A stretch of DNA of 48,728 bases from an uncultured Flavonifractor sp. (GTDB lineage Bacteria > Bacillota > Clostridia > Oscillospirales > Oscillospiraceae). Positions 1 to 48,728 of this stretch are shown one piece after another. Location: the NCBI GenBank assembly GCA_947649225.1, contig CANSQX010000004.1, forward strand, positions 1-48,728, read 5' to 3'. A program made the position numbers and the translations under genes. The notes beneath the pieces were generated by a model. It saw nothing but the letters and a program-made list of their open reading frames with translations. It did not search any database and was not told the DNA's origin. Each line of letters opens with the position of its first letter. Positions within the stretch are counted from its first letter, which is position 1.

Positions 1-331
1 TAAAGATAGGCAGGGAGATCACCAGGGCGAAGATCACGCTGACCACAACGGCGGTGAGCACGCCCAGAATAATGGGCATCTGATACACCTGGGACATGAC
101 GGCCACGGCGTAGCCGCCCAGGCCCACGAAAGCCTGCTGGCCCAGGGAGACCAGGCCGGTATAGCCGCTGAGGAGGTTCCACATCTGGGCCAGGGCCAGA
201 TAGAGGAAAAACAGCCGCAGGATGTTGACCACATAGCTGCTGCCCCAGGCGAAGCCGGTAAACAGGACGACCAGGACGGCGGCCACCACCACCCATTTGA
301 TGATCTGGGCGGTATTTTTCTGTTCTTTCAT
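1..331 (-). CDS. livM: LivM-type ABC transporter permease, partial (C-terminus outside window)
   Basis: Inner-membrane permease of a branched-chain-amino-acid/amide (HAAT family) ABC importer. Only the first ~110 codons are present; the gene runs off the left edge. The N-terminus has a hydrophobic segment at about residues 11-28, followed by the LivM signature SGYTGLVSLGQQAFVGLGGY, which is conserved in this family. I chose the ATG at 331 because the hydrophobic start follows directly and it lies 12 bases after the livH stop, as expected in a liv operon. Gene order on this strand is livK, livG, livF, livH, livM. The substrate cannot be read from the sequence; HAAT systems also carry urea, amides and aromatic amino acids. 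Confidence 0.9.
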   Translation of the reverse strand, partial: MKEQKNTAQIIKWVVVAAVLVVLFTGFAWGSSYVVNILRLFFLYLALAQMWNLLSGYTGLVSLGQQAFVGLGGYAVAVMSQVYQMPIILGVLTAVVVSVIFALVISLPIF

Positions 332-343
332 CCCTCTGCCCCC

Positions 344-1222
344 CTACTTGCGCTTCATGTTGGACAGCAGGCCCGCAGGCTTGACCGTCAGCAGAATCAG
401 CATCACAATGTAGCCGGCGAAGATCTGATAGCCGGTGCCGAAGAAATAGGAGCCCAGCAGCTGGGCCAGACCCAGGATCACGCCGCCCAGCAGGGTGCCG
501 CCAATGCTCCCCATACCGCCGATGACCACCACGCCGAAGGCGATGATCAGGTACTGGGTGCCCGAATAGGGGTAGAAGACGAAGGTGTTGCCCACCAGCA
601 GGCCGGCGATGCAGGCGGTGACCATGGCGATACACATCGTCACCGAGTAGATGAGCTTGGTGTGGACCCCCATCAGCTCGGCGGCCCGCACGTTGTCGGA
701 GGCCGCCCGGATGGCCCGGCCCAGATAGGTGTGCTTGATCAGCATGGTCAGGGCCAGAATGACGATCACCGCCACCACGAAGTTGAGCAGGTAGGCCCCC
801 GAGATGGAGACGTACTTGGTGGCCACCACGTTCATGTTGGCCACGGCGCTGTCGATGGAGCGGGCGTCCGCCCCGAACTTCAGGGTCAGGGCGTTCTGGA
901 TGATGATGGACAGGCCGAAGGTCACCAGCAGGGCGGGCTCCGCCCCCTTGTCGATCACCTTGTTGACCAGGAAATTCTGGAGCAGGAAGCCCACCACCAT
1001 CATCACCACGATGGTGAAGATCAGGGCCAGCAGGATATTGTTGGAGAAGACGGACGCAAAGACCATGATGAGGAACGAACAGAGGATCATCAGGTTGCCG
1101 TGGGCGATGTTGGTCAGGCCCATGATGCCGAAGATGAGGGACAGGCCCACGCCCACAATGGCGTACAGGCCGCCCAGCAGAATGCCCGTCACGATGGACT
1201 GGGTCAGCAGTGCGAGATCCAT
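344..1222 (-). CDS. livH: LivH-type ABC transporter permease
   Basis: Second inner-membrane permease of the Liv-type importer, 292 residues, the usual length for LivH. It is strongly hydrophobic with about eight predicted membrane segments and carries family motifs near the N-terminus (GGLYAIVGVGLSLIFGIMG, then NIAHG) and a glycine-rich VVIGGMGSIGGTLLGG loop in the C-terminal third. The ATG at 1222 has a GGGGAG ribosome site seven bases upstream. It lies between livF and livM with short gaps and is clearly part of one operon. With LivM it should form the heterodimeric pore energised by LivF and LivG. Confidence 0.94.
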   Translation of the reverse strand: MDLALLTQSIVTGILLGGLYAIVGVGLSLIFGIMGLTNIAHGNLMILCSFLIMVFASVFSNNILLALIFTIVVMMVVGFLLQNFLVNKVIDKGAEPALLVTFGLSIIIQNALTLKFGADARSIDSAVANMNVVATKYVSISGAYLLNFVVAVIVILALTMLIKHTYLGRAIRAASDNVRAAELMGVHTKLIYSVTMCIAMVTACIAGLLVGNTFVFYPYSGTQYLIIAFGVVVIGGMGSIGGTLLGGVILGLAQLLGSYFFGTGYQIFAGYIVMLILLTVKPAGLLSNMKRK

Positions 1223-1239
1223 GCTTCTTCTCCCCCTCT

Positions 1240-1968
1240 CTATGCGTATTTGTTGATGCCGAAATAGGCGTCCTTGACCTCGTCCTCGGGCAGCTCGCCG
1301 GAGGGACCCTCCATCACCACGCCGCCCTTGACCATGACATAGCTGTAGTGGGAGTTCTCCAGGCTGCGGTGGACCTCCTGGTCCACCAGGACCACGGTCA
1401 TGCCCGCCTCGTTGATCTCGTGGAGCTTTTCGTAGATGTCCCCGATGACCACCGGGGCCAGGCCCAGGGAGATCTCGTCGCAGATGATGAGGTCCGGGTC
1501 GGACATGATGGCCCGGGCGATGGCCAGCATCTGCCGCTGGCCGCCGGAGAGGAAGCTGGCCAGCTGCTTCTCCTTCTCCTTGAGGACCGGGAAGAGCTGG
1601 TACACCTTGTCCATCAGCTCGGCCCTCTTTTTCCGGGGCCCAGGGGTATAGGCCCCCATGAGCAGGTTTTCCCGGATGCTCATGCCCTCGAAGACCTCGC
1701 TGCCCTCCGGGCTCATGGTGATGCCCCGGCGGACGATGAGGCTGGTGCGCAGGCCGGTGATGTCCTCGTCCTTGAAGAAGACCTTGCCCTTGCTGGGCCG
1801 GTTGGTCCCCATCACGGCGTTGAGCAGGGTGGACTTGCCCGCGCCGTTGGCCCCGATCACCGCCGTAATGGCGCCCTTCTGAAACTTCATATTGATGTCG
1901 TGGACGGCCAGGAAGTCGCCGTAGCGCACATCCACATCCTCCACACGCAGGAGATACTCCTCAGCCAT
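1240..1968 (-). CDS. livF: LivF-type ABC transporter ATP-binding protein
   Basis: Cytoplasmic ATPase subunit of the Liv importer, 242 residues. Walker A is GANGAGKST (about residue 37), the ABC signature is LSGGQRQMLAIARA, and Walker B is DLIICDEISLGLAP with the typical LivF SLGLAP ending. The C-terminal YVMVKGGVVMEG segment is the LivF form. The start at 1968 overlaps the end of livG by 8 bases, so the two ATPases are translationally coupled, as is common for this pair. Confidence 0.95.
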   Translation of the reverse strand: MAEEYLLRVEDVDVRYGDFLAVHDINMKFQKGAITAVIGANGAGKSTLLNAVMGTNRPSKGKVFFKDEDITGLRTSLIVRRGITMSPEGSEVFEGMSIRENLLMGAYTPGPRKKRAELMDKVYQLFPVLKEKEKQLASFLSGGQRQMLAIARAIMSDPDLIICDEISLGLAPVVIGDIYEKLHEINEAGMTVVLVDQEVHRSLENSHYSYVMVKGGVVMEGPSGELPEDEVKDAYFGINKYA

Positions 1969-2692
1969 GGCTCTTCTTCACCCCCAGATAGATGCGCTCC
2001 ACTTCCTCGGAGGCCATGACCTCCGCCGGGAGCCCGGCCAGGATGTCCCGGCCGTCCGCCAGCAGGAGCACCCGATCGGTGCCCTTGAGCATGGTCTGGA
2101 TGACGTGCTCGATCCAGATGACGCTGTAGCCCTCGGCCTTAATGCGCTGGACAATGGCCAGGATATCGCTGACCTCCGACTCCGTGAGGCCGCCGGCCAC
2201 CTCGTCAAAGAGAAGCAGCTTGGGCCCGGAGGCCAGCGCCACGCCGATCTCCAGCCGCTTTCTATCCAAAAGGCTCAGCTTTCCGGCAAACGCCATGCTC
2301 TTTTCGCTGAGGCCTATCATTTCCAAAATCTCAACCGCCCGATCCCCGGCCTGGCGCTCGCTCAGCCCGTCGCCGAAGACGCCGCCGGTCATGACGTTCT
2401 CATAGGCCGTCATTTTCTCAAAGGCCCGGGGGATCTGGAAGGTCCGTCCGATGCCCAGGCGCACCCGCTCATTGACGCTCTTTCCCGTAATATCCTCGCC
2501 GTTGAAGCTCACCTTGCCCTTGGTGGGCTTGAGCATCCCGGTCAGGATGTTGAGCATCACCGTCTTGCCCGCGCCGTTCGGACCGATGACGCCCAGAATT
2601 TCGTTTTCCTCCAGGGTATAGTTGACCGATTTCAGGACGTGGTTGCTTCCAAAGGAAATCCCCAAATCCTCCACTGTCAGTATGGGAGCCAC
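1961..2692 (-). CDS. livG: LivG-type ABC transporter ATP-binding protein
   Basis: Second ATPase subunit of the Liv importer. I chose a GTG start at 2692: GGAGG lies 8 bases upstream and it gives a 243-residue protein beginning just before the first beta strand (ILTVEDLGISFG). The frame is open further upstream, but that part has no LivG similarity. Walker A is GPNGAGKT. The LivG-specific FQIPRAFEKMTAYENV segment and the LSLLDRKRLEIGVAL signature variant follow, then Walker B LLLFDEVAGGLTESE. The signature differs from the canonical LSGGQ but is normal for LivG. Confidence 0.92.
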   Translation of the reverse strand: MAPILTVEDLGISFGSNHVLKSVNYTLEENEILGVIGPNGAGKTVMLNILTGMLKPTKGKVSFNGEDITGKSVNERVRLGIGRTFQIPRAFEKMTAYENVMTGGVFGDGLSERQAGDRAVEILEMIGLSEKSMAFAGKLSLLDRKRLEIGVALASGPKLLLFDEVAGGLTESEVSDILAIVQRIKAEGYSVIWIEHVIQTMLKGTDRVLLLADGRDILAGLPAEVMASEEVERIYLGVKKSHG

Positions 2693-2725
2693 ACGCTTCC
2701 CCTCCGTTTCTCCCGGTTTCGTTTT

Positions 2726-2760
2726 GGGCGCTGCCCGGCGCACCGCGCCGGGCAGCGCCC
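2726..2760 (-). repeat. Intercistronic GC-rich hairpin between livK and livG
   Basis: A perfect 15-bp inverted repeat (GGGCGCTGCCCGGCG / CGCCGGGCAGCGCCC) around a 5-base loop lies between the livK stop and the livG start. No T-run follows on either strand, so it is not a standard intrinsic terminator. Such hairpins after binding-protein genes often stabilise the upstream message, raising binding-protein levels over the membrane parts. That role is inferred here. Confidence 0.6.
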
Positions 2761-2813
2761 AGGTTCTGTCGTTGATGGAAGTCCGTCCGGCCGGTTCCCC
2801 GCAGGGGCCGGAA

Positions 2814-4157
2814 TCAGTTGTGGTTGGGGATGTAGATGGGATCCACAGTGGCAATCACGTCGAAGGAGCCGGCGCCCACGATGGTCTTCTCGTACTCCCA
2901 AGTCTCGCCCTTCACCCACTGGCAGGTGACGCAGGGCACGGCGGCCACGTTGTTCTCGTCAAAGGACAGGTGGCCGTAGATGCTGTCGATGTCGGTGGCC
3001 AGGATGGCGTCCCGGATGGTGGCGGGCTCCAGGTCCTTGCAGCGGGAGAGGGCGTCCTGGAGGACCTCGAAGCCGGACACGTCATAGCCGATGGTGGCGG
3101 GGAACTGGGTGCCCTTCTCGGCCTCCCACTTGGCGCAGATGTCCTCGCAGGAGATGTTGAGCAGCGGAGAGGTGAAGGGGAAGCTGCGATCCCACAGAAC
3201 CTCGCTCATCAGGCCCTCGCCGTAGCCCTCGCCCAGGGCCACCACGTCGGTGTCGAAGTGCTCGGCCTTGCCGATGGTCATGACCTTGGGGATGTAGCCC
3301 AGCTGGAAGAACTGCTGCCAGCAGGTGGTGAAGGCGGGGGTGATCTGGTTGGCCACGATAATGTCGCAGCCGGCGTTCTTCAGCTGGGTGATGATGTTGG
3401 TGTAGTCGGTGGTGGTGGAGGGGAACCGGCCGGGATCCACGATCTCGTAGCCGCGGCCGGGCAACAGCTCGTTCATCTTGGCGGACATGGTGACGCCGTC
3501 CACCTCGCTGTCGAAGATGTAGCCCACCTTCTTGTTGGTGTCCAGCTTATCCCAGGCGTCGATGTAGTCGCTGAGCATCCCATCCTGGTAGAACATGATG
3601 CCGGTGGCCCACTCGAAGGGCCCGCCGGTGAGCCAGGAGTCGGCGGGGGTGTTGACCATCAGGGCGGGGACGGAGTACCGCTCGGCCACCGCAGAGACGG
3701 GGCTGGTGGTGTCGGGGGTCCAGGCGCCCATAAGGATGTCCACCTTGTCGTCCAGGACCATCTTGGTGGCCACCTCGGTGGCCTTGGTGGGATCGCTCTC
3801 GGAGTCGCCGGTGATCACGCGGACGGGCAGGTTCTTGCCATAGGACTCGATGTAAATACCGCCCTCCTGGTTGATGACCTCCAGGCACTGGTCCTCCACC
3901 CAGTCATAGGCCACCACAAAACAGGACAGGGGGCCGGTGAAGGGGGCCACATAGCCCACCAGGATCTCCTCTTTGTCCCCGGCAGGAGCGGCAGGGGCAT
4001 CGCCGCCTCCGGCGGGCTCAGTCGCGCCGCCGGTGGTTCCGCCGCCGGATGCCGCGCCTCCGCCGGCAGACTCCCCGCCGCCGGAGCAGCCGGTCACGGC
4101 CAGGGCGAACACCATGACTGCCGCAAGCAGCAATGCCATGAGCTTTGACTTTTTCAT
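2814..4157 (-). CDS. livK: LivK-type substrate-binding lipoprotein
   Basis: Extracytoplasmic binding protein (type-1 periplasmic-binding fold) that captures the substrate for the LivFGHM transporter. The ATG at 4157 follows GAGGAGG by 6 bases and gives 447 residues. The signal peptide starts MKKSKLMALLLAA and ends in a lipobox (AVTGC), so the mature protein should be lipid-anchored through Cys. A Gly/Ala/Pro-rich linker of about 35 residues follows, then the binding domain starting ILVGYVAPFTGPLS, typical of LivJ/K-like proteins. It is the first gene of the operon and has its own promoter upstream. Ligand identity is not deducible. Confidence 0.9.
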   Translation of the reverse strand: MKKSKLMALLLAAVMVFALAVTGCSGGGESAGGGAASGGGTTGGATEPAGGGDAPAAPAGDKEEILVGYVAPFTGPLSCFVVAYDWVEDQCLEVINQEGGIYIESYGKNLPVRVITGDSESDPTKATEVATKMVLDDKVDILMGAWTPDTTSPVSAVAERYSVPALMVNTPADSWLTGGPFEWATGIMFYQDGMLSDYIDAWDKLDTNKKVGYIFDSEVDGVTMSAKMNELLPGRGYEIVDPGRFPSTTTDYTNIITQLKNAGCDIIVANQITPAFTTCWQQFFQLGYIPKVMTIGKAEHFDTDVVALGEGYGEGLMSEVLWDRSFPFTSPLLNISCEDICAKWEAEKGTQFPATIGYDVSGFEVLQDALSRCKDLEPATIRDAILATDIDSIYGHLSFDENNVAAVPCVTCQWVKGETWEYEKTIVGAGSFDVIATVDPIYIPNHN

Positions 4158-4285
4158 TGTCATCCTCCTCATCAAGCATACGCAAATTTGGCATTTATTC
4201 CACGCAGCTGAGCGTGCTCCGCCGCGGTATGCCCCGCTGAATGGGCAATGTGCACAGATATGCCCCCCGCTTTTTTTCGCTCCTT

Positions 4286-4314
4286 ATCATATCAGGACAA
4301 GGAACATTTGTGAA
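4286..4314 (-). promoter_or_regulatory. Predicted sigma-A promoter for livK
   Basis: On the minus strand, TTCACA (5/6 match to the -35 consensus) is followed by a 17-base spacer and TATGAT (5/6 match to the -10). It lies about 130 bases before the livK start in an AT-rich gap of about 240 bases after lysR, leaving room for a long 5' leader. No strong hairpin cascade typical of a riboswitch was seen in the leader. Confidence 0.55.
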
Positions 4315-4400
4315 ATTGCAAAAAGTTATCTCCGCATTCCAAAAACGCATGTTCCGAAAATCGTTTGCAGTTTCTTTGAAAAAAGCGAAAAATGCCCTGA

Positions 4401-5354
4401 TTATATGCCGCAGTAGGGATCCGGGTGCTCCCGGAAAAATAGCTCCGTCTCCTCCAGAAGCAGCGGGAGAGAGGGCGCGGCGCACTTTTTGCTCCAGACC
4501 AGGGATACACCGCTCCGGGTGCCCTCCAGATCGAAGCTCCGGACGGGGATCCCGGGCTCGATCTTCGCCGCCCGGTCCACTACATAGACCTTGTCGTCGC
4601 TGTCCAGGCTCAGGGCGAAGGAGGTGGCGTCCTGGATATAGACATCCACCGTGGGAATGAAGCCAGCCTCCATGCACATGTTGTCGATGAGGGTCTTGTA
4701 GGTGGGCACCTTGGCGGGCGAGTGAACGATAAAGCGCTGATAGCGCAGGTCCTCCACGGCGATCCGGTCCTTGACCGCCAGGGGGTTGCTGGGGAGCATG
4801 TTCACGCTGAGGGGAAAGTAGAGCAGATCCCGGACCTCCAGGCTGTCCGCACAGGTCTCCCGGATGTCGTCCCCCTCGAAGCGGGAGGTGAAGGCGGCGT
4901 CCAGCTGGCCGTTGAGCACCCGGTGCCGGAGCTCCGGAAAGCTGAAGCACAGGACGGACAGGGCCACCTCCGGGTACTTCTGGCGAAAGCGGTTGATGAT
5001 GGGCATGAAAAAATAGCTCAGATCATAAAAGTTGTGAATGCCCACCGCCAGTTGGCCGAAGGTCCCCTTCTGGAGCACGTGGGCCTTGATGATGTTATGC
5101 TCAATGGTGGGCATCATGGCCGACCAGAACTGGAAGAGATGCCGCCCCGCCGGGGTCAGGGTCACCGTCCCCCGCTCCCTGATAAACAGAATCAGGCCCA
5201 GGGCGTGCTCAATGGCCGCAATGCTCTTGCTCATCACCGGCTGGGTCAGGTTGAGCTCCTCCGCCGCCTTGGTGAAGTTCAGCAGCTCCGCCGCCACCAG
5301 AAAGCGCTGAATCTGCGCCAGACTGATGGAAAACATGTTCATTCGGTTGTACAT
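4401..5354 (-). CDS. LysR-family transcriptional regulator
   Basis: DNA-binding regulator with an N-terminal winged helix-turn-helix and a C-terminal ligand-binding (LysR substrate) domain. The helix-turn-helix segment FTKAAEELNLTQPVMSKSIAAIE is the textbook LysR pattern. I use the ATG at 5354 (317 residues, about family length); another ATG lies four codons in. It is codirectional with and immediately upstream of the liv operon, so it may control that operon in response to the transported substrate. LysR proteins often act divergently, however, so control of degV is also possible. Effector unknown. Confidence 0.88.
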   Translation of the reverse strand: MYNRMNMFSISLAQIQRFLVAAELLNFTKAAEELNLTQPVMSKSIAAIEHALGLILFIRERGTVTLTPAGRHLFQFWSAMMPTIEHNIIKAHVLQKGTFGQLAVGIHNFYDLSYFFMPIINRFRQKYPEVALSVLCFSFPELRHRVLNGQLDAAFTSRFEGDDIRETCADSLEVRDLLYFPLSVNMLPSNPLAVKDRIAVEDLRYQRFIVHSPAKVPTYKTLIDNMCMEAGFIPTVDVYIQDATSFALSLDSDDKVYVVDRAAKIEPGIPVRSFDLEGTRSGVSLVWSKKCAAPSLPLLLEETELFFREHPDPYCGI

Positions 5355-5388
5355 AGCCACCCCCGCTCCCCGTCCTGCCGATAATGCC

Positions 5389-5418
5389 ATTATAGCATAC
5401 CCGCCCGCCGGTTGTAAA
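5389..5418 (-). promoter_or_regulatory. Predicted sigma-A promoter for lysR
   Basis: Minus-strand TTTACA (5/6), 18-base spacer, and a perfect TATAAT ending about 35 bases upstream of the chosen lysR start. Confidence 0.6.
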
Positions 5419-5479
5419 AACAAATCTTTACAAAAGGCGGGCCAGTTTCCGTGCAGACAGACCCGCCGCCCCGGAGTCC

Positions 5480-5507
5480 TTGACTTTTTCCGGGATTCCG
5501 ATATAAT
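5480..5507 (+). promoter_or_regulatory. Predicted sigma-A promoter for degV
   Basis: TTGACT (5/6), 16-base spacer, perfect TATAAT, about 70 bases upstream of the degV start and back-to-back with the lysR promoter. A second TATAAT-like stretch follows immediately, so the exact -10 could shift. Confidence 0.6.
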
Positions 5508-5575
5508 ATCCTATATAATAGGATGCCGGAACACCGTTGGAGAGCGTTCAGATTGTGATACAAGAGAGGTTTATT

Positions 5576-6442
5576 ATGGGCAAAGTAGCAGTTGTCACCG
5601 ACAGCAACAGCGGAATCACCCAGCAGGAGGGCAAAGAGCTCGGCATCTATGTGCTGCCCATGCCCTTTTATATCAATGAGGCCCTCTACCTGGAGGACAT
5701 CACTCTGAGTCAGGAGGAATTTTACCGGCACCTGGCCGCAGACGCCGACGTGAAGACCACCCAGCCCGCGCCGGGGGATGTCACCGACCTGTGGGACAAG
5801 GTGCTCCAGTCCTATGACGAGCTGGTCCACATCCCCATGTCCAGTGGACTGAGCAGCTCCTGCGAGACGGCGGCCATGCTGGCCCAGGACTACGACGGCC
5901 GGGTCCAGGTGGTCAACAACCAGCGCATCTCAGTGACCCAGCGCCGTTCGGTACAGGACGCCCTCGCTCTGGCCGCCGCCGGAAAGAGCGCCGCTGAAAT
6001 CCGGGGGATCCTGGAAGCCGTCAAGTTCGACTCCGACATCTATATTACGGTTGATACCCTGAAATACCTGAAAAAAGGGGGCCGCTGCACCCCGGCCGCC
6101 GCCGCCATCGGCACCGTGCTCAATCTGAAGCCGGTGCTGCGGATCAAGGGAGAGAAGCTGGACGCCTATGCCAAGGCCCGGGGCTGGAAATCGGCAAAAA
6201 AGATCATGATCGACGTCATCCGCGAGGTGATGGTCCGGGACTTCCCCGGCTGCTCCGGCGATGATTTCTTACTGGATGCGGCCTACACCGGCTCCCGGGA
6301 GGAGGCCCAGGAGTGGCTGGCGGAGCTGGAGGCCGCTTTCCCCGGCTACCAGATCCATATGGACCCCCTCTCGCTCAGCGTGGCCTGCCACATCGGCCCG
6401 GGGGCCCGGGCCGTCACGCTGACCAAGCGGCTCTCCATATAG
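5576..6442 (+). CDS. DegV family fatty-acid-binding protein
   Basis: Member of the DegV/FakB family, which binds a fatty acid in the cleft between two domains; FakB proteins present it to the kinase FakA for phosphorylation. At 288 residues it has normal length. Key segments are the N-terminal VVTDSNSGI (lipid head-group Ser), TTQPAPGD, HIPMSSGLSSSC, and the C-terminal HIGPGA. The ATG at 5576 is preceded by GAGAGG. No fakA is present in the window, so a role in fatty-acid activation is family knowledge rather than context. It is monocistronic, with its own promoter and terminator. Confidence 0.92.
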   Translation: MGKVAVVTDSNSGITQQEGKELGIYVLPMPFYINEALYLEDITLSQEEFYRHLAADADVKTTQPAPGDVTDLWDKVLQSYDELVHIPMSSGLSSSCETAAMLAQDYDGRVQVVNNQRISVTQRRSVQDALALAAAGKSAAEIRGILEAVKFDSDIYITVDTLKYLKKGGRCTPAAAAIGTVLNLKPVLRIKGEKLDAYAKARGWKSAKKIMIDVIREVMVRDFPGCSGDDFLLDAAYTGSREEAQEWLAELEAAFPGYQIHMDPLSLSVACHIGPGARAVTLTKRLSI

Positions 6443-6465
6443 CGGGCGCAGGCAGAAGGACTTCC

Positions 6466-6514
6466 GGCCCGGGGACGGTTTTTACAGAAAACCGCCCCCG
6501 GGCCCGCTATTTTT
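6466..6514 (+). terminator. Intrinsic terminator after degV
   Basis: Long stem (GGCCCGGGG-A-CGGTTTT paired with AAAACCG-C-CCCCGGGCC, one A/C mismatch) with a 5-base loop, followed a few bases later by TTTTT. It starts about 25 bases after the degV stop. Confidence 0.8.
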
Positions 6515-6606
6515 CCCGCCGGCCTTAACCGGACCGCCCTTTCAGCCGATAAAACCAATAAGAACCAATCGAAACGGCCAGGAGAAGAGAGGAGGAGGAC
6601 AGCGAT

Positions 6607-7125
6607 ATGGAGCTGAGCGGAACAGGCCGCGCGGGGCGGAACGGAGCGGTCACTCAGGCGGCTCAGAAGGCCGTGCGGACAGGCACCCCGGCCCGGGCCG
6701 CCCGGGCCCAGATGAAGGCCGACCGGATGACCCTGTCCCGGCAGGCGCTGGCCTTTGTGGAGGAGCAGAACCGGCGCATCCAGGAGCAGGCCCGGCAGGA
6801 GCAGAACGCCAAGAGCAGCGACGAGGCCATGCTGGACTTTTTGGACAAGTCCATGAAGGAGCTGGATACCTGTCAGACCATCGCCGCCCGGATCACGGCG
6901 GGGGACAAGGTGCCCGACGAAGATTTGCGCTACCTGATGCGCCATGATCCGGACAGCTACCGGCTGGCCATAGCCATGCGCAAGCCCAAACCGGATCCCC
7001 GGCTGTGGAAGAGCGCATTGGACGACGAGCAGCGGGAGTCGCTGGCAAGCGGAGACGGCGCCTCCGCCGTGCAGGAGGCATCCCCCGCCGCCCCGGCCCG
7101 GAGCGGCGGCCGGTCCGCAGTCTGA
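6607..7125 (+). CDS. Hypothetical protein, 172 residues, mostly helical and charged
   Basis: I do not recognise this protein. The ATG at 6607 has an excellent GGAGGAGG site 8 bases upstream, and a strong terminator lies 9 bases after the stop, so it is a real single-gene unit. The first ~35 residues are basic and Ala/Gly-rich. Residues 35-75 are a charged, Gln/Arg-rich stretch likely to form a coiled coil. The middle (about 76-125) looks like a small helical domain with Asp/Leu/Met-rich segments, and the tail is Pro/Ala-rich. No signal peptide or membrane span is seen. It could be a cytoplasmic structural or stress protein; nothing in the sequence decides. Confidence 0.7.
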   Translation: MELSGTGRAGRNGAVTQAAQKAVRTGTPARAARAQMKADRMTLSRQALAFVEEQNRRIQEQARQEQNAKSSDEAMLDFLDKSMKELDTCQTIAARITAGDKVPDEDLRYLMRHDPDSYRLAIAMRKPKPDPRLWKSALDDEQRESLASGDGASAVQEASPAAPARSGGRSAV

Positions 7126-7133
7126 ATACCTGA

Positions 7134-7160
7134 CGCGGCCCCTTTGGGGCCGCGTTTTTT
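7134..7160 (+). terminator. Intrinsic terminator after the hypothetical gene
   Basis: Perfect 9-bp stem CGCGGCCCC / GGGGCCGCG with a 3-base loop followed by TTTTTT. Confidence 0.92.
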
Positions 7161-7162
7161 CC

Positions 7163-7191
7163 TTGCCATGCTCCCCTGCCGGGTGTACAAT
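7163..7191 (+). promoter_or_regulatory. Predicted sigma-A promoter for the thioesterase/deacylase pair
   Basis: TTGCCA, 17-base spacer, TACAAT, starting directly after the upstream terminator and 34 bases before the thioesterase start. Confidence 0.65.
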
Positions 7192-7224
7192 AAAAGCACT
7201 CTTTCCGAAAGGAGCTTACAACAT

Positions 7225-7626
7225 ATGCCTGTTACCGTAGGACAAGCGGGCCGCGCCGAGAGCGTGGTCACGCCGCAGAACACTGCCGACGCCGTGGGGA
7301 GCGGCCTGGTGCCCGTCTTCGCCACCCCCTTTATGGTGGCCCTGATGGAAAACGCCGCCGTCAACGCCGTCCAGGCCGGGCTGGAAGCCGGGCAGGGCAC
7401 GGTGGGCACCCGCCTGGAGGTGACCCATGACGCCGCCACTCCCATCGGCAGGAAGGTCTGGGCGGAGGCCCAAGTCACGGCCGTGGAGGGCAAGCGGATC
7501 ACCCTGTCCGTCCAGGCCTTTGATGAGGCGGGGCCCATCGGCGGAGGGACCCACGAGCGCTTTGTGATCACCGTAGACCGGTTCCTGGCCAAGGCCGGGG
7601 CCAGAGGGCAGTCCCATGTCGATTGA
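7225..7626 (+). CDS. FlK-like hotdog-fold acyl-CoA thioesterase
   Basis: 133-residue single hotdog domain related to the fluoroacetyl-CoA thioesterase FlK family. The segments SGLVPVFATP (Thr), ALMENAA (Glu), VTHDAATPIG (His) and the terminal GTHERFVI match the family's Thr-Glu-His arrangement. The ATG at 7225 has AAAGGAG about 10 bases upstream; an in-frame extension upstream contains the terminator and promoter, so it is not used. Most family members hydrolyse small acyl-CoA esters; fluoroacetate resistance should not be assumed. It overlaps the next gene by 11 bases. Confidence 0.85.
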   Translation: MPVTVGQAGRAESVVTPQNTADAVGSGLVPVFATPFMVALMENAAVNAVQAGLEAGQGTVGTRLEVTHDAATPIGRKVWAEAQVTAVEGKRITLSVQAFDEAGPIGGGTHERFVITVDRFLAKAGARGQSHVD

Positions 7627-8089
7627 GGCGTGCCGGGCCTATCTGGAGGCCCGGGGCTATGGAGATCGCATTCAGGAGTTCCAGGTCTCCAGCGCCACGG
7701 TGGAGCTGGCTGCCCAGGCCCTGGGCTGTGAGGGCGCCCGGATCGCCAAGACTCTCTCCTTTGCAGTGGGGGAGGGCTGTGTGCTGGTAGTCTGCGCCGG
7801 GGACGCCCGGATCGACAACAGCAAGTATAAGGCGCAGTTCCACTGCAAGGCCACCATGCTCACCCCCGGGCAGGTGGAGCACTTCACCGGTCACGCCGTG
7901 GGCGGCGTGTGCCCCTTCGCCATTGAGAGCCCGGCGGTCACAGCCTACCTGGATGTCTCTCTCCGGCGGTTCGATATCGTGTACCCCGCCGCCGGGAACG
8001 CGGCCTCCGCCGTGCGGCTCACCTGTGAGGAGCTGGCCGGGCTGGCCAACAGCGCCGGGTGGATCGACGTCTGCAAGGGCTGGTCCTGA
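7616..8089 (+). CDS. YbaK/EbsC-family aminoacyl-tRNA deacylase-like protein
   Basis: 157-residue protein of the YbaK/ProXp/INS superfamily, which edits mischarged aminoacyl-tRNA in trans. The conserved lysine lies in RIAKTLSF (about Lys45), and GGVCPFAI is the typical glycine-containing substrate-pocket motif. The start overlaps the thioesterase stop by 11 bases, implying translational coupling. The specific tRNA substrate (Cys-tRNAPro, Ala-tRNAPro or other) cannot be told from these motifs. Confidence 0.88.
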   Translation: MSIEACRAYLEARGYGDRIQEFQVSSATVELAAQALGCEGARIAKTLSFAVGEGCVLVVCAGDARIDNSKYKAQFHCKATMLTPGQVEHFTGHAVGGVCPFAIESPAVTAYLDVSLRRFDIVYPAAGNAASAVRLTCEELAGLANSAGWIDVCKGWS

Positions 8090-8116
8090 ATCCCAACATT
8101 TTCTGCCGAGTGTCTA

Positions 8117-8145
8117 ATGACTTTTTCCTGCCTGTGGGGTATATT
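8117..8145 (+). promoter_or_regulatory. Predicted sigma-A promoter for the DUF308 gene
   Basis: ATGACT, 17-base spacer, TATATT, located 25 bases before the DUF308 start. Confidence 0.45.
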
Positions 8146-8170
8146 ATTTCTCACAGAAAGGAGTTTTCCT

Positions 8171-8788
8171 ATGAGAGACAAAAAGGCCCCCCATACCGAG
8201 GGGGAAAGGGCTGTCAAAAAGCTGAAGTTCAATGCGGTGATGGCCGCGATCCTCTATCTGGCGCTGGGCGTGGTGCTGGTAGGCTGGCCGGGCACCACCA
8301 GTAGCGTCATCTGCTATGTGATCGGCGCGGTGCTGCTTGTCTACGGCCTGATCGCCATCCTGGCCTTCCTGCTGGGCAAGGAGCGCACCGCCGCGCTGTC
8401 CCTCCAGATGGTGGTGGGGGTGGTGGCTGCGGCGCTGGGGGTGTTCTTCCTCACCCGGCCCGTGCTGCTCCTCTCCCTGCTGCCCGTTTTGATGGGCCTG
8501 TTTATCATCATTGTGAGTATGCTCAGCGTCAAGCGGTCCTTTGAGCTGCGCCGCTACCGCTACGCCAAGTGGTGGGTGGCCCTGTTGATGGCTGTGGCCG
8601 CCATTGCCCTGGGCCTTCTCATCCTCTTCCACCCCTATATGGCCGCCAAAACCGTGGTGGTGATCATCGGAATCGTGTTCCTCTATGTGGGCGTATGCGA
8701 CCTGTGGGCCATCTTCACCGTGAACCGGTCCGCCAAAAAGTACCACGCCGAAACCCCCATCGAGGTGGAGCCCATCGACATCGAATGA
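8171..8788 (+). CDS. DUF308/HdeD-like six-helix membrane protein
   Basis: 205-residue integral membrane protein with about six hydrophobic helices in three pairs, each helix around 20 residues and Val/Leu/Gly-rich, as in the HdeD/DUF308 family. The N-terminal ~20 residues are basic and cytoplasmic; the C-terminal tail is acidic (ETPIEVEPIDIE). The ATG at 8171 follows AAAGGAG by 7 bases. E. coli HdeD is linked to acid stress, but family function is otherwise poorly known. It is a single-gene unit with its own promoter and a hairpin after the stop. Confidence 0.85.
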   Translation: MRDKKAPHTEGERAVKKLKFNAVMAAILYLALGVVLVGWPGTTSSVICYVIGAVLLVYGLIAILAFLLGKERTAALSLQMVVGVVAAALGVFFLTRPVLLLSLLPVLMGLFIIIVSMLSVKRSFELRRYRYAKWWVALLMAVAAIALGLLILFHPYMAAKTVVVIIGIVFLYVGVCDLWAIFTVNRSAKKYHAETPIEVEPIDIE

Positions 8789-8809
8789 CAACTGTCAGCC
8801 CAAACGAGA

Positions 8810-8844
8810 GCGCCCCCGCCGGACAAGCCGTCCGGCGGGGGCGC
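8810..8844 (+). terminator. Strong hairpin after the DUF308 gene
   Basis: Perfect 15-bp inverted repeat (GCGCCCCCGCCGGAC / GTCCGGCGGGGGCGC) with a 5-base loop 22 bases after the stop. The following sequence is T-rich (TTCGTCTGTCTG) rather than a clean T-run. Confidence 0.65.
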
Positions 8845-10118
8845 TTCGTCTGTCTGTAAAATCGTAAGACCGAGTGCGTTTTCAGCAAAATGCCGCCTGC
8901 GGGCAGGCTCTTAAACGTAAAAGAGGGGCACAGTCCCCCTTTGACACGATTCCCGCTCCTGCCATAGCAGGGGTTATAGCAATACATTTTATCACAGACG
9001 CCCACCGTATCATTTAGCGCATGATTGTACGTTCCAGAACGACCGAATGGAATTCCTTAGTCTCCAAACGGCATTACGCCTCATCGATTCATGCCCGGAC
9101 TCCCTCCGTATCCTTTCATGAATGCTTCCCGTCCACACATTGCTACGAGGTAAGAACGCCTGTCCCCCCTGCCCTGCTTCACTCACAATTTCCCAGCCAA
9201 ATTCCCCGGGCTCTGTGTGATTATCCCAACCGTTTTCGTAACGAGCGACCCCCCTGGTTGATGACCATATGGATTACCGCAGCAACGCCGGAAACCAGTG
9301 GCTGTTTGCAAAGCGTTCTCCAAGTGAATTCTATCAAGGCTGCAACGCCGGCATTTATGACCCCTTTTATTCTAAAATAGCGGCTTTTCTTGCTTTTAAT
9401 ATGATCAAAAAATTTTTATTTTGTTTTCTTAAAAAACGTCCTTGACACAGGATATACTTTCGTTTATAATTGACAAAAGTTCCAAATTTATAACGGTGTA
9501 TAGATCCATACTTTGGTCTAAAACACCATATCAAACAACTCGATTTTCTGCTTTTCCAGACAAATTTTTATCTATCGGTATCCTCGCGCTGCGCCGGATA
9601 CTTTCGTTTTCCTTTCCGCCCGTTTCGTTTACTCCGTAGCGCTATGCCCCCAGAGCCTGCCGCTGATCCGGGAGCCGTGGATCGAACCGGCTGCTCCAAA
9701 ATGATTGACACCACACATATTTTCATAGCGTAGGTTTCCATCATTTTTGTGTTACGTAAAGCGAAAAACTATAAAGCTCTGAGCGCCTTTGGGGACCGCA
9801 TTTATCAGGGGCAGCGCAAAGCTTTTTCTATATTCTGCATGTTCCACGGTATCGGCCCGTCAGAGCAGGTGTTTTCCTCGACCGTCAGAGCCCCCTCCCA
9901 TGGTTCTTTCCGCTTCGGTTCAGGATGACAGCTGCTCTTTTTGCCGCGCAGCTGGACAGATGCCCAATCCACCGTCCAGCCATAAAATGTGCGCTAACTC
10001 TATGGGGCAAGGAAGGGGGGGGAGCATCCCGTTCAACAGGAGCTTTGCCATTGATTCCTGTTGGAACCACATGTGTACATCCAGGAAAATCTGAAACAAC
10101 ATGTAAGGAGGACTCCCT
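8845..10118. other. 1.27-kb stretch without a convincing gene, AT-richer than its flanks
   Basis: Short open frames exist on both strands (for example 9021-9380 and 9789-10094 on plus), but none has a good ribosome site, recognisable motif or codon pattern like the neighbours. The section around 9370-9560 is clearly AT-rich, unlike the rest of the window. I see no tRNA, intact transposase or CRISPR repeat. It may be decayed mobile or surface-gene DNA, or a long upstream region of the sialidase gene. Confidence 0.5.
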
Positions 10119-13100
10119 GTGAAACGACGTATCTGCGGCGCTGCCCTTTCCGCCGCGCTGTGCCTGACGCTGCTCCCAGTCCACGCGCTCGCGCTGGATG
10201 TCTCGCCCAGGCCCGATCCGGGAACCACCCAAGGCCAGCCCTTTGAACACAATCCAAACACTGCGGGCAGCGACAGCTTCCGCATCCCTGGCCTGGTCAC
10301 GCTCCGGGACGGCACCCTGCTGGCCACTGCCGACGCCCGCTGGAACACGACCTATGACGGCGGCGGTCTGGACACGATCGTCTCCCGCTCCACGGACAAC
10401 GGAGCAACCTGGTCCTACAGCTTCGCCAACTACCTGGGCGATAACGGGAATGAATACAGCGGCAGCGGCTCCACTTGTTTTATCGACCCCTCTGTGGCGG
10501 TTGTGTATGACGAGGACACCGGCAGCGAGACCATCTACCTGCTGGCGGACCTCTATCCCTATGGCGTGGCATTAAATGGTCAAAACAACCTATGGCCCGC
10601 CAAGGAGAGCGGCTTTGATGCGCAGGATCGTCTGCTTCTCTCTACCGATACATACGGCAGCGAAACCGGCGGGAACAACGCAACTTACACATACGAGTAT
10701 TATCTGGACCAGAGCTCTGGAACCATTAAAAGCATAGCCGGCGATACCGAAGTGGAGGGTCTTTCTGTGGACGGCCACTTCAATGTGACAGGCACCTATA
10801 ACGGCGGGGAGGTCAACAGCAATCTCTTCTTCTCCGACTCCCCCTTTAAGGTGCAGCGCACCAGCTATCTGTACCTGGTGACCTCCACAGACGGCGGTGA
10901 AAGCTGGAGCGACCCCTCCCTGATCCCCCTGAAGAGCGCCAGTGAGCGCGCCTATCTGGTGGCTCCCTCCCGGGGTCTGGTCACCAGCCGCGGCGAGATC
11001 GTGTTCCCCTGCTATTCCTATGACAACACCGGTGGCTCCCAGCCCCAATATCTCAGTTTCATCTATTCTACAGACGGTGTGAGCTGGGCGCGCAGTGAGG
11101 ACGATCCCGTTTCGACCCCTTCCAACTGGAACTCCGAATCCGTGGCCGTGGAGCTCTCCGATGGGAGGCTACGCTTCTTTGCCCGCAACAACTACACCTC
11201 GTGTTTGAGCTACTTTGATTATATCCCCGGATCCAACGGCCTTTCTGGCGGTAGCTGGTCAGGTCAGACACGTACCAATGTTGTCACCAATTCCAACTGC
11301 CAGATCTCCGCGATCAAATATTCCCACACCTCTGAGGGTAAGGACGTCCTCTTGATTTCCTGCCCCACTGGTCCCAATGAGAGCGGATCCAATCAGTCAT
11401 CCGGCAGTCAACGCTTGAATGGCAAGATTTTTGCCGCCCGGGTCAATGATGACGCAGATATGACCCTGGAATGGGTGGACGAAGCCAAGATTGATGTCAG
11501 CGGTGCGGTAAATGACGGTGTTCCCTTTATGTACTCCGCCCTCACAGAAATCACGCGGCCGGCCGGAGGCTGTCAGCCCGGCGATATCGCCATTCTCTAT
11601 GAAATGAATGAAGCAGGCTGGGGCTTCGGACCCGGCAAGTATTATGAGATGCACTTCCAGACTCACAGCCTGAGCGGCATTGACTTTGACCCGATGTTTG
11701 TCAAGCAGCCCGCTTACTCCGGACCGGACCTCTCCACCGGCAGCGGCGCCACGGTTACGCTGGATGTGGAAGTGGACCTCACCGAGGGCGTAACCTATCA
11801 GTGGTACTGCGAGACCAACGGCGAAGGCCCCGTCGCACTGGACGGCGCAACCGAGCCCTCTTACACGGTCGATATCGACGCTCTGGGAGTTGGCTCCCAC
11901 TATCTCTTCTGCAAGATCACCAAGGGCAGCTATACGATGGACAGCGATCAGGTTCCCATTACCATCGTCTCCACCCCCGAAACCTTCACCATTACGCTGG
12001 ACCCGGCCGGAGGTGCCGTCTCGCCGGAGGCCCTGAACACCGATGAAACCGGCAAGCTGGGCACGCTCCCTACCCCCACACGGGACGGTTATACCTTTAA
12101 TGGCTGGTATACGCAGAGCACCGGCGGCGATCGAGTCACCGGGGAGACTGTGTTTGACGCGAATGCCACCATCTACGCCCAGTGGACGGAAAACAGTTCC
12201 GGCAATCCTGGCGGCTCGGGCGGTTCCGGCGGCTCCAGTGGCTCCAGCAGCTCCAACGGCGTCAGCGGCTCTGGAGATAACGTGTCTATCAGCACCAGCG
12301 GAAGTTCCATATCCAATTCTCAGATGGAGCAGGCTGTGAAAAAGGCCGACAAGGGTTCGCAAATCACCCTTAAGGCTGACAGCACTGCTGTCAGCCTTCC
12401 GTCAGGTGGCCTGACGGAAGCCGCCTCGAACAGCAACGGCATCACGGTGACACTGCGCCACGGAACCATTACGTTTGACACCCGTACAATCGAGGGGCTC
12501 GTCGGCGGCCTTCCCTCAACGGATAACATCAACGTCGCGATCAACTCCAAAACTTCCAGCCAGGATCAGGAAATCCTTGACCTGCTGAAAAGCGATGCTG
12601 CGGTGTTCGATGTGGCCATCTCTGCGGGCGGCCAAGACGTCCACAGCCTGAAGGGACAGCTTACACTGACGTTCACCGTCCCCAGCCTGGCTAAGATCGA
12701 CAATCCCCATATCCTCCATATCCTCGCCGACAACTCCCGTGAGTATTACGCGCCCGACCGTGTGGAGGGGAACAAGCTCACCGTGAAGGGCATTCAGAAT
12801 CTGTCCGTCTTCGCGGTCATTCCCGGCTCCCTGGTCCCCACAGAGCCTGAGAAGCCCGCAGAACCTGAGCAGCCTGAGCCTCTGCCCTTCCAGGATGTCC
12901 CTGCGGATGCCTATTACTATGATGCGGTGCAGTGGGCGGTCAAGGAAGGCATCACCAGCGGCACCTCTGACACCACCTTTAGCCCCGATATGAGCTGCAC
13001 CCGGGCCCAGATGGTGATGTTCCTGTGGCGGGCTGCCGGCTCTCCGGCCACAGACTATGCCGTGAACTTTGTGGACGTTGATCCAAATGCATACTATAGC

Positions 13101-13403
13101 GGCGCCGTCCGCTGGGCGGCTGAGAACGGCATTACGGGAGGCACCTCCGACACTACATTCAGCCCTGACGCGGTGGTGACCCGAAGCCAGACCGTGGTCC
13201 TCCTGTACCGGGCCGCCAGTTCCCCCGCAGCGTCTGGCAGCGGGGCCTTTGTGGACGTGGCTGACGGTGCCTACTATGCTGACGCCGTGCAGTGGGCGGT
13301 CAAGGAGGGCATCACCAGCGGCACCTCCGCCACGGCCTTCAGTCCAGATATGAACTGCACCCGCGCTCAGATCGTCACCTTCCTCTTTCGGAATGCCCAT
13401 TGA
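10119..13403 (+). CDS. Secreted GH33-type sialidase with Ig-like, InlB-type and three SLH domains
   Basis: 1094-residue exo-sialidase-like surface enzyme. The GTG at 10119 has AAGGAGG 7 bases upstream, and the first ~27 residues form a signal peptide. The catalytic part (about 45-520) has the FRIP arginine motif (residues 54-57) and Asp-boxes STDNGATW and STDGGESW, with a third degenerate one (YSTDGVSW). It also has the YSALTEI segment likely bearing the nucleophilic Tyr. An Ig-like region (about 530-617) follows, then an InlB/Flg_new repeat (about 622-690), a Gly/Ser linker, an unrecognised domain, and three SLH repeats from about 925 to the end. The SLH repeats would hold it on the cell wall. 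It should release sialic acid from host glycans such as mucin. No nan genes are nearby. Confidence 0.9.
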   Translation: MKRRICGAALSAALCLTLLPVHALALDVSPRPDPGTTQGQPFEHNPNTAGSDSFRIPGLVTLRDGTLLATADARWNTTYDGGGLDTIVSRSTDNGATWSYSFANYLGDNGNEYSGSGSTCFIDPSVAVVYDEDTGSETIYLLADLYPYGVALNGQNNLWPAKESGFDAQDRLLLSTDTYGSETGGNNATYTYEYYLDQSSGTIKSIAGDTEVEGLSVDGHFNVTGTYNGGEVNSNLFFSDSPFKVQRTSYLYLVTSTDGGESWSDPSLIPLKSASERAYLVAPSRGLVTSRGEIVFPCYSYDNTGGSQPQYLSFIYSTDGVSWARSEDDPVSTPSNWNSESVAVELSDGRLRFFARNNYTSCLSYFDYIPGSNGLSGGSWSGQTRTNVVTNSNCQISAIKYSHTSEGKDVLLISCPTGPNESGSNQSSGSQRLNGKIFAARVNDDADMTLEWVDEAKIDVSGAVNDGVPFMYSALTEITRPAGGCQPGDIAILYEMNEAGWGFGPGKYYEMHFQTHSLSGIDFDPMFVKQPAYSGPDLSTGSGATVTLDVEVDLTEGVTYQWYCETNGEGPVALDGATEPSYTVDIDALGVGSHYLFCKITKGSYTMDSDQVPITIVSTPETFTITLDPAGGAVSPEALNTDETGKLGTLPTPTRDGYTFNGWYTQSTGGDRVTGETVFDANATIYAQWTENSSGNPGGSGGSGGSSGSSSSNGVSGSGDNVSISTSGSSISNSQMEQAVKKADKGSQITLKADSTAVSLPSGGLTEAASNSNGITVTLRHGTITFDTRTIEGLVGGLPSTDNINVAINSKTSSQDQEILDLLKSDAAVFDVAISAGGQDVHSLKGQLTLTFTVPSLAKIDNPHILHILADNSREYYAPDRVEGNKLTVKGIQNLSVFAVIPGSLVPTEPEKPAEPEQPEPLPFQDVPADAYYYDAVQWAVKEGITSGTSDTTFSPDMSCTRAQMVMFLWRAAGSPATDYAVNFVDVDPNAYYSGAVRWAAENGITGGTSDTTFSPDAVVTRSQTVVLLYRAASSPAASGSGAFVDVADGAYYADAVQWAVKEGITSGTSATAFSPDMNCTRAQIVTFLFRNAH

Positions 13404-13444
13404 TTCTCTGGAGGATTTGCAGTAACACGCCAATATAACCTGTG

Positions 13445-13492
13445 AAAAGGCCGCCATCCAGCCCCGCTCTTCGGGCTGGATGGCGGCCTTTT
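13445..13492 (+). terminator. Bidirectional terminator of the sialidase gene
   Basis: Very long stem AAAAGGCCGCCATCCAGCCC paired with GGGCTGGATGGCGGCCTTTT, 42 bases after the sialidase stop, giving a T-run on both strands. It could also stop readthrough from the microcompartment operon on the minus strand. Its right arm lies inside the 295-bp tandem duplication. Confidence 0.88.
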
Positions 13493-14065
13493 GCGCGGCG
13501 GTCTTCCTCTACGGCCCGCATCGGCCGGTGACAGCGCCCAGGGTCAGCTCCCAGAACGCAACTGCCAATCTGACCCAGACCTAGATGCTGCAATCCTAAC
13601 GTGGGATCCTCTGACAGGAACGCGGAAGCGGCACAGGCTATCAAGCCTGTGCCGCCATTCCCGTTCACCGGACCCGGCGCTGGTTTCGCCGGGCAATCCG
13701 AGACTTTTCCTCCATCGGCGCTCAAACAGGCCTACAAGCCCATTACAGCAGATGCTCCAGCAGGGCGGGGCTGGATGGCGGCCTTTTGCGCGGCGGTCTT
13801 CCTCTACGGCCCGCATCGGCCGGTGACAGCGCCCAGGGTCAGCTCCCAGAACGCAACTGCCAATCTGACCCAGACCTAGATGCTGCAATCCTAACGTGGG
13901 ATCCTCTGACAGGAACGCGGAAGCGGCACAGGCTATCAAGCCTGTGCCGCCATTCCCGTTCACCGGACCCGGCGCTGGTTTCGCCGGGCAATCCGAGACT
14001 TTTCCTCCATCGGCGCTCAAACAGGCCTACAAGCCCATTACAGCAGATGCTCCAGCAGGGCGGGG
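13473..14065. repeat. Near-perfect 295-bp tandem direct duplication
   Basis: Unit 1 begins at 13473 and unit 2 at 13768; sequence is identical at a constant 295-base offset through 14065 as far as I can read. Each unit begins with the right arm and T-run of the sialidase terminator and ends with the last ~28 bases of the PduT-type gene. Only the right copy is joined to the rest of that gene. Open frames inside the duplication are by-products, not genes. Confidence 0.93.
13923..13950 (-). terminator. Candidate hairpin at the end of the microcompartment operon
   Basis: 12-bp stem GCGGCACAGGCT / AGCCTGTGCCGC with a 4-base loop, about 90 bases after the PduT-type stop on the minus strand. The following tract is only weakly T-rich. 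An identical copy lies at 13628-13655 because of the 295-bp duplication, so the operon may have two such hairpins in series. Confidence 0.45.
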
Positions 14066-14577
14066 ATGGGCCGGGCAATCACGGAGGTCTTCAACAGCAT
14101 ATCAGAATCCGGCGCGGCCTTCTGGACTGCGGTGTTCACCGCCTCCACATCGCCGGTCAGAACCACGACGCCCTTTCCGCCGACCGCATAGCCGATTTTG
14201 ACCTCCACCAGGGTAATCTGGGCCGCTTTCGCCGCCGTATCGGCCGCCAGGATCCCGGCTGTAACCGAGTAGAACTCCATCACGCCAATCGCCTCCGGCC
14301 GCTCGACCAGGGTGCCCTGCACAATGGCCGGGAGCAGCTGGGCGTGGATATTAGGGATCTCTAGGGTATCCACCACGTACTCCCCGCCGTACTGCCGTCC
14401 CACGGCCATGGAGGATTTTACATCGTCCACCCGGCCGCTCACGATTGTGATGTACTTTCCCGGACACACGGTGGAGGTCTTGAGCAGCCGGGTCTGCGCG
14501 GCCTTGAGCATTCTATCGGTGGTATCAATGCCCCGAGCGATGCTCGAAAATTCGATTACACCAATCGCCATACTCAT
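14038..14577 (-). CDS. pduT: PduT-type BMC-T shell protein with predicted [4Fe-4S] site
   Basis: Tandem-BMC-domain shell protein; three copies form a pseudo-hexameric tile in the microcompartment facet. It has two BMC repeats, starting AIGVIEFSSIARG and AIGVMEFYSVTAG. In Salmonella PduT a [4Fe-4S] cluster sits in the trimer pore, bound by Cys38. With the ATG at 14577 chosen here, the motif TVCPGKY places Cys exactly at position 38, which supports both the start and the assignment. At 179 residues it is close to PduT (184). It follows pduS by 8 bases. The last codons lie in the 295-bp duplicated segment. Likely role: moving electrons or a cluster across the shell. Confidence 0.9.
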   Translation of the reverse strand: MSMAIGVIEFSSIARGIDTTDRMLKAAQTRLLKTSTVCPGKYITIVSGRVDDVKSSMAVGRQYGGEYVVDTLEIPNIHAQLLPAIVQGTLVERPEAIGVMEFYSVTAGILAADTAAKAAQITLVEVKIGYAVGGKGVVVLTGDVEAVNTAVQKAAPDSDMLLKTSVIARPIPALLEHLL

Positions 14578-14585
14578 CTCTAACA

Positions 14586-15938
14586 TCACCCTTTTCGCCT
14601 GATTACGGCGCATTGCGCATCCACACGCTCAATCACGCCGTCGATGCTGGCATGGATATGGGCCGACAGCGCGCCCTCCGGGGCGGCGGCCAGCAGCTCG
14701 CCCCGCCGGACCGTCTCTCCCGCCGCCTTCACCGGGACGGCGGGCTTTCCAATGTGCTGGGAGAAGGGCAGCGTGACCTGCTCCGGCTGCAAGAGGATGC
14801 AGCTGTCCCCCGCGTCGTGGTGCAGCGCATAGTCCCGCAGGCCCAGGCGGGCCTCCAGGCGCTCGGTGGCGGCCCGTCCGGACAGGTTGGCCTCCCGCGC
14901 CTGGGGCGACGGGTTTTTGGGCGCGTCAAGCCCCTGCTCCCGCAGGCGGCCCTTGAGGTACTGGTTCACCTTACGGGGGGAGAGGCCCATGGGGCAGGCG
15001 TACATCTCGCAGAGGCCGCATTCGCTGCAATTCGCCGCGCCGCCGAACAGGCGCAGATATTCTTCGGGATCGCGCACTTCCGGCTCCCAGAAAATCCCCC
15101 GCATCATCTTGTGAGGCTGCATATCGTGCCCGATGCGGTAGCGGGGACACTGGTCGGTACACTGGCGGCACTGCAAGCAGGCGCTCTGGGCCAGACGGAT
15201 GATCCGCTTCAGGGGCTTCGCCGCCTGGACAGCCAGGTGGTGCCCCTTGGGGAGCAGAAGAAGGTTCCCCATCGTCTTGGTCACAGAGAGCGCGGCGATC
15301 TCCGCCGGGTCGGTGTAGACCTTCCCCATCATGGGGCCGCCGGCAATGAGGGCGTATTCCGTGAGCTTGGGGCCGGCCGCCTGAATGCACGACAAAACCG
15401 GAGTCCCCAACGGGACCTGCAGCATAACGGGCCGGGCCACCTCGCCGGTGACGGACAGGAACTTTTCCGTCACCGGTTCCCCGTGCAGGGCGTCATAGAT
15501 GTTTTTGACCGTACCTACATTGTCCACCACGGCCCCTACCGCCAGCGGGATCCCCCGCTCCGGCACAGAGCGGCCGGTGACCTGCTGGACCATGATCTGT
15601 TCGTCCCCCGCCGGATAGAAGGAGCCCATGGGGAAGATCGCAATGGGCGCATGCTTCTCCTGAATCGCCCTGGTCAGGGCCTCGATCTCCCGGCGGTACT
15701 TCTGTTTCAGGGCGATGACGATATGCCTGGCCTCCAGATGCGCGCCGATCTCCACGGCTGCCTCCACGATCTCCGGCGCAAACTGGCGGCAGAGATACTT
15801 ATCCGTCTCAATCAGCGGCTCGCACTCGGCCGCGTTGAGGATGAAATACTCCGCCTTGGCGTTCAGCTTTACATGTGTGGGGAATCCGGCTCCCCCTGCG
15901 CCCACCACACCGGCCTGTTGAATCAAATCGGTCAGCAT
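14586..15938 (-). CDS. pduS: PduS/RnfC-like flavin Fe-S oxidoreductase
   Basis: Microcompartment-associated NADH-oxidising flavoprotein of the RnfC/NuoF type, 450 residues. The N-terminus has GAGGAGFPTHVKL (nucleotide/flavin binding) and NAAECEPLIETDKYL. Two cluster motifs follow: CLQCRQCTDQCP and CSECGLCEMYACP. A short barrel-sandwich-like domain ends the protein. The ATG at 15938 has GGGGAGG 7 bases upstream; an in-frame extension upstream has no similarity. In B12-dependent Pdu systems PduS reduces cobalamin. Here the dehydratase is B12-independent, so a general electron-transfer role through PduT is more likely (inference). Confidence 0.92.
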   Translation of the reverse strand: MLTDLIQQAGVVGAGGAGFPTHVKLNAKAEYFILNAAECEPLIETDKYLCRQFAPEIVEAAVEIGAHLEARHIVIALKQKYRREIEALTRAIQEKHAPIAIFPMGSFYPAGDEQIMVQQVTGRSVPERGIPLAVGAVVDNVGTVKNIYDALHGEPVTEKFLSVTGEVARPVMLQVPLGTPVLSCIQAAGPKLTEYALIAGGPMMGKVYTDPAEIAALSVTKTMGNLLLLPKGHHLAVQAAKPLKRIIRLAQSACLQCRQCTDQCPRYRIGHDMQPHKMMRGIFWEPEVRDPEEYLRLFGGAANCSECGLCEMYACPMGLSPRKVNQYLKGRLREQGLDAPKNPSPQAREANLSGRAATERLEARLGLRDYALHHDAGDSCILLQPEQVTLPFSQHIGKPAVPVKAAGETVRRGELLAAAPEGALSAHIHASIDGVIERVDAQCAVIRRKG

Positions 15939-15951
15939 GCGTTCGCCTCCC

Positions 15952-16233
15952 CTATCGGTATCGTTGATCCACTTCTTTGTCGTCCACAATGCCCACAATC
16001 GCAGCGTCCATCGGGGCCTGCGGCTTCATCAGCGCCGCCCGCGCCGAGCTGCCTGTGACCACAATCACGGTCTCTCCAATTCCGGCTCCAATGGTATCCA
16101 CCGCGATAAACGGGAGGCTGGCCGCCTGCTCATCCAAGACGTTCACCGGCTTAACGAGCATGAGCTTCATGCCCACCAGCCCCTCCTCCTTCCGCGTGGA
16201 CCACACTGAGCCGATCACAACTCCAAGCTGCAT
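15952..16233 (-). CDS. eutN: EutN/CcmL-type BMC-P shell vertex protein
   Basis: 93-residue pentameric vertex protein that caps the corners of the microcompartment. It begins MQLGVVIGSVWSTRK, the standard EutN/PduN start, and contains VDTIGAGIGETVIVVTGSSAR, the hallmark of the family (Pfam EutN_CcmL). The ATG has AAAGGAG 7 bases upstream. It is the only BMC-P in the window, so it should supply all vertices. Confidence 0.95.
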   Translation of the reverse strand: MQLGVVIGSVWSTRKEEGLVGMKLMLVKPVNVLDEQAASLPFIAVDTIGAGIGETVIVVTGSSARAALMKPQAPMDAAIVGIVDDKEVDQRYR

Positions 16234-16252
16234 ATGTCCGCTCCTTTATGCC

Positions 16253-17074
16253 CTATGCTTCCGAAAAGCAATTCATTGCAATCCCCGTCGGCGTCACAAG
16301 GAACGGGTTGTCAGGCTTGATGGCCGGAATGCCCAGCTGCTTTTCGAAGACCTGCTCGATACCGGCCAGGCAGCAGGTACCGCCGCAGAGATACAGCAGC
16401 TCGGTCTCGCCGGTGTCAATATATTTCTGGACGATGGAGGCCATCTTTTCGATCACAGGCTTGACCACGGGGAAGACCAGCTTGTGGTTGGCCGGGTCCA
16501 TCTTCATCTCCTCGGCCTCCTCATAGGGGATGCCCAGGTTCCCCGCCAGCACCAGCGTGAGGTGCGTGCCGCCGGTGGCCTCGTCCGCGACCCGGACCAC
16601 CCGGCCGCCCTGGAGCACGGCCAGACCGGTGGTGCCGCCGCCAATATCCACAATGGCCCCGTTTTCCAGCTGATAGAGCGCATTGGCGGCGGAGGGCTCA
16701 TCCAGTACGCGGATCACGTCGAACCCGGCGCTCTCCGCCACATAGACATGGGTCTTTGTGCTGCTCTCCGTACCCGCCGGCATGGCGATGGCACACTGGG
16801 TCAGCTCCCGTCCAATGCGGGCCTCCAGCTTTTCCTTCAGCGCCTTGACAATGCGGGAAGCCCCCACGAAATCCACCACCACGCCGTCGCGGAGCACCCG
16901 GGCGGCCTGCTTTTCGCAGGCCACCGGGTTGTTGTCCTCGTCCAGCACCACCACCACGATGTAGGCCGTGCCCAGGTCCACCCCTACCTTGAGGGGGCCG
17001 TCCAGGTTCCCCGACACCTGGTGTTCCGAGTGCTCGACCCGTTCGATGTATGCGTTTACCGCCGCTAAATCCAT
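16253..17074 (-). CDS. eutJ: EutJ-like actin/HSP70-fold chaperone
   Basis: 273-residue member of the EutJ family (DnaK/actin ATPase fold) found in eut and glycyl-radical microcompartment loci. Phosphate loops are visible: VGVDLGTAYIVVVVLD (phosphate 1), VDIGGGTTGLAV (phosphate 2) and the adenosine-type CGGTCCLAG. It begins with a short amphipathic helix (MDLAAVNAYIERVEHSE) that resembles those of other cargo proteins here. The exact role is unproven; a chaperone or reactivation function for encapsulated enzymes is assumed from the fold. ATG with AAAGGAG upstream. Confidence 0.9.
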   Translation of the reverse strand: MDLAAVNAYIERVEHSEHQVSGNLDGPLKVGVDLGTAYIVVVVLDEDNNPVACEKQAARVLRDGVVVDFVGASRIVKALKEKLEARIGRELTQCAIAMPAGTESSTKTHVYVAESAGFDVIRVLDEPSAANALYQLENGAIVDIGGGTTGLAVLQGGRVVRVADEATGGTHLTLVLAGNLGIPYEEAEEMKMDPANHKLVFPVVKPVIEKMASIVQKYIDTGETELLYLCGGTCCLAGIEQVFEKQLGIPAIKPDNPFLVTPTGIAMNCFSEA

Positions 17075-17095
17075 ACCCGGATCTCCTTTTGCTGT

Positions 17096-18460
17096 TTATC
17101 GGATGTGCAGGGCGTCGGACATGACGCAGCGGCGCTTCCGGCAGAAGGACCGGGCCGAGGTGAGGCCCTCGCCGGTGGGGCCCGCGATGGTAAAGGTGGT
17201 GAAGCCCTCGCCGCCCACGCCGATGCCGGCATAGGAGGGGGCGTTCTTGACAAAAATGGTGGTCTGAAGCAGCTTTGCCATTTTGGTCAGCTTCTCCACG
17301 TTGGTGGAGTGCATCATCGCGGTGTGCCGGTTGCCGTTCTCAAAAACCCGGGCCATGTCGATGGCCTCGTCCACGTTGCGGGCCCGCACGACGGGAAGGA
17401 TGGGCATCATCATCTCCTCCCGGACGAAGGGATGATCGCCCGGCGTCTCCATGAGGATGACCTTTACGCCGTCGGGCACGGGCAGCCCCGCCTTCTCCAG
17501 GATATACGCGGCGCTCTTGCCCACGAAGTTGACATCCGGACCGCCCTTGTCGTTGGACACCAGCTCCCAGAGGGCCTGGATCTGGGCCGGATCCGTCATC
17601 AGCCAGGCCCCGTGCTGGGTCATACAGCGGATCAGCTCGTCGGCGATGCAGTCCACCGCCACAACCTCCTTCTCCGCGATGCAGGGCAGGTTGTTGTCGA
17701 AGGAGCAGCCGTTTACAATGTCGATGGCCGCCTTTTCAATGTTGGCGGTCTCGTCCACCACTACGGGGGGATTGCCCGCCCCCGCGCCAATGGCCTTCTT
17801 GCCGCTGGACATCACCAGCTTGACGATGCCCGGACCGCCGGTGGCCACCAGCATCCGGATCTTGGGGTGCTTCATCATCTCATTGGTGCTCTCAATCGAG
17901 GGCTCCCGGATGGTGGTAATCAGGTTGGCGGGGGCGCCCTGTTCGATCAGCCGCTTGTTCAGCAGCTCCACCAGCCAGGCCGACAGCTTCTTGGCCCGGG
18001 GGTGGGGGCTAAACACCACAGAATTGCCCGCAGCCAGCATCCCGATCGAGTTGCAGATGATGGTCTCGGAGGGGTTCGTGGCGGGGGTGATGGCTCCGCA
18101 GACGCCGAAGGGGCAGTATTCCACCAGGGTCAGGCCCTTGTCGCCGCTTTTGGCCTCGGTCACCAGGTCCTCAGTCCCCGGAGAGTTCAGCGCCGCCGCA
18201 CGGTTTTTGATGAGCTTCTGCTCATAATTCCCCATCCCGGTCTCCTCCACCGACATCAGGGAAATGATCTTGAGGACGTCAGGGGCGGTCACTGTGGTCT
18301 TGATGGTCTGCACAAAGCGCTCCCGATCCTCCATCGAGTAGCACAGGTAGGCCATCTGGGCCAGCTCAGCCGCACCGACTGCATCGTCCATACAGGTAAA
18401 GACGCCGAAGCGCTCGCTCTCACACTGCACTGCCGCAGGATTCCCATCTGTTTTTATCAT
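17096..18460 (-). CDS. CoA-acylating aldehyde dehydrogenase (PduP/EutE-like), copy 1
   Basis: 454-residue NAD- and CoA-dependent aldehyde dehydrogenase that would oxidise the aldehyde made by the glycyl radical enzyme to acyl-CoA. The catalytic Cys is in SFDNNLPC (Cys260), the PduP/EutE form. TPATNPSETIICN and ATGGPGIV are cofactor-side motifs. I start at the ATG at 18460, with AAGGAG 10 bases upstream; the in-frame stretch before it is not conserved. The C-terminus ends RKRRCVMSDALHIR, resembling the tail of the second copy at 23074. It lies directly between pduL and eutJ, so cargo status is very likely. Confidence 0.93.
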   Translation of the reverse strand: MIKTDGNPAAVQCESERFGVFTCMDDAVGAAELAQMAYLCYSMEDRERFVQTIKTTVTAPDVLKIISLMSVEETGMGNYEQKLIKNRAAALNSPGTEDLVTEAKSGDKGLTLVEYCPFGVCGAITPATNPSETIICNSIGMLAAGNSVVFSPHPRAKKLSAWLVELLNKRLIEQGAPANLITTIREPSIESTNEMMKHPKIRMLVATGGPGIVKLVMSSGKKAIGAGAGNPPVVVDETANIEKAAIDIVNGCSFDNNLPCIAEKEVVAVDCIADELIRCMTQHGAWLMTDPAQIQALWELVSNDKGGPDVNFVGKSAAYILEKAGLPVPDGVKVILMETPGDHPFVREEMMMPILPVVRARNVDEAIDMARVFENGNRHTAMMHSTNVEKLTKMAKLLQTTIFVKNAPSYAGIGVGGEGFTTFTIAGPTGEGLTSARSFCRKRRCVMSDALHIR

Positions 18461-18502
18461 AACAATCCATCTCCTTACCGGTCCGCACAAGCAGGGCCTG
18501 AT

Positions 18503-19165
18503 TCACGAACATGTCTGCGCTTTTTTGATCCGGATCATCTGGCCGTTCTTCAGCTCGCAGGCGTTGGCCTCGTCGGTGTCCACGTGCATCTCCGGCGCAA
18601 AACGGTCGGACACGTGGATCATCACGTTTTTCAGCACGCAGCCCCGGCAGCCGCCGGTCTCCACGCTCACGACCTCCTTATTCTGGACGCCCAGGGCGTT
18701 GGCCCGCTCCACGGAGAGGTGAATATGCCGCTTGGCCACAATGACGCCCCGCTTCAACTCCAGCCGCCCGGCCGGGCCCTCCAGAACGATCCCCGGGGTC
18801 CCGTCCAGATCGCCCGACTCCCGCACGGGAGCGGAGACGCCCAGCAGAAAACCGTCGGTCTTGGAGATCTCCACCTGCGTATAGGGGCGGAAGGGCCCCA
18901 GCACCCGCACATTGCGGATGCTCCCCTTGGGACCGTGCAGGGTGACGGTCTCCTCCGCAGCGTACTGCCCCGGCTGCTTGGACTGCTTTTTTACGTGCAG
19001 CACAGCGCCCTTGCCGAACAGAACCTCCGTGTCCTCCAGCGTCAGGTGGATGTGCCGGTTGGAGACTCCAACCGGGATGTCCTCGATAGAGGGCGCCTGG
19101 GTCCCGGCGTGCTCCCGCAGGACCTCCTCAATGATCCGCCGCAATACTTTCTCGTCAATTTGCAT
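18503..19165 (-). CDS. pduL: PduL-type phosphotransacylase
   Basis: 220-residue microcompartment phosphotransacylase that converts acyl-CoA plus phosphate to acyl phosphate and free CoA, recycling CoA inside the shell. The two PduL domains carry paired zinc-binding histidines in SNRHIHL (His38, His40) and AKRHIHL (His147, His149), with a further His in MHVDTDEAN (His194). The first 19 residues (MQIDEKVLRRIIEEVLREH) form the amphipathic encapsulation helix typical of PduL. ATG with AAGGAG about 11 bases upstream. The acyl phosphate would go to a kinase not present in the window. Confidence 0.95.
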   Translation of the reverse strand: MQIDEKVLRRIIEEVLREHAGTQAPSIEDIPVGVSNRHIHLTLEDTEVLFGKGAVLHVKKQSKQPGQYAAEETVTLHGPKGSIRNVRVLGPFRPYTQVEISKTDGFLLGVSAPVRESGDLDGTPGIVLEGPAGRLELKRGVIVAKRHIHLSVERANALGVQNKEVVSVETGGCRGCVLKNVMIHVSDRFAPEMHVDTDEANACELKNGQMIRIKKAQTCS

Positions 19166-19183
19166 CAGCCTTGCATCTCCTTT

Positions 19184-20353
<1,170 letters not shown>

Positions 20354-20377
20354 TGCATACCGCCTTTCTGGTTGCAA

Positions 20378-21379
20378 TCAGGTGCTGACCTGATTTTTGT
20401 ATTGCTGGGGGGTGATCCCCTCGTACTTCTTGAATACCTTGCTGAAATAGCTTCCCTCGTTGTAGCCCATCTTGAAGGCCGCGTCCGTCATGCTCATGCT
20501 GGTGAAGGCCAGATACATCTTTGCGCACTTGAGCTTGCGCAGATGGATGTAATCCATCACACTGATGCCTAAATTCTGCCGGAACAGCCGGCTCAGATAG
20601 CTCTGACTGATGTTGCAGGCCGTCCCGATGGTGACCAGACTGATATTCTCCTTCAGCTTGTTGTCGATCCAATCGAAGACCGTCCGCATGTGCTCGTATT
20701 TCGAAATCGTGATCTGCCGGAACGCGTAATCCATCACGTCGTACAGCCAGAAGGTCCAGGAGATGCTCTCCCGGGCAAACAGATGGTTGATGGGGAAGAG
20801 CTCCTCCACATTGGCGTCCGCCTCGGTGATGGGATCCAGCGTACCCAGGACCTCCCGGCCGATCTGCAGGAAGCAGCTCCGGATATTTGCCTCGTTGCCC
20901 TTCTCCCGCTGGTAAATCTTTTCCACAATCTGGGCGGCCAGCGGCGTGATTTGCAGGTACTGCCGTTCCTCCAGAATCTGGCTGAGCTGCCGGACGTAGT
21001 CCTCCTCTGCGTTGTGGAGGCGCTTATACTCCTCCAGGATCTGAGCGATCATGGAGAAGGAGACCGGTTTGGAGATATACTCCCGAACCTTGGCGCTCAG
21101 GGCCTCCCGTGCAAAGGAAAAGTTGTTGTAGGCGGTAATGATGTAGATGGTAATGGAGGGGTTGCGCTTATAGATCGCCTTGCTGGCCTCAATGCCGGAG
21201 ATCCCAGGCATCATAATGTCCATCAAAACAATATGGATGTCCTCTTCGGCGCAGAGCTCCACGGCCTCCTCGCCGCTCTCCACACAGGCCGCCACCTGGA
21301 AGCCCTCTACCTGGGTGACCATGGCGCGCAGCGCCTCCCGCATCAGTTTTTCATCATCCACAATCAGCACTCTGTACAT
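20378..21379 (-). CDS. Response regulator, receiver plus AraC-type DNA-binding domain (YesN-like)
   Basis: 333-residue transcription regulator. The receiver domain (1-120) is intact: acidic pocket D9/D10, phospho-acceptor Asp54 in VLMDIMMPG, Thr82, and Lys104 in YISKPVS. The AraC/XylS double helix-turn-helix occupies the last ~100 residues (SLVTIGTACNISQSYLSRLF and DAAFKMGYNEGSYFSKVFKK). The start codon overlaps the stop of the PocR sensor gene (TAATG), so the two are coupled. It most likely activates the microcompartment genes. Its partner kinase lacks the phospho-accepting His, which raises the question of how this regulator is phosphorylated. Confidence 0.93.
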   Translation of the reverse strand: MYRVLIVDDEKLMREALRAMVTQVEGFQVAACVESGEEAVELCAEEDIHIVLMDIMMPGISGIEASKAIYKRNPSITIYIITAYNNFSFAREALSAKVREYISKPVSFSMIAQILEEYKRLHNAEEDYVRQLSQILEERQYLQITPLAAQIVEKIYQREKGNEANIRSCFLQIGREVLGTLDPITEADANVEELFPINHLFARESISWTFWLYDVMDYAFRQITISKYEHMRTVFDWIDNKLKENISLVTIGTACNISQSYLSRLFRQNLGISVMDYIHLRKLKCAKMYLAFTSMSMTDAAFKMGYNEGSYFSKVFKKYEGITPQQYKNQVST

Positions 21380-22659
21380 TAAGGCTTCCTCCCATCAAAG
21401 GATCGCGGATAACGTACCGTGCATGTTGTGCCCTTTCCCCGTTTGACCTCGATCTGAACCCGGTACTCCGGCCCGAAATGCTTCTCCAGCCGCTGGTTGA
21501 CAATATCAATGCCCTTGGCGATGATTTCGGTCTGCTCCTCCTCTGTCCGGTGGGCAAAAAACGCCTGCAATTCGCTGTCGTTCAGACCGGGACCGTCGTC
21601 GGCCACACAGATGACCACATGGTCCTGGTCGTAGTCCGCAGTGACATCAATGCGGCCCTCTCCGGACTTGCAGACGATCCCGTAATAGACGGCCCGCTCC
21701 ACCAGGGGAAAGACCAGCATGTTGGGCACCTGCTGCAGCTCCATCCCATTCGCCATCTGGATGCGGTAGGACAGCCGCTCCCCCATGCAGCGCTTCTGAA
21801 CAAAGAGGTAGTGGTCCACCATCTTCATCTCGTCCGCCAGCAGCTCGGAGGGATTTTTCCGGTTTGTGCTCTCCAGCAAAAACCGGGCGAACACCGTAAT
21901 GACCTCGTTGCTCTGGCGGGCGTTTTCAATGGCCGCAATGTTGGAGATGGCGGTCAGGGTGCTGGACAAAAAGTAGGGGCTCATCAGGGAGCGCAGCTCC
22001 ACCAGCTTGGACTCGTTGAGTCCCTTTTCCAGCTCCATGCGCTGCTCGCGTTCGATGTACAGTGCGATTTGGTCATCGTGATGCTTGCGCTGGATGACAT
22101 TGATCAGCTCCTTCTCACCCAGCTGCTGGACCACCAGGGAGATAAGCTCCGTAATGTGCAGAAATTTCTCATAGGGGAGCTGGAGTACATGCTCGAAATC
22201 CTCTTGGAATTCTTTGGACCAGTCCCGGCTGTGGTGGAGCACCGAGCTGAGATGCACCACGTCGGGCGGCGCGTCCTGGCAGTTGATCTGCCCGCCGATA
22301 AAGCCGCCCAGAAACTGGCCCTGTACTTCCAGGGGAATCGCCACCTCCAGCAGGCCGCAGGGGCAGAAATAGACGTTGGTGTTCCGAAACACCGCCGCCT
22401 GAATGGCGCCGAACGCGTTGGAGGCGGAGCACAGCTTGGCGCGCTCCGGGTCCTCCTGCACCCGCTTGCAGAAGCTGCAAAAGGAGATGGAATCCGTAAC
22501 CGGCTCGCCCCGGTAGTCCACCGTGACAAAGGCGAGACCCGTGGCCGCAGCAATCTTCTGCATAATATTTTCCAGGTTCTTGCGTCCAAACAGCTCCAGG
22601 ATGTCGAAGCCGGATTTTGCTGTGGGATCATCAAATAAATGTTGCGGCATGAGTTCCAT
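21379..22659 (-). CDS. PocR-domain sensor, degenerate LytS/YesM-type histidine kinase
   Basis: 426-residue cytoplasmic sensor. Residues ~15-180 are a PocR domain, the ligand-sensing domain of the propanediol regulator PocR, with conserved Cys in FCSFC, AKLC and YFCPCGLLEVAIPL. A coiled-coil segment (~185-220) leads into a kinase core. In YesM/LytS kinases the H-box reads PHFLFN; here it is SPYFLSS (Tyr229 replaces His). The N-box usually ENA-xx-HG is ERAVYYG (Arg322 replaces Asn). The G1 box VADDGPGL is kept. It is therefore probably unable to autophosphorylate in the normal way. The ATG at 22659 follows AAGGGGG by 9 bases. Likely senses a diol or related compound (from the family). Confidence 0.88.
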   Translation of the reverse strand: MELMPQHLFDDPTAKSGFDILELFGRKNLENIMQKIAAATGLAFVTVDYRGEPVTDSISFCSFCKRVQEDPERAKLCSASNAFGAIQAAVFRNTNVYFCPCGLLEVAIPLEVQGQFLGGFIGGQINCQDAPPDVVHLSSVLHHSRDWSKEFQEDFEHVLQLPYEKFLHITELISLVVQQLGEKELINVIQRKHHDDQIALYIEREQRMELEKGLNESKLVELRSLMSPYFLSSTLTAISNIAAIENARQSNEVITVFARFLLESTNRKNPSELLADEMKMVDHYLFVQKRCMGERLSYRIQMANGMELQQVPNMLVFPLVERAVYYGIVCKSGEGRIDVTADYDQDHVVICVADDGPGLNDSELQAFFAHRTEEEQTEIIAKGIDIVNQRLEKHFGPEYRVQIEVKRGKGTTCTVRYPRSFDGRKP

Positions 22660-23073
22660 CGGTAACAACCCCCTTGGATAGGATGGTTCTCATTCTACCA
22701 TAGGCAGCCGTAGGGGTGAACTAGAAATCTCACTTCGCACCGGCGGCACTGCGCCGCGCTGGGATACGGCCCGCTGCCGCATAAAACGACATGCCATGCA
22801 GAAAAGGGCTGGAAAACAGACAAATATGCCTGTTTTCGGAAAAGAGCCGCAGATGCGGCACAGAAAAGGCGCCGGGCCAGGTCCACCGCCCGGAGCGCCG
22901 GGCTGAGCCCGGCGTCCGATGAATTTTGGTCCGCACAAAGCACACATTTTACCCGTTTTAAGCGGATGGGCCGGGGAATGCACCCGCTTTTGCGAGCTCC
23001 TCCGGCCCGGCGGCAGAACGGTCTGTGCAGTCTGCCGTTTTTTGCCCCGCTGCCGGTTGTCCGCGCTCTGCCC
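22660..23073. other. 414-bp gap inside the microcompartment locus
   Basis: No gene is supported here. It holds the sensor promoter (22692-22720) and several small hairpins: GAAAACAG/CTGTTTTC at about 22812-22837, GCCGCAGATGCGGC at about 22847-22862, and a CGCCGGGCT/AGCCCGGCG stem at about 22898-22916. These may slow or end transcripts coming from aldehyde dehydrogenase 2. Short open frames on both strands have no motifs or ribosome sites. Confidence 0.5.
22692..22720 (-). promoter_or_regulatory. Predicted promoter for the sensor/regulator and downstream shell genes
   Basis: Minus-strand TTCACC, 17-base spacer, TAGAAT, ending about 33 bases upstream of the sensor start. It would separate the locus into two transcription units: dehydratase to aldehyde dehydrogenase 2, and sensor to PduT. 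Confidence 0.5.
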
Positions 23074-24435
23074 TCAGCGGATAGAAAAGCCGGTGGTCAG
23101 CGTGCAGCGTCTTCTGCGCGCAAAATGCCGCGCCGTCGTCACGCCCTCGCCCGTGGTGTTGGCAATCGTAAAGCTGGCGGTGCCCTCGCCGTTGAAGCCG
23201 ATCCCCACCAGAGAGGAGCCGTTTTTGATGAACACAGAGGTCTGCATCACCCGGGCGGCCTCGTTCAAATGCTCCATGGACTGGGAGTGGATCATGGCCG
23301 TGTGCCGGTTGCCCTGCTCGATGAAGAGGGCGGTCTCCAGCGCCGTATCAAAGTCGGGCACCCGGATCAGCGGTACCAGCGGCATCATCATCTCCAAGGT
23401 TGCAAAGGGATGGGTCTTGACGGTGTCCACCACAATCAGGCGCACCTTATCCTTGCAGGGAATTCCGGCAGCCGCCAGAATTTCATTGGCGCTCTTGCCC
23501 TCCAGGGCCCGGTTCATCGTCAGGTTCCGGGTGACGGCCGCCTTGGTCAGCAGGAGCATCTCCATCTCGTCCGTGACGTAATAGACCTTCTCCCGCTTCA
23601 GCGCCTCCACAAAGGGGCCTGCCGCCGCCGCCGTAACGACAATATTTTTCTCGCTGAGACACATGATATTGTGGTCAAACGATGCACCGTCTACAATATC
23701 ACGGGCCGCTTTCTCCATATATGCAGTCTCGTCCACAATGACCACCGGATTGGCGGGTCCCGCGCCGATGACCCGCTTGGAGGAGGAGAGCGCCCGGGAG
23801 AGCATCTTGCCGCCGCCGGTCACCACGACCATGGCCACGTCGGGGTGGTTCATGACCCCTTCCGCCACCTGCATGGAGGTCTCGGGCAGGGCGGAGACCA
23901 GATTTGCAATGCCGCACGTCTCCAACACAGCCTCGTTGATCTGCCGCGCCACATGGCGTGAGAGCGCGACGCACCTGGGGTGGGGGATGTGAATGACGGC
24001 GTTTCCGGCAGCCAGCATTCCCAGCGTGTTGCCGATCAGGGTGGCGCAGGGATTGGTGGCGGGCTGCACCGAGCAAATGACCCCGTAGGCGGAATACTCA
24101 AACAGCGTCATGCCATCGTCACCGGTCTGCACGTCGGTCACCAGGTCCTCCACGCCGGGGGTTTTATGGATTGATAGCATCAGCTTGACAATCTTGTCCT
24201 GTGTATTGCCCATCCCGGTGGCCTCCAGCTCCTGAACGGCCATGGACGTCACCATCGGGATCAGCTTGCTCTTGATTGCCGCAAGGATTTTCTGCCTGCT
24301 GCTTAGATTCAGCTTGGAATAGGCCTGATAGGCCTGCACGGCGTCGGCGATGATCTGCTCAACTTCGCTCACCGGCCGGCATACATCCGCCCTGGCGGTA
24401 TGATCCATATCGTTATACCCCATAACAAACTCCAT
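23074..24435 (-). CDS. CoA-acylating aldehyde dehydrogenase, copy 2
   Basis: 453-residue paralogue of the enzyme at 17096-18460, with the same CoA-acylating architecture. The catalytic Cys is in SFDHNIMC (Cys259), and QPATNPCATLIGN and VTGGGKMLSRAL match cofactor segments. The tail RRRRCTLTTGFSIR is like that of copy 1. Sequence divergence is substantial, so this is not a recent duplication. The ATG at 24435 lies 5 bases after the upstream stop; an ATG four codons later with GGAG in front is an alternative. It is in the dehydratase-proximal half of the locus, so it is probably the main partner of the glycyl radical enzyme. Confidence 0.92.
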   Translation of the reverse strand: MEFVMGYNDMDHTARADVCRPVSEVEQIIADAVQAYQAYSKLNLSSRQKILAAIKSKLIPMVTSMAVQELEATGMGNTQDKIVKLMLSIHKTPGVEDLVTDVQTGDDGMTLFEYSAYGVICSVQPATNPCATLIGNTLGMLAAGNAVIHIPHPRCVALSRHVARQINEAVLETCGIANLVSALPETSMQVAEGVMNHPDVAMVVVTGGGKMLSRALSSSKRVIGAGPANPVVIVDETAYMEKAARDIVDGASFDHNIMCLSEKNIVVTAAAAGPFVEALKREKVYYVTDEMEMLLLTKAAVTRNLTMNRALEGKSANEILAAAGIPCKDKVRLIVVDTVKTHPFATLEMMMPLVPLIRVPDFDTALETALFIEQGNRHTAMIHSQSMEHLNEAARVMQTSVFIKNGSSLVGIGFNGEGTASFTIANTTGEGVTTARHFARRRRCTLTTGFSIR

Positions 24436-24440
24436 TCTGC

Positions 24441-25220
24441 TCAGACCTCGGCCGGGCCGCCCAGCACGGCCGGGCCGTCGCTCCGGCCGGATTCATGGGT
24501 ATCCGTCTCCCCGGCGGGAAGGACGGACGCGTCATGCTTGCCGTCCGGCTTCTTCGCACTGGATTTTGTGCGCTTTTTGACCTGCCGTGTTTTTTTGCCC
24601 GTACTGCGCGGGGGAGCGTCCTCTCCAGGCGCTTCAGCCTCCTGCGCCGTTTTATCCTCCGCAGCTGCTATGGGTTCCGCCGGCACTGGTTCAGGCTCCG
24701 CAGCTGCTGCCGGTTCCGCCGGCACTGGTTCAGGCTCCGCAGCTGCTGCCGGTTCCGGCTCCGCCTCCACAGGCGGGACCGGCTCTGCCACGGCGGACTC
24801 AGCCACGATGGAGGGCTCCTCCGGTTCTGCGGCCGCCGGCTCAGGCGCCCCGGCAGGCTCAGACGCCGCACCGGGCTCCTGCGGCGGGTCAGGCGTCTCT
24901 GACGGGCCGTCCGGTGTTCCGCACGTCCCGCGCCCGTCCGGGTCGGGATCGTCGGAGAAAAATGCGGTCACCGCAGGCACGGGGCGGGGAATCACTTTGG
25001 AGGTGACGAAATGGCCGTACTGCTCGCCCACCTGCTTTCCGGCGGTGATAGCGGCGTTGACCGCCGCCACGTCCCCCCGGATTTTGACGGTAATCCAGCC
25101 GAACCCCTTGGCACGTTCTATATTTGCAATTCTGACATCTGCGGTCTTCGCCATGATGTCGGCGACGACGATGGCGGTTGCCAGACCTTGAATTTCAATC
25201 ATTCCCAAAGCGCTTTCCAT
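24441..25220 (-). CDS. BMC-H shell protein with long disordered acidic/basic tail
   Basis: 259 residues: an N-terminal BMC domain (about 1-92, starting ALGMIEIQGLATAIVVAD) followed by an unusual ~165-residue extension. The start at 25220 has AAAGGAGG 8 bases upstream. The pore loop reads RAKGFG instead of the usual KIGSG, putting Lys and Phe at the hexamer centre. The tail is first Pro/Asp/Gly-rich, then Glu/Pro/Ala-rich with a repeated AEPEPVPAEP element (about 145-190). It then turns strongly basic (KKTRQVKKRTKSSAKK, about 209-224) and ends acidic. Ordinary BMC-H proteins are 90-110 residues. The tail probably faces one side of the shell and could recruit cargo or position the organelle (inference). 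Confidence 0.9.
   Translation of the reverse strand: MESALGMIEIQGLATAIVVADIMAKTADVRIANIERAKGFGWITVKIRGDVAAVNAAITAGKQVGEQYGHFVTSKVIPRPVPAVTAFFSDDPDPDGRGTCGTPDGPSETPDPPQEPGAASEPAGAPEPAAAEPEEPSIVAESAVAEPVPPVEAEPEPAAAAEPEPVPAEPAAAAEPEPVPAEPIAAAEDKTAQEAEAPGEDAPPRSTGKKTRQVKKRTKSSAKKPDGKHDASVLPAGETDTHESGRSDGPAVLGGPAEV
24673..24750. repeat. Two perfect 39-bp tandem repeats in the BMC-H tail coding region
   Basis: Units 24673-24711 and 24712-24750 are identical and a partial third follows. Each encodes 13 residues containing AEPEPVPAEP. The unit length is a multiple of three, so copy-number change would keep the reading frame. Confidence 0.9.
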
Positions 25221-25375
25221 GGAACACGCCTCCTTTGGCCGCATTGACTGTGACGGCACTCAACGGTTGTGCATATCAGCTTTTGAGGAAAAACCGGTTA
25301 AATCCTGACGACAGGCCGGGGCGCAGGGCGTCCCCACGGCCTGTCATGCTTGAAATGGGAGCTTCGGAGCCCTGG

Positions 25376-25407
25376 TCCCTGCCGGACGGCTTGCCGTCCG
25401 GCAGGGA
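25376..25407 (-). repeat. Intercistronic hairpin between flavoprotein and tailed BMC-H genes
   Basis: 14-bp stem TCCCTGCCGGACGG / CCGTCCGGCAGGGA with a 4-base loop, inside the 222-base gap 25221-25442. A second weaker pairing (GACAGGCC/GGCCTGTC) lies at about 25311-25345. No T-run, so more likely an RNA-stability or attenuating element than a full terminator. Confidence 0.55.
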
Positions 25408-25442
25408 TTCGGACCCAAGAATGAGGGAGTGGAGAAATCATC

Positions 25443-26216
25443 TTAAAAAGCGTCTGGCCCGGGGGGCTCATAGCGAAGCTGGATCCCGCGCTCCGCTGCG
25501 CGCTCTGCCGCCAGGGGGGACACCACGTCGCCCTCACGCAGCCAGAGGATGCCACCAGGGGCCGCGCCGGCCAGATCCTGGGTGGTAATAATACGTTTTT
25601 TCCCTCTGGGGGCGGCGGGCCCCCGGTTTGCTGCGGTCAGAAGGGATACCGGCTCCACCGGTTCGGGAGCGCGGGGCGGAGCGGCCTGCTGGGTAACCAC
25701 ATACCGGGCGGGCAGACGGTCGAAGCAGATGCCGAAGGATTCGGCCTCCCGGTAATAGGCCTCAATCTTCCGCTGATAGGCCGCGGGCTCCAGGCCGGTG
25801 AACATGGGGGACTCCCGCCGCATGAAGACGGGCTGTCCGCGGGCGATACACTGGGCGATCCACCGGGATTCAAAGTCGTCCTGAAGGCACAGCGCGAGCT
25901 TGACCACCAGAGCCCGGGAGGGGATGGGCAGCACGGTCAGACAGTCCCCCACAGGGAAGACCGCCGCGCTGCGCGTCACAATTTCGGACACCCCGGCGGC
26001 GCGTAGCGCCTCCCCGCCGGTATCGCCGTCGGGTACAATGGCGGTGATCGCATAGCTGCCCCGCAGGGTCTGAAGCAGATCGGCGCACAACCCCTGGGCC
26101 TGCCAGTCCTCCGGCAGAAGGAGACAGGCGTCCGGCAACGCCGGACCGGCGTTCTGCTCCCTTTGGATCTGCAAAAGCACCCGCTGGATCAATTCGGTAA
26201 GCTGTCTGTCGTCCAT
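25443..26216 (-). CDS. Microcompartment-associated flavoprotein-like protein with encapsulation helix
   Basis: 257 residues. The first ~20 (MDDRQLTELIQRVLLQIQRE) form an amphipathic helix like the cargo-targeting helices of PduL and the cupin. The middle (about 27-170) resembles the HFCD/flavoprotein fold, with ACLLLPEDW at the start and segments such as PSRALVVKLAL and GQPVFMRRE. The end has IITTQDL-x(20)-VVSPLAAERAAERGI, a short motif also seen in other microcompartment proteins. It is cotranscribed with the shell genes. Function is unknown; a flavin-binding cargo protein is the best guess. ATG with GGAGGAG close upstream. Confidence 0.7.
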   Translation of the reverse strand: MDDRQLTELIQRVLLQIQREQNAGPALPDACLLLPEDWQAQGLCADLLQTLRGSYAITAIVPDGDTGGEALRAAGVSEIVTRSAAVFPVGDCLTVLPIPSRALVVKLALCLQDDFESRWIAQCIARGQPVFMRRESPMFTGLEPAAYQRKIEAYYREAESFGICFDRLPARYVVTQQAAPPRAPEPVEPVSLLTAANRGPAAPRGKKRIITTQDLAGAAPGGILWLREGDVVSPLAAERAAERGIQLRYEPPGPDAF

Positions 26217-26242
26217 CTGGCTCCTCCGCCTTCTCTAAGAGT

Positions 26243-26282
26243 TCCCGGAATCCGGGCGCAGGGCTGCGCCCGGATTCCGGGA
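26243..26282 (-). repeat. Large intercistronic hairpin between BMC-H and flavoprotein genes
   Basis: Near-perfect 18-19-bp stem (TCCCGGAATCCGGGCGCAG paired with CTGCGCCCGGATTCCGGGA) with a tiny loop. No T-run follows. It probably protects the upstream BMC-H and PduB messages from 3' decay or damps readthrough, which would favour high shell-protein output. Confidence 0.6.
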
Positions 26283-26300
26283 GGCTTCCTGGTGCGGCAA

Positions 26301-26579
26301 TCAGCTTCTCTTGGGAATGAGCAGCTCGGTGTCGCTGTGGGGACGGGGGATCACGTGGACGGAAACCACCTCGCCTACCACGCGGGCGGCGGCGGCGCCG
26401 GCGTCCACGGCGGCCTTGACCGCGCCCACGTCGCCGCGCACCATCACGGTGACCAGGCCGGAGCCGATCTTCTCGTAGCCGACCAGCGTCACGTTGGCGG
26501 CCTTCACCATGGCATCGGCGGCCTCCACGGAGCCCACCAGACCTTTGGTCTCAATCATACCCAGAGCGTCGGAATTCAT
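26301..26579 (-). CDS. PduA/EutM-type BMC-H shell protein
   Basis: 92-residue single-BMC-domain hexamer, the main facet tile. It begins [20 protein letters not shown] and has the canonical pore loop [25 protein letters not shown]-like C-terminal strand [11 protein letters not shown] follows. The ATG follows GGAGG by 7 bases. The KIGSG pore is the type that lets small polar diols through in PduA (family knowledge), in contrast to the tailed BMC-H at 24441. Confidence 0.96.
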
Positions 26580-26656
26580 AAGAGTACCTCCATTTTTTCA
26601 TCAAGTGTTTCAACATACAGCGGGCTTCCGCCCGAACAGACGGATCCGTCCGGACA

Positions 26657-27430
26657 TCAGATGTACGGGGTGGAGCAGGACTTGGGCTCGCTGCCCATGG
26701 CGCCCAGCAGCTTCTTGCCCACGTCGATGCTGGCGCGGACAGCCTGACGCACCGCGCCAGAGTCGCCGGTGATGGTGAGCGTGACCTCGTTCTGGAAGGA
26801 ATAGCCCTCGCCGCCGGCGGGGGAGGTGTAGCTCACCACGTCCACGTTGGCCGCTTTCACAGCCACATCGGAGAGAACTGTGCCGATGGCGGCGGGCGCG
26901 CCGCAGATCAGCCCGAACGCCTTGCCAAGGGGGCTGTTGAACGCCTTTTCGATACAGTAGCTGGCCCGGGCGGTGTACTGGAACTCCACATGGCCAGCCT
27001 CGTTGGTATAGATGTCGCCAAAGTATTTCTCCACACAGCCCAGGGCGATCTCCACCGCCCGGCGGGCGTCGGAGACGTCGTCTGCGCCGATGAGGATCAA
27101 GCAGCCCTGACCGCATCCGGTGTCGTCCTTGGACGCCTCGATGCTGATGAGCTCGGCGTTGGTGGCCTTGACGGCGTCATCCACCGCCATCATCTGGGGG
27201 CCCAGGCCGGTGCGGCCGCCCACAATGCCGATGGAGCGGAAGCGCCCCAGATTCATCGTCTCGGTCAGCGCGGGATCGACGCTTGCAATGACCAGGCCGA
27301 TGGTGTTCCCCATCGCCGTGCCCACAAACTCCGTGACGCCGATGTCCCGCATACAGCAGGATGTGCCGGCGGGGCTTTTGACTTCCGCAGCCACGCGCTC
27401 CATTACCTTATCCAGTAAACCCTGATCCAT
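26657..27430 (-). CDS. pduB: PduB-type BMC-T shell protein
   Basis: 257-residue tandem-BMC trimer of the PduB family. Family landmarks are TEFVGTAMGNTIGLVIASVD, GGRTGLGPQMMAVDDAVKATN and the second-domain GAPAAIGTVLSDVAVKAA. An N-terminal amphipathic helix (MDQGLLDKVMERVAAEVKS) precedes the first domain; in Salmonella the PduB N-terminus tethers shell to cargo, and this helix resembles the encapsulation helices of the cargo in this locus. ATG with GGAGG 7 bases upstream. Confidence 0.95.
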   Translation of the reverse strand: MDQGLLDKVMERVAAEVKSPAGTSCCMRDIGVTEFVGTAMGNTIGLVIASVDPALTETMNLGRFRSIGIVGGRTGLGPQMMAVDDAVKATNAELISIEASKDDTGCGQGCLILIGADDVSDARRAVEIALGCVEKYFGDIYTNEAGHVEFQYTARASYCIEKAFNSPLGKAFGLICGAPAAIGTVLSDVAVKAANVDVVSYTSPAGGEGYSFQNEVTLTITGDSGAVRQAVRASIDVGKKLLGAMGSEPKSCSTPYI

Positions 27431-27530
27431 GGTATTACCTCCAAATTCTTAGTTTGCTCTTCCTGGGATGGCCGCCCCCGGGGTCCGGCGGTCCGGCCAA
27501 GTTGTGCGTAAAACCCGCTGCAGCACCTGC

Positions 27531-28451
27531 TCAGCCGCCGATGACGCAATGGAGCCCCTGTTCCTCCACGACCTTCCGGAAGACCTCTGCCCGCTCCCGC
27601 GGCAGCGGCTGAATCTCATAGCCCATGGGGTATTCACTTCCCAGCAGCCCGTATTTGTTCTCGCCATAGGTGTGATAGGGCAGCACATGGATGGTGTCAA
27701 CCCCGTTCAGGGTTTTCGCAAACGCGCTGATTTTCTTGAACTCTTCCTCGCTGTCATTGATGGTAGGGATGGTGGGCACACGGATGACCACTTGGGTCAG
27801 CTCGGCGATCCGCACGGCATTGCGGTGGATCACCTCATTGCTCACGCCGGTGGCCTGCTTGTGCCGCACGGGGTCCATCGCCTTGATGTCCAGCAGGGCC
27901 ACGTCCAGATAGGGGAAGACCGACTCCACCGCCTCCTCGCTGCCCAGGCCGGTGGTCTCCATGGCAGTGTGCCAGCCCTGGGCCTTGCAGGCCTTGAGCA
28001 GCTCGGTGGCAAACTGCCACTGCACCAGCGGCTCGCCGCCCGAGATGGTCACGCCGCCGCCCGACTTCCGGTATACTGCCCGGTCCTTCTTCAGGATGTT
28101 GATCAGTGATTCCACCGACATTTTTTCTCCCTTGAGGACCAGTGCGCCCGCCGGGCAGACGCTGGCGCACTCGCCGCAGCCCACGCACTTCTGCCGGTCA
28201 ACCAGCCCGGGCTCCCCCGGGCTGATTGCACCGTTCTGGCAGGCCTGCACACAGCGGCCGCAGTGAATACACTGCTCCGGCTGGTACATGATGACCGGGT
28301 TCGCGGACTGGGACTCCGGATTGCAGCACCAGAGGCAGGAGAGCGGGCATCCCTTCAGGAAAACGATGGTGCGTATGCCGGGACCGTCGTGAATGGAAAA
28401 GCGCTGGATATCGAATACGGTCCCCTCCGCTTTATAGTTGATCGATACCAT
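27531..28451 (-). CDS. Glycyl radical enzyme activase (radical SAM)
   Basis: 306-residue radical-SAM enzyme that abstracts hydrogen from the conserved Gly of the adjacent glycyl radical enzyme. The SAM-cluster motif is CPLSCLWC (Cys35, 39, 42; CxxxCxxC). An inserted ferredoxin-like domain carries CIHCGRCVQAC and CVGCGECASVCP (Cys61-71 and Cys89-99), as in activases of diol dehydratases and choline lyase. GGGVTISGGEPL binds SAM. The start at ATG 28451 has GGGAGG 9 bases upstream. It follows the dehydratase by 47 bases, the standard order for this pair. Confidence 0.96.
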   Translation of the reverse strand: MVSINYKAEGTVFDIQRFSIHDGPGIRTIVFLKGCPLSCLWCCNPESQSANPVIMYQPEQCIHCGRCVQACQNGAISPGEPGLVDRQKCVGCGECASVCPAGALVLKGEKMSVESLINILKKDRAVYRKSGGGVTISGGEPLVQWQFATELLKACKAQGWHTAMETTGLGSEEAVESVFPYLDVALLDIKAMDPVRHKQATGVSNEVIHRNAVRIAELTQVVIRVPTIPTINDSEEEFKKISAFAKTLNGVDTIHVLPYHTYGENKYGLLGSEYPMGYEIQPLPRERAEVFRKVVEEQGLHCVIGG

Positions 28452-28498
28452 AGGCAACAACCTCCCGCACTTCCTGCGCGCCGTATTTTAGTGTTCGT

Positions 28499-31117
28499 TT
28501 AGAAGGTCTGCTCGGTACGGGCGATGATGCCGTCCTGCACTTCCTTCGCCAGGGAGATAAACTGGGCGCTGTAGCCGGCCACGCGGATCACCAGGTCCTT
28601 ATAGTCCTGGGGATGCTGCTGGGCGTCGATGAGGGTCTCGCGGTCCACCACATTGAACTGGATGTGCATTCCCTTGCGCTCGAAGTAGCCGCGGATGAGG
28701 GCGGCCAGGTTCTGGATGCCGCTGTCCCCCTCCAGGGCGGAGGGCAGGAACTTCTGGTTGTAGAGCGTGCCGTTGGAGGCCAGGGCGTGGTCCAGCTTGG
28801 AGACCGAGTTGGCCGCCGCCGTGGGGCCCTGGGTATCCTTGCCGGCCCGGGGGGAGACGCCGTCGGCCACCGGGGTCTTGGCCAGGCGGCCGGTGGGCAG
28901 GGCGCCCACGTCCTTGCCGTAGAGCACGTTGGCGGAGACCGGATACATACCGGCCTGGAACTGGCCGCCGCGGGCGCAGCGGTGCCGCTGGACGATCTCG
29001 CAGTAGATGCGGGCCACCCGGACGGCGTAGGCGTCCACCTCGTCGTTGTCGTTGCCGAACGCCTCGGTCCGGTCCAGAATGTTGCGCATGGCCGCGTACT
29101 TCTCGGGAGAGCCGCCGCCGGTGGCGCCGGAGCCGCAGGAGGCCACGGTGCTGCGGATATCAGACAGGTTCACGGAGCCGGAGCCGCCCAGGATCGCCTT
29201 GACGGCCTCGTAGATCTTGGACTCCATATCGCTGCTGTCGGCGCAGCAGCCGCCGGCCTGGTGGCGGCCCCAATCGTCGTGGCCGGTGGAGCTGCCTGCG
29301 GGGATGGGATAGCCGAAGTTGTTGTCCAGGGCGTCCATCAGCTCCGCCATGGTGAAGCGCTTGTCGCGGAATACGTTCTTCTCGATGCACCACATGGAGT
29401 CGCCGGTGTCGATGACAGCGCAGCCCTGGGGACCGGAGAAGTTGTACCGGGCGCCGCCCTCCTGGACCGACTTGCCCTTGGAGATACAGTCCTCAATGAG
29501 GGCGGACTGATAGGGCAGGGGGCAGATCTGGCCGTGGGCCCGGTCGATGCAGTTGTCCGCCTCCACCATCAGGCCGATGAAGTACTCCATCTGCTTCTCA
29601 AAGGCGTTCCACAGCTCTTCGATGCAGGTGAACTTGGTGACGTCGCCGGTCTCCAGGCCCACCAGCTTGCCGTCCACCCGGCCGTTATGCAGGGTGATGT
29701 CCAGAACCTTGGCGCAGTTGTAGCTGGCGGCGTCGTGCCAGCCGTCGTAGCGGTGGTTCAGGTCGGGCTCCACGCAGCCGCTGGGGGTGTAAGTACGGGC
29801 CAGCTCCAGGGGCACGCCCCGGTTGACCATGGCGGGGATAATGACCTCGTCGTTGAAGACGTTGGGCATGCCGTAGCCCAGACGGATGGTCTCGCACACC
29901 CGGTAGAGGAAGTCGTCGGGGGTCTTGTTGGAGACGCGGACGGCCAGCGAGGGGGAGGGCATACCGGTGTGAGCCAGAGCGGTCAGACAGAGATAGCTGA
30001 TGGTATTGGTCTGGTCGATGCCTCCCTCGTCCTGGCCGCCCAGGGCGATCATCTCAAAGAGCTGATAGCCGGCGAACGCCTGGGCGGAGAGGTCGTCGCG
30101 GACCTTGTTGCAGTCGCTCATCTTCAGGAAGATGCAGTCAATGAGCTCCTGGGCGAAATCCTCGGTGATGGTGGGGTCGTTCTTGTAGTAGGGATACATA
30201 AAGCGGTCGAAGGGACCGGGAGAGTAGGAGTGGCCGTTGGTCTCGATGTTCAGGATGTTGTGGACGAACCAGAAGGACTGGCAGGCCTCGTAGAAGTTCC
30301 GGGCGCCGAACTCGGGGACGTGCTGGCAGTTCTTGGAGATCTGGAGCAGCTCGGCCTTGCGCACCGGGTTGGACTCCTTGGCCGCCATCTCGGCCGCCAG
30401 CCTCTCGTAGCGGTGGGCGTACTGAATACAGGCGCGGTAGGTGATCAGCACGGCCTCATAGAACTGCTCCTTGGCGATGGAGTCGGGGTCGCTGCGGTCC
30501 AGGCTCTTGCGGGCGGCCTCCACCTCCTCGATGACGCCGGTGAAGCCGGTGGCCATGATGCGCTCGTAGTTGACGACCGAGTGGCCCACGCCGCCAAACA
30601 GGTAGTTGCCCACGTTGAATACGCCGTTGTCCTGGGCCCGGAGGGTCTCCTCGGACATGGTGGCGGTGGCGTACTCGCTGAGGGTGCGGCCCTCCCAGTA
30701 TTTAAAAGTATCATGCAGGATCTTCTTGTTCTCGTCGCTGATGTAGAAGGGGTCGGTGCTGCGGTCGGCGATGGTCTCGAACTCGTCCTCCACCCACTTG
30801 CAGGAGAACTCCACGCCAATGTCGGAGGAGCGGCGGTGGATGTTGCGGCAACCCACAATCAGCTCGTCGTCGCGGATGATGACGGTGCCCTCGGTCAGCA
30901 GCTTCTCCACCACCTTGGCCCGGCGCATGATGGGCGTCATGCCCTCGGTCTCCTTGTACACCTGGGTCACCAGCACCGCCCGCTCAGACTCCAGAACCGG
31001 GGTGGAGTCCAGGATGGCCTGCTTAATGCGCTTGATGCGGTCGGTGGGCTGTGCAAAGCCCTTTGCGATCATACCCTTTTCATTGTAGAACCGCTCTTTT
31101 GCTGTCATCTTCGACAC
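28499..31117 (-). CDS. Glycyl radical diol dehydratase (1,2-propanediol/glycerol type)
   Basis: 872-residue signature enzyme of the locus. The GTG at 31117 has AGGAGG 8 bases upstream. Thiyl Cys448 lies in PSGCVEP with catalytic Glu450; the glycyl loop is RVAGYSA with Gly848. Compared with C. butyricum glycerol dehydratase (recalled residues), His179, His296, Ser297 and Asp462 match His164, His281, Ser282 and Asp447, all at a constant +15 offset, while Phe354 replaces Tyr339. Choline lyase CutC has Asp and Thr where this enzyme has His179 and His461, so CutC is excluded. About 70 extra Gly/Ser/Cys-rich residues (about 603-675) are absent from glycerol dehydratase. No long N-terminal cargo extension. 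Likely converts 1,2-propanediol to propanal. Confidence 0.93.
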   Translation of the reverse strand: MSKMTAKERFYNEKGMIAKGFAQPTDRIKRIKQAILDSTPVLESERAVLVTQVYKETEGMTPIMRRAKVVEKLLTEGTVIIRDDELIVGCRNIHRRSSDIGVEFSCKWVEDEFETIADRSTDPFYISDENKKILHDTFKYWEGRTLSEYATATMSEETLRAQDNGVFNVGNYLFGGVGHSVVNYERIMATGFTGVIEEVEAARKSLDRSDPDSIAKEQFYEAVLITYRACIQYAHRYERLAAEMAAKESNPVRKAELLQISKNCQHVPEFGARNFYEACQSFWFVHNILNIETNGHSYSPGPFDRFMYPYYKNDPTITEDFAQELIDCIFLKMSDCNKVRDDLSAQAFAGYQLFEMIALGGQDEGGIDQTNTISYLCLTALAHTGMPSPSLAVRVSNKTPDDFLYRVCETIRLGYGMPNVFNDEVIIPAMVNRGVPLELARTYTPSGCVEPDLNHRYDGWHDAASYNCAKVLDITLHNGRVDGKLVGLETGDVTKFTCIEELWNAFEKQMEYFIGLMVEADNCIDRAHGQICPLPYQSALIEDCISKGKSVQEGGARYNFSGPQGCAVIDTGDSMWCIEKNVFRDKRFTMAELMDALDNNFGYPIPAGSSTGHDDWGRHQAGGCCADSSDMESKIYEAVKAILGGSGSVNLSDIRSTVASCGSGATGGGSPEKYAAMRNILDRTEAFGNDNDEVDAYAVRVARIYCEIVQRHRCARGGQFQAGMYPVSANVLYGKDVGALPTGRLAKTPVADGVSPRAGKDTQGPTAAANSVSKLDHALASNGTLYNQKFLPSALEGDSGIQNLAALIRGYFERKGMHIQFNVVDRETLIDAQQHPQDYKDLVIRVAGYSAQFISLAKEVQDGIIARTEQTF

Positions 31118-31538
31118 GTCAAGTACCTCCTAAAAATTTATTCTGTCATCGTGCTTGCGCCGGGTGCCTGCCGGATGATAAACCCTGCTCTGCTTAACGA
31201 TTGATGCTATGTAATAGTGTACTCCAAAGCCCGCGGCAGGAAGTAACAATATTCAAATCAATCCACCGTAAAATCGAGCACTGGGACAGGCGCCCTCCGG
31301 AGGCCTGTCCCGCCCCTTGCAGGCCAAAAACAACAGCTGAAATTTACACAGGTTTGGCGCGGATCTTACCATAAAAGAGAGAGGTGCCGTGATAGAATAA
31401 ATAACACCTTGTGCAATGTGATGGTAAGCCGCTGCTCCTGCCGCCCTGTCTGTTATGATTTGTGCACAGGATTCTGCGGGATCACACAGAGCGAGAAGCG
31501 CGAAATCTGCGAAATTTTGTTAGGTGAGGCGAACAGAA
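31118..31538. promoter_or_regulatory. Divergent control region between dehydratase and CODH operons
   Basis: About 420 bases without a gene, locally AT-rich (31190-31260 and 31320-31420). A hairpin GGGACAGGC/GCCTGTCCC lies at 31283-31311 near the centre. I see AT-rich promoter-like elements (for example TAGAAT at 31393 and TATGAT at 31454 on plus) but no convincing -35 partner, as expected for promoters that depend on an activator. This is the obvious place for the AraC-type response regulator to bind. Confidence 0.5.
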
Positions 31539-33416
31539 ATGGCAGAAACGATGTGCCGGAGCGCCGACGGCGTGCTCCAAACCTTCTTAGCGTCCTCCTG
31601 CGAGGCTACCTCCCACCATCGAATGGTTCAGCAGTCCATCAAATGCGGCTTTGGTCTGGATGGCGTCTGCTGCCGCCTGTGCGCCAACGGCCCCTGCCGC
31701 CTTTCAAAGGCGCGTCCCTACGGCGTCTGCGGCGCGGACGCCGACACCATTGCCGGACGGAATTTCCTGCGTGCGGCGGCGGCCGGCGCAGGCTGCTACC
31801 TCCATGTGGCGGAGAACACCGCCCGCCGCCTGCGGGAGCTGGCGGAGCGCGGCGGACCGTTCCGGGGTCCGGCAGCGCTGGACCGGCTGTGCAGCCTGCT
31901 TGGCGTCCCTGCGGGGGACCCCTGCGCCAGGGCAAAGCAGGCGGCGGCCTGCATCCTGGAGGATCTGAACCGCCCCTATGAGGAGAACATGGCGCTGCTG
32001 GAGCGGCTGTCCTACCCGCCCCGGTACGAGGCCTGGAAGAGCCTGGGCCTCCTCCCCGGCGGCGCAAAGAACGAGGTGTTCAACGCCGTCGTCAAGACCT
32101 CCACCAACCTGAGCTCGGATCCCGCCGATATGCTGATGCAGTGCCTGCGGCTGGGCATCGCCACCGGTCTCTATGGCCTGCGGCTCACCAACCTGATCAA
32201 CGACGTCATCATGGGAGAGGGCGAGATCCGCTTCGAGCCGGTAGGTATGCGCACCATCGACCCGGATTGTGTGAACATCATGGTCACCGGCCACCAGGTC
32301 TCCATGTTCGGCTACCTGAGCGATCTGCTGCGCAAGCCGGAGATCGCCAGCCTGGCCCAGCAGGCCGGAGCCAAGGGCTTCCAGCTGGTGGGCTGCACCT
32401 GCGTGGGGCAGGACTTCCAGGTCCGGAGCAACCAGCACTGCGGCGTGTTCTGCGGCCACGCGGGCAACAACTACACCAGCGAAGCCGTGCTCCTGACAGG
32501 CTGCGTGGATCTGGTCCTCTCGGAATTCAACTGTACCATCCCCGGGCTGGAGCCCATCTGCGACCGGCTGGACATCCCTATGATCTGCCTGGACGACGTG
32601 GCCAAGAAGAAGAGCGCCGCCTGTCTGCCCTATTCCGAGGCGGACAAGGAGCAAATTGCCGTCAAAAGCCTGGCCGCCGCCCTGGCGGCCTATCAGAAGC
32701 GGACGGCCGCCGGAGCGCGGACCAACCCCATGGCCGGACACGGCTGCAAGGAGGCCGTCACCGGCGTCACGGAGATCACGCTTTTGCAGCTTCTGGGCGG
32801 CTCCTATGAGCCTCTGATCAAGGCCCTGGCCTCCGGCGCCGTTAAGGGCGTGGCCGCGGTTGTGGGCTGCTCCAACCTGCGGGCCCAGGGCCACGATGTG
32901 TTGACGGTGGAGATGACCCGGGAGCTGATCAAAAAGGACATTCTGGTCCTGGCCGCCGGGTGTACCTGCGGCGGGCTGGAGAACTGCGGCCTGATGAGCC
33001 GCGAGGCCGCCCAGGAGGCCGGCACAGGGCTGCGCGCCCTCTGCAACAGTCTGGGGATCCCCCCGGTGCTCAACTTCGGCCCCTGCCTGGCCATCGGCCG
33101 GATCGAGACCGTGGCCGCTGAACTGGCAGGCGCTCTGGGCGTAGACCTCCCCAAGCTGCCTGTGGTGGTGTCCGCGCCTCAGTGGCTGGAGGAGCAGGCC
33201 CTGGCCGACGGCTGCTTCGCCCTGGCGCTGGGCTTCCACCTCCACCTGGGGCTGCCCCCCTTCGTGACCGGGAGTCCCCTCATTGTGGACACGCTGACCA
33301 GCAAGCTCCCCGCTCTGACCGGCGGACGGCTGATCATCGAGGCCGAGAGCAGGCCCGCGGCGGACCGCATTGAGGCCGTCATTCTCGAGAAGAGAAAGGA
33401 GCTGGGTCTCCATTGA
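31539..33416 (+). CDS. cooS: CooS-type Ni-Fe-S carbon monoxide dehydrogenase
   Basis: 625-residue anaerobic CODH, interconverting CO and CO2. Cys36/Cys44 (D-cluster) and Cys45, 48, 53, 64 (B-cluster) lie in KCGFGLDGVCCRLC and GPCR. C-cluster ligands are present: His252 (TGHQ), Cys288 (GCTCVG), Cys332 (FNCTIP), Cys444 (VGCSN), Cys475 (AAGCTC) and Cys516 (FGPCLAIGRI). Relative to C. hydrogenoformans CODH-II the catalytic Lys563 is replaced by Gln553 (APQWLEEQA), and the His-rich proton path is reduced to GCYLHVAENT. I recall these features from a clade found in Clostridia, so activity is not excluded. The ATG at 31539 follows AGGTGAGG. No cooF, cooC or acetyl-CoA synthase genes adjoin it. Confidence 0.92.
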   Translation: MAETMCRSADGVLQTFLASSCEATSHHRMVQQSIKCGFGLDGVCCRLCANGPCRLSKARPYGVCGADADTIAGRNFLRAAAAGAGCYLHVAENTARRLRELAERGGPFRGPAALDRLCSLLGVPAGDPCARAKQAAACILEDLNRPYEENMALLERLSYPPRYEAWKSLGLLPGGAKNEVFNAVVKTSTNLSSDPADMLMQCLRLGIATGLYGLRLTNLINDVIMGEGEIRFEPVGMRTIDPDCVNIMVTGHQVSMFGYLSDLLRKPEIASLAQQAGAKGFQLVGCTCVGQDFQVRSNQHCGVFCGHAGNNYTSEAVLLTGCVDLVLSEFNCTIPGLEPICDRLDIPMICLDDVAKKKSAACLPYSEADKEQIAVKSLAAALAAYQKRTAAGARTNPMAGHGCKEAVTGVTEITLLQLLGGSYEPLIKALASGAVKGVAAVVGCSNLRAQGHDVLTVEMTRELIKKDILVLAAGCTCGGLENCGLMSREAAQEAGTGLRALCNSLGIPPVLNFGPCLAIGRIETVAAELAGALGVDLPKLPVVVSAPQWLEEQALADGCFALALGFHLHLGLPPFVTGSPLIVDTLTSKLPALTGGRLIIEAESRPAADRIEAVILEKRKELGLH

Positions 33417-34750
33417 GCGGATTGATTGGGAAGCATGTGCCGGTCAGTGCCGATAACCCCTCCATCCTCCGGCTGGAGGATCGGTGCGTGGACTGCGGCC
33501 ACTGTCTGGCCGCCTGCGCGGAGTCCATCGGTCCGGCCCGGCGCTGGCTCGACGGCGCGCCCTTCTCCTGCATCAACTGCGGCCAGTGCGTGGCCGTCTG
33601 CCCGGAGCAGGCCCTGGTGGTCAAGCCTCAGATCGAGCAGGTCAAGGCGGCCATCCGGGACCCCCAGAAGATTGTGGTCTTTTCCACCTCCCCCTCCGTG
33701 CGGGTCGCGCTGGGGGATGCCTTCGGATTCCCGCCCGGCGCTTTTGTGGAGGGCGAGATGGTCTCGGCGCTCCGCGCCTTGGGGGCCGACTATGTCTTCG
33801 ACGTGACCTTTTCCGCCGATCTCACCATCCTGGAGGAGGGCACCGAGCTGCTGCGGAGGGTCCTGTCCGGGGACGGGGTGCTGCCTCAGTTCACCAGCTG
33901 CTGTCCGGCCTGGGTCAAGTATGTGGAGACGTTCCACCCGGAGCTCATTCCCCATATCTCCACCGCCAAGAGCCCCATTTCCATGCAGGGCGCCGCCATC
34001 AAGACCTATCTGGCTCAAAAAAAGGGGCTGGATCCCCGGCGGATCGTCAGCGTGGCGGTGGCCCCCTGCACCGCCAAGAAGTTCGAGATCACCCGGCCTG
34101 AGTTCGACAGCGCCGGCCGGGCGCTCGGCATCCCCGGGCTGCGGGACAACGACTATGTGCTGACCACCCGGGAGATCAGCCAGTGGATGCAGGAGGACGG
34201 CCTGGCTCTGGACCGGCTCTTTGCCTCTGATTTCGACGGTCCCATGGGCCGGGGCAGCGGTGCGGGCGTCATCTTCGGCAATACCGGCGGCGTGATGGAG
34301 GCCGCCCTGCGGATGGCCTACTCCGCCCTCACCGGGGAGGACCCCGGCGGCCCGCTGCTCCGCTTCGAGCCTGTTCGCGGCCTGAGCGACTTTAAGCACG
34401 CGGAGGTGACGGTGGCGGATAAGACGATCCGTGTGGCGGTGGTCTACGGGACAGAGGCGGCGGAGCGCTACCTCCCCGACCTCATGCAGTACCACTTCGT
34501 GGAGGTCATGACCTGTCCCGGCGGCTGTATCAGCGGCGCGGGCCAGCCCATCCGGAACGTGACTCCGGTCGAGGACAGCCTGCGGGAGGCGCGGATCGCC
34601 TCCCTCTACCAGGCCGACCAGGAGGGCGGCATGAAGGCCTCCCTGGACAACCCGGAGATTCAGGCCGTATACCGGGACTTCCTGACGGCCCCCATGGGAG
34701 AGCTGTCCGAGCAGCTTCTGCACACTTCCTATTACAAAAGAGACGCGTAG
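33413..34750 (+). CDS. [FeFe] hydrogenase, two-ferredoxin-cluster monomeric type
   Basis: 445-residue hydrogenase. Two N-terminal [4Fe-4S] motifs (Cys25-35 and Cys53-63) precede the H-cluster domain. L1 is TSCCPAW (161-167), L2 is APCTAKKFE (Cys219) and L3 is VMTCPGGCISGAGQP (Cys368, Cys372). The Met that usually precedes Pro in L2 is Ala here, as I recall for some non-group-A enzymes. It lacks the extra N-terminal clusters of longer forms. A TTG start at 33413 overlaps the cooS stop by 4 bases, showing tight coupling of CODH and hydrogenase. Probable role: proton reduction or H2 oxidation linked by ferredoxin-type electrons to CODH or the microcompartment. HydEFG are not in the window. Confidence 0.92.
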   Translation: MSGLIGKHVPVSADNPSILRLEDRCVDCGHCLAACAESIGPARRWLDGAPFSCINCGQCVAVCPEQALVVKPQIEQVKAAIRDPQKIVVFSTSPSVRVALGDAFGFPPGAFVEGEMVSALRALGADYVFDVTFSADLTILEEGTELLRRVLSGDGVLPQFTSCCPAWVKYVETFHPELIPHISTAKSPISMQGAAIKTYLAQKKGLDPRRIVSVAVAPCTAKKFEITRPEFDSAGRALGIPGLRDNDYVLTTREISQWMQEDGLALDRLFASDFDGPMGRGSGAGVIFGNTGGVMEAALRMAYSALTGEDPGGPLLRFEPVRGLSDFKHAEVTVADKTIRVAVVYGTEAAERYLPDLMQYHFVEVMTCPGGCISGAGQPIRNVTPVEDSLREARIASLYQADQEGGMKASLDNPEIQAVYRDFLTAPMGELSEQLLHTSYYKRDA

Positions 34751-34774
34751 CGCGCCCGCAGAAAGGAACGGCAT

Positions 34775-35350
34775 ATGGGTCAGGCAAAAGCCGGAGGCGT
34801 CAAGTACGTAAAAAAGGTAAATTTCAAGCATCTGTTGATCATTGCCGTTGTGTTGGTTGCGGCGCTGTCCTTTAACAAGCTCACCCACTTCACCGGAAAA
34901 TTTACCGGCGAGGTCGCAGACGATGACCGGGCCGTCAGCAAAAACGCCGCGGTCTGGGCGGGCGCAGGCCAAGAGACCGTTCTGCCCAACACCGGCATCC
35001 CGGTATACGTCCCCCAGACAGACAGCCTCGTCTTTGACAGCGAAGCGACCAAACAGCCGCTTAACTTGGGCAATCCCGCAGAGAACGAGTATCCCATGAG
35101 CCTGACGCTGCGTGTCCAAGAGAACGATATCTACTCCTCGGGAATTCTTGAGCCTGGCCGGGGCGTCGAGGTGGTGGAGACCCACACCATATTCCAGCCG
35201 GACACCTACCCGGCGGTTATGGTCTACACCTTTTACCATCTCGACGGCTTCCGGCTCAAGGTGATGGATTCCGTGGAGGTCCCTGTCGCCGTCCAGGCGT
35301 CCGGGAGTGGAGAGCGGTATCAAAGCGGGCAAGCGCTCCACAATTCCTAA
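34775..35350 (+). CDS. Membrane-anchored protein of unknown function
   Basis: 191 residues. A basic cytoplasmic N-terminus (about 1-18) is followed by one membrane span (HLLIIAVVLVAALSF) and an outside domain of about 150 residues. That domain has conserved-looking segments (PNTGIPVYVPQTDSL, QPLNLGNPAENEYPM, SSGILEPGRGVEVVETH) and seems beta-rich. No catalytic motif or lipobox is seen. I do not recognise the family. The ATG has AAAGGA 7 bases upstream and lies 24 bases after the hydrogenase stop, so it is cotranscribed with CODH and hydrogenase. A membrane-docking or sensing role is only a guess. Confidence 0.75.
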   Translation: MGQAKAGGVKYVKKVNFKHLLIIAVVLVAALSFNKLTHFTGKFTGEVADDDRAVSKNAAVWAGAGQETVLPNTGIPVYVPQTDSLVFDSEATKQPLNLGNPAENEYPMSLTLRVQENDIYSSGILEPGRGVEVVETHTIFQPDTYPAVMVYTFYHLDGFRLKVMDSVEVPVAVQASGSGERYQSGQALHNS

Positions 35351-35370
35351 ATTTCAGGAGGTAATGAAAC

Positions 35371-36165
35371 ATGGGCAAGTTGACAGGAAAGGCCGCACTC
35401 ATCACAGGCGCGGGGGCCGGCCTGGGGGCCGGGATCTCCGAGGCCTTCGCCAAGCACGGGGCAAAGCTGTGCCTGGTGGACCGGGCCGACACCGTGGAAC
35501 AGACCGCCGCAAGGCTCCGTCAGACCTATGCAGGCCTGGAGGTCATCACCTGTATGGCCGACGTGACCAACGTGGAGGACCTGAAGGCCGCCGCCGGTAA
35601 GGCCGCCGAGGCGTTCGGCGGTCTGGACATCGCCTGCTGCAACGCCGGCGTCTGCAAGCTGGCTAACTTCCTGGAAATGGGCGACGATATCCGTGACTTC
35701 CACATCAACGTCAACATCAAGGGCGTGTGGAACACCTGTAAGGCCGCGATTCCCTACATGCTCGACGCAGGCAAGGGCAGCATCGTGATTGCCTCCTCGG
35801 TCACAGGCGACATCGTGGCCGACCCCGGCGAGAGCGCCTATGCGCTCTCCAAGGCCGCTCTGGTGGGCCTCACCAAGGCGCTGGCCGTGGAGTACGCCCC
35901 CAAGGGGATCCGTGTGAACTGCACCCAGCTGGGCTATGCCCGCACCCCCATGTCCGAGAGCATCGCTAAGGACTCCAACAGCACCAACCTGGACAGCAGC
36001 TTTGTGGACATGGCCAAGGGCATCCCCATGGGCCGTCTGGCCAATCCCACCGAGGTGGGCGAGCTCACCGCTTTCCTGGCCAGCGACGAGGCCAGCTACA
36101 TCACCGGCGCTCAGGTGGTCATTGACGGCGGCAGCACCCTGCCCGAGAGCAACATGGGCGTCTGA
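35371..36165 (+). CDS. Short-chain dehydrogenase/reductase (classical SDR, UcpA-like)
   Basis: 264-residue NAD(P)-dependent oxidoreductase. Rossmann motif TGAGAGLG at about residue 12, NAGV mid-protein, catalytic Ser (IASSVTG) and YALSK Tyr-Lys pair, and the usual C-terminal VVIDGGS. The ATG follows AGGAGG by 9 bases and lies 20 bases after the preceding stop. Substrate cannot be read off. In this context it may oxidise a polyol feeding the diol dehydratase or reduce the aldehyde or a ketone outside the shell; it has no visible encapsulation helix. It is the only candidate alcohol-forming enzyme in the locus. Confidence 0.92.
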   Translation: MGKLTGKAALITGAGAGLGAGISEAFAKHGAKLCLVDRADTVEQTAARLRQTYAGLEVITCMADVTNVEDLKAAAGKAAEAFGGLDIACCNAGVCKLANFLEMGDDIRDFHINVNIKGVWNTCKAAIPYMLDAGKGSIVIASSVTGDIVADPGESAYALSKAALVGLTKALAVEYAPKGIRVNCTQLGYARTPMSESIAKDSNSTNLDSSFVDMAKGIPMGRLANPTEVGELTAFLASDEASYITGAQVVIDGGSTLPESNMGV

Positions 36166-36276
36166 GCCCCATCCCGGCTCCGTTCCCGGGCCGCTGCGTC
36201 CCAGGCATCCTCCCATGGGGGCGGGCGGCATTCCCCGCATCGGTTCAAGAAACAGAGAGTTGAGGAGGAATGATTT

Positions 36277-37692
36277 ATGCAGCAGCAGCAAGAAACCGGA
36301 TTAAAAAAGGGCCTGAAATTTATCTATGTGTACGCGATTGCCACCGGCGCTATCTTTACCTTCGTAGCCTATTGGGACACGGTGTTCGTGTCCTACTGCG
36401 GCCCGGCCACCTTCCTCGCCTTCGCGCTGATGACCGTGGCGATCCTGCCCATCGCGTTTGTCTACTGCGAGCTGGCGCCCTTCTTCCCACAGGCGGGCGC
36501 GGAATTGATTTACAATACGGTCGGATTTAACAAGCATGTGGGCTTCTTCTCGGCCTGGTCCATCATGATGGCTTGGATCGCCGTGCCGCCCGCCGCTATT
36601 ATGGCCATCGTGCAGTGGTTCAGCGACAAGGTCTTCCGCGTCAACCTGGACATCACGGCCATTACCATCATCGGCATCGTTCTGCTGTGCGTCTACTGCT
36701 TCATCAGCCTGAACGACATCCAGATCGCCGGCAAGGTGCAGACCATCATGCTGATTGGCGCCATCATCGGCTGCCTCGGCACCGCCATTGCCCTGATCTT
36801 CTTCTCCGGCCACTGGAGCTTCTCCAACTTCTCGCCCTTCTTCCAGTCCACCCTGGGCGACGGCCAATTCGGCGGCTGGTGCATCGGCCTGGCGCTGATC
36901 ATCACCCCCTTCTTCGGCTTTGAGACCGTGCCGCAGATGGTGGAGGAGGGCGACTTCCCCATCAAGGACTCCACCAAGGCCATTTGGGGCTCCGTGGTCA
37001 CCTGCGGCATCATCTACTCCATTTTGTTCTTCTCCGTGGGCGGCCTGGACACCTTCCAGAACCTGATTTACGTCGGCGGCGACCCGGCTAACGGCGAGGT
37101 CTCCTTCCTGACCATCACCGCCATGGAGAATATCCTAGGCTGGTCCGTGTGGCCCCTGATCTACGGTGTGTTCGGCATTCTCTGCGCCATCGGCACCTGC
37201 CTGCTGGGCTTCTGGCTCTCCACCGTGCGCCTGATCTACGCCATGGGCAACGCCAACTATCTGCCCAAGGCCTTTGCGAAGGTTAACAAGCATCAGCAGC
37301 CCATTCTGCCCAACCTGTTCCTGCTGATTATCTCCATCGTGTTCCTGGTGATGCAGAATGCCTCCACCTTCATGAAGGACTTCTTCAACCTGATGGCCTT
37401 TGGCTGCGCCGTGACCTACGCCATCACCACCATCGGCGCCATGCGGATCCGCAAAAAATATCCCCACTGGGTCAGCAGCTACAAGCTCCCCGGCGGCCAG
37501 GCCACCCGGGTTCTGGCTCTCATCATTGCCTGCGTGATCGCCGTCGGCACCTGTATCGGTCAGGGTGTGGGCAGCTGGATCTCCTTCGGCGTCTACATGG
37601 GCATCGGTGTGATCCTCTGGATCACCATGCTGGTCAAGTGGCGGACCCAGAAGGTAAAGTGGATCACGCCGGACGGCGAGATGGAATTCTAA
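36277..37692 (+). CDS. APC-superfamily permease
   Basis: 471-residue inner-membrane transporter with about 12 hydrophobic helices, in the amino acid-polyamine-organocation superfamily. The TM1 substrate loop, usually GSGIF, reads ATGAIFTF. TM2-3 (CELAPFFPQAGAELIYN) and GFFSAWSIMMAW are typical APC segments. The ATG follows GAGGAGG by 8 bases. It is within the operon that ends with an encapsulated cupin. APC carriers usually move amino acids or amines such as ethanolamine, not uncharged diols, so either the true pathway substrate or precursor is amine-bearing or this carrier does another job. Confidence 0.9.
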   Translation: MQQQQETGLKKGLKFIYVYAIATGAIFTFVAYWDTVFVSYCGPATFLAFALMTVAILPIAFVYCELAPFFPQAGAELIYNTVGFNKHVGFFSAWSIMMAWIAVPPAAIMAIVQWFSDKVFRVNLDITAITIIGIVLLCVYCFISLNDIQIAGKVQTIMLIGAIIGCLGTAIALIFFSGHWSFSNFSPFFQSTLGDGQFGGWCIGLALIITPFFGFETVPQMVEEGDFPIKDSTKAIWGSVVTCGIIYSILFFSVGGLDTFQNLIYVGGDPANGEVSFLTITAMENILGWSVWPLIYGVFGILCAIGTCLLGFWLSTVRLIYAMGNANYLPKAFAKVNKHQQPILPNLFLLIISIVFLVMQNASTFMKDFFNLMAFGCAVTYAITTIGAMRIRKKYPHWVSSYKLPGGQATRVLALIIACVIAVGTCIGQGVGSWISFGVYMGIGVILWITMLVKWRTQKVKWITPDGEMEF

Positions 37693-37761
37693 CCCTTCCA
37701 CAGACAATTTGACCCCCCACGCCTCTAGGGCGGACACTTTTTGCAAGGAGCAGGATGCCAC

Positions 37762-38199
37762 ATGGAAATCAGCGACAAGCTCATTCAGGAAATTGTGCAT
37801 CGGGTCGTGCAGGAGGCCGCAAAGGCCTCCAGTCCCGGGTTTGAAAAGCAAATTGCGCCCAGCGGCGTCATCGGGATTAAGACCTCCACCGTCCAGTGCG
37901 AGCCCTTCGGCCAGCCGGGCGTCACCCTCAAGGACGTGGTCACACTGGAGGAGTCCCCCCGTATGGGCTGCGGCCTCATGGAGCTGGACCACACCAGCTT
38001 TGAGTGGACGCTGACCTACGATGAGTTTATCTCGGTGCTGGACGGCACCCTGGAGATTGAGACGGACGGCACTGTCATCACGGGGAACCGGGGGGATATC
38101 CTCCACATCCCCAAGGGCAGCCACGTCCACTATCAAACTCCGACCACAGCCCGGTACGCCTATTTTGTGTATCCGGCCAACTGGGCGGAGCAGTCCTGA
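37762..38199 (+). CDS. EutQ-like cupin with N-terminal encapsulation helix
   Basis: 145 residues. Residues 1-21 (MEISDKLIQEIVHRVVQEAA) form an amphipathic helix like that of PduL, marking it as probable microcompartment cargo. The rest is a cupin of the EutQ family: LTYDEFISVLDGTLEIE (cupin 1 without metal-binding His pair) and GDILHIPKGSHVHY (cupin 2). EutQ from ethanolamine systems has been reported to have acetate kinase activity, so a role in acyl-phosphate use is possible but unproven. The ATG at 37762 has AAGGAG 11 bases upstream. It is the last gene of the CODH/hydrogenase operon, tying that operon to the organelle. Confidence 0.88.
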   Translation: MEISDKLIQEIVHRVVQEAAKASSPGFEKQIAPSGVIGIKTSTVQCEPFGQPGVTLKDVVTLEESPRMGCGLMELDHTSFEWTLTYDEFISVLDGTLEIETDGTVITGNRGDILHIPKGSHVHYQTPTTARYAYFVYPANWAEQS

Positions 38200-38275
38200 C
38201 CGGGCAGCCGGGAAAAAATGAGGGCGGGCCCCTGAACCACACGCCCTGCCGGTTCGTTCCATCTGCCGGCAGAAT

Positions 38276-38317
38276 AAAAGTGACCGCGCCTCTCTCCAAA
38301 GAGGCGCGGTCACTTTT
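38276..38317. terminator. Bidirectional terminator between cupin and SLH genes
   Basis: Perfect 18-bp stem AAAAGTGACCGCGCCTCT / AGAGGCGCGGTCACTTTT with a 6-base loop. It ends both the plus-strand CODH-to-cupin operon and the minus-strand SLH gene. Confidence 0.92.
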
Positions 38318-38328
38318 ATCCGTTCATG

Positions 38329-39639
38329 TCACCAGGAGAACAGGCCGCCGGTGTCCCGGCTGTCCAGAACCTCCAGGGCGCCGCAGAGCAGCTGGGCGGC
38401 CTCCGCCCGGGTCAGGGCGTCCGCCAGGCCGTCCCCGCCGTCCAGAAGCCCGCAGCTCTCCAGGTTGGCCGCCGACTGCACCGCCCACACCGGCGCGGCG
38501 GCCCCGAGCGCATAGAGCGTGGGCTCGGACACATCGGCCACCTGGAGGGTCCGGTCCAGCAGGACGGCGGCCTCCGCCCGGGTAATCGGGGCGTCGGGGG
38601 CAAACACCACCTGTCCGTCCTCCCCCAGGCTGCCCTGGACCAGTCCGGCCCGCAGGGCGGAGGACACATAGGGCTTGGCCCAGGCCGCAATGGCCCCGTC
38701 GTCGGCAAAGCCGGTGCGGGTCACATCCTCCAGCAGCTCCACCTGCGCCATATCCATGGCCATGGCCACAAACTGGCTGCGGGTCACCGCCGCCTCCGGC
38801 TGGAAAAAGTACCGGCCGCCCACGCGCGCTCCGACGAAGACCCCCTCCTCCGCCAGGCGGACGGCGGCCTTGTGGGCCGGGTTGCCGTCCATATCGGCGT
38901 AGGTCACTTTGCCGGCCGTCTTCTCAATCTTGATCTTCACGGTGGCCGGCTCGGAGGTGTTGCCCACCGCATCCACCGCCACATAGGTGAAGGAGTCCTT
39001 GCCGGTCTTGTTCTCATAGGGCGTGTACACAAAGGTGTTGGAGCCGTCCTCGGGCAACGTGACTGCACCCCGGGCGGGCTTGTCCACCAGACGGAAGGTC
39101 AGCAGGTCGCCCTCCGGGTCGGCGGCGGCAAAACGCTCTGTGATCGCCACGTTTTTATAGGTGGAGAGAGACAGATCCTCCGCCGTGGGGGCGGTGTTCT
39201 GGGCGGTCAGAAGGTGGAGGCCCACCGTCACCGCCCCGCCGGACACGCCGCTGCGGAACTGCGGCACAAAGGTAAAGCTGGCGGACTGCGCGGCTCCCTC
39301 CTCCAGGAAGCGGAAGCACAGGCCGTCCACGGCGTGCATGGACACAATATCGCCCACGGCCAGCGGGGTGTCTCCCAGGGTCAGGATCCCGGCGCCGGGA
39401 TCGGGGAGGGACTCCACCACAATGGCGTCCAGGGTCTCCCGCCCCTCCACCTGGAAATCTCCGGCGGAGAAGGAGATGGCCTGGCCGCTGAGGCTACTCT
39501 TGGAAAAGGCCGTCACGGCGGCGATCTCATCGCCGCCCCCCAGGATAAAACGCGCAGAGGCGGGCAGGGCGGCCGAGAGGAGCAGGGCGGTCAGGACCGC
39601 CAGGGACAGGGTGCGGTGCAGACAGGACAGATGCTTCAA
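38329..39639 (-). CDS. SLH-domain cell-surface protein with cadherin-like repeat
   Basis: 436-residue secreted protein. The TTG start at 39639 has AAGGAGG 8 bases upstream and gives a signal peptide (about 1-29, hydrophobic LAVLTALLLSAALPASA). The middle has a bacterial Ig/cadherin-like domain (about 150-245; ADPEGDLLTFRLV, GKDSFTYVAVDAVGN). Three SLH repeats fill the C-terminal half and should bind secondary cell-wall polymer. The second SLH repeat keeps the FAPDAPITRAEAAVLL motif. A TATAAT lies on this strand at 39705-39710 but without a good -35. Structural role at the cell surface is likely; no enzyme motif seen. Confidence 0.85.
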   Translation of the reverse strand: MKHLSCLHRTLSLAVLTALLLSAALPASARFILGGGDEIAAVTAFSKSSLSGQAISFSAGDFQVEGRETLDAIVVESLPDPGAGILTLGDTPLAVGDIVSMHAVDGLCFRFLEEGAAQSASFTFVPQFRSGVSGGAVTVGLHLLTAQNTAPTAEDLSLSTYKNVAITERFAAADPEGDLLTFRLVDKPARGAVTLPEDGSNTFVYTPYENKTGKDSFTYVAVDAVGNTSEPATVKIKIEKTAGKVTYADMDGNPAHKAAVRLAEEGVFVGARVGGRYFFQPEAAVTRSQFVAMAMDMAQVELLEDVTRTGFADDGAIAAWAKPYVSSALRAGLVQGSLGEDGQVVFAPDAPITRAEAAVLLDRTLQVADVSEPTLYALGAAAPVWAVQSAANLESCGLLDGGDGLADALTRAEAAQLLCGALEVLDSRDTGGLFSW

Positions 39640-39749
39640 GGCAATGACCTCCTTAACAGGCACAAAATGGGGTTCTGTCCCTAGCCTTTGCCGCAGGAGG
39701 CCAAATTATACCGCCGCCGGACCGCATTCCGGCCGCTTGACGGCGCCCT

Positions 39750-40988
39750 CTACCGCTCGTTTCTGTCCCTCAGCCAGCTGGGGAGGGAGCGCATCTTGAT
39801 GCCGGACACCACCCCCATGGCTGCGAACATCGTAAGAATGGAGGTACCGCCGTAGCTGATAAAGGGCAGGGTGAGTCCCACCACCGGAAACACATAGAGG
39901 CACATCCCCACGTTGACCCCCACCTGAATGAGCAGCATCCCGGCGTAGCCCATGGCGATCAGGGCGGACTGGGGAGAGCTGGCCCGGCGGGCCACCCAGA
40001 TGCACCGGGCAATGATGGCCCCCAGCAGCAGCAGCAACGCCACGCACCCCGCCAGCCCCAGCTCCTCGCCGCAGACAGCGAAGATCTCGTCGGTGTACCG
40101 GGCGGGGAGGGTGGTGGAATAAGGGCTCTGGGTCTGAATGCCCTGGAGATAGCCCTGCCCGGTAAGTCCCCCGCTGCCGATGGCCAGAATGCTGCGGGTC
40201 TGCTGCCAGCCCTTGCCCAGGGTCTGTTCATAGACGCTCTCGGCGCTGGTGTTGCCCAGAATGTGGTCGAAGACCACGGTGAAACGGGCGGTCAGATAGC
40301 TGGGGATCTTGTCCCAGATGAGGAACAGGCCCCCCAGGCCCCCGCCGATGCCCAGCAGGAACCAGCGCTTGCGCACCCCGGCCATCCAGGCCATAACCAC
40401 AAACAGGAACAGGTAGGTGAGCACCATGCCGAAGTCGTGGGAGATCACGGCAATCAAACCGCACATGAGGCCGGTGTGGACCACCAGCTGCACCAGGCCG
40501 GAGAACCTGCGGATCTGCCCCCGCTCCTGGAGCCTGACGCACTGCCAGGCCATCAGGAGGATGAAGGACAGCTTCGCCACCTCAGCGGGCTGAATGTTGA
40601 CGGGCAGAAAGGGCAGGGCCAGCCAGCTCTTGTTGCCGGTGGTCTCGGCCCCGGTGCCCCAGGGGGTCAGCAGGGAGCACAGGATGAGAATATCAAAGCC
40701 CAGCAGGAGCTTCCAGGACTTTTCGGTAAAGAGCTCGATATCCACCGACGAGAGGAGAATATAGACCACGACCCCCATCAGGATGGCCGCCGCCTGCACC
40801 AGCATACACCGCATCCCCTGGGAGCGCTCCAGGTAGCGGGTGGCGCTGTAGATCAGCACGAGCCCATAGCCGCCGGCGGCCAGACACAGGGCCAGCAGCA
40901 GCAAGTCGCCCTTGCGGAAAAAGGCGCGGATGGAGTCGGAGAGCCAGGACAGACGGCCCACCCCCTTCCTTGCAGAGAAAAGTTCCAT
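39750..40988 (-). CDS. FtsW/RodA/SpoVE-family (SEDS) peptidoglycan glycosyltransferase
   Basis: 412-residue SEDS membrane protein with about ten helices that polymerises lipid II. Landmarks: KSWLALPFLPVNIQPAEVAKL, FDHILGN region, the large extracytoplasmic loop with SAIGSGGLTGQGY-type sequence (LAIGSGGLTGQGYLQG), and C-terminal GLTLPFISYGGTSIL. These are conserved in FtsW and RodA. It sits alone, without a penicillin-binding protein neighbour, so RodA versus FtsW cannot be decided from context; GNTSAESVYEQTLGKGWQQTRS is RodA-like. The ATG at 40988 has no clear ribosome site; a downstream GTG is possible. Confidence 0.9.
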   Translation of the reverse strand: MELFSARKGVGRLSWLSDSIRAFFRKGDLLLLALCLAAGGYGLVLIYSATRYLERSQGMRCMLVQAAAILMGVVVYILLSSVDIELFTEKSWKLLLGFDILILCSLLTPWGTGAETTGNKSWLALPFLPVNIQPAEVAKLSFILLMAWQCVRLQERGQIRRFSGLVQLVVHTGLMCGLIAVISHDFGMVLTYLFLFVVMAWMAGVRKRWFLLGIGGGLGGLFLIWDKIPSYLTARFTVVFDHILGNTSAESVYEQTLGKGWQQTRSILAIGSGGLTGQGYLQGIQTQSPYSTTLPARYTDEIFAVCGEELGLAGCVALLLLLGAIIARCIWVARRASSPQSALIAMGYAGMLLIQVGVNVGMCLYVFPVVGLTLPFISYGGTSILTMFAAMGVVSGIKMRSLPSWLRDRNER

Positions 40989-41005
40989 TTAGTTTATCAT
41001 CTTTT

Positions 41006-41034
41006 TTGCGTTTGGTAAACAGTTGTGGTATAAT
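41006..41034 (+). promoter_or_regulatory. Predicted sigma-A promoter for tsaE-tsaB-upp
   Basis: TTGCGT, 17-base spacer, perfect TATAAT, 30 bases before the tsaE start. Confidence 0.65.
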
Positions 41035-41063
41035 CTTTTTCACATTTAACTGTGAGGTGCGCC

Positions 41064-41489
41064 ATGGAAGTGATCACAAACAGCCCGGAGGAGACCGAGG
41101 CCCTGGGCGCGGCCCTGGTGGAACGGCTGGAGGCCGGGGCGGTGGTGGCCTTTACCGGGGACCTGGGGGCGGGAAAGACCGCCTTTGTCCGGGGGATGGC
41201 CCGGGGCCTGGGGATCCCGGGCCGGGTGACCAGCCCCACCTTCACCATCGTCAACGAGTACGAGGGGGGGCGGCTGCCCCTGTTTCACTTTGACATGTAC
41301 CGGCTGGGCTCGGAGGAGGAGCTCTTCGACATCGGCTGGGAGGACTATCTGCGCCGGGGCGGGATCTGCGCCGTGGAGTGGAGCGAGCACATCGCCGGGG
41401 CCCTGGAGCCTGAGACCATCCGGGTGGAGCTCCGGCGGACCGGCGGGGACTGCGGCCGGAGCATTGCGATTTTGGGGGTGGAGCTGTGA
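41064..41489 (+). CDS. tsaE: TsaE, ATPase for tRNA t6A synthesis
   Basis: 141-residue P-loop ATPase of the TsaBDE complex that makes N6-threonylcarbamoyladenosine at position 37 of ANN-decoding tRNAs. Walker A is [19 protein letters not shown], followed by [14 protein letters not shown] and FDMYRL, diagnostic of TsaE. The ATG at 41064 is preceded by GAGG. It overlaps tsaB by 4 bases; the two proteins work together, so the coupling makes sense. Confidence 0.95.
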
Positions 41490-42202
41490 ACATTCTGGCG
41501 CTGGAGTCCTCGGCAACGGCCTGCTCTGCGGCCCTGTGTGAGGACGAGACCCTGCTGGCCCAGTCCTTTCAGCACTGCGGCCTCACCCACAGCGTCACCC
41601 TGATGCCCATGGTGGAGGATATGCTGAAAAACTGCGGCCATACCCTCCAGACGGCCGACGTCATCGCGGTGGCGGCGGGGCCGGGGTCCTTTACCGGGCT
41701 GCGCATCGGGGTGGCGGCCGCCAAGGGGCTGGCCTGGGCGGCGGACAAGCCCTGCGCCGCCTGCTCCACCCTGGCCTCCATGGCCTGGCCGCTGGCCCAC
41801 CTGGCGGGGGCCGAGATCTGCGCCGCCATGGACGCCCGGCGCAGCCAGGTGTACAACGCCCGCTTCCGCGCTGCGGGGGACGGCCTGGAGCGCCTCACCC
41901 CCGACCGGGCCATCGGGCTGGACGAGCTGGCCGCCGAGCTGAAAATCAGCGGAAAACCGCAAATACTGGTTGGAGACGGCGCGGTTTTGTGCTATACTAC
42001 CCTTAGCAAGCTGGGACTGGCGGTCCGCCTTGCCCCGCCGCACCTGCGGCTGCAATCCGCGTGGGGGGTGGCGCGCTGTGCGCTGGACCTGGCCCGGACG
42101 GGCGGACTCACCACGGCCGCCGGGCTTGCGCCCGTCTACCACCGCCTCTCCCAGGCGGAGCGGGAACGAAACGAACGCTTAGAAAGAGGGGATCACACAT
42201 GA
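41486..42202 (+). CDS. tsaB: TsaB, t6A synthesis scaffold protein
   Basis: 238-residue inactive glycoprotease-fold partner of TsaD. It starts with GTG inside the GTGA overlap with tsaE. N-terminal [15 protein letters not shown] and the conserved [13 protein letters not shown] are hallmark TsaB motifs; the metal site of TsaD is lacking as expected. It overlaps upp by 4 bases (ATGA). tsaD is not in the window. Confidence 0.95.
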
Positions 42203-42834
42203 ATATGGAACATGTACATGTTCTGGACCATCCGCTGCTCCAGCATAAGCTCGCCATCCTCCGGGACGAAAGCACCGGCGTCAAGGACTTCCGCCAGGTC
42301 GTCTCCGAGATCGCCTCCCTCATGTGCTACGAGGCCACCCGGGATCTGCCCCTGGAGGAGGTGGAGATCAAGACCCCTGTGGCCACCGGCCGATTCAAGT
42401 CCATTGCTGGCAAAAAGCTGGCCATTGTCCCCGTCCTCCGGGCGGGCCTGGGTATGGTGGACGGCATTCTCACCCTGATCCCCTCTGTGAAGGTGGGCCA
42501 TATCGGCCTCTACCGGGACCCGGATACCCTGGAGCCGGTGGAGTACTACTGCAAGATGCCCACCGATATCGCCGAGCGGGAGGTCATCATCCTGGACCCC
42601 ATGCTGGCTACCGGCGGCTCCGCCTCGGCCGCCATCCAGCTCATCAAAAATTACGAGGTCAAGCACGTCAAGCTGATGAACATCATCGCCGCCCCTGAGG
42701 GCATCGAGCGGGTCCACCGGGATCACCCCGACGTGGACATCTATGTGGCCGCCGTGGACGAAAAGCTCAACGAGCACGGCTACATCGTCCCCGGTCTGGG
42801 GGATGCGGGAGACCGGATTTTCGGCACAAAATAA
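42199..42834 (+). CDS. upp: Uracil phosphoribosyltransferase
   Basis: 211-residue enzyme converting uracil plus PRPP to UMP in pyrimidine salvage. The PRPP loop is [16 protein letters not shown]; the C-terminal [14 protein letters not shown] binds uracil. N-terminal [16 protein letters not shown] is the typical start. The ATG at 42199 overlaps the tsaB stop by 4 bases, so it is the third gene of the tsaE-tsaB-upp operon. Length matches the family (about 209). Confidence 0.96.
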
Positions 42835-42928
42835 TCCGCGGGCGCCTGGACGGGAAGAGGAATTCTTTGTCCCCGTTTCGTCCTGTCCCTCCTCCCCTGA
42901 AATGAGCACAATCCTCCGAAGCTTGAGA

Positions 42929-43019
42929 CGCCTTGCAGGGGTGGATCGTATCCGCCCCTGCAAGGCGCATTTCGTTCGAAGGGGCGGGTCCTCCCCGCCC
43001 CTACCGGCGTCATGCCGGT
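42929..43019. repeat. Three consecutive GC-rich hairpins after upp
   Basis: Within the 387-base gap 42835-43221: CGCCTTGCAGGGG/CCCCTGCAAGGCG (42929-42967), AGGGGCGGG/CCCGCCCCT (42980-43002) and ACCGGC/GCCGGT (43003-43019). They look like a dispersed palindromic intergenic element of the REP type. No gene is seen in the gap. Confidence 0.6.
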
Positions 43020-43178
43020 AATTTTCGAAGATTGCGACGGGCCTCTTTTGGCTCACCATAAAGAAATGGCAAAAGACGTGAGGTTTTGAGCGGGGGGATC
43101 GTGTGAAAGGGGGGCGAAGCCCCGCTTTCGCCGTTCAAGAGCCCGCCCGCAGGGGGCCGGCGTTTTTATCGACAGCCT

Positions 43179-43209
43179 GGGCCGGATGCAGTGCATCCGG
43201 CCCTTTTTT
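43179..43209 (+). terminator. Intrinsic terminator of the tsaE-tsaB-upp operon
   Basis: Stem GGGCCGGATGCA/TGCATCCGGCCC closed by a single G, followed by TTTTTT. It lies 345 bases after upp and just before the convergent kinase gene. Confidence 0.8.
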
Positions 43210-43221
43210 CATCTTTCCCAT

Positions 43222-44124
43222 TCACAGCGCCCGCTTCCAGGACACCCGGATGGTGAAGCGGTCCCCCTCCAGCGCGGCGGAGGCCTCGCCCCCCATCTGA
43301 CCGGCCAGGGCCCGCACAATGGCCAGGCCCAGACCGGTGTTATGGCCGGTCCGGGTCTGGTCGGCGGTATAGAAGCGGTCGAAGACGTGGGGGATATCCT
43401 CCTCCGTCAGGCCGGTACAGCCGTTGGAAAAGGCCGTGACCACCCTGTCCCCCTCCTGGTACAGCCGGACCGAGAGGGTGCTCCGCCCGTGGTCCAGGGC
43501 GTTGCGGATCAGGTTGGTGTAGACCCGGGTGACCCCGCCTGGGTCGGCCAGAATGGCGGCCCCGTCCTCCAGGGAGACCTCCACCTGAAAGCCCGCCCCC
43601 TCAAAGTCCCCATAGAAGGAGGCCAGCAGGCCGGAGAGCAGCTTGCCCGGCTCCACCCGCTCCAGGCTGAGGGGATATTCTCCCCCCTCCAGCCGGGACA
43701 GGTCGTAAAAGCTGGTGATGAGGCTCTGGAGGGCCTTGGCCCGCCCGGCCACCACCGCCAGGTACTCCCGCCGGTCTGCCTCGGACAGATTGTCCCCCTC
43801 CAGCAGCTGGAGGTAGCCCAGGATGGAGGTCAGCGGAGTGCGCAGATCGTGTGAGACGTTGGCGATCTGGCGGCGGAGGGCCTGCTCCCGGGCCCGGTAG
43901 GCGGCCTCGTCGGCGGCGCGGAGCTCCAGCAGGATGTTGATCTGATCCATCAGGGCCTCGGCCGCCGGGTTGGGCGCCTCCAGCCGCAGGCGGCTTCCGC
44001 CGCTGCCGCCCATGACCTCCCGCAGCTGCCGTGCGGCGGAGCGCAGATTGCGCTCCGCCCCATAGGCCCGCAGCAGCAGGAAGAAACCGGCCGCCGCCAG
44101 GATTGCCGCGATCCAGTAGCCCAC
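43222..44124 (-). CDS. Sensor histidine kinase next to an ABC exporter
   Basis: 300-residue membrane-anchored kinase. One hydrophobic helix (about 3-19) at the N-terminus, then a helical linker, HisKA with phospho-acceptor in NVSHDLRTPLTSILGYLQLL, and an ATPase domain with N-box NLIRNALDHG, FSNGCTGL and TGLGLAIVRALAG. The GTG at 44124 has GAGGAGG 8 bases upstream. With no outside sensor loop it belongs to the intramembrane-sensing type that often pairs with antibiotic-export ABC systems. No response regulator gene lies next to it in the window. Confidence 0.9.
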   Translation of the reverse strand: MGYWIAAILAAAGFFLLLRAYGAERNLRSAARQLREVMGGSGGSRLRLEAPNPAAEALMDQINILLELRAADEAAYRAREQALRRQIANVSHDLRTPLTSILGYLQLLEGDNLSEADRREYLAVVAGRAKALQSLITSFYDLSRLEGGEYPLSLERVEPGKLLSGLLASFYGDFEGAGFQVEVSLEDGAAILADPGGVTRVYTNLIRNALDHGRSTLSVRLYQEGDRVVTAFSNGCTGLTEEDIPHVFDRFYTADQTRTGHNTGLGLAIVRALAGQMGGEASAALEGDRFTIRVSWKRAL

Positions 44125-44157
44125 CGTCTTCGCCTCCTCTGTGTCAACGTGGATGGG

Positions 44158-44919
44158 TCAAGCGATGTCCTGCCGCTGGAACAGGGCCAGGCCCACGGCA
44201 GCGCTGCCCCAGAACCAGCCCATGCCGATCAGCCAGTTGCGCAGCATATACGGGATCAGCGCCGGCCAGGCCAGCGCCTCCGGCAGGCCGGAGGCCTCCG
44301 CCAGCATGACCTGCCGGAGCCCGTTCAGAATCCGGAAGCCCACGCTGCCCGCCAGCATATTGTCCGCCCCAATCCCGAAGAGGGGGGGCAGGAGGACCAG
44401 GAGCAGCAGATAGACGCTGGCCGCCGTGGTACCCCGCCGGCAGATAAAGTTGAGGGCGACGGCCAGCCCCAGCCCTCCGGTCCACAGCGGCAGGGCGCAG
44501 GACAGATAGCCCGCGATCCGCACCAGGGCGGCGGTCCACTCCGCCCCGGACCGGGCGAGGAACAGCCCGCAGAAGCACCCCAGCACGATCCCGGCGGCCA
44601 GCAGCCCCATCAGCAGGGCGGAGAGGGTCTTGCCCAGATAGATCCGCCCCCGGGACATCCCAAAGCTGAGCTCATTTTTCAGTGTGCCGTGGCGGTACTG
44701 GTCCTGAAAGACCAGGTCGGCCATCAGCAGGGCGCAGAAGAGCCCCACCGGCAGGAGATCCACCAGCAGATCCGCCTGGTGGAGCGCGATGCTCCGCCCG
44801 GCGGGCACCCAGGCCGTCAGGGCCAGCAGCCACTCCCCCAGCACCAGCACGCCCAGCATCAGATAGAACCCGCGCCGCCGGAGGGCCTTCCACAGCTCGG
44901 CCCGCATGTAGTTCAGCAC
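44158..44919 (-). CDS. ABC-2 type permease, LanG/EpiG-like
   Basis: 253-residue permease with about six helices. It has the segment FQDQYRHGTLKNELSFGMSR just before TM2-3, shared with the neighbouring permease, so the two are paralogues. A GTG start at 44919 has GAGGAGGG 7 bases upstream. With the second permease and the ATPase at 45689 it forms a three-subunit exporter of the lantibiotic-immunity (LanFEG) type. Substrate unknown; self-immunity is unlikely because no lantibiotic genes are present, so defence against foreign peptides is a better guess. Confidence 0.87.
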   Translation of the reverse strand: MLNYMRAELWKALRRRGFYLMLGVLVLGEWLLALTAWVPAGRSIALHQADLLVDLLPVGLFCALLMADLVFQDQYRHGTLKNELSFGMSRGRIYLGKTLSALLMGLLAAGIVLGCFCGLFLARSGAEWTAALVRIAGYLSCALPLWTGGLGLAVALNFICRRGTTAASVYLLLLVLLPPLFGIGADNMLAGSVGFRILNGLRQVMLAEASGLPEALAWPALIPYMLRNWLIGMGWFWGSAAVGLALFQRQDIA

Positions 44920-44943
44920 AGGCGTTCCCTCCTCTCCGGCCGC

Positions 44944-45696
44944 TCAGGAAATCTCCCGCCTGCGGAAGCCGATCAGACCCGCCGCCGTGGCGGCCAGGAA
45001 CCAGCCCGCGCCGGTGGCCGCCGTTTTGGCGAGGAAGGGCCCGAACGCGGTCACCGTGTTGATCTCGTCCAGCGGGGTGGAGAGCATCACGCCGTGGAGC
45101 ACCCAGAACACATCCGAGACCGTGCAGGCCAGCACATACCACACCTGGGGCACGGCCAGGAAGATCACCACCCCCACGATGGCGGCCGCCGTGCCGCTGC
45201 GCAGGAGGAAGTAGAGGGCGATCATCAGGGCCTGGCCCCCCAGCCAGAGGGGCAGTGCAGCCAGCACCGCCAGTGCCACCGCCTTCAGGGTCTCCAGGTC
45301 CCCCGCCTCGCCGGGCAGCACCAGGCGGCACAGGCCCAGGTAGTAGATCAGCACCACCGCGCACAGGCAGATCGCCGTGACACAGGCGACGATGAGCTTG
45401 CCCAGGTAGATCCGGCCCCGGGGCAGGCCGAAGGAGACCTCGTTTTTCAGGGTATTGTGGCGAAACTGGTCGGAGAAGACCATGTCCCCCACCAGAATGG
45501 TACAGTAGAGTCCCATGGACAAGATCATGACCACCATGCCCGCGCCGCTTGCAAAGGTGATACGGTTGCCGTGGGCGTTGGTGAACACCCAGCCCCCGGC
45601 CAGCAGAGTCTCCCCCGCCAGCATGAGAAGCAGAAACACATACGGGTAGGCCCGGTGGGTCACCTTGTAGAGCTCGGCCCGGATATAGTCAAGCAT
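44944..45696 (-). CDS. ABC-2 type permease, LanE-like
   Basis: 250-residue permease with about six helices and the signature FSDQFRHNTLKNEVSFGLPR, nearly matching the one in the following gene. The ATG at 45696 has GGAGG 8 bases upstream and overlaps the ATPase stop by 8 bases. Second half of the heterodimeric membrane part of the exporter. Confidence 0.88.
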   Translation of the reverse strand: MLDYIRAELYKVTHRAYPYVFLLLMLAGETLLAGGWVFTNAHGNRITFASGAGMVVMILSMGLYCTILVGDMVFSDQFRHNTLKNEVSFGLPRGRIYLGKLIVACVTAICLCAVVLIYYLGLCRLVLPGEAGDLETLKAVALAVLAALPLWLGGQALMIALYFLLRSGTAAAIVGVVIFLAVPQVWYVLACTVSDVFWVLHGVMLSTPLDEINTVTAFGPFLAKTAATGAGWFLAATAAGLIGFRRREIS

Positions 45697-46609
45697 GGCG
45701 GACACCTCCAATCAGGTTCAGGAAGTAGTCCTCCAGATTGGCCCCCCGGCTCTCCACGCCCCGGAGGGACACGCCCCCCTCCACCAGAGCCTTCGCCACC
45801 CGGTCGGGCTCCTCGCTGCCGTACAGCCGCAGCACGCCGCCGGGCAGGACCTCGTAGTCTCGCAGGCCCAGGGTATTCTCCAGCACCCGGGCGGCGGAGG
45901 CCGGATCGCCCACCTGGAGCTCCAGGCAGGCCCGGCACTTCTCATGGAGCGCCTCCGCCGAGATCTGCTCCAGCAGGCGGCCGCCGTCCAGAAAGCCGTA
46001 GCAGGTGGCCAGGGCGGACAGCTCGCTGAGAATGTGGCTGGAGATGAGGATGGTGGTCTGCCGCCGGCTGCACAGGTCCAGCAGCAGGTTCCGGAACTCC
46101 ACAATGCCCTCCGGGTCCAGGCCGTTGATGGGCTCGTCCAGGAGCAGGAGCTCCGGCTGGTTCATCAGGGCCAGGGCCAGCCCCAGCCGCTGCTTCATGC
46201 CCAGGGAGAACTGCTTGAACTTCTTCTTGCCCGTACCGGCCAGCCGGACGGCCTCCAGAGCCTCGCCCACCACCCGGGCGCCGGGGATCCCCCGCTGGAG
46301 CCGGTAGTACTCCAGGTTCTCCCGGGCGGTGAGGTAGGGGTAGAAGCTGGGGATCTCCACCATGGCCCCCACCCGGGCCCGCATCTTATTCAGCCCGGCG
46401 GGGGTGGAGGCCCCGAACAGGGCGATCTCCCCCGAGGTAGGATTGGTCTGGGCGGTCACCATGCGGATGATGGTGGTCTTGCCCGCCCCGTTCCGGCCCA
46501 CCAGGCCGTAGATCTGCCCCTTCTCCAGGGTCAGACTCACATGGTCCACCGCCGCCCGGGGACCGTAGCGCTTGGTCAGCCCGCGGGTGGCCAGAATACA
46601 TTCTGCCAT
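45689..46609 (-). CDS. ABC transporter ATP-binding protein, LanF/BcrA-like
   Basis: 306-residue ATPase. Walker A GRNGAGKTT, signature FSLGMKQRLGLALAL (the LGMKQR form typical of the BcrA/LanF drug-exporter group), Walker B LLLLDEPINGLDPEG. A C-terminal ~80-residue extension is typical for this group. The ATG follows AGAGAGG. First gene of the four-gene exporter-kinase unit (ATPase, two permeases, kinase). Confidence 0.93.
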   Translation of the reverse strand: MAECILATRGLTKRYGPRAAVDHVSLTLEKGQIYGLVGRNGAGKTTIIRMVTAQTNPTSGEIALFGASTPAGLNKMRARVGAMVEIPSFYPYLTARENLEYYRLQRGIPGARVVGEALEAVRLAGTGKKKFKQFSLGMKQRLGLALALMNQPELLLLDEPINGLDPEGIVEFRNLLLDLCSRRQTTILISSHILSELSALATCYGFLDGGRLLEQISAEALHEKCRACLELQVGDPASAARVLENTLGLRDYEVLPGGVLRLYGSEEPDRVAKALVEGGVSLRGVESRGANLEDYFLNLIGGVRHA

Positions 46610-46642
46610 TTGGCATCAACCTCTCTTTCGGATTGTGACCCT

Positions 46643-46670
46643 ATTCTAACGGACAGTCAATAATCCCCAA
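46643..46670 (-). promoter_or_regulatory. Possible promoter for the ABC exporter operon
   Basis: Minus-strand TTGGGG, 16-base spacer, TAGAAT in the 89-base AT-rich gap between mnmG and the ATPase gene. The -35 match is weak. Confidence 0.35.
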
Positions 46671-46698
46671 TAAAGAAGAGGTGAAGAATCCCTAAAGC

Positions 46699-48510
46699 TC
46701 ACCGGCGCTCCAGGTAGATCATGAGGGCGGCCACGTCGGCGGGGCTGACCCCGGAGATCCGGCCGGCCTGCCCCAGGCTGAGGGGGCGGATCTGCTCCAG
46801 CTTCTGCCGGGCCTCCAGCCGGAGCCCCTGCATGGCGCTGTAATCCAGGTCCGGCGGGAGGGGGCGGCTCTCCAGGCGGCGCAGCTCCTCCACCTGGCGC
46901 AGCTGCCGGTCGATGTACCCCTGGTACTTGACCGCGATCTCCACCGCCTCCGCCACCGCCCGGGGGAGCGCCGGCCTGTTCGGGTCCAGGGCGGCCAGGC
47001 CCGCGTAGGTGTGCTCCGGCCGGCGCAGCAGGTCGCACAGCCGTCCGTCCGGCGTGCCGGTGTGCTCCAGGCGCTTGATCTCCTTATCCACCGCGCCGTA
47101 TTTCTCCTGCACCCGGGCGCAGCGGGCCCCGTCCACCAGGCCGACCTGATGGCCCACGGGGCACAGCCGCCGGTCGGCGTTGTCCTGGCGGCACAGCAGG
47201 CGGTACTCGGTGCGGGAGGTCATCATCCGGTAGGGCTCGTTGGCGCCCTTGGTCACCAGATCGTCGATCAGCACCCCGGCATAGCCCTGGTCCCGGCGGA
47301 GGATCAGGGGCGCCCGGCCCAGCAGCTTCAGGGCGGCGTTGACCCCGGCCACATAGCCCTGGACCGCCGCCTCCTCATAGCCGGAGGAGCCGTTGAACTG
47401 CCCCGCCCCGTACAGACCGGGGACGGCCTTGCACTCCAGGGTGGGGAGCAGCTGGGTGGGGTCGGCGCAGTCATACTCGATGGCATAGGCCGCCCGGGTC
47501 ATCTCGGCCCGCTCCAGGCCGGGGATGGTGTGGAGCATCTCCACCTGCACCTCCTCGGGCAGGGAGGAGGAGAAGCCCTGAAGATAGAGCTCCTCGGTGT
47601 CCAGCCCCATGGGCTCCAGGAAGAGCTGGTGGCGCTCCTTGTCCGCGAAGCGGACCACCTTGTCCTCAATGGAGGGGCAGTACCGGGGTCCCACCCCCTT
47701 GATGACTCCCGAGAACAGGGGAGAGCGGTGGAGATTGGCCCGAATCACGGCGTGGGTGGCGGCGTTGGTGTAGGTGAGCCAGCAGACCGCCCGGTTTTCC
47801 GGGGCCTGTTTGGTCTCAAAGGAGAAGGGTAGGGCGTCCGGATCCCCCCGCTGGATCTCCATGCAGGAGAAATCCACGCTCCGGGCGTGGATACGGGGGG
47901 GCGTGCCCGTCTTGAACCGGCGCAGACGCAGCCCCAGGGCCCGGAGGCTCCCGGTGAGGGGCAGAGCGGCGGCCAGGCCGTCGGGCCCGCTCTGCCGGGT
48001 GACCTCCCCCACGATGGTCCGCCCGCCCAGATAGGTGCCGGTGGCCACGATCACGGCCCGGACGGCGTATACCGCCCCGGCGGCGGTTCTGACCGCCGAG
48101 ACCGCCCCGCCTGTTGTGCGGATCTCCACGATCTCGGCCTGCTTGACCCACAGGTTTTCCTGCCGCTCCAGAGTGTGCTTCATCACCGCCTGGTAGCGCC
48201 GGCGGTCGGCCTGGGCCCGGAGGGACCACACGGCGGGACCCTTGCCCCGGTTGAGCATCCGGTACTGGATGCAGGCCGCGTCGGCGGCCCGGGCCATCTC
48301 ACCCCCCAGGGCGTCCAGCTCCCGGACCAGGTGGCCCTTTCCGGTGCCGCCGATAGCCGGGTTGCAGGGCATGTTGCCCACCGCGTCCAGGTTGACGGTG
48401 AAACAGAGGGTTTTCAGGCCCAGCCGGGCGGCGGCCAGCGCCGCCTCAATGCCCGCGTGGCCCGCACCAATCACTGCAATGTCGAAAGTCCCTGCGTCGT
48501 AGCTTGTCAT
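46699..48510 (-). CDS. mnmG: MnmG (GidA), tRNA uridine-34 5-carboxymethylaminomethyl modification enzyme
   Basis: 603-residue FAD enzyme that, with MnmE, adds the cmnm5 group to U34 of several tRNAs. The FAD motif is [12 protein letters not shown], followed by [22 protein letters not shown], the family signature, and [21 protein letters not shown] near the middle. Length is a little short of the usual ~625 but complete. The ATG at 48510 has GGGAG 11 bases upstream. MnmE is not in the window. The first ~17 codons and the leader are repeated at the right edge. Confidence 0.96.
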
Positions 48511-48728
48511 CGTCTGTGCCGCTCCCTGTCTCCGCGGGCCGCGCGGGGTCCCGTCGGCTGATTGAATCCTTTGGGCGGAAATGAATTCCGCCCAAACGCA
48601 AGGTTTTTCCTGCGGAAAAACCCTTGTACGCGCTTACGCGCGCCCCGCTGCGCGGGGTCCCATGTGGCCCGCGCCAATCACTGCAATGTCGAAAGTCCCT
48701 GCGTCGTAGCTTGTCATCGTCTGTGCCG
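48457..48728. repeat. Direct repeat of the mnmG start region at the right edge
   Basis: Bases 48457-48521 recur at 48664-48728, offset 207, with one visible mismatch (A/G). The repeated part covers the first ~17 codons of mnmG, its start codon and 11 bases of leader, and continues beyond the window. The right copy has a start codon at 48717 but its frame leaves MnmG after codon 18. Confidence 0.9.
48522..48663. other. Hairpin-rich spacer between the two mnmG leader copies
   Basis: No gene. It contains stems TTTGGGCGGAA/TTCCGCCCAAA (about 48570-48596), GGTTTTTCC/GGAAAAACC (about 48603-48623) and CCCCGC/GCGGGG (about 48645-48659). The string GCGCGGGGTCCC occurs near both ends of the spacer, which could have mediated the duplication. 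Confidence 0.55.

Follow-up and report, generated by a model that had tools for sequence, protein, structure and literature searches.

A PocR-type sensor that lacks the phospho-accepting histidine, and its receiver partner, in a GRM3-like diol locus of an uncultured Flavonifractor sp.

The PocR pairs of PDU1D/GRM3 loci (PMC4207490) are the closest described relatives of the sensor and regulator analysed here, with which they share the PocR plus LytS-type architecture, the neighbouring regulator and the kind of locus. Unlike our sensor, relatives in the other shell-gene loci sampled keep both the H-box His and the N-box Asn, and loss of the His is unmentioned in the published descriptions that we found. 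PMC4207490 also cites a two-component pair in the 1,3-propanediol operon of Clostridium butyricum. There, a PocR kinase and a regulator lie beside a B12-independent glycerol dehydratase, an arrangement present as well in one of the loci collected in this work (L070); in the tree, dha groups of this type branch apart from the clade of our sensor. The genes of the C. butyricum pair are named DhaS-DhaA.

Pseudo-histidine kinases and pseudo-receivers are already known, separately. DivL of Caulobacter (PMC4211667) resembles our sensor in the Tyr in place of the H-box His, in the ATPase fold and in the binding of a regulator without kinase activity (putative in our case); it differs in being a PAS-domain protein that couples two pathways, in keeping its N-box and in having an ordinary receiver, DivK, as partner. 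The kinase domain of GanS (PDB 6swk/6swj) is the closest solved structure by sequence and fold, but GanS is described as a histidine kinase and the solved construct does not include a PocR domain. Some of the partner regulators found here resemble pseudo-receivers and atypical regulators in the absence of receiver active-site residues; 18 of the 20 atypical regulators considered in a 2025 review are orphans (PMC12632262), in contrast with those reported here, each paired with a co-encoded His-less sensor. The same review calls control of receivers without phosphorylation a "mystery", the characterised atypical regulators being almost all orphans. In the open-access literature we found no PocR kinases that lack the His, whether from microcompartment or from glycerol loci, and no conserved pairing of such sensors with degenerating regulators.

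The sensor and its locus

The window, that is, the whole stretch of 48,728 nucleotides that was analysed, carries the sensor and its partner on the minus strand, with the following features.

21379..22659, minus strand: PocR-LytS-type sensor pseudokinase, 426 aa (ATG at 22659, stop TAA at 21379)
22111..22593, minus strand: PocR ligand-binding domain (PF10114, 112-115 bits)
21772..22005, minus strand: His_kinase (DHp) domain with degenerate H-box SPYFLSS (PF06580, 37-40.7 bits)
21973..21975, minus strand: codon TAC of Tyr229, in place of the phospho-accepting His
21961..21963, minus strand: codon AGC of Ser233, the H+4 position
21403..21714, minus strand: HATPase_c domain, N-box changed, G1 and G3 kept (PF02518, 40-42.9 bits)
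21694..21696, minus strand: codon CGG of Arg322, in place of the N-box Asn
21586..21600, minus strand: G1 box Asp354-Gly358 (DDGPG), with Asp354, Gly356 and Gly358 present
20378..21379, minus strand: response regulator, REC plus AraC-type HTH, 333 aa

The three Pfam matches of the sensor were all above the curated cut-offs, and the protein consists of the PocR domain, a long helix, the LytS-type DHp domain and the HATPase_c domain. It thus has the architecture of LytS/YesM-type histidine kinases (PF06580 plus PF02518) and neither the phospho-accepting His nor the N-box Asn that characterise them. Translation of the 426-aa open reading frame bore out the first-pass annotation, which had read Tyr229 for the His in the H-box (SPYFLSS, residues 227-233) and Arg322 for the Asn in the N-box (ERAVYYG, residues 321-327). 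The His of the N-box motif ENAxxHG is likewise replaced (Tyr326), and Gly410 is present. Sensor and regulator are co-encoded, the last base of the sensor stop codon being part of the regulator ATG (1-base overlap), and have no evident membrane part. The predicted sensor monomer (mean pLDDT 86.9, pTM 0.54) gave the GanS kinase domain as its best fold match (TM 0.74 by target), and DivL was also among the matches.

The pair is located between an aldehyde dehydrogenase gene and the MetK gene, within a microcompartment locus whose other genes are listed below.

16253..17074, minus strand: EutJ-family protein (NF011660)
17096..18490, minus strand: aldehyde dehydrogenase 1 (NF011927, 690 bits)
18503..19165, minus strand: PduL phosphate propanoyltransferase (PF06130, 252 bits; NF011652)
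19184..20377, minus strand: S-adenosylmethionine synthetase MetK (TIGR01034), syntenic in most loci of the sensor clade
23074..24435, minus strand: aldehyde dehydrogenase 2 (NF011927, 540 bits)
24441..27430, minus strand: shell genes (extended BMC-H, BMC-H and PduB-type BMC-T)
27531..28460, minus strand: glycyl radical enzyme activase
28499..31117, minus strand: glycyl radical enzyme, glycerol/diol dehydratase group

MetK, EutJ and two signalling proteins are features of GRM3 loci (PMC4207490; feature list also from PMC6325248), and the window holds all of them together with the glycyl radical enzyme and its activase, PduL and shell proteins. The solved chains nearest to the glycyl radical enzyme were 9rco (the best match, a glycyl radical protein with no functional name), 1r8w (glycerol dehydratase) and 5i2a (diol dehydratase); none of the curated equivalog models passed its cut-off for this enzyme. 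The enzyme has an insert around residues 605–668, and an insertion of about 60 residues has been described in the 1,2-propanediol dehydratases of GRM3/4/5 (PMC6325248). Among the shell genes lies an ORF of 257 aa (25443-26216) without any Pfam or NCBIfam match, weak relatives of which occupy the same place in several clade loci. A scan for promoter motifs gave no excess over shuffled sequences.

In the genome, which is 80.7% complete, the DHp domain of the window sensor was the sole PF06580 match, and HATPase_c gave 30 matches, other kinases among them; one such kinase-like protein lies elsewhere in the window (43243-43545, minus strand, 68.8 bits). A second intact PocR or LytS-type kinase, considered as the true partner of the regulator, was not found in this 80.7% complete genome. 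The one further PocR protein in it, an ORF of 445 aa (G000:C5:18353-18841; L082:5565-6899), bears an AraC-type HTH and is likely a one-component regulator.

Loss of catalytic residues among the orthologues

An alignment of three relatives, scanned against GTDB contigs, yielded 20 named orthologues, 19 of which entered the tree (the fragmented L095 was left out); genome searches added three more and, with the window protein, the clade comprised 23 sequences, supported by an SH-aLRT of 100 in a tree built without the H-box and N-box columns. The 36 genomes sampled from 36 other genera of the family to which the window's bacterium belongs contained no close orthologue, and searches of plasmid records with protein queries returned only distant Rahnella and LytS-type matches. 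The sensor adjoins its regulator gene in all 23 clade loci, and in most of them the stop of the former and the start of the latter overlap or nearly touch. Shell, PduL or aldehyde dehydrogenase genes surround the pair in 22 of the 23, and in most of these loci the glycyl radical enzyme, MetK and EutJ are encoded too; at L090, no other window protein was matched within the region covered.

The H-box His was absent from 21 of the 23 clade members, the corresponding column being occupied by Tyr (8), Cys (5), Leu (3), Phe (2), His (2), Ser (1), Gln (1) and Ile (1); in aligned PocR kinases outside the clade it was His in 52 of 60. Besides the window's own, the clade members came from Clostridium, Lacrimispora, other Lachnospiraceae, Caproiciproducens, Butyricicoccus, Eubacterium, Peptoniphilus and Anaerococcus. 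Conservation at Tyr229 and Arg322 was the check proposed in the first-pass annotation: the identities of the residues vary, but nearly all orthologues lack the His. Since the orthologues share this loss, a strain-specific mutation, chance and an error of sequencing or assembly are excluded as its explanation. Orthologues with His, the observation that was to speak against the claim, were limited to two near-identical Clostridium proteins (L117 and L118, from genomes G447 and G455), in both of which the N-box Asn is replaced by Tyr. These two represent a natural intermediate state, with the His kept and the Asn lost; they branch beside the Tyr-bearing L084 and, as Tyr and His codons are one base apart, a His that was kept and one that was regained look alike in the tree. 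The N-box Asn was found in 6 clade members (vs. 55 of 60 PocR kinases outside the clade), all six without the His. Asn without His in these members and His without Asn in L117 and L118 indicate that neither loss need precede the other. At H+4, Asp (14), Asn (6), Ser (2) and Arg (1) occurred in the clade, vs. Asn in 59 of the 60 outside.

Two further Clostridium groups of the same tree, outside the clade, also lack the His: one of five sequences (L105–L109), with Glu, Asp or Asn at this position, and one of three (L122, L123 and L125), with Arg, Asp or Asn. The remaining PocR kinases of the tree had His in 51 of 51 cases, and homologues in other loci in 35 of 36, the lone exception having been matched through its PocR region only. 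The reported frequency of a missing His is 0.9% in HisKA and 0.3% in HisKA_3 (PMC12632262). In regions of about 20 kb, the loci of both groups contain a glycerol-dehydratase-like glycyl radical enzyme and its activase and no shell genes. The L070 locus looks dha-type, because its enzyme aligned with the solved glycerol dehydratase 1r8w at 1597 bits and an iron-type alcohol dehydrogenase follows the activase. In another dha-like locus (G468:C1:113945-115141; L111, L164) the PocR kinase homologue is interrupted by three in-frame stops and is probably a pseudogene; the adjacent glycyl radical enzyme and activase are full-length ORFs.

Constraint on the clade proteins was unevenly distributed. The PocR domain is their best-conserved part (mean identity 58% in the clade vs. 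36% elsewhere), whereas identity in the H-box core is 37% in the clade vs. 65% elsewhere; relaxation thus concerns mainly the catalytic motif. In informative His-less pairs the dN/dS of the DHp domain was 0.02-0.15, similar to that of the PocR part; a value of 0.43, obtained for one pair in the ATPase domain, was based on very few synonymous changes. Asp354 and Gly356 were invariant in all 83 aligned PocR kinases. With a histidine kinase fold, catalytic residues missing in nearly all orthologues and purifying selection on the domain, the sensor corresponds to what is called a pseudo-histidine kinase, which upholds the proposal that it is a pseudokinase. Cys64, Cys77 and Cys99 of the PocR domain (window 22279-22479, residues 61-127) were also invariant in 83 of 83 sequences; the window sensor has in addition Cys61 and Cys101, and Cys127 is invariant in the clade but not outside it. 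These cysteines might form a metal or Fe-S site.

Partner regulators and modes of control

The window regulator keeps Asp54, Thr82 and Lys104, as had been claimed, and also Asp8 and Asp9, so that the definition of a pseudo-receiver (one of the five active-site residues missing) does not apply to it. Across the family, the phosphorylation pocket was damaged in 13 of 29 His-less pairs vs. 1 of 48 His-bearing pairs (Fisher p 4e-6, a value inflated because related sequences were counted as independent). On the tree there were only four independent contrasts, too few for significance; two or three of them agreed with joint loss and almost none ran against it. For example, the acidic pair is replaced by Ser-Asn in Peptoniphilus and Asp54 by Glu in Anaerococcus, and in the dha-like groups either Asp54 has become Asn or Ser or Thr82 has changed. 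A stop or a frameshift interrupts the regulator gene in two of the 13 (L094 and L109), whose residues were assigned by eye; these genes may be non-functional or their sequences erroneous, and the count that excludes them is 11 of 27. The L094 regulator (L094:9237-10274) has an in-frame stop and Gly for Asp54, and is a pseudogene or an assembly error. The pocket was whole in 16 of the 29 His-less pairs, the window's included, which suggests that phosphorylation still matters there. The DNA-binding HTH domain of the regulator is conserved (65% in the clade).

The first-pass annotation had offered several roles for a ligand-controlled pseudokinase, namely a binding partner, a phosphatase, or a scaffold for another kinase or for acyl phosphate. 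Judged from sequence, the first would fit the whole family best. The constrained PocR domain, the kept non-catalytic output and the coupled regulator, which in several lineages does without a phosphorylation site, favour direct, ligand-dependent binding, and we put at about even the chance that the sensor acts in this way, as the ligand-gated pseudo-histidine kinase of a GRM3-like diol glycyl radical enzyme locus. The ligand of the PocR domain would be the substrate of the locus or a related compound (1,2-propanediol or another small diol like it); its binding would alter the dimeric helical domain of the sensor, which would hold or release the co-translated REC-AraC regulator by contact, not by phosphoryl transfer, and the regulator might then turn the operon on. 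DivL is a precedent for a fold of this kind that binds a regulator and has neither kinase nor phosphatase activity, and allosteric coupling by sensor kinases has been suggested as a mechanism that pseudo-receivers might use (PMC12632262). A broader and more tentative proposal, to which we give a little less than even weight, is that a family of such pairs, from glycerol and diol operons, is now phosphorylation-free, pseudokinase and receiver-AraC protein forming a two-polypeptide, ligand-controlled transcription factor; the loss of His, Asn and pocket residues would be visible piecewise among extant lineages. Against direct binding stand the complete receiver pocket in over half of the His-less pairs and the His of L117 and L118.

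The kept pocket bears on another explanation, that Asp54 is phosphorylated by an acyl phosphate (PduL-made acetyl or propionyl phosphate) or by another kinase while the pseudokinase gates the regulator by binding it or its phosphorylated form. We regard this as possible but on the unlikely side; it is a live rival for the window pair because the regulator has all five pocket residues, PduL lies in the locus, the genome encodes an acetate kinase and the 30 HATPase_c matches include possible donors. Where PduL is part of the locus, most regulators of the clade keep Asp54. A gate of this kind has a precedent in DivL, which, with Tyr for His and neither kinase nor phosphatase activity, binds DivK~P (PMC4211667). 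However, the Peptoniphilus and Anaerococcus loci contain PduL and their regulators have nevertheless lost pocket residues, which are lost too in the dha-like groups with no PduL in the region. In the window pair, acyl phosphate or another kinase may add a further control to direct binding, the regulator pocket being intact. That the sensor is instead a ligand-controlled phosphatase of a regulator phosphorylated elsewhere seems decidedly unlikely to us: in HisKA-type enzymes, phosphatase activity and absence of the His can go together (PMC12632262) and the ATP-binding G1 box is kept, but most of the clade has no Asn at H+4, the residue likely to serve dephosphorylation if HisKA families are a guide, which makes a dedicated phosphatase less likely, and several partner regulators, having lost the phospho-acceptor or the acidic pair, would leave nothing to dephosphorylate. 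The phosphatase role put forward earlier was weakened accordingly by both the sensors and these sister regulators.

Free drift of the H-box and N-box within the clade and the three stops in the G468 homologue would also be expected of a decaying relic beside a regulator that acts alone; the open frames, a dN/dS that is low in all three domains (PocR, DHp and ATPase), the many invariant PocR positions and the constant position beside the regulator argue against it, and we consider decay very improbable. The intact G1 box would allow residual kinase activity through Tyr229 or another residue, and ChrS of Corynebacterium, a pseudokinase that pairs with its paralogue HrrS (PMC9491836), offers a model for a heterodimer with an intact kinase. 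Nevertheless, Tyr occupies position 229 in only 8 of the 23 clade members, the others having any of seven residues, and the 80.7% complete genome gave no other PF06580 kinase; we attach hardly any credence to either form of this explanation.

Direct, ligand-dependent binding is thus the reading that we prefer, and the system suits its study: sensor, likely ligand class and regulator lie together in one locus, and the stages of loss represented among the lineages (the His without the Asn, the Asn without the His, a whole or a missing pocket) open the question to direct test. For proteins of microcompartment and 1,3-propanediol loci, annotation as a histidine kinase may be wrong, a caution that bears on the building of diol-inducible promoters. 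In gut and soil Clostridia, the His has been lost repeatedly in a sensor/regulator switch beside diol microcompartment genes, where the two proteins may form a phosphate-free pair of a kind rarely seen.
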